Assembly: GCA_035570235.1 (NCBI GenBank)
Contig: DATMML010000038.1
Location: forward strand, 1 to 39,947
DNA length: 39,947 nucleotides
Reading direction: 5' to 3'
From: Vicinamibacteria bacterium
Lineage (GTDB): Bacteria; Acidobacteriota; Vicinamibacteria; Fen-336
The notes under the pieces are model-generated. The model worked only from the letters and a program-made list of their open reading frames with translations, made no database searches and was not told the origin of the DNA. A program made the translations under genes and the position numbers. Each line of letters opens with the position of its first letter. Position 1 is the stretch's first letter. This document shows positions 1-39,947 of this stretch, piece after piece.

Positions 1-59
1 AGATCCACAAACTTCGCCTTGTTCTCTCTCGCCTTCTTGATGGCGTCCTTCGGTCCCAT
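1..59 (-). CDS. Start of a glutamine-synthetase-like gene (partial)
   Basis: Only the first 19 codons are inside the window; the gene runs off the left edge. They read MGPKDAIKKARENKAKFVD, which resembles the start of type I glutamine synthetases (a PKD...K..FVD pattern ahead of the beta-grasp domain). An AAGGAG ribosome site lies about seven bases before the ATG, so the start is well supported. The family call rests on 19 residues and needs the neighbouring sequence. Confidence 0.5.
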   Translation of the reverse strand, partial: MGPKDAIKKARENKAKFVD

Positions 60-280
60 ACACGCTCCTTTCGCCGCGACCCCCTTCCGGGTCCGCCGCC
101 GCCCTCACTCTATATCAACTTCCCGGCTCCGGCTGTCGGCCCTTCCCATGAGTGTCGAGGGAGTTAGGTCGGTGTGCGGCCAAGGCGGGACATGGGACTC
201 TAGCACCGTAAGGCTCGTCCCGAGAGATGTGCTGGCCCAATCGTGCCGGCGGATCTGGGCAAAGGTCCTGCCCTTGAGGC

Positions 281-856
281 TCAATCACGTAGCTTCGACT
301 CGATCCGCCGGTCTGGAACGAGCCACATGAACGCCACGAAGACGTATATCCCGTCTGCGATCCACTCGTGGACAAAGGCTGATGGGATCGCCACCGCATA
401 CAGTCCGGCGGAGAGTTTGCCCTTCAAGTCTGCGCCCACTGCTGCGGCGAGCCTGGACCCTGGCCCCTGCGCCGCGATGATTGCCCGTTGCAGGATCATG
501 TAGGCGACACCGGACAAGAGCAGCACCCCGCCGTAGATGGCGGTTGGTAGCGAAGCAAAGTTGTTCTCTCCCATCCAGCCGGTAACAAAAGGGACGAGCG
601 ACAACCAGAATAGTAAGTGCAAATTTGCCCAAAGAATCTTCCCGTTGATCCGGTCTGCAGCATGAAGCATGTGATGGTGATTGTTCCAGTAGATGCCTAG
701 AAAGACGAAGCTCAGTATGTAGGTCAGGAACACCGGTATGAGAGGACGCAGTGCATGCCAGTCTGTGCCGCGGGGAACTCTCAGCTCCAAGACCATGATG
801 GTGATCAAGATAGCGATCACGCCGTCACTGAATGCCTCGAGACGTCCTTTGCTCAT
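281..856 (-). CDS. TMEM175-family (DUF1211) potassium channel-like membrane protein
   Basis: A 191-residue membrane protein. The first helix carries the family signature R-x3-FSDGV-x-AI (residues about 4-16), which lines the pore in the TMEM175/DUF1211 family of potassium-permeable channels. Further helices follow at roughly 35-60, 75-95, 105-125 and 150-180, and bacterial members are usually close to 200 residues with six helices. The ATG at 856 is chosen over a TTG one codon upstream because a GGGAG ribosome site stands nine bases before it. The next gene on this strand, the alcohol dehydrogenase, ends 176 bases upstream. The family call is firm; ion selectivity is inferred from the family only. 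Confidence 0.85.
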   Translation of the reverse strand: MSKGRLEAFSDGVIAILITIMVLELRVPRGTDWHALRPLIPVFLTYILSFVFLGIYWNNHHHMLHAADRINGKILWANLHLLFWLSLVPFVTGWMGENNFASLPTAIYGGVLLLSGVAYMILQRAIIAAQGPGSRLAAAVGADLKGKLSAGLYAVAIPSAFVHEWIADGIYVFVAFMWLVPDRRIESKLRD

Positions 857-1032
857 CAATCTGCTCCCGCAACCCTGCCGTTAAACTCCGTGACTGTGCG
901 CAGGCTGTACAAAGGGGGCACAGGGGGTTCCCTCTCAACACTCCTGTCCGGCGCCTCCCGCGGGTTTGCCGTGGGGGAGAGCACCGAAAACGGCAAAAAC
1001 GGCCGACACTCCTTGGAAGTGCCCCGCCTCAG

Positions 1033-2070
1033 TTAGCAGCCGGTGCGGGGGGCCTTCATCTCGAGAACGGCCCGCCCGAGAACGTCCCCCTGGCGGAGAT
1101 GGTCAAAGACCTGATTGACGTCATCGAGGCGCCATCTCTCCACTTGGCAGCGCGCCGCGCCCGAAGCAACGCGCGCCAGAAGGTCCCGCATCTCCCCGCG
1201 TGTCCCCACTGCCGAGCCCAGAATCCGAAACTCACCCACCACCAAGTCGTCCGCGAAGAAAGTCAGGTCCTCCTTGGGCAATCCCACGACCATCAAGGTC
1301 CCGCGACGACGTAACGTCCTTACCGCCAGGTCGTAGGCAGCCTTGGATGGTGCCGTGACCAAGGCCAGGTGTGGGCCACCGCCCTCTTTCAGCCGGTGGA
1401 CGGTCTCCGGATCAAGAGCGTTGAGCGCCTCCTTCACACCCATGGCCCGTGCGAGCTGCAACTTCGCGACGCTGACGTCGAGCGCCACCACCTCCGCCCC
1501 GAATCCAGACGCCAGCTGTATAGCGAGGTGCCCCAGACCGCCTACACCGAAGATGGCGACACGTTGCCCTGCCGCCACACTGGCGCTTTGGAGGGCATGG
1601 TAAACGGTCAGGCCGGCGCAGAACCAGGGCGCGGCCTGGGCCGACGACAGACCTTCCGGGATGGGCACCGCCTGTGCAGCCCTTACCCGCATGAACTCGG
1701 CATAACCCCCCGGCGCGTCAACGCTGGTCACCGTTCGCTCCAGGCACACGTTTTCAGCCCCCGCTCGGCAGTGCTCGCATTTCCCGCACACCGAGTGCAG
1801 CCAGCCCACTCCAACCCGGGCACCTATGGAGACGCCATTCACGCCGGCGCCCTTCTCGGCCACCCGCCCCACGGCCTCGTGGCCGAGTATTGCGGGCAGA
1901 GTCATGCGTGCCGCAACATCGGGCCAGTCACCGGCCGCCATGTGAAGGTCCGAGTGACAAACCCCGCACGCCTCGACCTCTAGCAGGATCTCACCGGCCT
2001 CAGGTTCGGGGATTGGTGCCTGCTCTACGACGAGCGCCTGACGGAAACCCCTAAGTTGCGCCGCCTTCAT
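1033..2070 (-). CDS. Zinc-dependent alcohol dehydrogenase (AdhP-like, MDR family)
   Basis: A 345-residue cytosolic medium-chain dehydrogenase that should oxidise primary alcohols, or reduce aldehydes, with NAD(H). Catalytic zinc ligands are visible as C38, H64-E65 (GHE) and C151. The structural zinc loop has four cysteines at 95, 98, 101 and 109. The Rossmann motif GVGGLG is at 175-180. The frame extends 30 codons further upstream, but homology-type sequence starts at MKAAQLRGF, so the ATG at 2070 is used; its ribosome site is weak. It appears to be a single gene. The length matches AdhP enzymes (about 340 residues); the substrate is unknown. Confidence 0.9.
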   Translation of the reverse strand: MKAAQLRGFRQALVVEQAPIPEPEAGEILLEVEACGVCHSDLHMAAGDWPDVAARMTLPAILGHEAVGRVAEKGAGVNGVSIGARVGVGWLHSVCGKCEHCRAGAENVCLERTVTSVDAPGGYAEFMRVRAAQAVPIPEGLSSAQAAPWFCAGLTVYHALQSASVAAGQRVAIFGVGGLGHLAIQLASGFGAEVVALDVSVAKLQLARAMGVKEALNALDPETVHRLKEGGGPHLALVTAPSKAAYDLAVRTLRRRGTLMVVGLPKEDLTFFADDLVVGEFRILGSAVGTRGEMRDLLARVASGAARCQVERWRLDDVNQVFDHLRQGDVLGRAVLEMKAPRTGC

Positions 2071-2646
2071 CAGTTCGCCGATTATCTGAGTGCCATTCGC
2101 ATGGACCCTTTGACGAGTGCCCCTTCGACAAGTCCCCCCAGACCGGCAGAAGGGCAGCAATCCTACTGATACTTCTTAACCAGGGCCGCTAGAGCGCGAA
2201 TTTTCCCTATTTCCGCAGCTGCGGAAGTACCGCTTCCGGAATGGCACGACAGGCGCACGATGCTGCTTGGGCGAGGTGCCACGTCACTCTCGGTCGGAGT
2301 CGGCGTCCTCGAGGTGCCGTTCACGCTTCCCGCGGCGTCCGCCAAACGTCGGCGGGGATCTCGACGCTCCACGTGCTTAACCTCCGGCCCTCCTGGCCGT
2401 AGCGCCCGTCATGTGGGCGAGTCAGGTTGCCACGGTACCACGAACCGACGCCGAGTTTTGTCCAATCGCCTTGGGCAGCCTCTGCGGGTTCGCAACCCGC
2501 TGCCGGGGGTCGCGTTGGGTCAAGCGCTCCGATGTGAACGACGGCAAAGTCGTTCAGGGCGCAAATCACTGGGGACCAGCGGGTCCCGATAGTCTTGCCA
2601 CCCGAACGGTCCAGAGTAGCCTGGAATCCCTCTCGCGCTGGCCAGG
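2071..2646. other. Gene-free stretch between alcohol dehydrogenase and cupredoxin genes
   Basis: No convincing gene was seen on either strand: the short open frames here are rich in Arg, Pro and Gly and lack ribosome sites. One perfect hairpin occurs at 2484-2500 (seven-base arms GCGGGTT and AACCCGC around CGC), without a T tract. It imitates a tRNA T-arm but no tRNA body surrounds it. Confidence 0.6.
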
Positions 2647-3051
2647 CTACTGAGTGACCGCCACCGTCCCCACCATGCTGGGGTGGATCTTACAGTGATA
2701 GTCCCAATTTCCCGCCGTCGTCAGACTGATTGCTGCGCTTGTCGTCCCTGGCCCGATGGTGCCTGTATCGAAGGCGCCCGAGGTGGCAGACGCGGTGTGA
2801 GTGATGCTGTCGCCGTTGTGCCAGGCCACCTTCTGGCCCACCTTCAAACTGGCCGGATTCGGGGAGAAGGACATGCTGCCGTTCTCGCCAGCGATCGTAA
2901 TCGTTATGTCCGCCGCTCCCGCGGAGGGCTGGGTTGTTGTTGGCGTCGTCGTCGGCGTTGACCCGTACCCGCCACCTCCGCAGCCCGCCGCCAAAGCTAG
3001 GGCGAGGAGAGCCAGGCTGCCAATCGTGAGCCTCAAGGATTGCGAGTACAC
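2647..3051 (-). CDS. Cupredoxin (plastocyanin-like) lipoprotein
   Basis: A 134-residue exported copper protein. A short signal sequence ends in the lipobox LAAGC (lipidated Cys24), followed by a Gly/Thr/Pro-rich linker (25-45) and a cupredoxin fold (about 48-134). The type 1 copper ligands are visible as H85, C120, H123 and M126, in the order typical of plastocyanin and pseudoazurin. The GTG at 3051 is preferred over ATG codons further upstream because a GGAGG site lies about nine bases before it and the lipoprotein signal starts exactly there. It probably carries single electrons at the outer face of a membrane. The partner is unknown and no oxidase or denitrification gene is adjacent. Confidence 0.85.
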   Translation of the reverse strand: MYSQSLRLTIGSLALLALALAAGCGGGGYGSTPTTTPTTTQPSAGAADITITIAGENGSMSFSPNPASLKVGQKVAWHNGDSITHTASATSGAFDTGTIGPGTTSAAISLTTAGNWDYHCKIHPSMVGTVAVTQ

Positions 3052-3366
3052 GATACCTACCTCCAGGGCCCGAGACGGGCCCGGTCTTGCCACGGATGCC
3101 ATCTGAGCAAGGCGCATGCCTGGCTTGAGCATGAGAAGGGCCGGATCTTGAGTGGGAACGCCCAAGGACCGGCGACGAAGGCCGTAAGAGGCCTTACGGC
3201 ATTCGTAAACAGGCTGATCAGCGATTGATCCCACTATGCCCGCATTGCTCCAAGAGCTCAACAGTCGAGTACGAACAACGGACCGCAAACCGTCAGAACG
3301 GCAGGCTGATCGTGGAGTGGGTACTCGGCGTCACAAGCGCTGCTGGGAGGTGGACGGCGTGTTACC
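3052..3366. other. Intergenic stretch with an eight-base inverted repeat
   Basis: About 315 bases lie between the MFS stop and the cupredoxin start, both on the minus strand. The only structure is a perfect palindrome at 3181-3200 (GCCGTAAG, AGGC, CTTACGGC), about 130 bases upstream of the cupredoxin start. There is no clear T tract, so it could be a Rho-independent-like terminator of the MFS transcript or an operator for the cupredoxin gene. Confidence 0.5.
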
Positions 3367-4635
3367 TCAGCTCGTTCGCGCTTCGGCCACGTCAGCTCCC
3401 CCCTTCACGACGTGCGCGCTCTTAGGAGCAACTGCCAAAGCTACTGCGGTCGCCACAAGGAGCAGTAGCGCCGCGACATACCACGGAGCGCCGGGAATCT
3501 GAACCGACCGTTCGGGTGCGATGGAGGCAGCGAAGGTCAGCGAGAAGATCCCGGGCCCTACGATCATGGCGATGCTGCGGACGGAACCTAGGGCACCTTG
3601 GAGCGCCCCCTGCTCCGAAGGCGAAACACGCTGGGTCATCATTGACTGAGTAGGCGGCCCAGCGAGCGCCCAGAGACAGTTGATTGGGATCGCGACCAGG
3701 AAGAGCCATCCCACGGCTGCCCAGCCGAAGAGCGCAAATCCAACCGCCCCCAAGAGAAGCCCCGCAAACAGTGAGCGCCGCTCACCGAAGCGCGCCACCA
3801 CGGGGCCAACCACCCCTGCTGAGATCACCATTGTGGCGACGCCCACGAGGGCGAGCACAATGCCGATCGTCCGTTCATTCCAGTGGTATCGGTAGTCTCC
3901 GTAGAGCACGAAGACCGTTGGATACACCTCGTGCGCGAGGTAGCCGAGAAAGTTCACGGTGGCGAGCCCCAAGAGCTCCGGATGTGACTTTAGAAGGACG
4001 AGGGCTCCAACGGGATTGGCCAGTCTCCATCTGAGTCGGGTCTGTCGCCGCTCGGTAGGAAGCGATTCCGGCAGTACGAGCAGGCCGTAGAGGGCGTTGA
4101 CCAGGCTGAAGGCGGCCGCGAACCAAAAGGGAAGGCGCGGATTCCTGGCGCCCAGCCAGCCTCCGAGGGCAGGCCCCAGGATGAAACCCACGCCGAAGGC
4201 AGCGCCGAGGAGCCCGAACGAGCGAGCTCGCTTCTCGACCGGCGTGACGTCGCTGATGTACGCGTTAGCGGTCGCGATGCTCGCGGAAGTGATGCCGGAA
4301 AGAATGCGGCCCACGAACAACCAACCAATCGTCGGTGCCAGGGCCATGACGATGTAATCCAGGCCGAGACCGACGTTCGAGAGCAAGATCACAGGCCTTC
4401 GCCCGTAGCGATCGGAAAGCAAGCCGAGCAGAGGAGAGAAGATGAACTGCATTAGCGCCCAAATGGTGGTGAATAACCCTATGAACGCTGCCGCGCGCGC
4501 GGTATCGCCGAGTAGAAAGTCGACGACAAGCTTGGGCAGGACGGGGACGATGATCCCGAGTGCGAGCATGTCGAGAAGGACGGTGATAAAGATGAAGTTC
4601 AGAGCAGCGCGACGACCGCCGGACTCACCGGGCAT
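3367..4635 (-). CDS. TetA/TCR-type MFS multidrug exporter
   Basis: A 422-residue inner-membrane protein of the major facilitator superfamily with twelve predicted helices. The N-terminus (FITVLLDMLALGIIVPVLP) and the loop 2-3 motif LLSDRYGRRPV are characteristic of the tetracycline/H+ antiporter (TCR) branch. In that branch GxLaDrxGrkxxl couples proton entry to drug export. A second signature region, GAAFGVGFILGPALGG, corresponds to motif C of antiporters. It probably exports small hydrophobic compounds in exchange for protons. No TetR regulator is next to it, so clinical-type tetracycline resistance should not be assumed. The ribosome site is weak. Confidence 0.85.
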   Translation of the reverse strand: MPGESGGRRAALNFIFITVLLDMLALGIIVPVLPKLVVDFLLGDTARAAAFIGLFTTIWALMQFIFSPLLGLLSDRYGRRPVILLSNVGLGLDYIVMALAPTIGWLFVGRILSGITSASIATANAYISDVTPVEKRARSFGLLGAAFGVGFILGPALGGWLGARNPRLPFWFAAAFSLVNALYGLLVLPESLPTERRQTRLRWRLANPVGALVLLKSHPELLGLATVNFLGYLAHEVYPTVFVLYGDYRYHWNERTIGIVLALVGVATMVISAGVVGPVVARFGERRSLFAGLLLGAVGFALFGWAAVGWLFLVAIPINCLWALAGPPTQSMMTQRVSPSEQGALQGALGSVRSIAMIVGPGIFSLTFAASIAPERSVQIPGAPWYVAALLLLVATAVALAVAPKSAHVVKGGADVAEARTS

Positions 4636-5202
4636 AGGCGTGTTCCCGACGCGGCAGAGACCTCTGGTTCATGCCCTTGCAGCCATGCCTTGCGTCTATC
4701 GTTGACGTCATGGGTGATCAGAAGGGCGAGGATCTCGCGAACGACGTGGCGGGACCGCAGCTCGTTCACGGCCGGGACCATGCAGGCCTGGTAGCATAGC
4801 TAAAAGGGCGGTCCCCGACTATACCAGGTCCTCCCCAAAGCTCCCAGGGGAGACTCGGCTCAGTTCGAAGACCCGCGCACCCTGCAGCCCTTTGCAACCT
4901 CGAACTGATCGCGCGAAGAGTCGCGCGTTCCCTCATCCCGCCGCGGGGGGTCTCGTACAGAGTGGAGCCCGTCCCCTTGAAGATGGGGAACACGCCTCGG
5001 GGTCTGTCGTGTGGCGTCGGATTCCCGCCGCCTGGGAGTGATCGCCTCAAAGGACGAGAGCCTCCGGAGAGATCGCGAGGAGCAGATCAACACAGCCCGT
5101 TTCTGCCGCGTCGTCGTCTCCGACTGTGCCCGATGAGCCGGCGAGTCGTGCCCGGGGATTCGCCTCGGGCGCCTGAAGACGATTGACTCAGGAGCTGGTT
5201 TG
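4636..5202. other. Gene-free stretch upstream of the beta-lactamase-fold gene
   Basis: About 570 bases lie between divergently oriented genes. No open frame has a ribosome site or recognisable protein sequence. The promoters of the MFS exporter (leftward) and of the serine hydrolase (rightward) must lie here, but no clear -35/-10 pair could be assigned. Confidence 0.5.
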
Positions 5203-5249
5203 CAAGCTATCGGAGCGAGTTGCGGGTGTGCCCCGCATGACATAGCTTG
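5203..5249 (+). promoter_or_regulatory. Nested inverted repeat in the leader of the beta-lactamase-fold gene
   Basis: Outer eight-base arms CAAGCTAT (5203-5210) and ATAGCTTG (5242-5249) enclose inner arms GCGGG (5222-5226) and CCCGC (5232-5236). The structure ends 13 bases before the chosen ATG at 5263. It could fold in the mRNA leader or serve as an operator; the sequence does not decide between them. Confidence 0.4.
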
Positions 5250-5262
5250 TAATCTCTCGGTC

Positions 5263-6447
5263 ATGCAGCCTCAGGACAGAGCGCGGGGGACAAACACGTT
5301 CGAGAACACCCGGAGGGCGTTCCTCAAACAAGCTGTCGGAGCAGCGGGGGCACTCTTCGCGCTGCGCAGCAGCCCCGCCTGGCCCTCCGCGGTCGCTGAG
5401 CCCGAAGCTACTCCGGACCAGCTTCGGCAGATGCGTCTGGTGGCCGAGGCCTATATGAGGAAATATGACGTGCCCGGGATGGCGGTGAGCGTGGCCCGCC
5501 ACGGGCAGCTTGTTTACGAGCAAGCCTTCGGCTTCGCCGACAGGGCTCGCGGAGAGCGGTTGACAACGAGCCACCTTTTCCGCATTGCCAGTGTGAGCAA
5601 GCCGATAACCTCCGTGGCGGTCTTCACGCTGGTCGAGCAAGGACGTTTGGCCCTTTCCGAAACGGTGTTTGGGCCGCGGGGCGTGCTCCAGAACGACTTT
5701 GGCCACCCCCCCTTCCTCCCTCACGTCGAGAGCCTGCGCATCGAACACCTCCTCACTCACACCGGGGGCGGATGGCAGAACGACGGCACCGATCCCATGT
5801 TCCGCAACTCAAGGATGAACCACCACGATCTCATCGCCTGGGCGGTTTCCCGGCTTCCCCTTCGCTACCCGCCCGGGGAACACTATGCCTACTCGAACTT
5901 TGGCTACTGCGTGTTGGGACGGGCGATCGAGAAAGTGACCCGGCGTCCCTATGCGGACTATGTGCGCGACGACGTGCTGGCGGACTGTGGCGTTCGGGCC
6001 ATGAGAATAGGCGGGAACACACTGGCGGAACGGTCGTCGGAGGAAGTCACATATCACGGCCAGGGTGAGAATCCCTATGACATGAATATACGCCGCATGG
6101 ACTCCCATGGCGGTTGGCTCGCCAGCGCCAGCGATCTTGTGCGTTTTGCCGTCCGCGTCGATGGGTTCTCTCCCGAACGAGACATCCTCCGGCCGGAGAC
6201 GATCCAGGCAATGATTACGCCCACGAACGCGAATCCGAGCTATGCAAAGGGGTGGGAGGTCAACTCCCTGCGGAACTGGTGGCATAGCGGTAGCCTCCCC
6301 GGCACCGCCACCATCATGGTGCGGACGAGGAGTGATCTGTGCTGGGCCGCCCTCACCAACACGCGCCGTCAGAAATCCCCTATGGAAGGGGATCTGGATG
6401 CCCTCATTTGGCAGATGGTTGGCAAGGTTCCGCAGTGGCAGGCATAG
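5263..6447 (+). CDS. Tat-exported serine hydrolase, beta-lactamase/class C fold
   Basis: A 394-residue protein of the beta-lactamase family (PF00144: esterases, DD-peptidases and class C-like enzymes). The N-terminus carries a twin-arginine signal, RRAFLK followed by an Ala/Gly-rich helix, so it is folded before export. All three active-site motifs are present: SVSK near residue 110 (nucleophile Ser and general base Lys), YSN near 209, and HSG near 340 in place of KTG. The HSG variant is usual in esterase and peptidase members rather than true beta-lactamases. The ATG at 5263 puts the Tat motif at the usual distance; no strong ribosome site is seen there. The substrate is unknown. Confidence 0.85.
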   Translation: MQPQDRARGTNTFENTRRAFLKQAVGAAGALFALRSSPAWPSAVAEPEATPDQLRQMRLVAEAYMRKYDVPGMAVSVARHGQLVYEQAFGFADRARGERLTTSHLFRIASVSKPITSVAVFTLVEQGRLALSETVFGPRGVLQNDFGHPPFLPHVESLRIEHLLTHTGGGWQNDGTDPMFRNSRMNHHDLIAWAVSRLPLRYPPGEHYAYSNFGYCVLGRAIEKVTRRPYADYVRDDVLADCGVRAMRIGGNTLAERSSEEVTYHGQGENPYDMNIRRMDSHGGWLASASDLVRFAVRVDGFSPERDILRPETIQAMITPTNANPSYAKGWEVNSLRNWWHSGSLPGTATIMVRTRSDLCWAALTNTRRQKSPMEGDLDALIWQMVGKVPQWQA

Positions 6448-7100
6448 CGCCCTCAACCTGTCGGCCCTCAGCTTGCGTTAGGAGGAGGGGATCTCGACCC
6501 TGCCGATTGGGATGATGGGCAGGGTGCTTGAGAGCCAGCTTCGGTGGCATCCTTGCCGTTGAGCCGCGTCTACCGGAACAGGTTGAGCAAGCAAGCCGTT
6601 GGTCAGTCTCTTCCAAACGGCACAGGACATGCCGATCGAGGCGCCAGCAGAGGGAGTCGCCGGACGGACATGAGGAGGGGTCTCCTGCTGACTTCGCGTA
6701 GAACGTGGCTGATCGCGCTGCTCCTCATTGGCTAGCAGGAGCGCTGTTCGGTCGCCCGGGCATCCACCTCTTATGGACGCTGGCCCGCGACCACCGAAAT
6801 CGCCCCGCACCTCCCGTCGGATTTGTAGACGATGCGAGCGGGCTCGATCAGGCACATGTCGCCGAGATCTGGGACATGCCCCAGGATGTCGCCTTGGCCG
6901 TAACTCAACTAAAACAGCTTCTCAATCGGGCACGCACTTTGAGCTCCGCCCCCGTTGGCGCCAGCTAGTAGGAGTGGTGGTGGCAAGCCCGGCTCAAATC
7001 TGACTAGGCATGCCCGGCTGCCCCGCGGAGGGGGAAGTTTGCGCGCGTCCAGCCTGGTCGGTTCCGGTATGTCGCCTTGGGGGCTTCTCGAGGAAAAGAG
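6448..7100. other. Gene-free stretch
   Basis: About 650 bases between the serine hydrolase stop and the terminator of the phosphoesterase gene. Open frames on both strands look like random high-GC translation and have no ribosome sites. No repeat or RNA gene was recognised. Confidence 0.5.
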
Positions 7101-7137
7101 ATAGCCCAGGCGCAAGCCGTGAGAGCGCCTGGGCTAT
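7101..7137 (-). terminator. Terminator hairpin after the phosphoesterase gene
   Basis: Perfect 13-base arms (7101-7113 and 7125-7137, core AGCCCAGGCGC) around an 11-base loop. The hairpin is followed on the minus strand by CTCTTTTCC. It starts 24 bases after the stop of the minus-strand phosphoesterase gene and is the likely transcription end. Confidence 0.8.
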
Positions 7138-7161
7138 TTGTGGACCAACGGGTGACGACGC

Positions 7162-8727
7162 CTACTCGTCCTCGCCTTCCTCCACTACTTGGCCGGTGCT
7201 GGGGTCGAGGATGAGACGTGATGCGTGATGCTTGAAGTCGAACATGGGGTGCAGGCTGCCCGCCTTGGCGTCGAACGACTGGTTACCGAGGCGACCGAGG
7301 GTCCAGTTGTCCTCGATGAACCGCAAGATAGATGACTGGTCGGTCACCGAGCTGTCGACAAAGTTCGACTTGGCAAAGGGCGAAATCACCAACAGAGGCA
7401 ACCGGGGACCGTAACCGCAGCGGCCCTGGATTACGCCGCTCTTGGCGACACCGCAGGTGCCGGTGCCGGTCAGGAAATCCTCCGAAGTGGCAGACTGGTT
7501 GACAATCGGTCCCATGACGTGATCGTACCAGCCGTCTGAGTCGTCGTACGCGATGAAGATCGCTATCTCTTTCCACTCCGGGGAGAGCATCAGCTGGTTG
7601 ATCGTAGAGACGAGAAAGCCCTGCTCTGCCAGGGGATCCGAGTATCCGGCATGGCCGTCCAGGTAACCAGGAGCCTTCAGGTAGCTCACCGCGGGCAAGT
7701 GATTGGCGTGGAATGCGTCCCAAAAGTCCGCCAGATCGTACTGGTGGTTCGCCTGGTCCGTCTTGCCAATCATGTTGACGGAGGTTGGAGGCAGGTGATG
7801 CGGATTTGCTGTCTGCGAAAAGTACTGGAAGGGCTCGTGATGCGGGATGTAGTCCCCCTTTGGGAAGCCGTCGCTCCCGATGTGCGTCGCGCCGCAGGTT
7901 GCCTTTCCGCTGGTCACCTTGGTGGGCCGGAATCCACCTTGGAACCATCCCCACGTGATGTTCTGGGCGTTCAAGAGGTCGCCCACGTTCGTTCCGGTTA
8001 AGCTGATCTGGCCGGGCTGGCCTCCACCGCCAGGAGAGCAGTCGTCCAGGATTGGTCTCGGGTCGCCGACGACGGAACCGTCAACGACGTTACCGGGGCT
8101 GTCTGGTTGATCGACGCCATGAGTCTGACCTGCCACTAGGTTGAGGGCGCCCGGGGACGACGGACCAAACGTAGTCCCGAAGGAGTTGTCGCTCATGGCG
8201 AAATGCTGAGCATAGTTCCAAAGGGCGGTTACCGTGTTGCCGTCGAAATAGCCCATGACGTCTTTAGCGGCGCAAGTAAGGGTGCCGTCCTTGCCGGGTC
8301 CGTTGCCCAACACCTCAACGAACTTGTCCATAAGGCCAGAGTGGAAGGCTTTCTGCTCATCTCCGTAGTTGTGGTCCTGGTCGCAAGTAGCCGCGTGTGT
8401 GCGGTCGAAGCGGAAGGGGTTGGCGGAGTTGGGGTTGGTTTGCAGTAAAGGCCGGTTCAGACCGTTGACCGTCGGCGTACCCGGTCCCGCGTGAAACTCA
8501 GGCTCGTCTGGCGAATTGTTTGCCGCCTGCGGGTAGGTTGCGAAGTAGTGGTCGAAGGAGACGTTTTCCTGGAAGATCACGACCACATGCTTGATTGGAG
8601 TCTTGGTCGGCGAGTCGTGCTCGTCAGCGAACGCACGGGTTGAGCTCGGTCCGGGCAGGATCGCCCACGAGGCAACAAGCGCAATGAGGTTGCGGGATCG
8701 GGAGCGGACGGTCAGTCTTAAGGACAT
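7162..8727 (-). CDS. Secreted phosphoesterase (phospholipase C / acid phosphatase AcpA family)
   Basis: A 521-residue exported enzyme of the PF04185 phosphoesterase family, which has an alkaline-phosphatase-like fold. A signal peptide covers about residues 1-35. The family start motif HVVVIFQENVSFDHYF follows, with the metal-binding Glu-Asn. The second metal site appears later as AYDDSDGWYDHV. Family members hydrolyse phosphatidylcholine or phosphomonoesters in the periplasm or outside the cell. The ATG at 8727 is used because GGAGG stands four bases before it; the frame extends five codons upstream. It is a single gene with its own terminator. Phospholipase and phosphatase activity cannot be separated from sequence. 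Confidence 0.85.
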   Translation of the reverse strand: MSLRLTVRSRSRNLIALVASWAILPGPSSTRAFADEHDSPTKTPIKHVVVIFQENVSFDHYFATYPQAANNSPDEPEFHAGPGTPTVNGLNRPLLQTNPNSANPFRFDRTHAATCDQDHNYGDEQKAFHSGLMDKFVEVLGNGPGKDGTLTCAAKDVMGYFDGNTVTALWNYAQHFAMSDNSFGTTFGPSSPGALNLVAGQTHGVDQPDSPGNVVDGSVVGDPRPILDDCSPGGGGQPGQISLTGTNVGDLLNAQNITWGWFQGGFRPTKVTSGKATCGATHIGSDGFPKGDYIPHHEPFQYFSQTANPHHLPPTSVNMIGKTDQANHQYDLADFWDAFHANHLPAVSYLKAPGYLDGHAGYSDPLAEQGFLVSTINQLMLSPEWKEIAIFIAYDDSDGWYDHVMGPIVNQSATSEDFLTGTGTCGVAKSGVIQGRCGYGPRLPLLVISPFAKSNFVDSSVTDQSSILRFIEDNWTLGRLGNQSFDAKAGSLHPMFDFKHHASRLILDPSTGQVVEEGEDE

Positions 8728-8914
8728 GGTTCCTCCATTCAACAGCTATATCGGCAGGGCCAAGGTAGGAGAATGCCGTTCGCGCAGTGTTGTGTACGTG
8801 TGAAAACTCAGCGACAGACGGCGAGCACGGGGGAACGTATTCAGTCGAGCGGACGGACGCCCGTTCTAAACAAACAGCTTCGGAGGTTGGGGGGGGGCGC
8901 GGTAGGGGGAATCC

Positions 8915-9310
8915 CTACTCGGCCTTGGACGGGAAGTCCCAGAGAACCGTCACTGGGCTCGTGATACTGGTCTCCTTCGCCACCGCTTCGCCGCGATAGA
9001 TGAAGCGGGGATGCCCGGCGAGTCTCCAGAAGACGTGCACCTTGAAGCGACCACTCAAGAGCTGTTGGATCGGGCGCTGCTGGGGAGTGGAACCCGCCTT
9101 CGCGCTCCAGCGAAGCCGATTCCCCTCCCAGTGATCTCGACGATTGGCGTTCGGCCGGCCTGGTTCCCGGATCGTCGCGAACACGTAGTATTCCGCCCCG
9201 TATCGGTGGTAGCCCTGAAACCAGCCGCCACCACCCGCTTCGTCAGGAAGCCCGAGCACGGTGTGCAGATCACGGGAGGAGTACTCGCTGCCCACGTCGA
9301 GTGTTGGCAT
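8915..9310 (-). CDS. Standalone DUF3427-like module
   Basis: A 131-residue protein, start ATG 9310, without signal peptide or membrane helix. The layout (YSSRDLHTVLGLP, GGGWFQGYHRYG, YVFATI, a central W-E-G-N-RL-W patch, HVFWR, then VTVLWDF at the end) resembles the DUF3427-type domain. That domain is usually attached to helicases or restriction-type nucleases and is also found alone. The function of the lone form is not known; a role in nucleic-acid recognition is inference. No nuclease or helicase is adjacent. The frame continues 20 codons upstream, but the domain begins at this methionine. The ribosome site is weak. Confidence 0.6.
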   Translation of the reverse strand: MPTLDVGSEYSSRDLHTVLGLPDEAGGGGWFQGYHRYGAEYYVFATIREPGRPNANRRDHWEGNRLRWSAKAGSTPQQRPIQQLLSGRFKVHVFWRLAGHPRFIYRGEAVAKETSITSPVTVLWDFPSKAE

Positions 9311-9439
9311 CGCATGGCCCCCGAATAAGGAAGGGCGCAAGGATAACCCATCTCGACCCGGCCGCGTCAATGGGCGAAATCACTCCAGGGGAGCGAGGGT
9401 CAGCTTTGCCCTCGCATATCTCTAGGCAACTGTTTACTT

Positions 9440-9461
9440 AAGGGGAGGATACTCCCCTTTT
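9440..9461. terminator. Terminator-like hairpin with T tail
   Basis: Arms AAGGGGAG (9440-9447) and CTCCCCTT (9452-9459) around GATA, followed by TT. It reads as an intrinsic terminator on the plus strand, yet no plus-strand gene ends nearby (the closest stops at 6447). On the minus strand it lies between any transcript of the following gene-free stretch and the DUF3427-like gene. Confidence 0.45.
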
Positions 9462-10065
9462 GGGCGGAGGAGACCCGAAGGGTCTCGGCTTGAACCCACG
9501 GACCCATTGGGTGGGCACACTGGTGAGCCTCAGAGGCCCCGGGTGGGCGTCTGACTCCCCGGCAGCAACTACACCGTGGCCGCCTGGTCCAGTCTCACGT
9601 GGCGAGCGGGGCCATGTTACAGAAAGCAGCGGCCGGGTATTTTCTTGGGAACCCAGCCCCACCAGCTATTTAGGCGGGCTGGACGGTGGCAAGAGCGAAG
9701 CGAGCCTGTCATGGCCGGCCGCGTCTGCTGCCACAGGACCGTCACGGGGTCGGGCTAGCTTCCCTCTAGCGATGTCCCGAAGACAGCGTCCGGTCAGACG
9801 CCTCGCCACCCTTCGAGCCGCCCGGCGGAGACGTGGTCGTCACGTGCCGCCGGCGCGGCCCCCCACCTGTGCGGACGAGGCCGGACCACAAGACCGGGAG
9901 ACCTTGCCGACGGCCGAGGTGACCGCGGATGGGTTCTGGCCCCGGCGAGCCCGCGAATGACGCCCGGTGCGACGGTGATGTGACAGACTCGTGAAGAGCC
10001 TTTCGAACGGCTGTCACTAAGTATTTCCACGACCTTCACCGCGACGCAATCTGCAGGCTGCTTAA
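9462..10065. other. Gene-free stretch with hairpins
   Basis: About 600 bases without a convincing gene. The longest open frame (plus strand, 166 codons from a TTG) is dominated by Arg, Pro and Gly and lacks a ribosome site. A perfect hairpin lies at 9470-9486 (arms GAGACCC and GGGTCTC), and on the minus strand its loop region reads CTTCGG, a very stable RNA turn. The stretch could hold an uncharacterised RNA or only decayed sequence. Confidence 0.4.
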
Positions 10066-10104
10066 TACCCCTGGACCTGAAGGAATTTCTTAGGTCCGGG
10101 GGTA
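10066..10104 (+). promoter_or_regulatory. Hairpin leader ahead of the glycan operon
   Basis: Thirteen base pairs, one of them G-T: arms TACCCCTGGACCT (10066-10078) and AGGTCCGGGGGTA (10092-10104) around a 13-base loop. It ends 25 bases before the ATG of the first operon gene. It may be a leader structure, attenuator or operator for the eleven-gene operon; there is no T tract. Confidence 0.5.
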
Positions 10105-10129
10105 ACGTAATGCAAGAGAGCCTGCGCTG

Positions 10130-11065
10130 ATGCGCTGCGACCTCCACGTCCACAGCAAGTATTCAGGCCCCTTGACCCTGCCCGTTTTGAGGAGGCTCGT
10201 CCGCGAGTGCTACTCGGAGCCCGCTGCCGTGTACGAGGCTGCGCTCGCTCGCGGGATGGACCTCGTCACCCTCACCGACCACGATTCGATCGAGGGGGCC
10301 CTTCAGCTGGCGGGGCGGCCCGATTTCTTCGTGGGCGAAGAAGTCACCTGCGTACTGCCGGAGGGGCGAGAGCTGCACCTTGGCGTGTTCGACATCACGG
10401 AAGGCCACCATGCCACGATCCAGAACAGGCGCCACGACGCGGAGTCCCTCTTCGCGTATCTCACGGAGGAGCGGATACCATTCTGCGTCAACCACCTGTT
10501 TTCCCCCCTCACCGGCCGCCGGGAGGTGAGCGACTTCCACCTCGCGCTTGCCCATGCTCCACTAATCGAGGCTTTGAACGGCATGCTGCCCGCGCAAAGC
10601 AACGAGTTCTCGCGGCTAGTGGGCCGAGCTTGGGGTTTGGCCCCGGTGGGAGGAAGCGACGCCCACGACCTGGCGGGGGTCGCTCGTGCGTACACGACGG
10701 TACCCAGGGCCCGGAGCAAGGACGAATTCCTCGCGGGCCTGCGCCAGGGGCTCACGGTGCCGGCTGGCAAGGTGGGGAACCATGCCCGTCTAATGGTGGC
10801 GGTGTTCTCGGTGGCCTTCGGCGCATTCGTGGAGGGCGCCGTCCACGCGTTGCGCAGCCCAGCCGAAGGCGCCCGCCTCGCTGCACTACTTACGACACTG
10901 CCAGCCCTCGCTCTCGTCCCCCTGGTCGCCCTCGCCAAGTTCACCAAGGAGAAGCTCGGCGCGGCTGCCTTCTACCGGCGTTTCCTCGCCTCACAGCCAG
11001 CGCTTCCTGACATCTCTCGGCCCAAGATTCTCGGACGCGGGCTTGCCTTGGGAGGTGGGCGATGA
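10130..11065 (+). CDS. PHP-domain metal-dependent phosphoesterase
   Basis: A 311-residue protein that opens directly with the PHP motif DLHVHSKYSGP (residues 4-14). It continues with LTDHDSIEGA (about 46-55), VNHLFSPLTGR (about 120-130) and GGSDAHDLAG (about 180), the metal-binding His and Asp clusters of the PHP superfamily. The C-terminal 80 residues include two hydrophobic stretches that may anchor it to the membrane, unusual for simple PHP enzymes. PHP proteins remove phosphate from small molecules or nucleotides; the substrate here is unknown. It is the first gene of the operon and overlaps the next start by four bases (ATGA), which implies translational coupling. Confidence 0.8.
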   Translation: MRCDLHVHSKYSGPLTLPVLRRLVRECYSEPAAVYEAALARGMDLVTLTDHDSIEGALQLAGRPDFFVGEEVTCVLPEGRELHLGVFDITEGHHATIQNRRHDAESLFAYLTEERIPFCVNHLFSPLTGRREVSDFHLALAHAPLIEALNGMLPAQSNEFSRLVGRAWGLAPVGGSDAHDLAGVARAYTTVPRARSKDEFLAGLRQGLTVPAGKVGNHARLMVAVFSVAFGAFVEGAVHALRSPAEGARLAALLTTLPALALVPLVALAKFTKEKLGAAAFYRRFLASQPALPDISRPKILGRGLALGGGR

Positions 11066-11604
11066 ATTCGGTACTAGCCTACGTCGATGCCTCCGATCGT
11101 CGGATCTCCTGGCGCCTCAGCGCCTGGGCTCCTCCCAGCTGGCTCAGGGTATGGATGATGTGGGCGACTCGGCTCGGCGATGGCTGGCTGTGGCTTGCTG
11201 CGGCCGTGCTCCTCTTGGCCGCGGGCGGGCCTTATCGCCTCCTTCTCCTGGCGGCTACGGTGTCCGCCGCCACTACCAACACAGCGACCGTCGTTCTCAA
11301 ACGGGGTCTCCGTCGTCGGAGGCCGTCCACGTATGGCGGAAACCCCTTCTTCGGGGTGGCGCCCTCCGAGCTGTTCGCCTTCGATCAATTCTCTTTTCCT
11401 TCCGGACACACGATGAACGCCTTCGCTCTCGGTTCTGTCCTCGTGCCCGCGCTGCCCGCCCTGGCGGTGCCGGTGTTCTTGGTCGCTGGGAGCATCGGGG
11501 TGTCGCGCGTCATCCTGGGCCTCCATTTCCTGAGCGACGTCCTGGTTGGAGCCCTTCTCGGCCTTTTCATCGGCGGGACCGCCTACGCCTTCATCGTGGC
11601 GTAG
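11062..11604 (+). CDS. PAP2-type membrane phosphatase
   Basis: A 180-residue integral membrane protein with about five helices and the three phosphatase motifs of the PAP2 superfamily in order: K-R-x5-RP (KRGLRRRRP), PSGH, and SR-x5-H-x3-D (SRVILGLHFLSD). The family removes phosphate from phosphatidic acid, undecaprenyl pyrophosphate or lipid-sugar phosphates at the membrane surface. In this operon it could recycle a polyprenyl carrier or trim a lipid intermediate. Its ATG overlaps the PHP stop. Confidence 0.9.
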   Translation: MNSVLAYVDASDRRISWRLSAWAPPSWLRVWMMWATRLGDGWLWLAAAVLLLAAGGPYRLLLLAATVSAATTNTATVVLKRGLRRRRPSTYGGNPFFGVAPSELFAFDQFSFPSGHTMNAFALGSVLVPALPALAVPVFLVAGSIGVSRVILGLHFLSDVLVGALLGLFIGGTAYAFIVA

Positions 11605-11670
11605 CGATGCCAGGAAGTCATTTCATCGTCACTGACCCGTCACGTTCGGCGATCATCCTGGGGCAGGTGA

Positions 11671-13755
11671 ATGCTGCGCTCGGTAATGATTCGTTGGACG
11701 CGGCTGTGGCGCAGAGTAGCTCTTCTGGCAGCGTTGGTCCTGCTCGCCCGAATCGTTGCCCAAGCCGACTTCTCCGCGGTCCCCTCGATTGCCCCCGCCG
11801 CCCTCTGGCTGATCCTGGTTCCTTATTTGATGTGCCTTTCCTTCGATGCTCTGGGCTGGCAGCGGTTGCTAGCGCAGACGGGATACGGAGTGGGTTTCGG
11901 ACCGCTCTTGGTGGCGCGATTGTCGTCGGAGGCGTTGGGCCAAAGCGTGCCCTCGGGAACGATCGTGTCCGACGGCTTGTCACAACATTTGCTCACGACC
12001 CGCAGTCACGTTTCTCCCGGAGCGGGAGTCAGCAGCCTGCTCGCGAGGCGAGTGTTCGTCGGCGCGACCCACGGGAGTCTACTCGCAGCCGGGGGCGCTC
12101 TGGCCTTGCTTTACACGGACTCGAGCCCTGCGGTTGTGGCCATGCATGCCTTGGCCCTCGCGGCGGGAATCGCGCTGGTCGTTCTATCGGTCCTCCTCCC
12201 GCTCGCCTTGACAAGAGGCTCTCTGGGGAGACGGGTGCATGGGTTCCTTCTGGCGGTCCCGTATGTCCGCTTGCGGTCCTGGCTCGGTGTGAATCAGCAC
12301 CACTTCCTGGAGGTGGATCAGAAGCTTGCACGATGCTTCGGGATGCCCGCTGGGGAACTCGCGGGGACGGCAGCCTTGTTTCTCTTGGCCCGTTTCGCGG
12401 AGGTCCTCGAGACGGTTGCGATCTTGAGCCTTCTGGGTGCGCGAGTCCCCATCGTCGAAGTCATCTGCTTCGAGAACCTCCTGTCCCTCGTGCGCGCCCT
12501 CGCCTTCTTTCTACCCGGGGGCTTGGGGGTCCAGGACTTGGGCTACGTGGCGGTGCTGAATGGTCTCGGCGTCGTGGAAGCAACGTCCGTCGGTGCCGCG
12601 TTCGTGCTCGTGAAGCGTATCAAGGAGATCGTCTACATCGCGACGGGCTACGTGATCCTGGCGCTTGGCGGTCGGTCGGAAAAGAGGGGGAGCGTGCGTA
12701 CTGAGAAGCACGGAGGGGAATACAACGTGACCGGGCGGCGGCCGAAGGTGCTTTTCGTCTGCGGATCGCTCAACCAAACGACGCAGATGCACCAGGTGGC
12801 CCGGGAGCTGACCGACTGCGATCACGGTTTTACTCCGTATTACTGCGATGGATTCCTCGAATGGTTGCGCCGCATGCGACTTCTCGAGTTCACGATTCTC
12901 GGGTTCAAGCTGCGGGCCCGCTGCCTGGACTACCTCGAGCGAAACGAGCTTCCGATCGACTTCGAGGGGCGAGCCGGCGGCTACGACCTCGTTCTGACCT
13001 GCTCCGATCTCGTGGTACCCCGGAACGTTCGAGGCAAGCCCGTCGTCCTTGTCCAGGAGGGGATGCTCGACCCCGCGACTCTGGGCTTCCGGCTCTGCAA
13101 GCGCTTCTCCTTCCTTCCCCTGTGGCTTGGCGGGACGTCGACCACCGGGCTCTCCGGCCGCTATGAGCGCTTCTGCGTCGCGAGCGATGGGTATCGAGAC
13201 CTTTTTGTGGCCAACGGGGCGGCCGAGGAGCGCGTCGTGGTCACCGGGATCCCCAACTTTGACGACTGTCGCCGCTATCTCAGGAATCAGTTTCCGCATC
13301 GCAACTATGTGCTGGTCTGCTCGTCGGATGCCCGGGAGACTTTCAAGCGGGATGATCGCCGGCAATTCATCGAAGAGTGTCTGTGGGTCGCGAGGGGGCG
13401 TCGCCTCATCTTCAAGCTTCACCCCAATGAGGATGCCGGCCGGGCAGCGGCGGAGATCAAGAGATGGGCACCGGAGGCGCTCGTGTACTCCCACGGCAGC
13501 GCCGAGGAGATGATCGCCAACTGCGACGTCCTGATCACGCAATATTCATCCACTGTTTTCGTGGGGCTGGCCCTGGGCAAAGAGGTCCACTCATACTTTG
13601 ACCTAGCAGTACTCCGGCGACTCATGCCCGTCCAGAACGGCCGGGCGGCGCGCAACATTGCCAACGCCTGCCGAGACCTACTCGCCGCCTCGGAGCCGGT
13701 CAGGGCAACGTCGGTCGAAGCTTTCGCCGCGGCATCTATGGGCACCGGGCGGTGA
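11671..13755 (+). CDS. Flippase-like membrane domain fused to a GT-B-like glycosyltransferase
   Basis: A 694-residue two-domain protein. Residues about 10-335 form eight or so helices of the lysylphosphatidylglycerol-synthase transmembrane type (UPF0104/AglD-like), with the conserved patch FFLPGGLGVQDLGYVA near 280. Such domains act as lipid or lipid-sugar translocases. Residues about 355-680 look like a GT-B transferase of the CDP-glycerol/capsule (KpsS-like) type: VLFVCGSLNQ start, KLHPNED near 585, and TQYSSTVFVGLALGKEV near 625, the usual donor-site region. Fusion of these two parts is unusual. An internal ribosome site and GTG at codon 353 could also yield the transferase alone. The start ATG follows GGGGCAGGTG. 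It probably adds and exports the sugar made downstream. Confidence 0.75.
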   Translation: MLRSVMIRWTRLWRRVALLAALVLLARIVAQADFSAVPSIAPAALWLILVPYLMCLSFDALGWQRLLAQTGYGVGFGPLLVARLSSEALGQSVPSGTIVSDGLSQHLLTTRSHVSPGAGVSSLLARRVFVGATHGSLLAAGGALALLYTDSSPAVVAMHALALAAGIALVVLSVLLPLALTRGSLGRRVHGFLLAVPYVRLRSWLGVNQHHFLEVDQKLARCFGMPAGELAGTAALFLLARFAEVLETVAILSLLGARVPIVEVICFENLLSLVRALAFFLPGGLGVQDLGYVAVLNGLGVVEATSVGAAFVLVKRIKEIVYIATGYVILALGGRSEKRGSVRTEKHGGEYNVTGRRPKVLFVCGSLNQTTQMHQVARELTDCDHGFTPYYCDGFLEWLRRMRLLEFTILGFKLRARCLDYLERNELPIDFEGRAGGYDLVLTCSDLVVPRNVRGKPVVLVQEGMLDPATLGFRLCKRFSFLPLWLGGTSTTGLSGRYERFCVASDGYRDLFVANGAAEERVVVTGIPNFDDCRRYLRNQFPHRNYVLVCSSDARETFKRDDRRQFIEECLWVARGRRLIFKLHPNEDAGRAAAEIKRWAPEALVYSHGSAEEMIANCDVLITQYSSTVFVGLALGKEVHSYFDLAVLRRLMPVQNGRAARNIANACRDLLAASEPVRATSVEAFAAASMGTGR
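12712..12729 (+). promoter_or_regulatory. Internal ribosome site and GTG inside the fusion gene
   Basis: GGAGGGG (12712-12718), an eight-base spacer and GTG (12727-12729) in frame, exactly at the junction of the membrane part and the transferase part. Initiation here would make a separate 342-residue soluble glycosyltransferase. Confidence 0.45.
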
Positions 13756-14564
13756 AGACCCTAGTCCTGGTTCAGGCCCGGGTGGGGTCAACGCGCCTGC
13801 CCGGGAAGGTGCTGCTTCCGGTGGCCGGCGCACCCCTCCTTCGAAGGATGCTCGAGCGGGTGAGGGGAGCCCGGACCCCCTTCGAGCTTGCGGTGGCCAC
13901 CACGACGGACGCCGAGGACGAGGCCATCGTGAGCCTGTGTCGGAGGATGGATGTCCGATGCTTTCGCGGCCACCCCAGCGACCTCCTGGACCGACACTAC
14001 CGCGCGGCTGCCGAGGCCCGCGCGGATGTCGTCGTCAAGATCCCATCCGATTGTCCGCTCATCGATGCCGGCGTCATTGACAGGGTTCTGGGGCTGTATC
14101 GCGAGGACACCGGTCGCTACGACTTCGTAAGCAATCTTCACCCTGCCACCTATCCCGACGGGAACGATGTTGAGGTCGTGTCGTTTGCCGCCCTGGAGAC
14201 CGCCTGGCGTCAGGCTACGCGCGCCCTGGAACGGGAGCACACCACCCCCTTCGTCTGGGACCAACCTGAGCGCTTTCGGATCGGCAACGTGCGGTGGGAG
14301 ACCGGGCGGGACTTCTCCATGACGCACCGCTTCACCGTGGACTATCGCGACGACTACCTCTTTGTGACCGGAGTTTATGAGGCCCTGTGGAGCCAGACAC
14401 GACCCCTCTTCGACTTGAGTGACATTCTGCGGCTCGTTGGTGAGCATCCGGAACTGCTCGAGCTCAATGCGCGGTTCGCGGGTGTCAACTGGTACCGCCA
14501 TCACCTGGATGAGCTCAGAACTGTTCAGCAGTCCGAAACCCGGTCGCCCGAGGTGGGCCGATGA
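13752..14564 (+). CDS. SpsF-type cytidylyltransferase (CMP-sugar synthetase)
   Basis: A 270-residue nucleotidyltransferase of the SpsF/NeuA/KdsB fold. The CTP-binding N-terminus reads VLVQARVGSTRLPGKVLLPVAG (VLVQARVGS at residues 4-12), and the metal-site region is KIPSDCPLID near residue 100. It should join CTP to an acidic sugar to give a CMP-sugar ready for transfer. The GTG start overlaps the stop of the fusion gene (GTGA). SpsF relatives usually sit beside NeuB relatives (SpsE); that synthase is present five genes downstream, which supports a role in activating its product. Confidence 0.85.
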   Translation: MKTLVLVQARVGSTRLPGKVLLPVAGAPLLRRMLERVRGARTPFELAVATTTDAEDEAIVSLCRRMDVRCFRGHPSDLLDRHYRAAAEARADVVVKIPSDCPLIDAGVIDRVLGLYREDTGRYDFVSNLHPATYPDGNDVEVVSFAALETAWRQATRALEREHTTPFVWDQPERFRIGNVRWETGRDFSMTHRFTVDYRDDYLFVTGVYEALWSQTRPLFDLSDILRLVGEHPELLELNARFAGVNWYRHHLDELRTVQQSETRSPEVGR

Positions 14565-15460
14565 CGGCCACGACGAGCGCGGTGCAGTCAGCGATGGCAA
14601 GGCCTCCCGCCGTCGATCTGGCCGCGCTTCACTCCTTGGCGCTGCGCGTGCGGGAGAGCGTATTGCGCATGACCCTCGGGGGTGGCTGCTTCGTGGGCGC
14701 CTCGCTCTCTTGCGCCGACGTCCTCGTCCATCTCTACGGGCGGGTTCTCAGCGTGTCGCCCGAGTCACTGGCCGATCCCAGCCGTGACTACTTCTTCCTA
14801 TCGAAGGGACACGACGTTCCGGCCCTCTACGCCACGCTGGCCGAGCTGGGTTTCATTGACCGCAGCCGCCTGGGCAACCACCTCAAGACCACCGATTCGA
14901 TCTACTGGCATCCGAGCCGTGATATTCCCGGGGTTGAGTTCCACTCCGGATCCCTCGGACACCTCCTCGCCGTGGCTCTGGGAGTGGCGCTGGACATCCG
15001 GCTTCGAAAGGGACGCAATCGCGTCTTCGTTCTCCTTGGTGATGGGGAACTGGACGAGGGGTCGGTCTGGGAAGCCTCCCTGGTGGCGAGCGGGCTTGGG
15101 CTCGAAAACCTCGTCGCCATCGTGGATCGCAACGGTGTCCAGGCGAACGCAAGGACCGAGGAGCTCCTGCCCCTGGAGCCGCTGGAGGCCAAGTTTCGCG
15201 CGTTCGGCTGGGCCTGCCGCAGTGTGGATGGGCATGACTTCGGCGCCTTGGAGGACGTTTTTCAGACCCTGCCCTTTGCGGCGGGGCGCCCCAGCCTCAT
15301 CCTTGCCCACACCGTGCGCGGAAAGGGCGTGCCCAGCCTGGAGGGACGCGTGGACCGCTGGTTCGCCCGCTTCCAAGCGGGGGAGGTGGAAGCCCTCATC
15401 CGAGAGCTCCGTGGTGGCCCCCGCGCCAACCTGGCGGGTGACGGGCTCGTGGTGAGATGA
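14561..15460 (+). CDS. Transketolase, N-terminal (TPP-binding) subunit
   Basis: A 299-residue split-type transketolase alpha subunit. The residues that hold thiamine diphosphate and magnesium are clear: SKGHDVPALY (about 85-94), GSLGHLLAVALG (about 130-141) and GDGELDEGSVWEA (about 161-173), with the partner Asn in the following DRNG. It needs the next gene product to form the active site and would move a two-carbon ketol unit between sugars. Its place inside a sugar-activation operon, rather than beside pentose-phosphate genes, points to making a special sugar precursor. ATGA overlap with the preceding gene. Confidence 0.9.
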   Translation: MTATTSAVQSAMARPPAVDLAALHSLALRVRESVLRMTLGGGCFVGASLSCADVLVHLYGRVLSVSPESLADPSRDYFFLSKGHDVPALYATLAELGFIDRSRLGNHLKTTDSIYWHPSRDIPGVEFHSGSLGHLLAVALGVALDIRLRKGRNRVFVLLGDGELDEGSVWEASLVASGLGLENLVAIVDRNGVQANARTEELLPLEPLEAKFRAFGWACRSVDGHDFGALEDVFQTLPFAAGRPSLILAHTVRGKGVPSLEGRVDRWFARFQAGEVEALIRELRGGPRANLAGDGLVVR

Positions 15461-15464
15461 AACC

Positions 15465-16403
15465 ATGACCTACGAAGATGCTCTCGGGGCTTTGGCAGGG
15501 TCCCGCGAGGACGTTGTTGTCCTCACGGCGGAGAATCGGGCTCCGATTCGCAACCTGCCATCAGCCCTTGGAGAGCGGTTCGTCGATGTTGGCATCTGCG
15601 AGGAAACCCTGGTCGGGGCCGCCGCCGGCCTGGCCCTGCGCGGACGCACGCCCGTGGTCCATGCCCTCGCCGCCTTTCTCACCATGAGGGCCTTCGAGTT
15701 TGTGCGCACGGACGTGGGCCTCGGCCGCCTGCCCGTGAAACTTGTCGGCTACGTGCCAGGTTTCCTCTCCGAAGCCAACGGCCCCACCCACCAGGCTCTC
15801 GAAGACGTCGCGCTCATGCGGGGCATTCCGGGAATGCAGGTCTTCTGTCCGGCCGACGAGATGGAGCTGGTTCAGGCGCTACCCGTCCTGTGCGACGACC
15901 GCTCACCGTGCTACATACGGTATAACGCCGGGCCGGCCCGGGCTCCCCACACACGTCCCTTCGCAATTGGCGAGGCCGAGGTTCTCGGGGAGGGGAACGT
16001 GGTCACCATCCTGACCTACGGTCTCCTGGTGCGGGAGGCGCTCAAGGCGCAGGAGCACCTGGATTCGCAGGGAGTGGCCACTCGGGTGGTGAACCTGCGA
16101 ATGCTCAAGCCGATTGACGAAAGGGTCCTCCTTGAGTCTGCGCACGATTCACAGATGGTGGTCACTCTGGAGGACCACTTCCTTGTGGGGGGTCTGCGCT
16201 CCATCGTTGCCGAATTGTTCGTCCGCCAGGGGCTGGTCCGCCCTCTGCTCCCCATCGCCCTCGAGGAACGGTGGTTCAGACCGGCCCTTCTCGACGACGT
16301 GCTGGAACATGAAGGCTTCGAGGGCGGGATGATCGCGAAGCGGATCCTGAGAGCCCTGGAGTCCCCGCCTAAGAGAGGAGAACGGGCATGGCCAATGGTG
16401 TGA
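15465..16403 (+). CDS. Transketolase, C-terminal (pyrimidine-binding) subunit
   Basis: A 312-residue beta subunit that completes the preceding protein. The catalytic Glu that activates the cofactor lies in VDVGICEETLVGAAAGLAL (about 43-61). The C-terminal transketolase domain starts near residue 175 (GNVVTILTYG). It starts four bases after the alpha-subunit stop and overlaps the aminotransferase start by 16 bases. The two-gene arrangement matches split transketolases of archaea and many bacteria. The donor and acceptor sugars are unknown. Confidence 0.9.
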   Translation: MTYEDALGALAGSREDVVVLTAENRAPIRNLPSALGERFVDVGICEETLVGAAAGLALRGRTPVVHALAAFLTMRAFEFVRTDVGLGRLPVKLVGYVPGFLSEANGPTHQALEDVALMRGIPGMQVFCPADEMELVQALPVLCDDRSPCYIRYNAGPARAPHTRPFAIGEAEVLGEGNVVTILTYGLLVREALKAQEHLDSQGVATRVVNLRMLKPIDERVLLESAHDSQMVVTLEDHFLVGGLRSIVAELFVRQGLVRPLLPIALEERWFRPALLDDVLEHEGFEGGMIAKRILRALESPPKRGERAWPMV

Positions 16404-17740
16404 AGTTCAACGAAGCGTATCCCGACATCTCTACATCGGATGCCTTCTATGTCCGTTCTCAGGGCCTCATCCCCGCCGCCACCCAGACTCTGGCCAAGGG
16501 TCCGCAGCAGTTCGTACGGGGGGTAGCCCCCAAGTACCTCCGGCGGGGGAAGGGCTCTCACGTCTGGGACGTCGACCGCAACGAGTACATCGACTACAGC
16601 ATGGGCGTGGGCCCGATATCGCTCGGCTATAGCTACGGGAAGGTTGATCAAGCCATACGGGCCCAGCTCGAAGACGGGATCACGTTCTCCCTCATGCATC
16701 CTCTTGAAATAGAGGTGGCGGAGCTCGTTCGTGAGGTCGTCCCCAATGCCGAGAGCGTCCGGTTCAGCAAGACCGGCTGCGACGTCACGAGCGCGGCGGT
16801 GCGCCTCGCCCGAGCCTTCACCCGTCGGCCCAATGTCCTCTGCTGCGGGTACCACGGCTGGCACGACTGGTACATCGCCGTGACGGATCGGGCGGCGGGC
16901 ATTCCCGATCGCGTGAAGGAGCTGACTTTCACTTTCGGCTACAACGACATCGGGTCGGTGCTCGAAGCCATCGACGGTGACACGGCCTGCGTGATCCTCG
17001 AACCCGTGACCTTCGAAGCGCCCCGAGACGGTTTCCTCAGCGAGCTCAAACGAGCCTGTGCCGCGAACGGTACCCTTCTGGTCTTCGACGAGATGTGGAC
17101 GGGCTTCCGGCTCGCCCTGGGTGGCGCTCAGGAGTATTTCGCAGTGACCCCCGACCTGGCGTGCTTCTCGAAGGCGGTCGCCAATGGCATGCCCCTCTCC
17201 CTTCTCACCGGGCGGGGGAAGGTGATGAGCCTGCTCGACAAGGACGTGTTCTTTTACACGACCTTTGGAGGCGAAGCCCTGTCTCTGGCCGCGGCCTGGG
17301 CGACCATCACCGAGCTTCGAGACAAGCGCGTGCCCGAACACCTCGCCCGGCAGGGTCGGAAGCTGCGCGAGGGCTACAACCAAATCACCGCCGATCTGGG
17401 CATGGACTACACGCGGTGTGTGGGCTTGGACTACCGCACGATGGTCGTGTTCGATTCAAAGGCCGGGGATCCCCTGGAACTGAAGTCTTTGGTCCAGCAA
17501 GAGCTTCTGAAGCGGGGGATCCTCTGGGGAGGCTTCCACAATCTCTCTTTCTCCCACACCGACAACGACATCGACTACACGCTGACCGCCTACCGCGAGA
17601 CCCTGGGCCTCCTGCGTCGCGCGGTCGAGCAAAGATCGGTGCGGGCAAGCTTGCGGGGGGAGCCGGTGGAGCCCGTTTTCCGTCGCGTCGGCCAGTTCAA
17701 CGTCAAGCCGCGACCGGCGGCGATGCACGCTGATAAATGA
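16388..17740 (+). CDS. Class III PLP aminotransferase, glutamate-1-semialdehyde aminotransferase-like
   Basis: A 450-residue PLP enzyme. Visible landmarks are the substrate-binding start [18 protein letters not shown], the GYHGWHDW loop near 157, the cofactor Asp in FDEMWTGFR near 235 and the Schiff-base lysine K262 in [10 protein letters not shown]. Enzymes of this type in sugar clusters put an amino group on an aldehyde or ketone. An AGGAG site precedes the ATG by seven bases. The last 30 residues extend beyond the usual fold and contain RGEPVEP, a peptide seen when a short dispersed DNA repeat is translated. It is unlikely to serve haem synthesis here, given its neighbours. Confidence 0.85.
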
Positions 17741-18555
17741 CCTCCCAGGGGTTCGCCTTGGACGGGAGAGTTGCGGTCGTGACCGGCGCGGCCGGGCTCT
17801 TGGGAACCCGCCACTGTCTGGCCCTCGCCGAGGCCGGCGCCAACGTCGTCGCCGTTGACCTAAAGGAACAAGACTGCACCGACCTCGCTCTTCATTTGCG
17901 GGCCGCGCACGGCCGAGAGGCCTATGGGCACGCCTGCGACATCACCGACGTGGGCTCCGTAGTCCGCCTCCGGGAGGCCGTCCTCCATTGGTTCGGGCGT
18001 GTGGACGTGCTGGTCAATAACGCCGCCGTCGACGACAAGGTCGAGCGATCGAATCCGAAGGAGGTGCTGTCTTTCGAGAAGTATCCCCTGGAGCTCTGGG
18101 AGAGAGCTCTACGCGTGAACGTCACGGGGACGTTTCTCTGCTGCCAGTCGCTGGGGACGGAGATGGCCGCGCAGGGGCGGGGGAGCATCATCAACATCGC
18201 TTCCACGTACGGGGTGGTGGCCCCGGACCAGTCCCTCTACCGCAACGCCGACGGTACGCAGACTTTCTTCAAATCTGCAGCGTACCCGGCGACGAAGGGT
18301 GCCGTGCTCGCCCTTACCCGCTTCCTGGGGGCCTACTGGGGCCGGGCCGGGGTTCGCGTGAACGCGCTGTCTCCGGGGGGCGTGGAGAACGGCCAGGACC
18401 CAGAGTTCGTAGCCCGGTATTCGGAACGCACGCCCCTGGGCCGAATGGCCCACGCCTCGGACTACGCGGGCGCCCTCATCTTTCTCGCCAGCGACGCCTC
18501 GGACTACGTGACGGGGGCGAACCTGATCGTCGACGGTGGATGGACGGCATGGTAA
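17737..18555 (+). CDS. Short-chain dehydrogenase/reductase
   Basis: A 272-residue NAD(P)-dependent oxidoreductase of the classical SDR type. Seen directly are the cofactor motif TGAAGLLG (about 17-24), NNAA near 93, the catalytic Ser region NIASTYG near 153, and the Tyr-Lys pair Y183 and K187 (YPATK). The C-terminus ends VDGGWTAW. It probably makes or reduces a keto group on the sugar that the aminotransferase uses. Start and stop overlap both neighbours (ATGA upstream, 16 bases downstream). Confidence 0.9.
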
Positions 18556-19106
18556 GCGCCGCCTCCGCCGCGTCCGGTCCCGCTCTGCTTGCGGGGGAAC
18601 TCGTGGAGCGCGCCCGCCGCCTTCGCCTGGTCCTCACCGATTGCGATGGCGTCCTCACCGACGGCGGAGTGTACTACGCGGCCGAGGGGGAGGCCCTGCG
18701 GCGCTTCTCCGTTCGGGACGGCATGGGCGTCGAGCGCCTCCGGGAATCCGGCATCTGGACCGCGATCGTCACGCGCGAGCGCTCGCCGTTGGTGGAGAGA
18801 CGGGCGGCCAAACTGCATCTACCCTACCATTTTCCGGGGCTCCAGGACAAAGCGGCCCACCTCGACGCGATCCTCCGTGATACAGGCCTCGACACCGCCT
18901 CGTTGGCCTATATCGGCGACGACGTGAACGACCTGGGGATCATCGCGGCCGTGGGGGAGCGAGGGCTGACGGCGGCGCCGGCGGACGCCATGCCGGAGGT
19001 GCTCGAAGCCGTGCACTACCGCTGTACCGCCCCGGGCGGGTCCGGGGCCTTTCGCGACTTTGCCGAATGGATCCTGAGATTGAAGCGTGAAAAGGAGGCA
19101 CCATGA
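18540..19106 (+). CDS. KdsC-like HAD phosphatase
   Basis: A 188-residue HAD-superfamily phosphatase without a cap domain, as in KdsC, which removes the 8-phosphate from Kdo-8-P. Motif I is [10 protein letters not shown] (nucleophile Asp near residue 34), motif II is in IVTRERS, the motif III Lys is in LQDKAAHL, and motif IV is IGDDVNDL. In an operon with a NeuB-type synthase, it suggests that the synthase makes a phosphorylated ulosonic acid that is then dephosphorylated before CMP activation. Either of two ATGs (18540 or 18549) could be the start; both overlap the SDR end. Confidence 0.85.
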
Positions 19107-20002
19107 CCAAAGCCGCTGTGCACGTCGGTGGTCGCTGGATCGGCGAAGGGGAGCCGGTCTTCGTGATCGCGGAGATCGGCATCAACCACAACGGCTCCTT
19201 GGAACTCGCAAAGAAGCTGATCGACGGAGCGGTCCTCTCGGGAGCCGACGCCGTGAAATTTCAGAAGCGGACCCCGGAAGAGTGCGTCCCTCGGGAGCAG
19301 TGGCAGGTCGAGCGAGATACGCCCTGGGGACGCATGAGTTACATCGATTACCGGCGTCGGATGGAGTTCGGAGAGGCGGAGTTTGCCGCCATCGACCGTC
19401 ACTGTCGTGAGCGGGGGATCCTCTGGTTTGCTTCCTCTTGGGACGATGAATCCGTGGATTTCATGGAGCGATTCGATCCGCCGTGCCACAAGGCCGCCTC
19501 CGCCTCGCTGACCGACCACGACCTTCTCCGCAAGATGCGCTCCACCGGTCGTCCGCTCATGATATCGACGGGGATGTCGACGATGCAGGAGATCGAGATG
19601 GCGGTCTCAGCCGTCGCCGAGGGCCCGCTCCTCCTGGCCCACGCGACCTCGACGTACCCGTGTCCCCTCAGTGACCTGAACCTTCGGATGCTCCACACGC
19701 TCAAGCAGCACTTTCGCGAGCACCCGGTCGGCTACTCCGGCCACGAAACCGGGCTGGCGCCCACCTGGGCGGCGGTGGCCCTGGGCGCGACGTTCGTCGA
19801 ACGGCACATCACCCTCGACCGCGCCATGTGGGGGAGCGACCAAGCGGCGTCCGTCGAGATCGGCGGCCTCATGCGCCTCATCTCGAACATCCGAGACATC
19901 GAGCGCTCTTTTGGGGACGGCGTCAAGCGCGTGTATGCCGGGGAGCTGCCGCAGATCGAGAAGCTTCGGCGCGTGAAGAGCCGCTTCCCGGCCGCCTCCT
20001 GA
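19103..20002 (+). CDS. NeuB-type ulosonic acid synthase lacking the SAF domain
   Basis: A 299-residue TIM-barrel synthase that should condense phosphoenolpyruvate with a sugar aldehyde. Family marks are AEIGINHNG (23-31), VKFQKRTPEE (51-60), STGMSTMQE near 155, GYSGHETG and ERHITLD. The metal-binding histidines of the last two lie near residues 214 and 234. Classical NeuB, SpsE and LegI enzymes are about 330-350 residues and end in a SAF/antifreeze-like lid; this one ends at the barrel. That is known in a subgroup of NeuB-like proteins. Start overlaps the phosphatase stop (ATGA). Confidence 0.85.
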   Translation: MTKAAVHVGGRWIGEGEPVFVIAEIGINHNGSLELAKKLIDGAVLSGADAVKFQKRTPEECVPREQWQVERDTPWGRMSYIDYRRRMEFGEAEFAAIDRHCRERGILWFASSWDDESVDFMERFDPPCHKAASASLTDHDLLRKMRSTGRPLMISTGMSTMQEIEMAVSAVAEGPLLLAHATSTYPCPLSDLNLRMLHTLKQHFREHPVGYSGHETGLAPTWAAVALGATFVERHITLDRAMWGSDQAASVEIGGLMRLISNIRDIERSFGDGVKRVYAGELPQIEKLRRVKSRFPAAS

Positions 20003-20021
20003 GGCGTCGCTTGCGCGGGCT

Positions 20022-20855
20022 GTGGTGAACTGGAGCATATTGGCCCCTGCGACGATCGTCGCAGGAGTGTGGGTGTTCGCCCTGCTCGAGCGGGCCTTCC
20101 CCTACGATCGGGGCCAGAGAATGCTGCGCGAAGGCTTCTGGACCGATCTCATCTTCTACACGCTCATCCAGAGCTACGTCCTGGCGCTCCTGATCGCGGC
20201 GCTCACGCGATGGATCGACTCCAGCACCGGCTGGTCACGCCTGCACCTGGTATCCGACTGGCCCCTGGCCGGTCAGGTGGCTTTTTTCCTAGTGACCCAC
20301 GATTTGTATATCTACTGGTTCCACCGCTGGCAGCACCGCTCGCCCGTCCTCTGGAGGCTTCACGAAGCGCACCACTCGGCGAAGAGCGTCGACTGGTTGG
20401 CCTCGACGCGCTCGCACGCCGTGGAGATTCTGGTCAATCAGACGATCGAGTTCGCCCCCATGGTCCTTCTGGGTGCTTCCCCTGAGGTGCCCCTCATCAA
20501 GGGAATGATCGGCGCCCTTTGGGGGATGTACATTCACGCGAACATCGGGGTGCGGACGGGACGCCTGCAGTATCTGATCAACGGCCCGGAGGCGCACCGC
20601 TGGCACCACGCCCTGGACGCCGACGCTCACGGCAAGAACCTGGCCACCAAGCTCGCGATCTGGGACCGGCTCTTCGGGACCGCGTGGCTGCCCGAAGGCC
20701 GCAAGCCCTCGGGTTACGGGCTCAGCGACGTCGACTTCCCAAAAGGCTACTTCCGGCAAAGCCTCTTTGCCCTACGCGCTTGGGAGTGGGGCACGACAGC
20801 GGCGTCAGCTATCGACCCCGGCCCCGGGAGGGATGGCCAAACCGCGGTTCCCTAG
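20022..20855 (+). CDS. Sterol desaturase/fatty acid hydroxylase-family membrane oxygenase
   Basis: A 277-residue membrane di-iron enzyme with three to four helices. The histidine boxes are visible: HDLYIYWFHRWQH near residues 90-102, HEAHHS near 115 and HRWHH near 195. The family hydroxylates or desaturates sterols, fatty acids or ether-lipid chains using oxygen. The GTG start lies 19 bases after the synthase stop, so it is probably the last operon gene; no strong ribosome site is visible. It may modify the lipid that carries the new sugar, which is inference. Its end overlaps the next, convergent gene by four bases. Confidence 0.8.
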   Translation: MVNWSILAPATIVAGVWVFALLERAFPYDRGQRMLREGFWTDLIFYTLIQSYVLALLIAALTRWIDSSTGWSRLHLVSDWPLAGQVAFFLVTHDLYIYWFHRWQHRSPVLWRLHEAHHSAKSVDWLASTRSHAVEILVNQTIEFAPMVLLGASPEVPLIKGMIGALWGMYIHANIGVRTGRLQYLINGPEAHRWHHALDADAHGKNLATKLAIWDRLFGTAWLPEGRKPSGYGLSDVDFPKGYFRQSLFALRAWEWGTTAASAIDPGPGRDGQTAVP

Positions 20856-21919
20856 GGCTCCGCGGGAAAGAGGCGGGCGCGGCTTTCGAGACCGTCGCGC
20901 AATACGGCCATTTGCTTCTGAAGTCGAACGCATACCAGGCGGCGAATGAGGATGCGTTGGAGCCAAGTGAAGCCGGGTCGTGTGTCCGTCCGGGTACGGG
21001 AAACGAAGACGAGCCAAGGATCGCCACCGCCAGGCTCTTCCACGAAAGCGGTGGTCCTCAAGGCGGAATCGAAGTAGTGACTCGCGTAAATCTGCTTGGA
21101 CGCGGCCAGGACCACCCGGTGCGAGCCAATGGTCCTTCTGAGGAGGGTCACGTGGTTGATGCTCACCACGACGTGGGCCCAGAGCCTCTCCTTGACCCAA
21201 TATAGGAAGTCCTCCGCTCCCTCGGGTCGACCCCGGGGAAACTCCGTGAGGTAGCGGCGCAGCTCGGGAACAGTGTCGAGGGGTCCCTCGAAACGGCGGA
21301 GGAGCTCGTCGAGATTCTCGGCGGCGCGAACGGGCTCCCGCGCGTCCTCGTACACCGGGAGGGCGGAGTTGCCATGGGCCATGTAGGACTTGGCGTAGCC
21401 AGAGAGCATCTCCCGAAAGAGATCGCCCGCAGCCTGCCGGTGTTGGGGCGAGGACCAATCGATCTCCTGACGGAAGCGCCGAATCCACTCGCCCGACATC
21501 CTCACGTCGCAGTCGCCGACGCGACAGTTCCGCAGGCAGTTGAGGTCTCCGGCGGGGAGAGAAAGGTCGCTGAAGTCACGGAGAGTGGGCGGGGAGCCTA
21601 TCTCCTGGATAGCCAGGACGTCGCCGTCTCCACGCCGCCCCTCGACATCCCGGAGACGGTCGAGGGCCTGGTCAGCCGAGGATCGGACCCGCAGGACGCC
21701 GATCGCCATCACCTCTGACCGGTCCCGGGTCTCGACGACCCTAGCCACGGCCCGGCCCCGATCGATGGTGCGGACGTCATCCTCGGTTAGAGATTCCTCG
21801 CGGGGGACGAAGAAGGGGCGAGCGCTCCAAATGGCGGCGTGACCACCGGCCTGGTAGGGCGCCAGCAGAAGCCCGAGCAGCGCGGTTGCCGCCCCGACCC
21901 GGGCTGGCTCGAAGAGCAT
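20852..21919 (-). CDS. Exported protein of unknown function
   Basis: A 355-residue protein not recognised. An N-terminal hydrophobic stretch (about 8-28) looks like a signal peptide, and the rest is soluble with no further helix. A CxxxCxxxxC cluster (LNCLRNCRVGDCD) lies near residue 130, which could bind a metal or form disulphides. An AAGGA site precedes the ATG closely. It faces the DUF4184 gene across a 196-base divergent spacer and converges on the hydroxylase gene. Confidence 0.65.
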   Translation of the reverse strand: MLFEPARVGAATALLGLLLAPYQAGGHAAIWSARPFFVPREESLTEDDVRTIDRGRAVARVVETRDRSEVMAIGVLRVRSSADQALDRLRDVEGRRGDGDVLAIQEIGSPPTLRDFSDLSLPAGDLNCLRNCRVGDCDVRMSGEWIRRFRQEIDWSSPQHRQAAGDLFREMLSGYAKSYMAHGNSALPVYEDAREPVRAAENLDELLRRFEGPLDTVPELRRYLTEFPRGRPEGAEDFLYWVKERLWAHVVVSINHVTLLRRTIGSHRVVLAASKQIYASHYFDSALRTTAFVEEPGGGDPWLVFVSRTRTDTRPGFTWLQRILIRRLVCVRLQKQMAVLRDGLESRARLFPAEP

Positions 21920-22115
21920 TTTTCCTTGTACCGCGGCCCCATGACGAGATCATCACGATCCGGTGACGATCGAAAGAAGGGCTTGAGGCTTCCCCGCGCA
22001 ACCCTCGCTGGAGAAAAGGAACACGTTCTTAACAGGAATGCCCTTCAGCCCAGGCACGATGGTCTCGAATGTCACGCGCGTCGGGCAGACGGCGCGCGGA
22101 AGGGAGGCGCGACCT

Positions 22116-22958
22116 GTGCCCTGGATTGTTCCTTCCCACCAAGCGCCGGCCCTCCTCTTGAAGGCCTGGCGACCGCGCTGGTTCTCGGGACTGGCGCTGG
22201 TCCTGGGGAGCCTCGCCCCCGACCTCGAGTTCATCGTGCCGGTGAGAAGGGAGACCATTCTCGGGCACACCGTGGCCGGACAGATCCTGTTCACGGTTCC
22301 AGTCGTGCTCGCCCTCTACGTCCTCACGACGGATCTCGTCATTCCCTGGCTCGTGCCCTACCTATCCCGTTGCTGGCATGATCTGGCTGCGCTGGAGAGG
22401 CCGCGGGGCCGAGCCTGGTGGGGGGTCGTGCTCTCGGCCGTTCTAGGCGGGCTCACGCACATCGTCCTCGACGGATTCACCCACGGCGAAGCCTCGGGGG
22501 GGTGGGCGGTCCCGTTTTTCCCGCTCCTCAGCCTCAACGTGCCCTCTCCTCTCGGGCCCCTTCCCGTCCATGATCTTCTCCAGATCGTATTCACGGTTGT
22601 GCTTGGGGCCGCGGCTTTGGACGCTTGGCGGCGTATCGCAGGTCAGCGGCTCCTTTGGAGTTGGCGGAACCGGTCTCCGCGGCCCGTCCTCGCGGCTTCG
22701 CCGACGGGGCGTCGCAGGGTGCTCCGCTGGCTCACGGCCTGCGGCGCCCTCGGGGTGGCGGCAGCGCTCTTCTTCAAGCCGGCGGCGTCAGCGGGGTATG
22801 CCTTGGAGCTCGCCGCCTACGGCTTTCTGGACGGGATCGCGGGCGGGATGCTGCTCGGGGCGGCAACGCATCGCCTTCTCCACGCTCGGCTGCGGCGCGA
22901 GGCCGCACTGGAGGCGGCAACGCGGGTGAGGCTGCTCCAGCCCGGGGCCGGCGGTTAG
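22116..22958 (+). CDS. DUF4184 family membrane protein
   Basis: A 280-residue membrane protein with about six helices. The DUF4184 pattern is visible: PSHQAPALLL at the start, then LALVLGSLAPDLEFI, where the Pro-Asp follows the first helix, and THIVLDGFTHG near residue 125. The function is unknown, though the His and Asp residues in the membrane suggest a metal-dependent hydrolase-like site. The GTG at 22116 is preferred over an ATG 26 codons upstream, because GGGAGG lies eight bases before it and the family sequence begins there. The end overlaps the convergent Ppx gene by four bases. Confidence 0.75.
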   Translation: MPWIVPSHQAPALLLKAWRPRWFSGLALVLGSLAPDLEFIVPVRRETILGHTVAGQILFTVPVVLALYVLTTDLVIPWLVPYLSRCWHDLAALERPRGRAWWGVVLSAVLGGLTHIVLDGFTHGEASGGWAVPFFPLLSLNVPSPLGPLPVHDLLQIVFTVVLGAAALDAWRRIAGQRLLWSWRNRSPRPVLAASPTGRRRVLRWLTACGALGVAAALFFKPAASAGYALELAAYGFLDGIAGGMLLGAATHRLLHARLRREAALEAATRVRLLQPGAGG

Positions 22959-24592
22959 GGCCGTACCGCCCGCAACCGGCGGGGGCGAACCTCCGCGGAC
23001 ATATCCACGCGCACGGCGAGACCAAGGGCTTTTTCCAGGAGCTGGGTCCGCCGTCCCGCACCCCATATCTCCAGCTCGTAGTCGCCTTTGGCCTCACCCC
23101 GCACGCGCAGGAGCCCCGCTCGCTCGGAAACGGCGAGCCGGCGCACCACTTGCCGGTGGCTGCGATCGAGAGCGTCCGCGACGCGAAGGAAGCCCGCCAG
23201 GACACGCACCGTGCGGCGCGAGTCACGGGGCAGGGCGGCGAAAGCGGCGTGCTTGCGCCGGGGCTCGCCGCGGCGGTGATAACGAGCCACGTTGGCCACC
23301 ACCTCAATCTCGGCGGGATGGAAGCCGCGCAAGTCGCCGTTCTTTATGAGGTAGTAGGTGTGCTTGTGGTGGCCCGGATAGGAGATGTGGTGCCCGATGT
23401 CGTGGAGGAGGGCGGCGTACTCGAGCAGCGCGCGATCGCCGTCGCTGAGGCCGTGACGATCACGGGTCTGGTCGAAAAGGCTGGTGGCAAGGGTGGCCAC
23501 GTGGCGGGCGTGGGGCTCGTCGTAGAGGCAGCGCTCCGCGAGGGCGATCACGCTTCGGCGCCGCACATCCGGGTATGCCTCGGCACGGGCGAGCGACCGC
23601 GGGTGGCGTTGGATGTAGTCGATCAGGATGCCTTCCCGAAGCGCCCACTCGCAGAGCACCAACTCCTCGATCCCCAGCAGATCCAGGATGGTGTCCAGAA
23701 TCACGGCCCCCGCGGGGATCACGTCCGCGCGCAGCTCGTCCATTCCCGGCATCCGCAAGCGCTCTTTGAAATCCGCCGCCACCAGCCGTTGGCGAAGGGC
23801 GTGCAGGGTGTTTGCCTTGACGCTCAGGTGATGGAGGGTCTCGGCTGGACGACCCGTCTCCATCTGATGGGCCATTGCCCCCAGGGCCAGGATCGTGCCC
23901 GAGGTGCCGATCGCGACCTCGACGTTCGTCCCACGCACCCGCTCCACGTCGGGCTCCACCGCCTCACGCACGTGCCGCGCCAGGCGCTCCTCGCTCTTCT
24001 TGGTCAGGGGATCGGACTTCACGAACTGCTCGGCCATGCGGAGCACACCCAACTTCTTGGACGCGGCCCATTCGAGCTGGCTACCCTTACCCAGGGCCAA
24101 CTCAACGCTTCCCCCACCGATGTCCAACACCAGTGCCCGTTTGCCTTCCAGGTGGATGCTGTGGAGGGCAGCCAGGTAAACCAGGCGGGCCTCCGCCTCT
24201 CCCGTTATCGCCCTCGGCCAGACCCCGATCTCGCGTCCGACGCGGTCCAGGAAGTCCTCCCCGTTGCGGGCTTCGCGGATGGCGGAGGTCGCCACCGCGA
24301 TGATCTTCTCGGCCCCTTGGGTCTCGGCCAGGCGGGCGTATTTCTTGAGCACGTCCAGGCCACGGCTGATGGCGACGGCGGGGAGCCGCCCACGGGAGAG
24401 GGTGAAGGCGCCCAGGCGGACCATCTCCTTCTCGCCTGCCACGACCCGGAAACCCCCGGAGGCGGTCACTTCCACGATGACCATGTGGATGGAGTTGCTC
24501 CCGAGATCGATGGCAGCGATGCGCACGGCGGTCGGTTCATTGTAGCCGCGACCACCGGCGACGGGGGGCACGCGAACGCGATAAAGACCCAC
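22955..24592 (-). CDS. ppx: Ppx/GppA exopolyphosphatase/guanosine pentaphosphatase with HD domain
   Basis: A 545-residue cytosolic phosphatase. The ASKHA fold is shown by IAAIDLGSNSIHMVIVE at the start, VATSAIREARN (about 100-110), and the second phosphate loop VLDIGGGSVELA (about 155-166). The C-terminal third holds an HD-type domain (LLHDIGHHISYPGHHKHTYYLI). Members cut phosphate from polyphosphate chains or from pppGpp. Two starts are possible: GTG at 24592, or GTG at 24526 directly before RIAAIDLG, which fits the family better; neither has a clear ribosome site. A long open frame on the opposite strand is a shadow of this gene. Confidence 0.9.
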   Translation of the reverse strand: MGLYRVRVPPVAGGRGYNEPTAVRIAAIDLGSNSIHMVIVEVTASGGFRVVAGEKEMVRLGAFTLSRGRLPAVAISRGLDVLKKYARLAETQGAEKIIAVATSAIREARNGEDFLDRVGREIGVWPRAITGEAEARLVYLAALHSIHLEGKRALVLDIGGGSVELALGKGSQLEWAASKKLGVLRMAEQFVKSDPLTKKSEERLARHVREAVEPDVERVRGTNVEVAIGTSGTILALGAMAHQMETGRPAETLHHLSVKANTLHALRQRLVAADFKERLRMPGMDELRADVIPAGAVILDTILDLLGIEELVLCEWALREGILIDYIQRHPRSLARAEAYPDVRRRSVIALAERCLYDEPHARHVATLATSLFDQTRDRHGLSDGDRALLEYAALLHDIGHHISYPGHHKHTYYLIKNGDLRGFHPAEIEVVANVARYHRRGEPRRKHAAFAALPRDSRRTVRVLAGFLRVADALDRSHRQVVRRLAVSERAGLLRVRGEAKGDYELEIWGAGRRTQLLEKALGLAVRVDMSAEVRPRRLRAVRP

Positions 24593-24837
24593 GATCGCAG
24601 GCTAGCCACTGACCGGGAAGACGGGATGATCAAGCCATGACGATCTCGTGACGACGCGCCCCGCTGGTGACTTTGGAAGGCAAGGCGGGGTCGGTCGCGT
24701 GCACTGCTCGCAGGGCACGAGGCCAGAGGTCGCGATTCTGCGCCGTCTCTACTCGAGCAGCCTTCCCCTGGTCCCGTCACCCAGACGTCATTCCGGCGGT
24801 GCGCCGGCGTCATGAAGGCGGGGTAGCCTTGTCAAGG

Positions 24838-26028
24838 ATGGGGGTGTCTCAGCGGCGCATGCCCGACCTGCAGAGCGGAACCTGGCTCGGATGGAGGGTA
24901 TTCGAGGCCGTCTCCCGCAACAGCTTGATCTACAACCAATGCTGGGAAGACCCGGCGGTGGACCGCCAAGCGTTGACCCTGACCCCCGCCGATCGTGTCC
25001 TGGTCATCACGAGCGCCGGCTGCAATGCCCTCGACTATGCCCTCCTGGGAGCGCGGGTTCTGGCCGTGGATCAGAACCCTCGCCAGAACTACCTGCTAGA
25101 GCTGAAACGAGCGGGGATTCGAGCCCTTGACTTCGAATCGTTCTTTGCCCTCTTCGGGCAGGGCGGCTGCGGCCGCGCCCGCCAGATCTACTCCGCTCTT
25201 CGCCCGGCCCTCTCCGAGCCGGCGCGTGGTTTCTGGGACCGCGAGGTACGGCTGTTCGAGCCGGCGCGCGCGCGGGGCCAGAGCTTCTATTACGGTGGTA
25301 CCTCCGGCTTGGTCGCGCTTGCCGTCCAGTGGTACGTCGAGCACGTGGCCAAGGTCTGGGAAATCGTGGAGCGGATATTGGCCGCGGCAACGATCGAACA
25401 CCAGGTCGGCATCTACAGGAGTGAGCTGCGCCATCGACTGTTCGGCGCGCACCTGCTCCGCTTGCTGGGAAGCTCGACCGTGCTCGCCCTCCTGGGGGTG
25501 CCGGCTCCCCAGCGCCGGATGGTCCACGCCGGCTCCGGCGGCTTTGCCGGATTCATCCACAGCTGCCTCGACCATGTGATGTCGGTCTCGCTGTTGCGCC
25601 AGAACTACTTCTATAGCGTGTACCTAAACGGCCGCTACACGCGCGAGAGCTGCCCGGAGTACCTGAAGGAAGCGAACTTCGCGCGGCTCAAGGCCGGTCT
25701 CGTGGATCGCATCGAGACGTTCACGGGCACAGTCACCCAATGCCTCGCCCGCCAAGAGGAGCCGGTGACGGCGTTCGTCCTCTTGGATCACATGGACTGG
25801 ATGGCTCCCCAGCCGCGGCTCCTCGAAGAGGAGTGGGCGCGGATTTTCGCCATTGCTGCTCCCGGGGCGCGGGTCATCTTCCGCAGCGGCGGCCCCGACG
25901 CCCGCTTCCTGCCGGCTTCCATACTCCGGCGGCTGGCCTTCGCGCGCGAGCGGGCGGCGGCTTTGCACCGCCAGGACCGGGTGGGCACCTACGGATCGTT
26001 CCACATCGCGAGCTTCGCCAATGTCTGA
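24838..26028 (+). CDS. btaA: BtaA: diacylglycerol 3-amino-3-carboxypropyl transferase (DUF3419)
   Basis: A 396-residue enzyme of the BtaA/DUF3419 family. It transfers the aminocarboxypropyl group of S-adenosylmethionine to diacylglycerol, the first step towards the betaine lipid DGTS. Family features include SLIYNQCWEDP near residue 25, the SAM site ITSAGCNALDYALLGARVLAVDQNP (VITSAGCNALD at about 57-67), LLDHMDWM near 315 and RSGG near 350. The start could be 24838 or 24859; both follow a poor ribosome site. The stop overlaps the next gene by eight bases, which carries out the second step. Confidence 0.9.
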   Translation: MGVSQRRMPDLQSGTWLGWRVFEAVSRNSLIYNQCWEDPAVDRQALTLTPADRVLVITSAGCNALDYALLGARVLAVDQNPRQNYLLELKRAGIRALDFESFFALFGQGGCGRARQIYSALRPALSEPARGFWDREVRLFEPARARGQSFYYGGTSGLVALAVQWYVEHVAKVWEIVERILAAATIEHQVGIYRSELRHRLFGAHLLRLLGSSTVLALLGVPAPQRRMVHAGSGGFAGFIHSCLDHVMSVSLLRQNYFYSVYLNGRYTRESCPEYLKEANFARLKAGLVDRIETFTGTVTQCLARQEEPVTAFVLLDHMDWMAPQPRLLEEEWARIFAIAAPGARVIFRSGGPDARFLPASILRRLAFARERAAALHRQDRVGTYGSFHIASFANV

Positions 26029-26641
26029 CGCGTCCACCTTGGACCGGCTCGGGCTGGAGGCGCTCGATCGCTTCTATCGGCGCCAGGCCGGGATCTACGA
26101 CTGGACGCGGCCGTTCATCCTGTTCGGACGGCGCGAAATCGTGGCCGGCTTGGCGGCGGGTCCGGGGAACCGCGCCCTCGACGTGGGCTGCGGCACGGGC
26201 TGGAACCTGGGCTCCCTGGCTCGCACGGGAGCGGAGGTCGTGGGGATCGAGTGCTCGCCGGCCATGCTCCAACGAGCGGGACAGCGGGTCGCGCGCCTTG
26301 GTAGGAAGTTCCGCGTGAGTCTCGACCCACGACCCTACGGCACACGCGCCGACTATCGGGATCAGGCCGACCGCATCCTCTTCTCTTACTCACTGAGCAT
26401 GATGCCGCCGTACCTGGAGATTCTTGCCAACGCACGCGCTGACCTGCGGGCGGGCGGGCGGATTGGGGTAGTGGACTTCCTGGACGCGTTGCCTCCCGTG
26501 GCCCAAGCGCTCGCGCGCAGCCACGTGGCCCTGGGCCGGGAGCGGCTAGACGAACTCCGCCGGCTCTTCCCGAACCATTTCCTCAAGATCTGCGGTACCG
26601 GGCTTTGGCGCTACTTCCTTTTCTGGGGTGAGGCCGGCTAG
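26021..26641 (+). CDS. btaB: BtaB-like SAM methyltransferase
   Basis: A 206-residue class I methyltransferase. The SAM-binding motif I is DVGCGTGWN near residue 50, followed by the acidic IECSP. In characterised systems BtaB adds three methyl groups to the amino group made by BtaA, completing DGTS. Length, the FYRRQAGIYDWTRPFILFGR-type start (YDWTRPFILFGR) and the overlap with btaA support this. The open frame continues upstream through btaA in another register, but the ATG at 26021 matches the domain start. Confidence 0.85.
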   Translation: MSDASTLDRLGLEALDRFYRRQAGIYDWTRPFILFGRREIVAGLAAGPGNRALDVGCGTGWNLGSLARTGAEVVGIECSPAMLQRAGQRVARLGRKFRVSLDPRPYGTRADYRDQADRILFSYSLSMMPPYLEILANARADLRAGGRIGVVDFLDALPPVAQALARSHVALGRERLDELRRLFPNHFLKICGTGLWRYFLFWGEAG

Positions 26642-26678
26642 ACCTACCCTCAGGCGCCCCGCCTAGCTGCCTGGCCGG

Positions 26679-27245
26679 TTAGTAGCATCTCTGCATGACC
26701 CGCGCGGTGATCTGCGACGGGGCAGGTGGGTTCTCGCCCAGGCCAAGAGTGTGCAACATCTCGTGGATGACGAAAGCATCGGCGTCCGATGCATTCCGCC
26801 CCGCCCGGTCGGCGAAATGAGACACGCAGACGTACACGATCCGGCCTCCCGGCGTGGTGGCTCCGAGAATCGTCCCTGCCGAGCAGAGGTTTTGGCTGGA
26901 CCCGTCATAGAAGAGCAAACGGCCGAGATAAACCTGGGCCGTCTCGCCAAGCGTGTCGAGGGAGGCCTGGAGCGGCTTGCCGGAGGCGTCGACGAAGTCT
27001 GAAAGCACCTTCTGGCATGAGGTGGCGGCCAGGCGCCGGCTCGCATCAAGAACAGCCCGCTCGACCGCCCCGCGAGCGAGGCCGCGAATGCGAACGTTGG
27101 CCCCGTGGCGGCCCGCGGCCGTTGCTTCCGCCGGGTATCGCCTGAGGGACGAGCCCTCCCTGGGGTCGGAGCCGTGGGTCGAAGATGGGGCCAGAGCCAT
27201 GAAGACCGCGGCGAGCAGGCTCGAAGCGATGGACCCCGGGTACAT
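26679..27245 (-). CDS. Small secreted metalloprotease-like protein (HExxHxxGxxE)
   Basis: A 188-residue exported protein. A signal peptide covers about residues 1-25. The C-terminal part has HEMLHTLGLGE, matching HExxHxxGxxE, the zinc site of metzincin- and gametolysin-like peptidases. Four Cys residues suggest disulphides. GGAG stands six bases before the ATG. It is shorter than typical secreted metzincins, and no Met-turn was identified, so peptidase activity is likely but unproven. Confidence 0.65.
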   Translation of the reverse strand: MYPGSIASSLLAAVFMALAPSSTHGSDPREGSSLRRYPAEATAAGRHGANVRIRGLARGAVERAVLDASRRLAATSCQKVLSDFVDASGKPLQASLDTLGETAQVYLGRLLFYDGSSQNLCSAGTILGATTPGGRIVYVCVSHFADRAGRNASDADAFVIHEMLHTLGLGENPPAPSQITARVMQRCY

Positions 27246-27360
27246 GGTCGACTCCTTCTCCTGAAACGGCGCGGCCAGGCCCGCCGGGCGATGGCTTCAT
27301 GCGCCATCCTTAACATCGGAGCGGGCGACGGGAAAGTCCTAGGAGATGTCTAGCGAGTTT

Positions 27361-27424
27361 CTAGGGTTTTCGTGGCCGGGCATGGATTCGCCAGAAGCTA
27401 GGGTTTTTCTAGGTGCCCGGCATG
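27361..27424. repeat. Two CTAGGG-type repeats
   Basis: Copy A (27361-27384) and copy B (27398-27424) both start CTAGGGTTTT and end with a GCCCGGCATG-like block (GCCGGGCATG in A). Their starts are 37 bases apart. Copy B also has the inverted half CTAGG at 27409-27413, giving a near-palindrome. A related CCTAGG lies just upstream at 27339-27344. They sit 100-165 bases ahead of the 64-codon gene and downstream of the winged-helix/FHA regulator. Confidence 0.6.
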
Positions 27425-27525
27425 CCGGAACAAATTCAGAGATGGGTTCGTCCCTTCGGTTGGTCGGGGAGCGTGAAGAGGCGCGGTCGTGCCTCATGTT
27501 GGTGTAGACCTGACCGGGGGGTCCC

Positions 27526-27720
27526 ATGGACCGGCAAACAAGGGAATACCTGAGGGGCTTCGAGCGGGCCGCGTTGCTTGTTCAACGCGTACTGAGCGAC
27601 CCGCCGTCCTACAAGAACGCCGAGAGCTACGTCGAGGATGTAGCCGATCTCCATGTCCGGGCGAATGACCTACTGCGGCGTGGGATTGCCGTGGGGTGTC
27701 TGTCCGCGTTGGGAAGGTAG
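27526..27720 (+). CDS. Small hypothetical protein (64 residues)
   Basis: Not recognised. It is a compact, mostly helical sequence with balanced charge (DRQTREYLRGFERAALLVQ...), unlike the Arg/Pro/Gly-rich false frames nearby. It ends 25 bases before the stop of the convergent winged-helix/FHA gene. A GGGGGG stretch seven bases ahead of the ATG could serve as a ribosome site. The CTAGGG repeats upstream may control it. Confidence 0.5.
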   Translation: MDRQTREYLRGFERAALLVQRVLSDPPSYKNAESYVEDVADLHVRANDLLRRGIAVGCLSALGR

Positions 27721-27745
27721 TAAGGCGCTCGGATGATCGGGGGCC

Positions 27746-28399
27746 TCATTGATCGAGCGTCTCAGGGAAGGACGATGTCCGGGAGACGCGGAAGGTGAAG
27801 GCCACTGAGCCTAGACGGAATTCGTCTCCATCCGCTAGGCGCGTCGGACTTGCGAGCCGCTCTCCCAGGGTGAAGGTCCCGTTGCGGCTTCCCAGGTCCT
27901 CGAGGATCGCCTGCCCATCCGAGATCCGCAGGCGGGCGTGGCGGCGGGAGACACCCGCCGCGTCGAGGGGCACGATCGAGTTAGGGTGACGGCCGAGGAG
28001 GTACTCGCCCTCCGCTAGGGCCACCAACCCTCCCTCCCACGCCAGGCGATAGACAAAGGGACGGTCGGCCTCCGGAAAGGCTGCGGGTCCGAGCTCGCCT
28101 GCTTCGCCGCAGAACGCGTAGCCAAACCCATGGACGGTGCGAACGAACAGCGGGTTTCGCGCCCTGTCCCCGACCGCGGTGCGGAGCTCGGCGACCAAGT
28201 TGGGGAGATTGGCCTCCAGCACGTGGGTATCGGGCCAGAGACGCTTCTGGAGCTCCGCCTTGGCTACCACCCGGGGCCGCTGCTCCAAGAGCGCCTGGAG
28301 CAGCTCAAACACTTTGGGCGTCAGGTGGACCGGCTGGCCCGCCCGCCGGAGCTGCCGCGTCTCTGTGTCCAGCAAGCAATCGCCGAAGAGGAGCCGCAC
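27746..28399 (-). CDS. Winged-helix (OmpR/PhoB type) DNA-binding protein with C-terminal FHA domain
   Basis: A 217-residue regulator. Residues 1-95 form a trans_reg_C winged helix: LFGDCLLDTETRQL start, LTPKVFELLQALLEQRP, the KRLWPDTHV recognition region and VRTVHGFGYAF at the wing. Residues about 125-205 form an FHA domain: LLGRHPNSIV, SRRHARL and LGSRNGTF, the canonical phosphothreonine-binding GR, SxxH and NG residues. Such proteins link Ser/Thr kinase signalling to transcription. A GTG start with AGGAGG nine bases upstream is used. CTAGGG repeats flank the gene on both sides. The kinase gene starts 1.2 kb away. Confidence 0.85.
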   Translation of the reverse strand: MRLLFGDCLLDTETRQLRRAGQPVHLTPKVFELLQALLEQRPRVVAKAELQKRLWPDTHVLEANLPNLVAELRTAVGDRARNPLFVRTVHGFGYAFCGEAGELGPAAFPEADRPFVYRLAWEGGLVALAEGEYLLGRHPNSIVPLDAAGVSRRHARLRISDGQAILEDLGSRNGTFTLGERLASPTRLADGDEFRLGSVAFTFRVSRTSSFPETLDQ

Positions 28400-28553
28400 C
28401 TTTAATGCCCTCCTGGGTACGGCATGAGAAGCCCAGGCTCCCTTTCTCTGGCCCGAGTGGCGTCTTGATTATCGCGCGGACGGCTCGGGTTTCGAAGGTG
28501 GGGGAGTGCGGGCGCGGGCCCGACCCGGAAAGGAGTGGGCGCCGCCGGCAGGT

Positions 28554-28569
28554 CTAGGGTTTCCCTAGG
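28554..28569. promoter_or_regulatory. CTAGGG palindrome upstream of the small secreted protein gene
   Basis: Perfect inverted repeat CTAGGG-TTT-CCCTAG plus one G, lying 86 bases before the next start. It matches copy B at 27398 in sequence and in the trailing CCGGC block. It is a good candidate operator in the divergent region between the winged-helix/FHA regulator and the secreted protein gene. Confidence 0.55.
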
Positions 28570-28654
28570 AGTTCGGTCCGGCGTCGAACAAAGCCTTTCC
28601 AGCCACGTTCTTCACAATACGCCGTCCACGATGCGGGCGGTCAAGGAGGGTGTG

Positions 28655-29074
28655 ATGGCGAAATGGGTCCTCAAGGGTCTAGGGGCGGCAAGCCTGTTGG
28701 CCGTGCTCGCGGTGTTTTCCATGCCCGTCGAAGCTGCCGAGATGGCTTACAAGATCCCGTTCGGCTTCACCGTCTACGGCGCTGAGCTTCCACCGGGGAC
28801 ATACACCGTGTCCACGAGGGGAAGTGCGCTCCTCGTTCAGGGCTTCAACCACGGCGCGGTGGTCCTGACCATCCGCCTCGAGTCCGGGAAAGATGCGGGG
28901 GCGAGGCTTGTCTTTTCCAAGTACGGCGACCAATACGTGCTCCGGCAAGCCTGGATCGGCGAAAGCGTCGGGCGCGAGCTCCCGCGGCCTCGCTTGGAGC
29001 GCGAGCTCGCTGAGGCGACGCAAAAAGGAGCGACGGCCACTGCGGTGGAGAGGGTCGTCATCCCGGCCCTGTAG
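28655..29074 (+). CDS. Secreted small protein with IPFGFTV...LPPGTYTV domain
   Basis: A 139-residue exported protein. The signal peptide covers about residues 1-28 and ends near VEAAE. The mature start, IPFGFTVYGAELPPGTYTV, is a pattern common in small beta-rich secreted proteins of Acidobacteria whose function is not known. The ATG at 28655 follows GGAGG by five bases; the frame extends 40 codons further upstream without support. The C-terminal region is helical and charged (RPRLERELAEATQK). The CTAGGG palindrome lies upstream. Confidence 0.75.
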   Translation: MAKWVLKGLGAASLLAVLAVFSMPVEAAEMAYKIPFGFTVYGAELPPGTYTVSTRGSALLVQGFNHGAVVLTIRLESGKDAGARLVFSKYGDQYVLRQAWIGESVGRELPRPRLERELAEATQKGATATAVERVVIPAL

Positions 29075-29096
29075 GGGTCGGGCCAAGGCGTCGCAG

Positions 29097-29136
29097 GGCC
29101 GGCAACCCGAGGACAGTGTTCTTCGGGTTGCCGGCC
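29097..29136 (+). terminator. Strong hairpin after the secreted protein gene
   Basis: Fourteen-base perfect arms GGCCGGCAACCCGA (29097-29110) and TCGGGTTGCCGGCC (29123-29136), extended by three more pairs inside. It starts 23 bases after the stop. There is no T tract, but the stem is strong enough to be a terminator or an mRNA-stabilising end. Confidence 0.65.
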
Positions 29137-29568
29137 ATCGCTTCACCGAGCGCCGTTTCGTCGGCGGTCTCCACGGGCACTAAGAACCGCTCCAACCGGG
29201 GCCGACCCCCGCCATGGCGATGGACAGCCCGACGCCTCCGCTGCCCGTTCCTTGCGGAATAGATACTCTGCGTGAAGCTCCGAGAGCAGGGCTTGCAGCT
29301 CCTCGCGGGCTCGCCCGAGAGAGGTCCGCGGAGTCCGATCCGGGATTACTTTGGAGCTCCTCCGCGTGTTGACTTCGTCGTGCTGTAGAATCATCCGAGC
29401 AAGACACGGACGCTGTAGGGAGATGGGCAACGTCGAGGCGAGCGGGGGGCCTGTGCGCCGCGCGGGCCGACGGCGCGACGTGTCCGCAGAGGAGACCGCC
29501 GGGCAGATCTTGACGGGCCTGCTCCAGCGGCGTAGCTTGAGAATCCGTCCGTCGACAGGAAAAGCGAC
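29137..29568. other. Gene-free stretch before the kinase gene
   Basis: No convincing open frame on either strand. It must hold the promoter of the kinase gene. A TTGACT and a TAGAAT occur at about 29368-29390, but with an 11-base spacer, which is too short for a normal sigma-70 promoter. Confidence 0.5.
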
Positions 29569-32187
29569 ATGCCGGAGGAAGGCCGCCGTTTCGGCCGCTA
29601 CCAGATCGCCGAGACGCTGGGAGCGGGCGGGATGGGTGACGTCTACCGCGCCCGAGACCTGCAGCTTGGGCGTGACGTGGCGGTCAAGTTCCTGCCTGAT
29701 CGCTTCGCGCTCGATGTCGCACGCCTCGCGCGGTTCGACCGCGAGGCGCGGGCCGCTTCCTCCCTGAACCATCCGAACATCGTCACCGTCCACGAGGTAG
29801 GCGAACTCGACGGCGTGCCTTACATCGTGATGGAGCGGGTGGAAGGCCGGACGCTGCGGGAACTCCTGACCGACCGGCCCATGGCCCTGCGGATGGCCCT
29901 CGACATCGCTGCGCAGACTGCCGATGGGCTCGCCAAGGCTCACGGCGCGGGCATCGTTCACCGTGATCTGAAGCCCGACAACGTCATGGTCAACGCCGAC
30001 GGCTTCGTCAAGATACTGGACTTCGGCCTCGCGAAGCTGAGCCACGACTCAAGCGTCGGTGATGCGTCCTCCGCATCAACAACAACCGGAACCGACCCCG
30101 TCGTGCACGATCCAGATACGAAGGCAGGAGGAATTCTAGGCACGGTCGGCTACATGTCCCCGGAGCAGGCGGCGGGCCGGGAAGCGGACTTCCGGTCGGA
30201 TCAGTTCTCCCTAGGCGTCATCCTTTACGAGATGCTGACCGGGCGGCGGGCATTCCAGCGAGCTAGCCATCCCCAGACCTTGACCGCGATCATCGAGAGC
30301 GAGCCGGAGCCGGTGGAGAAGTACAACCCTGGCGTTCCCGCCCCCGTGCGCTGGATCCTCGAGCGTTGCCTGGCCAAGAAACCTGAGGATCGCTACGCCT
30401 CAACCCTGGACTTGGCCCGGGAACTTCTGGTGGTCCGCGAACACCTGGCCGAAAGCCTGCAGATCTCCACCCCCTGGGCGCGGAGCCCTCGGTTCCGCGG
30501 GCGAAAGTTGGCCGTCGCGCTCGGGGCCGCGGCGGTCGTCGCCGTGGGGGTCATCTTCCTTTCGCGCTCGCTGCTGCCCCCGACTCCGGCGCGTAGTCCC
30601 GACGCAAAGAGACCCGTGGTGGCCATCCTTCCCCTCGCGAATGTGAGCAGCGATCCGTCTCTCGACTATCTCGGTGTCGGCATCGCGGACCTCCTTATCA
30701 CCCACTTGGCCTCCCTGCCTGGGCTCACCGTCGTCTCGCGGTCGGCGACACTTCCTTACCAGGGGCAGCTACAGGTCACAAAGAAAATCGCCGCTGAACT
30801 CGGGGCCGCCCTTCTGATCAACGGGGCCGTGCATCGGTCGGATAGCAAGCTCTTGGTCACGGTAAACCTCGTTCGCCCCGATGACTCGGTCGCTTGGGGC
30901 GGGGACTACGAGGCGAAAATGGAGGACCTCTTCTTGCTGCAGCGCCGCCTGGCCGAAGGCCTGAGCGCGGCATTGCAGGTGACCTTGACCGCCGCCGACC
31001 GAGAGCGGCTGGCCCGGGCGCCCACCACCGACGTGAACGCCTTCGCGGACTATTCCCGGGCTCGCGCCCTCCTCGAACGCCCCGATGTCAAGGGGAACGT
31101 TGCCGGGGCCATCGAGGCCTTCCAGGCGGCGATCCAAAAAGACCCGAAGTTCGCTTTGGCTCACGCCGGTCTCGGCGAAGCCTATTGGGCCCTTTACCAG
31201 GAGACTAAGGATGCAGGAGCTCCGTCGCGGGCAACGGATTCAATCACGGAGGCGCTGCGCCTCGACCCCGGCCAGCCACGAACACGCTTTGCGCTCGCCC
31301 TCGTGTACAAGGGCACCGGACGCACCGACCCGGCGGTCGAGGAGCTCCAACGGGTGCTGACGCTGCAGCCGAGCGACGACGATGCCCACCGGCTGCTTGG
31401 GGACATCCTCTCCGACCGGGGACGCCCGGACGAAGCCATCAAGGAGTTCCAGAAAGCCATTCAGCTGCGGCCCAAATACTGGCCAAACCACAGCCACCTC
31501 GGGGGCGTTTATTTCCGCACTGGCCGGTTCATGGAGGCCGCGGCCGCGTATCGTCACATCACCGAACTGCAGCCGGACAACTCCCGGGGGTTTCAAATGC
31601 TCGGCGCCGCCTATCAGGCTATGGGAGATAAGCGTCAGGCCATCGAGAACTACCAGATGGCACTGGCGCTGGGGCCCGATGCCCGGGCCTACTCTAACCT
31701 CGGGAGTGTCTACTACAGCGAGAAGAAGTACGCGGACGCTGCCCGGGCCTATGAGGAGGCGGCCAAGCTCGAACCCTCGCCCGTCAAATACCGGAACTTG
31801 GGTGACGCGTACGATCGCATGGGGCAACACGAGAAAGCCAGCGATTCATACCGCAAAGCAGTCGCTCTTTGCGGGGATCAGCTCAGGGTCAACCCCAAGG
31901 ATGCGGAGGTCCTGGGCATGCTGGCCATCTCCGAAGCCAAGCTGGCCCGGCGGGCGGAGGCAAGTCGGCACGCGGCCGAGGCTGTCAGCCTACGACCGAG
32001 CGACGCCGGCCTTCTTTACCGCCAGGCGGTGGTCCACGCCCTCGCCGGAGAGCAGAGAGAAGCACTGGCCGCGCTCGAGCAGGCCCTGGGCCGAGGCTAC
32101 AGCGTTGCCCTCGCCCGCGACGATGACGACCTAGTCTCACTCCAGGCCCTGTCCCAGTTCCAGAAACTCATGAAGGGGTCCCGCTGA
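29569..32187 (+). CDS. Membrane Ser/Thr protein kinase with TPR array
   Basis: An 872-residue Hanks-type kinase. The kinase domain (about 8-275) has the glycine loop GAGGMGDV, VAVKF with the ATP-binding Lys, HRDLKPDN (about 130-137), DFGLAK (about 151-156) and the SPEQ loop. One transmembrane helix spans about 314-333. Outside the membrane comes a TolB/FlgO-like domain (VAILPLANVSSD, then LTVVSRS) at about 345-470. At least eight TPR units follow, to about residue 865. This layout is typical of Acidobacteria. It probably senses an extracytoplasmic partner through the TPRs and phosphorylates cytosolic targets, with the two FHA regulators as plausible readers. No strong ribosome site was noted. 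Confidence 0.9.
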   Translation: MPEEGRRFGRYQIAETLGAGGMGDVYRARDLQLGRDVAVKFLPDRFALDVARLARFDREARAASSLNHPNIVTVHEVGELDGVPYIVMERVEGRTLRELLTDRPMALRMALDIAAQTADGLAKAHGAGIVHRDLKPDNVMVNADGFVKILDFGLAKLSHDSSVGDASSASTTTGTDPVVHDPDTKAGGILGTVGYMSPEQAAGREADFRSDQFSLGVILYEMLTGRRAFQRASHPQTLTAIIESEPEPVEKYNPGVPAPVRWILERCLAKKPEDRYASTLDLARELLVVREHLAESLQISTPWARSPRFRGRKLAVALGAAAVVAVGVIFLSRSLLPPTPARSPDAKRPVVAILPLANVSSDPSLDYLGVGIADLLITHLASLPGLTVVSRSATLPYQGQLQVTKKIAAELGAALLINGAVHRSDSKLLVTVNLVRPDDSVAWGGDYEAKMEDLFLLQRRLAEGLSAALQVTLTAADRERLARAPTTDVNAFADYSRARALLERPDVKGNVAGAIEAFQAAIQKDPKFALAHAGLGEAYWALYQETKDAGAPSRATDSITEALRLDPGQPRTRFALALVYKGTGRTDPAVEELQRVLTLQPSDDDAHRLLGDILSDRGRPDEAIKEFQKAIQLRPKYWPNHSHLGGVYFRTGRFMEAAAAYRHITELQPDNSRGFQMLGAAYQAMGDKRQAIENYQMALALGPDARAYSNLGSVYYSEKKYADAARAYEEAAKLEPSPVKYRNLGDAYDRMGQHEKASDSYRKAVALCGDQLRVNPKDAEVLGMLAISEAKLARRAEASRHAAEAVSLRPSDAGLLYRQAVVHALAGEQREALAALEQALGRGYSVALARDDDDLVSLQALSQFQKLMKGSR

Positions 32188-32204
32188 AAGAAAGGAAGGA
32201 CCTG

Positions 32205-32603
32205 ATGCGTCGATTGAGAGTAGTGGTACTGAGCCTAGTCCTCGCTAGCGTCGGCGCGAGCTGTTACAAGTTCATCGGTTTTCCTAGCTACGGGAAACCG
32301 ATTGTCATTGCCGTTGTCATCCAGACCGAGAAGGGCAACTGCATTACGCACACGTCTCCAGAGTGGCAACCCGTCAGGCGCGGTGAGACGTTCAAATGGC
32401 ATATCGTCGCCGAGGACACATGCGCGAAACCCCCTGATGTGACGTTCCAATTCGAGAAGTCCGACGCAGTGAAAGTCACGGACATCAAAGACAATCCGCG
32501 TCAGAAACAGGGCGAAGCCATTGGTGTGTGTGGTCGTTACAAGTACAAGGTTCTCATCAAGAACAAGGTCGTCGAGGATCCAGAAATCGAAATCTGGCCC
32601 TGA
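32205..32603 (+). CDS. Small lipoprotein of unknown function
   Basis: A 132-residue exported protein. The N-terminus is a lipoprotein signal ending in VGASC (lipidated Cys near 20). The mature part is beta-rich with three further Cys residues and resembles a small Ig- or cupredoxin-like fold without metal ligands (FKWHIVAEDTC, then VCGRYKYKVLI). AAGGAAGG lies five bases ahead of the ATG. It follows the kinase stop by 17 bases, so it is probably in the same transcript and could be a partner of its outer TPR domain. Confidence 0.7.
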   Translation: MRRLRVVVLSLVLASVGASCYKFIGFPSYGKPIVIAVVIQTEKGNCITHTSPEWQPVRRGETFKWHIVAEDTCAKPPDVTFQFEKSDAVKVTDIKDNPRQKQGEAIGVCGRYKYKVLIKNKVVEDPEIEIWP

Positions 32604-32833
32604 GCGAAAGGGGAGAAAGATCCGACCCAGGGATTGCGCCTGTCGACTGCAGGTGGGACTGTCCCCGGATACGAAGCTTAATCGGGGCGTCCGAGCCGGG
32701 AGCTCAGCGTCGATTCCTGGTTCATAATGCGCAAAGGCGAATCCAAGCTGACGATTAGGAAGCTCAGGCCTCCCAGTGGCCCAAACGAACCCTGGTGGTG
32801 GCGTAGGCGAGTAAAGTAGCTTAGGAGGCCGTC

Positions 32834-33205
32834 ATGACGCGTACTATTCTGCTTGCGGCAATTTTGGTTTCGGGGATGGTTGGGGCGGAGGAGCGGACCA
32901 CTAGCCACGAAACCAACTACAGGATCGCTTCGACTCGATGCTCGGTGAGCAAGCGCTGCTGGCCAGATCGCGCGGAAGCTCCTTGCGGCCAAGCCGACAA
33001 GCTGAAGGGTCTGTCCGGAGGTCAAGCAAAGACAGGCCTCTACCAGAATGATTTGGATCAATGCCTCAGCGCAGCGGAGAAGGCCGACTGTTCGAAAATC
33101 CAAATTGATCTGATTCGCTTCATGAACGACAATGCGAACGCAGCCTGTCATGGGTATTCCGACTACTCTCACCAGCGCGGTCGGTACGCACCCGAGAAAA
33201 AGTAG
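32834..33205 (+). CDS. Small secreted Cys-containing protein
   Basis: A 123-residue protein not recognised. A signal peptide (about 1-18) is followed by a mature part with six Cys residues, likely paired. TTAGGAGG lies five bases before the ATG, an excellent ribosome site. It is 230 bases after the lipoprotein gene; that spacer holds no other gene. Confidence 0.65.
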   Translation: MTRTILLAAILVSGMVGAEERTTSHETNYRIASTRCSVSKRCWPDRAEAPCGQADKLKGLSGGQAKTGLYQNDLDQCLSAAEKADCSKIQIDLIRFMNDNANAACHGYSDYSHQRGRYAPEKK

Positions 33206-33266
33206 GGAGTATTCGGCGGTACGGGTTTCTAAGGCCAACTGATCGCGGGGAGGCCGGCGCCACAAA

Positions 33267-33300
33267 CGGTCCCGACCGCGCATCCCCGCCCGCGGGACCG
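33267..33300. terminator. Inverted repeat between convergent genes
   Basis: Arms CGGTCCCG (33267-33274) and CGGGACCG (33293-33300) around an 18-base loop, midway between the stop of the secreted protein gene (33205) and the stop of the alpha/beta hydrolase gene (33330). It may act as a two-way terminator; there is no T tract. Confidence 0.4.
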
Positions 33301-33329
33301 CTCGAGAGAGCGGGGAGTGGCCGTTCAAC

Positions 33330-34136
33330 TTATTTCTGAAGGTCCCGCAGTATGCCGGTCAGCAACTCGTTGAACCGCGCCGGAGCCTCGAGCATCGGGT
33401 AGTGCCCGACGCCCTTGATAAAGACCGCCTGGAAAGCCGGAAGAACCTTGCGGTTGGCATCGATGTTGGTGGGATTCAAGTCACTGTTTATGGCACGAAC
33501 GGGCACCTTCATCTCACCGAGGGCCGGCTGGGGGTCGTAAGTCAGGACGGCCCGAATGGACGGAATGGCGACCTCAGGAGGAACGGATAAAGCTCCCGCG
33601 AGCATTCGCTCCTTCACGGCGGGGGGCGTGCCGGGGGCAAATAAGCGCTGATTCATGAACTGCGTGGTCGTGCCCTTGTAGTCGGCCTCGAGCATCTGGA
33701 TCATGCCCGCAACCTGCTCTGGCGGCACCCGCTCGCTGACGTTCTGGAGGGTGTCTACCGGCACGATACCCACGACACGGCCAGGCATGAAACGGGCCGC
33801 CTCCAGGCTCACCGGTCCGCCCATGGAGCTCCCGATGAGCACCACCTGCTTGAGCCCCAGCTTCTCGACCACCGCCTTCACGTCTTCGCCGAAGGCGGGC
33901 ATGGACCAATCCTTGCGACCTCGGCCGGACTCGCCGTGTCCGGCCAAGTCGAGAGTGACGACGCGGTGCCGCTTCGCGAAGACAGGGACCTGGTTGTCCC
34001 AAAGGTGTTGGTCGCAGCTCCAGCAGTGGACGAACACGAGGGCGGGCTCGCCCTTGCCTTGGTCCGTAAAGTGAATCGGGACGCCGTCGGCGGAGCTCAC
34101 CACGCCGGCCGCGAGAACGAGAGCGTTCAAGAGCAT
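33330..34136 (-). CDS. Secreted or membrane-anchored alpha/beta hydrolase
   Basis: A 268-residue hydrolase. A short hydrophobic N-terminus (about 1-15) may be a signal. The fold landmarks are FVHCWSCDQHLW (oxyanion region), the nucleophile elbow GSSMGG (about Ser 95), an acidic residue in INSDLNP near 210, and the catalytic His in GVGHYPMLEAP near 240. The ATG at 34136 has AAGGAGG five bases upstream; the frame continues 106 codons further but with no protein-like content. The substrate is unknown (esterase, lipase or dehalogenase-like). Confidence 0.85.
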   Translation of the reverse strand: MLLNALVLAAGVVSSADGVPIHFTDQGKGEPALVFVHCWSCDQHLWDNQVPVFAKRHRVVTLDLAGHGESGRGRKDWSMPAFGEDVKAVVEKLGLKQVVLIGSSMGGPVSLEAARFMPGRVVGIVPVDTLQNVSERVPPEQVAGMIQMLEADYKGTTTQFMNQRLFAPGTPPAVKERMLAGALSVPPEVAIPSIRAVLTYDPQPALGEMKVPVRAINSDLNPTNIDANRKVLPAFQAVFIKGVGHYPMLEAPARFNELLTGILRDLQK

Positions 34137-34995
34137 ATGAGCCTCCTTGGAGAACATCCATCTTAGCAAGGGTCTGGGGGTTGAAGGCCATTCAACGCGA
34201 CGCAAAGGCTCCTGCTGCCCCCGCCCTCCCGGTGCTGCTCTTGGAGACGGGTGACTCGGACCCCTGCATCCCACAATAGGGGAGCAGCGACCAAACAGCG
34301 AATTGCAAGCGAGGCCGCCATCAGACGGCCGCAGGTCGCGCAGCCGCGTCCTAAGAGGTGTGACGAGGTGTTCCTGCCCGGCGAGCGTGTGGCCGTATGC
34401 AACCGCCTCCTGGCTCGTCCTGATCAGCGTTGCAACGACCGGCCCCCAAGACAACCCTGAGCAGGCGGCTGCTCAGGAGAGGGCACACGAGGCGGAGCGG
34501 GCCAAGCCCGCCCTCAAGCGGGCTCCGCCTAGACGTGGACAAACACGTCGAGCAGCTTCTCGCGGGCCCCTGACAAGGCGGCTAAGAGAAAACGGACCAG
34601 ACCGCTACTTCCTTTACCGGGTTCGAAGCGCGGGCGGCGTCAGCTACTGGCTCCGAGAAGACCGTATATCCGACGCCCTGCGTCTCAATAGCCCGGCGCT
34701 TCGCCGATTGAGCTCGCTGCGACCTTTCCGGACCTCGACAGCGCCACAAAGGGGTAGCGTCGCATGGAGCATACCTTCGAGACGCCGCGGCCGACGGTGT
34801 CCGCGTCGCCCCCACCGCCGTGGGTGACGATACCTTGCCGACCACGCAAGGATTGAGTTGGAAAATCTCCTGGCACGGGCAGCGACTGGGACGAGCCCAA
34901 ATCCCGAGACTAGCAACTGACCACGCTCGGATACAGTCGGCTGCCCCGCTTGAACACTTGACAGGAGCAGCTATATACATGACAGTGGCAGATAG
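34137..34995. other. Gene-free stretch with three consecutive hairpins
   Basis: About 860 bases without a convincing gene. Within 34456-34548 lie three perfect inverted repeats: CCTGAGCAG/CTGCTCAGG (34456-34477), AGCCCGC/GCGGGCT (34505-34524, itself enclosed by AGGCGGAGC and GCTCCGCCT) and ACGTG/CACGT (34533-34548). The density suggests a structured RNA or a small mobile element end, but none was recognised. Confidence 0.45.
34958..34985 (+). promoter_or_regulatory. Candidate control region of the MarR-GNAT gene
   Basis: TTGACA at 34958-34963 could be a -35 element. TGACAG occurs twice, at 34959-34964 and 34980-34985, exactly 21 bases (two helix turns) apart. AGCTATATA lies between, ending shortly before the start codon. 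This fits a MarR-type autoregulatory site, which is inference. Confidence 0.35.
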
Positions 34996-35940
34996 ATGAG
35001 GAAGAAGAAGATGGCCCAGACGGAGCTCGATCACAAAGTAGACGCCATGCGCCGTTTCAACCGCTTCTACACGAAGCAAATCGGTGTCCTGCGCGAGGAA
35101 CTTCTTAAGAGCCCCTTCTCCTTGACGGAGGGTCGGGTTCTGTATGAGCTGGCGCATCGCGAAAAAGCCGTGGCGACCGCACTCAGCGACGAGCTGAGCC
35201 TGGACTCGGGTTACTTGAGTCGGATCCTGCGCGCCTTCAAGAACCGCGGCCTCATCGCCAAAGAGAGGTCGACGGCCGACGGTCGCCAAAGCGTCTTGTC
35301 GCTGACAAACAAAGGACAGGAGTCGTTTACTGTGCTCAATACCGCCGCCCGCGAGGAAGTCCGGGCGATGTTGAGCGCTTTGCAACCGAGGGCCCAGAGC
35401 CGGTTGATCGAAGCCATGGAGGCCATCCAGGAGCTGCTCGGGGCCCGCCCCGACCAGAGATCGCCGTTTCTACTGCGGCCCCACCAGGCCGGCGACATGG
35501 GATGGGTCGTCCACCGTCATGGCGTCCTCTACGCCCAGGAATACGGATGGGACGAGCAATTCGAGGCGCTCGTAGCGAGCATCGTGGCCAAGTTCATTCA
35601 AAACTACAACGCGAAGCGGGAACGCTGCTGGATTGCGGAGAAGGACGGAGAGCCTGTGGGCTCTGTGTTTCTGGTCAGCCGGTCGAAGAGAGTCGCGCAG
35701 CTGCGCCTTCTGCTCGTGGAGCCGAGGGCGCGGGGGCTGGGCATCGGCGAACGGTTGGTGTTCGAATGCCTGCGTTTTGCCCGCCAAGTCGGCTACCGGA
35801 GAATGATGCTGTGGACTAACGCCGGCCTTGACGGCGCCCGGCATATTTACGCGAAAGCGGGCTTTCGACTCGTCGAGGAGAACCGGCACCACAGCTTTGG
35901 CCACGATCTGACCGGGCAGACCTGGGAGCTGACGCTGTGA
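34996..35940 (+). CDS. MarR-type regulator fused to GNAT acetyltransferase
   Basis: A 314-residue two-domain protein. Residues about 10-150 form a MarR winged helix (LTEGRVLYELAH, then the recognition part DSGYLSRILRAFKNRGLI and wing STADGRQSVLSLT). Residues about 155-314 form a GNAT fold with the acetyl-CoA loop VEPRARGLGIGERLV and the late strand AKAGFRLVEE. This fusion is a known bacterial family. The ATG at 34996 is followed five codons later by a second ATG (35011) that has the better GAGGAAG spacing, so either may be used. Ligand and acetyl acceptor are unknown. Confidence 0.9.
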   Translation: MRKKKMAQTELDHKVDAMRRFNRFYTKQIGVLREELLKSPFSLTEGRVLYELAHREKAVATALSDELSLDSGYLSRILRAFKNRGLIAKERSTADGRQSVLSLTNKGQESFTVLNTAAREEVRAMLSALQPRAQSRLIEAMEAIQELLGARPDQRSPFLLRPHQAGDMGWVVHRHGVLYAQEYGWDEQFEALVASIVAKFIQNYNAKRERCWIAEKDGEPVGSVFLVSRSKRVAQLRLLLVEPRARGLGIGERLVFECLRFARQVGYRRMMLWTNAGLDGARHIYAKAGFRLVEENRHHSFGHDLTGQTWELTL

Positions 35941-36160
35941 GCTCTAGAGCGTCGGAGGCCCTAACGGCGGCGCTAGATTCCAAAATGCCGAAGTACGGTA
36001 CGGGCGGCAACGGATACGATGGCCCAATGCATACGGCAATGACAACGACTTTCTTGCGATGGCCTCGTTGAGGCCACATTGTTACGCCAGCAAGAAGGGA
36101 CAGGACTATTGCGATGCCGGTAACCAACCCCCCTACCCAATCGGGATGGTAGCCGTCCAC
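35816..36160 (-). CDS. Possible small membrane protein
   Basis: A 114-residue open frame starting at GTG 36160 with a perfect AAGGAGG five bases upstream. One clear transmembrane segment (WVGGLVTGIAIVLSLLAGV) lies at about 9-27, and a second hydrophobic stretch (VVVIAVCIG) at about 38-46. The last 40 codons run antisense to the MarR-GNAT gene and are Arg/Ser-rich, so the true end is doubtful. It lies directly after the decayed winged-helix copy. No family recognised. Confidence 0.4.
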   Translation of the reverse strand: MDGYHPDWVGGLVTGIAIVLSLLAGVTMWPQRGHRKKVVVIAVCIGPSYPLPPVPYFGILESSAAVRASDALELTASAPRSARSDRGQSCGAGSPRRVESPLSRKYAGRRQGRR

Positions 36161-36204
36161 ACGGACCTCCTTATGGAATCTAGCTGTCGTAGATGATACC
36201 TCGG

Positions 36205-36489
36205 AGCGCTTGACGGAACGCGAGCATCGGCAAGCCGTTGCGACCGAGCAGAGGCGGCCCTCTGGTCTAGGGCAGCCCGGATTTCGGTGACGAGGTTGGT
36301 GAGGCTCCCTTCCCCCGCATTGGCTGCGGGCCACAGTCGTTGCAACAGCTCAGTCCTGGCCACCACGGTAGGGCGGGCCCCGATCGGATCTCCAAGAGTT
36401 TGAAGGCTCTTGGCGACAGGTGAACGGGCTGCCCGCGGCGCTGCACCAGACGAGCTGTTGACCGCTTACTTTCCGAACCTGATTTCCAC
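36205..36489 (-). pseudogene. Decayed copy of the winged-helix/FHA regulator (winged-helix part)
   Basis: Aligns with the intact gene that ends at 37428. The equivalent of its start is GTG 36489, followed by the same EIRFG. A TAA replaces codon 8 (36466-36468). The sequence then resumes as GQPVHLSPRAFKLLEI, loses the frame, and continues in another register as VVARTELLQRLWP and LTNLVTEIRAAL. The wing and FHA part are not recoverable. At least one stop and one frameshift make it non-functional. Confidence 0.8.
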
Positions 36490-36496
36490 TCTGATG

Positions 36497-36537
36497 CCTA
36501 AAAAGTGTCAATTGCTGAGAACTTCCTTATGACATGC
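36497..36537. repeat. Upstream sequence conserved with the intact paralogue, copy 1
   Basis: CCTAAAAAG at 36497 and TTCCTTATGACATGC at 36523-36537 align with CCTAGAAAG and TTCCTTATGACTTGC upstream of the intact winged-helix/FHA gene (38202-38243). The conserved spacing and position show that the duplication included the promoter region. Confidence 0.65.
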
Positions 36538-36853
36538 GCCCGAGTGATGTCTATCTTTACTCCAAGTTGATGATCGTGCTTCGGCACGACCCCGCGGGCC
36601 GGGCTGCCTCGGTTGCCGCGTCCTTAGCAACAAACGCTGTCGCCGATCTCGTCCCCTGGGAGGAGCCCGCTGGGGTGCTTTTTTGGAGGAGCGACGTTGC
36701 GGCACCCGCGCGCCCTTTCCCCGTCCCGGCGGTGGGGTCTGTAGGCCAGCGAACCAGAACTCGCACGCTACAGAACCATCGCTGATCCGAGGATGAACTC
36801 GCCGTGGTTTGGGGACTAGAGAGAGCTAGACAGCCCCGTGTCAACCTTTGGTA
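36538..36853. other. Gene-free stretch
   Basis: No supported gene. The plus-strand frame that begins near 36534 has no ribosome site. The first 25 bases continue the similarity to the intact copy (GATGTCTAT at 36546, compare AATGTCTAT at 38251). The rest holds nothing recognisable. Confidence 0.4.
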
Positions 36854-36880
36854 GCCGCGCTTCACTCTGGGAAGCGCGGC
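36854..36880 (+). promoter_or_regulatory. Leader hairpin of the zinc-ribbon gene
   Basis: Perfect ten-base arms GCCGCGCTTC (36854-36863) and GAAGCGCGGC (36871-36880) around a seven-base loop. It ends 18 bases before the ATG, so it would lie in the mRNA leader next to the ribosome site. Confidence 0.5.
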
Positions 36881-36898
36881 GCCGGAAGAGATGAAACA

Positions 36899-37153
36899 AT
36901 GGCCGTCCTCGAACCCACCGATACCTTGCGTTGCATCAGGTGCCGCAATCTCACGGGGGTCGCCAACCTGGACGTCACACCCGGAGGCTTCCTGATCTGC
37001 AGCACCTGCGCGAGACGGCGCCGGATCCCGTCGGAATCAAGTGGCACCGTCGTGTTCATCGGCCCTGACCGGGAGGAGCGCAGCATGGCGCCTCTTCGAG
37101 GCGGGCCGCCTGCGGACGAAGGTGGTCCTCAGGGGACTGGGCACGGCCCATAG
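36899..37153 (+). CDS. Small zinc-ribbon-like protein
   Basis: An 84-residue protein. Two CxxC pairs, CIRC near residue 12 and CSTC near 36, are spaced as in a zinc ribbon; a short Arg cluster (CARRRR) follows, which suggests nucleic-acid contact. The second half is less ordered and may be read-through. The ribosome site (GGAAGAG) is further from the ATG than usual. No family recognised; function unknown. Confidence 0.45.
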   Translation: MAVLEPTDTLRCIRCRNLTGVANLDVTPGGFLICSTCARRRRIPSESSGTVVFIGPDREERSMAPLRGGPPADEGGPQGTGHGP

Positions 37154-37427
37154 CCACCAATCAGCCGGTTGTACTTGTCAGCGAGCGCGCGCCGTCCCTG
37201 CTGCAACCGGCTCGGGCGAGCCCCAATTGCCGAGAGCGCTCAGAGGGTGTTTTCGGTGGCGAAGGGCCAACCCTAGCCAGCGGGGCAACGGGTGCCATCA
37301 GCGCGGATGGCGACGACGGAGAGAACGCGGTGCGGGTTGCACCCAGCTTGGCTCCGCGGAAGGCCCGGCGGGGGGGGCCGCTTGCTCCAGGCCGCAGGGA
37401 CTGCGCCGGAGCCTGGCATCGCGGAGC
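37154..37427. other. Short gene-free stretch
   Basis: No supported gene lies between the zinc-ribbon gene and the stop of the convergent winged-helix/FHA gene. It contains a run of eight G near 37370 and no clear terminator. Confidence 0.4.
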
Positions 37428-38183
37428 TTAGTGTTTTGGATCCAGCAAGCCAGTCACTGAACGCTTCTTCCCGCACTCGAGGGCAACCTCTTTTTGGGGC
37501 GTGTTCCGGTCGTCACGGCGTCGACCCAATTGCCTGGCAGCGGTGAGATCAAGGTCATCCGTGGGATCCCAAAGAGCTGGAACTCGAAACGTGAGCGGCA
37601 GCGAGCCCAGGATTATGGTGTCGCCATCCCGAAGAGTCACTGGCCCTTCGACTCTTCCGCCGCTGACAAATGTTCCATTCCTGCTGCCCAAGTCTGTAAG
37701 GATGGCTCTGCGGCCGAGGATCCCGATCCGGGCGTGCTTTCTGGAGACACTCGAGGAATCAATGGGAACGACTGAGTCTGGATGCCGCCCGACTAGGTGG
37801 TCGCCTTCCCGCAGTGTTACACGACCTTCGTTGTAGACCAGCCAACAGAAAGCCTCCCCGTCGGCGCTCGGGACCTCCGAGGCGACCTCCGCTTTGAACC
37901 CATATCCGTATCCGTGGACTGTTCGGACACAGCGGGGTTCTTTCGGGCAGTCTCCCAGGGCAGCTCGGATTTCGGCGATGAGGTTGACGAGGTTGGCCTC
38001 GGCCACTGAGGTTGTGGGCCACAGTCGCTTCAGTAGCTCGGCCTTGGGCACCACGCGCGGGCGGGCCGCGAGCAGGATCTCCAAAAGTTTGAAGGCCCTT
38101 GGCGAGACGTGAAAAGGTTGCCCGCTCCGATGCAGCACGCGAGCGTCGGTGTCAATCGCGCACTCCCCGAACCTAATCTCCAT
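37428..38183 (-). CDS. Winged-helix/FHA regulator, second paralogue
   Basis: A 251-residue protein with the same layout as the one at 27746-28399. The winged helix is residues 1-95 (EIRFGECAIDTDARVL, VSPRAFKLLEILLAARP, LKRLWPTTSV, VRTVHGYGYGF). The FHA domain is about 125-210 (LVGRHPDSVV, SRKHARI, LGSRNGTF). It has a 35-residue charged C-terminal tail that the first lacks. The ATG at 38183 has GAGGTGG six bases upstream; the frame extends 11 codons further. A GTGCA/TGCAC inverted repeat and a CTAGGG half-site lie in its upstream region. It probably reads Ser/Thr phosphorylation. Confidence 0.85.
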   Translation of the reverse strand: MEIRFGECAIDTDARVLHRSGQPFHVSPRAFKLLEILLAARPRVVPKAELLKRLWPTTSVAEANLVNLIAEIRAALGDCPKEPRCVRTVHGYGYGFKAEVASEVPSADGEAFCWLVYNEGRVTLREGDHLVGRHPDSVVPIDSSSVSRKHARIGILGRRAILTDLGSRNGTFVSGGRVEGPVTLRDGDTIILGSLPLTFRVPALWDPTDDLDLTAARQLGRRRDDRNTPQKEVALECGKKRSVTGLLDPKH

Positions 38184-38201
38184 TAATTTCCACCTCGGGA
38201 C

Positions 38202-38243
38202 CCTAGAAAGGTGCAAATTTCGTGCACATTCCTTATGACTTGC
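38202..38243. repeat. Upstream sequence conserved with the decayed copy, copy 2
   Basis: CCTAGAAAG then TTCCTTATGACTTGC, matching 36497-36537. On the gene strand it contains GTGCA-CGAAATT-TGCAC, an inverted repeat that is not kept in the decayed copy, and CTAGGG, the core found at the other regulator's flanks. Confidence 0.6.
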
Positions 38244-38251
38244 TCCAAGGA

Positions 38252-38497
38252 ATGTCTATTTTGGTGATCAGTTTGGCACTGGTGCTTTGGAAGGCATGGA
38301 TAAACGGGACAGGCGGGGCCATAGACGGGGTGGCAGAAATGCTCAAGCGATGGGTCGCCATTCCACATCGTGACCAGGGCTCGGGCGAGCGGGAACTCCT
38401 AGATATGACGCTACTTTTCGGGACTCGTGCGCTCTCACCACCACCGCATCGCACGTTCCGCCCAGGCTCGGTGAAATCGCGCTGGCGCGCCCTCTAG
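38252..38497 (+). CDS. Possible small membrane protein, divergent to the regulator
   Basis: An 82-residue open frame with one hydrophobic helix at its start (ILVISLALVLWKAWI). AAGGA stands directly before the ATG, closer than normal. The equivalent frame beside the decayed regulator copy stops after a few codons, so conservation does not support it. The second half overlaps another possible gene on the minus strand. Weak call. Confidence 0.25.
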   Translation: MSILVISLALVLWKAWINGTGGAIDGVAEMLKRWVAIPHRDQGSGERELLDMTLLFGTRALSPPPHRTFRPGSVKSRWRAL

Positions 38498-38671
38498 AGA
38501 GCGGATCTGCTCTGGGGGAGTGGGGGACCCATCCTGTCGAGCCCTTGCACGCGCCCGGTGTGGACAGCGTAGCGACGGAGGGGTGCGCTCTTCCACGAAG
38601 TGGTATCCAGCTTCCCAACCGGGCACAGGAGGACTCTGGTGCTTGCTCCGCTCAAGCCGCACAAACCGCAT
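38435..38671 (-). CDS. Possible small protein with strong ribosome site
   Basis: A 78-residue frame. GAGGAGG five bases before the ATG is among the best ribosome sites in the window, and a near-perfect 21-base palindrome lies 41 bases further upstream. The first 35 residues (MRFVRLERSKHQSPPVPGWE, then AGYHFVEERTPPSLRC) look protein-like, the rest is Arg-rich. No family recognised. Confidence 0.4.
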   Translation of the reverse strand: MRFVRLERSKHQSPPVPGWEAGYHFVEERTPPSLRCPHRARARARQDGSPTPPEQIRSLEGAPARFHRAWAERAMRWW

Positions 38672-38702
38672 TTCGTCCTCCTCTCGGTTCGGTGCGTTTC
38701 TC

Positions 38703-38837
38703 ACGGGAGGCGACGTGACCAATGGCCACGTCACATACCGCCAGAATGGCGTGGGCTATACGAACTCAACTGTTCCCAACTACCCCCTCTTCGTGAACAC
38801 CTCGCTCAACGACACAGGCGCGACCCTCATGAAGTAG
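38703..38837 (+). pseudogene. Possible remnant of a secreted beta-rich protein
   Basis: The last 44 codons of a plus-strand frame read GGDVTNGHVTYRQNGVGYTN, then STVPNYPLFVNTSLNDTGAT, rich in Asn, Thr and Tyr like LamG or other surface-domain strands and unlike the Arg/Ser sequence ahead of it. It stops at 38837 with no start of its own. It may be the 3' fragment of a surface protein gene. Weak evidence. Confidence 0.25.
38712..38732. promoter_or_regulatory. Near-perfect 21-base palindrome
   Basis: GACGTGACC, AAT, GGCCACGTC: nine of the ten symmetric pairs match. It lies 41 bases upstream of the minus-strand ATG at 38671 and could be an operator for it; alternatively it is a hairpin inside the plus-strand remnant described next. 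Confidence 0.4.
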
Positions 38838-38920
38838 TTGCCGATGCTGGCCCATGTCGCGAGAACGTGGATGACCCAGCGGGTGACCATAAGGGACAAG
38901 CGAGTGAACCGTCCTCACTG

Positions 38921-39947
38921 ATGGGGGTACCGATGCAATCACCTGGCTCTGCCGGGTATCGCCTCCTGCGACATGCGATTACCGTCCTTTCAACAGGCCT
39001 CCTGTTCCTCGTCTCAGCTAGTCATACGGCTGCTCAACAGGGCTGCATAGCACCCCAGTCGACAGGGGGGGCGTGCACTCCCGGGTGTGCTGCGGTTGAT
39101 TGGCGGGACGGTTCCTCCGTGGACGTCCAACTGTCCTCGATTCCCACCGCGTGCGCCAATATTCGCATAAAGGCCTGGGGCGGCGGGGGGTACGCTTACG
39201 GCAGCTCTCCATCTGGAACGTGTAACGAAGCCAAGGGGGGAGGGGGAGGGTACGTTGACTTGCAGTTCCAGCTAACCGACGCCCTTCGTAGCACCTACTC
39301 TGCACTGAGGCTGGCAGCTGCCACGCAGGGCTTCTTTGGCGACGGCTCTACGGTACATTGGATAAGCGCTTACTGGGGCCCAATCATCGTCGAGGCCGGC
39401 GGGGGGGGGAGGCCGGGTGTGTCGCGGGCGACCATAGCGGGCCGATTGGGCAGTCGAATGGAGGCGGGGGGGGAGGGAAGACCGGCGAAGATAGCGGTGG
39501 GTGGGGTGGCGGAGGGACGGGGGGAAGCAGTACGGCCGCAGGGACTGGGGGCTCTGCGGGCAACCAGCCGGTTGTGGGAATAGCTTGGGCAGGGAGCTCT
39601 GGGTCGGGTCCATCTGGCTCGGCTTGGCCCCCGTGCACCGGTGGGTATGTCGCTGGTGGTGGAGGGGGCGGTAATCCAGGAACGTACTACAACGGTCTGG
39701 GAGACTACGGTTATGGCGGTAACGGCTATTACGGCGGCGGCGGCGGCGGCCTGGAGCGCGTCCAACCCGACGCGTCGGGAAACCAAGTCTATGGAGGAGG
39801 GGCGGGAGGGGGCGGCGGTAGCTTCGTGGCAGATGGTTGCGTTCTCGGCACAACGCAGGTCGGCACTCCCAGGATGCTCTCGGCAACTTCGGACCAGCCT
39901 GGCAAGATGAATGATCGGGATCGCTTCCGCAACTCGGACCCCTCGCA
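38921..39947 (+). CDS. Secreted glycine-rich protein, frame broken at a run of nine G (partial)
   Basis: Start ATG 38921 (or 38933), then a signal peptide (helix AITVLSTGLLFLVSAS, cut near TAAQQ), a Cys-rich segment (GACTPGCAAVDW) and a glycine-rich domain (WGGGGYAYG, GGGGGYVDLQFQL, IIVEAGGGG). At the G9 tract 39401-39409 the frame changes: as written it runs into Arg-rich sequence and stops at 39583. The register one base earlier instead gives AGCVAGDHSGPIGQSN, GGWGGGGTGGSS, GDYGYGGNGYYGGG and GGGSFVADGCVLG, and stays open to the window edge. One more G would restore a single protein. Either the gene switches by slippage, is a recent mutant, or the base count is a sequencing error. Confidence 0.7.

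Follow-up and report, generated by a model that had tools for sequence, protein, structure and literature searches.

In a 39,947-nucleotide stretch of DNA from a Vicinamibacteria bacterium (hereafter the window), the CTAGGG elements around a gene encoding a winged-helix/FHA (wHTH-FHA) regulator (27746-28399, minus strand) are, to judge from comparative sequence analysis, probably operators of this regulator, which would serve a small regulon and activate an ECF-like promoter. This reading is the best supported one because the elements are locally enriched, conserved in four genera and found together with one regulator clade, and because 11-bp repeats occur throughout the regulator family.

CTAG repeats and the regulator locus

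The original prediction had placed CTAGGG copies at 27361, 27398 and 28554, flanking the regulator gene and preceding a pair of small ORFs (27526 and 28655, both plus strand), and all three are present. The cores at 27339, 27350, 27409 and 28565 had been overlooked, as had the step between cores, which is exactly 11 bp within each of the groups 27339/27350/27361, 27398/27409 and 28554/28565. Five CTAG cores lie in 80 bp at 27339-27412 (Poisson P 1.9e-7, uncorrected for scanning), and of the five CTAG pairs that stand 11 bp apart in the window, four belong to these repeat sites. The features of the locus are the following.

27338-27366, plus strand: operator-like array O3, three CTAG half-sites (27339, 27350, 27361) in steps of 11 bp
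27397-27413, plus strand: predicted operator O2, GCTAGGGTTTTTCTAGG, with one core at 27398 and another at 27409, matching TATAGGGTTTTTCTAGG of G003
27428-27452, plus strand: promoter-like pair GAACAAA...CGTC, 14 bp after O2
27526-27720, plus strand: small ORF of 64 aa, possibly a gene, downstream of O2 and O3
27746-28399, minus strand: regulator, 217 aa, OmpR-type winged helix (Trans_reg_C, PF00486, 2.4e-15) and C-terminal FHA domain (PF00498, 2.3e-17)
28468-28473, minus strand: GATAAT, probably the -10 of the promoter that drives the regulator gene (weak, motif only)
28553-28569, plus strand: predicted operator O1, TCTAGGGTTTCCCTAGG, direct repeat with an 11-bp step between its TAGG cores, in front of the secreted-protein gene
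28586-28592, plus strand: -35-like GAACAAA of ECF-sigma type, 16 bp past O1; GAACRA is equally spaced in six loci of four genera
28606-28609, plus strand: -10-like CGTT, 16 bp after GAAC
28655-29074, plus strand: SSP, a small secreted protein of 139 aa with a signal peptide, the predicted main target; homologues in G002, G003 and G010
38203-38238, minus strand: array of 11-bp repeats, TCATAAGGAATGTGCACGAAATTTGCACC..., upstream of the second wHTH-FHA regulator and common to paralogue C101

A genome-wide motif search, as had been proposed, gave different answers for the short and the long motif. By itself, CTAGGG occurs in the window about as often as chance predicts (16 copies, 14.8 expected), and it was rejected as a genome-wide motif. 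The longer element, in contrast, is scarce and concentrated here: CTAGGGTTT occurs six times in the 5.7-Mb genome, three of them inside the window, and CTAGG-N6-CTAGG five times, two of them inside it. An unrelated dispersed repeat family or chance clusters of CTAG, the outcome named beforehand as fatal to the operator idea, would agree with the chance level of the bare motif and with some matches elsewhere being incidental: the C109/L004 match lies within the reading frame of a transporter protein, and those of G011 and G013 lie inside tmRNA genes. We regard this explanation as most improbable, since the full element is nearly confined to the locus, its fixed spacing is kept in other genera and the copies lack repeat-family flanks. 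The Rfam scan matched nothing in the window; in ten relative loci a tRNA was its sole match. Another match, CCTAGACCGTCCCTAG (C119; L005 1501-1516), is intergenic, upstream of a SAM-methyltransferase-like gene, and comes without GAAC or CGT; in G002, the second regulator has a similar methyltransferase-like gene downstream of it (L069 4812, plus strand).

The copy at 28554 had been described as a perfect palindrome, and CTAGGGTTTCCCTAG is indeed found at 28554-28568; it resembles a palindrome because CTAG is its own reverse complement. As a general rule the palindrome was rejected in favour of a direct 11-bp repeat, which the other window copies keep while lacking a full inverted repeat. True inverted repeats were seen only at 28553 and in G009, whereas cores in direct orientation with 11-bp spacing are present in every listed copy. 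PhoB/OmpR boxes consist of 11-bp tandem half-sites, as bound by OmpR-type winged helices, and the elements agree with this type of operator both in the direct orientation of half-sites about 11 bp apart and in the Trans_reg_C regulator encoded nearby in G000, G002, G009 and at one of the two G003 sites. Two further details of the original prediction did not hold. The trailing CCGGC block, thought to be common to the copies, varies among them and is missing from most relatives. The half-site near 38202 (38201-38206) had been assigned to the second regulator, whose gene lies within 37428-38216 and probably starts near 38186. It is incidental, because the array that this regulator has in common with its C101 sister is another one, the 11-bp repeat listed above.

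The regulator contains the canonical phospho-threonine-binding residues of FHA domains (GR, SxxH, NG), which are also found in 75 of 87 relatives. Its domains are Trans_reg_C and FHA (plus an overlapping Yop-YscD_cpl match), with no BTAD match. In structure comparisons the FHA part matched EmbR structures and the DNA-binding part the winged-helix fold. A GATAAT similar to that of the window gene precedes the orthologues in G002 and G003 by 11-26 bp. A gene for a Ser/Thr kinase with TPR repeats (872 aa, 29569-32187, plus strand) is located just downstream of the SSP gene, and the kinase is a candidate partner of the FHA regulator; the stretches read near the regulator orthologues contained no kinase gene.

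Predicted target promoters and the composite site

O1 sits between the regulator gene and the divergent SSP gene, whose product has no family match. ECF-sigma promoters have a GAAC -35, a CGT -10 and 16-17 bp between them, and the elements downstream of O1 match this description in sequence. GAACAA-N14-CGTY alone was found 15 times genome-wide against 8 for the reversed control, and at this roughly 2-fold ratio we do not put it forward as a common type of promoter. A scan of the genome contigs gave nine loci, and the two that were read, L114 and L118, have no CTAGG repeat upstream. The SSP leaders of the window (28620-28650) and of G003 (L124, about 1465-1495) have GCCGTCCACGATGCGGGCGG in common just before the Shine-Dalgarno sequence; the window copy could form a hairpin, and the surrounding DNA has diverged between the two.

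O2 and O3 lie between the gene of a 188-aa HExxH protein (26679-27245, minus strand) and the 64-aa ORF, for which a search found no homologues. The promoter-like pair after O2, besides which the window contains just one other of GAACAA type, has 17 bp from GAAC to CGTC, so that O2 is spaced 14+17 as against 16+16 for O1. HExxH-type secreted-protein genes divergent from wHTH-FHA paralogues (L066, L074, L079 and L096) were seen to have a common leader, CGCCTGGCCAGGCGGCTCC..GAAAGGAGTCGCCCATG, made of a 12-bp palindrome and then a hairpin sequestering the ribosome-binding site; this leader has no Rfam match, and its copy in the window (27245-27310, minus strand) is diverged.

A fixed composite, in which NNTAGGGTTTTYCTAGG is followed after 16 bp by GAACRA with 16 bp from GAAC to CGTY, was found at six sites in four genera (G000, G002 twice, G003 twice and G009), all pointing toward secreted-protein or lipoprotein genes. 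The O1 distance is kept in G002 (two loci) and G003, and the 17-mer is identical in G009; the spacers within the six composites align at chance level or little above it. In G002, two tandem copies of a head-to-head pair of secreted-protein and regulator genes each carry the repeat between the partners, and in G009 the 17-mer stands upstream of a similar lipoprotein gene, near a 56-58% identical regulator. One G003 site is upstream of a lipoprotein gene adjoining its regulator. The other, on a different contig, precedes a secreted-protein gene with no wHTH-FHA regulator in the 11 kb read around it, which places any such gene at least 5 kb away. Since the targets differ (SSP, lipoprotein), the element is not a by-product of the ancestry of one gene.

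Scanning 14 genomes of the family with TAGG-N16-GAAC-N16-CGTY gave 38 matches, and 30 loci were read. Among these the upstream half-site was found only at the window, G002 and G003 sites, the others agreeing in 0-1 of the four core letters; the G009 site also has it. The regulators of the four composite-bearing genomes form one clade (support 100/89), and the composite is absent from the 10 family genomes without that clade. These 10 include G010, which belongs to the genus of G003 and has an SSP homologue.

These observations bear on whether the operators might belong to another DNA-binding protein, such as a dimeric repressor or another wHTH paralogue of OmpR type, with the wHTH-FHA gene as a mere neighbour or target. 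The genome encodes many Trans_reg_C proteins, one G003 target lies away from a regulator, and O1 could hold a symmetric dimer because it is a perfect palindrome. However, the composite tracks a single regulator clade through four genera, inversion is confined to two of the copies, and wHTH-FHA genes generally have 11-bp repeats just upstream (see below), which makes a foreign owner quite unlikely.

Eleven-bp repeats upstream of wHTH-FHA genes

The genome encodes five full-length wHTH-FHA paralogues, and up to seven good full-length matches were found per genome. Self-similarity at each offset was computed for the 100 bp upstream of the start of 83 non-redundant wHTH-FHA genes of the class. At offset 11, the self-match was 8.38 in 40 discovery loci, against 6.69 (sd 0.35) at other offsets, and 8.58 in 43 held-out loci fetched later, against 6.74 (sd 0.38). 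Shuffled sequences gave 6.84 (sd 0.18; maximum 7.35 of 300), the maxima for the two sets being 7.50 and 7.35. The signal appeared at offset 11 alone, and none was seen further upstream of the genes or inside them. About half of the 83 upstream regions have no strong 11-bp repeat; some of these genes may lie within operons.

A motif sampler run on the same upstream sequences returned the half-site YCYNAGGAWTY, with CCCAAGGGATTTCCAAGGATTC as a typical pair and CCTAGG as one variant. CTAGGG is mainly a property of the clade of the window regulator, and half-sites in other clades have diverged. In a different family, TCTAGGGTTTTTCTAGGG occurs upstream of a regulator of a distant wHTH-FHA clade (G121, L180), where the CTAGGG half-site is either retained or convergent. 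The prediction of an operator for this regulator family is kept as the best-supported reading, with a tandem direct repeat in place of the palindrome, with CTAGGG largely restricted to one clade, and with the sites marking the promoters of predicted targets in a small regulon.

In many paralogues the repeat is 15-50 bp upstream of the start codon and overlaps the likely transcription start, a typical place for autorepression. The bound protein might accordingly repress its promoter until an FHA signal lifts the repression. At the target promoters, by contrast, the repeat is 16 bp upstream of the -35-like element, where it would not obstruct polymerase and close to where activators classically bind, and we consider repression unlikely.

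Predicted mode of action and related systems

Under the preferred reading, activation by the wHTH-FHA regulator, winged-helix protomers would line up head to tail along a single face of the DNA at two half-sites (three at 27338-27366) whose TAGG cores are spaced by one helical turn, or 11 bp. At the SSP promoter, 16 bp separate the pair from the downstream GAACAA...CGTT, which would bring the bound protein near -60, where it would most simply activate a promoter of ECF-sigma type. Recognition of phospho-threonine by the FHA domain may gate binding or oligomerisation, by analogy with EmbR. We infer regulator binding, activation, sigma class and kinase input alike. Counting against this model, there are only six clear composites, and O2 departs from the 16+16 spacing. 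The case for autoregulation across the whole clade is weakened because O1 is about 80 bp from the putative -10 of the window regulator and because no clear repeat immediately precedes the regulator gene of G003.

EmbR provides a precedent for a wHTH and FHA protein under a Ser/Thr kinase (PMC4601284). This mycobacterial member of the SARP family, a target of PknH, likewise combines an N-terminal OmpR-type winged helix with a C-terminal FHA domain. In contrast to EmbR, the acidobacterial regulator is 217 aa long with no BTA domain between the two, and its predicted sites are of CTAGG type, upstream of an ECF-like promoter; because it lacks the BTA domain, it does not belong to the EmbR/SARP family by definition. 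Direct repeats of 11 bp are bound by SARP proteins, whose DNA-binding domain is of the same kind (PMC10936776). The afs box of SARP/AfsR also resembles the sites described here in its two direct repeats 11 bp apart, bound by side-by-side OmpR-type domains (PMC10936776). It overlaps the -35 region, whereas the repeat at the target promoters stays 16 bp upstream of the -35-like element and is closer to the -10 at the regulator genes of G002 alone. PhoB/OmpR proteins share the winged-helix fold, but the regulator has an FHA domain in place of the receiver domain and a YCYNAGGAWTY half-site instead of TGTCA. The predicted operator would itself be a new variant, its 11-bp tandem OmpR-type layout being already known. 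To our knowledge no operator has been described for the two-domain wHTH-FHA type, and none was found in the literature collection that was searched.

Acidobacteria are abundant in soil and have many FHA and wHTH proteins. It is conceivable, although we put this forward tentatively, that wHTH-FHA paralogues across the Acidobacteria follow one regulatory code, controlling themselves and a few secreted-protein genes via clade-specific 11-bp tandem operators and linking Ser/Thr phosphorylation to ECF-type promoters with neither a BTA nor a receiver domain. Given a model of the half-site together with a defined target promoter, the regulator-operator code of this large paralogous family becomes directly testable, and the operator model offers a way to predict phospho-signalling targets in Acidobacteria.
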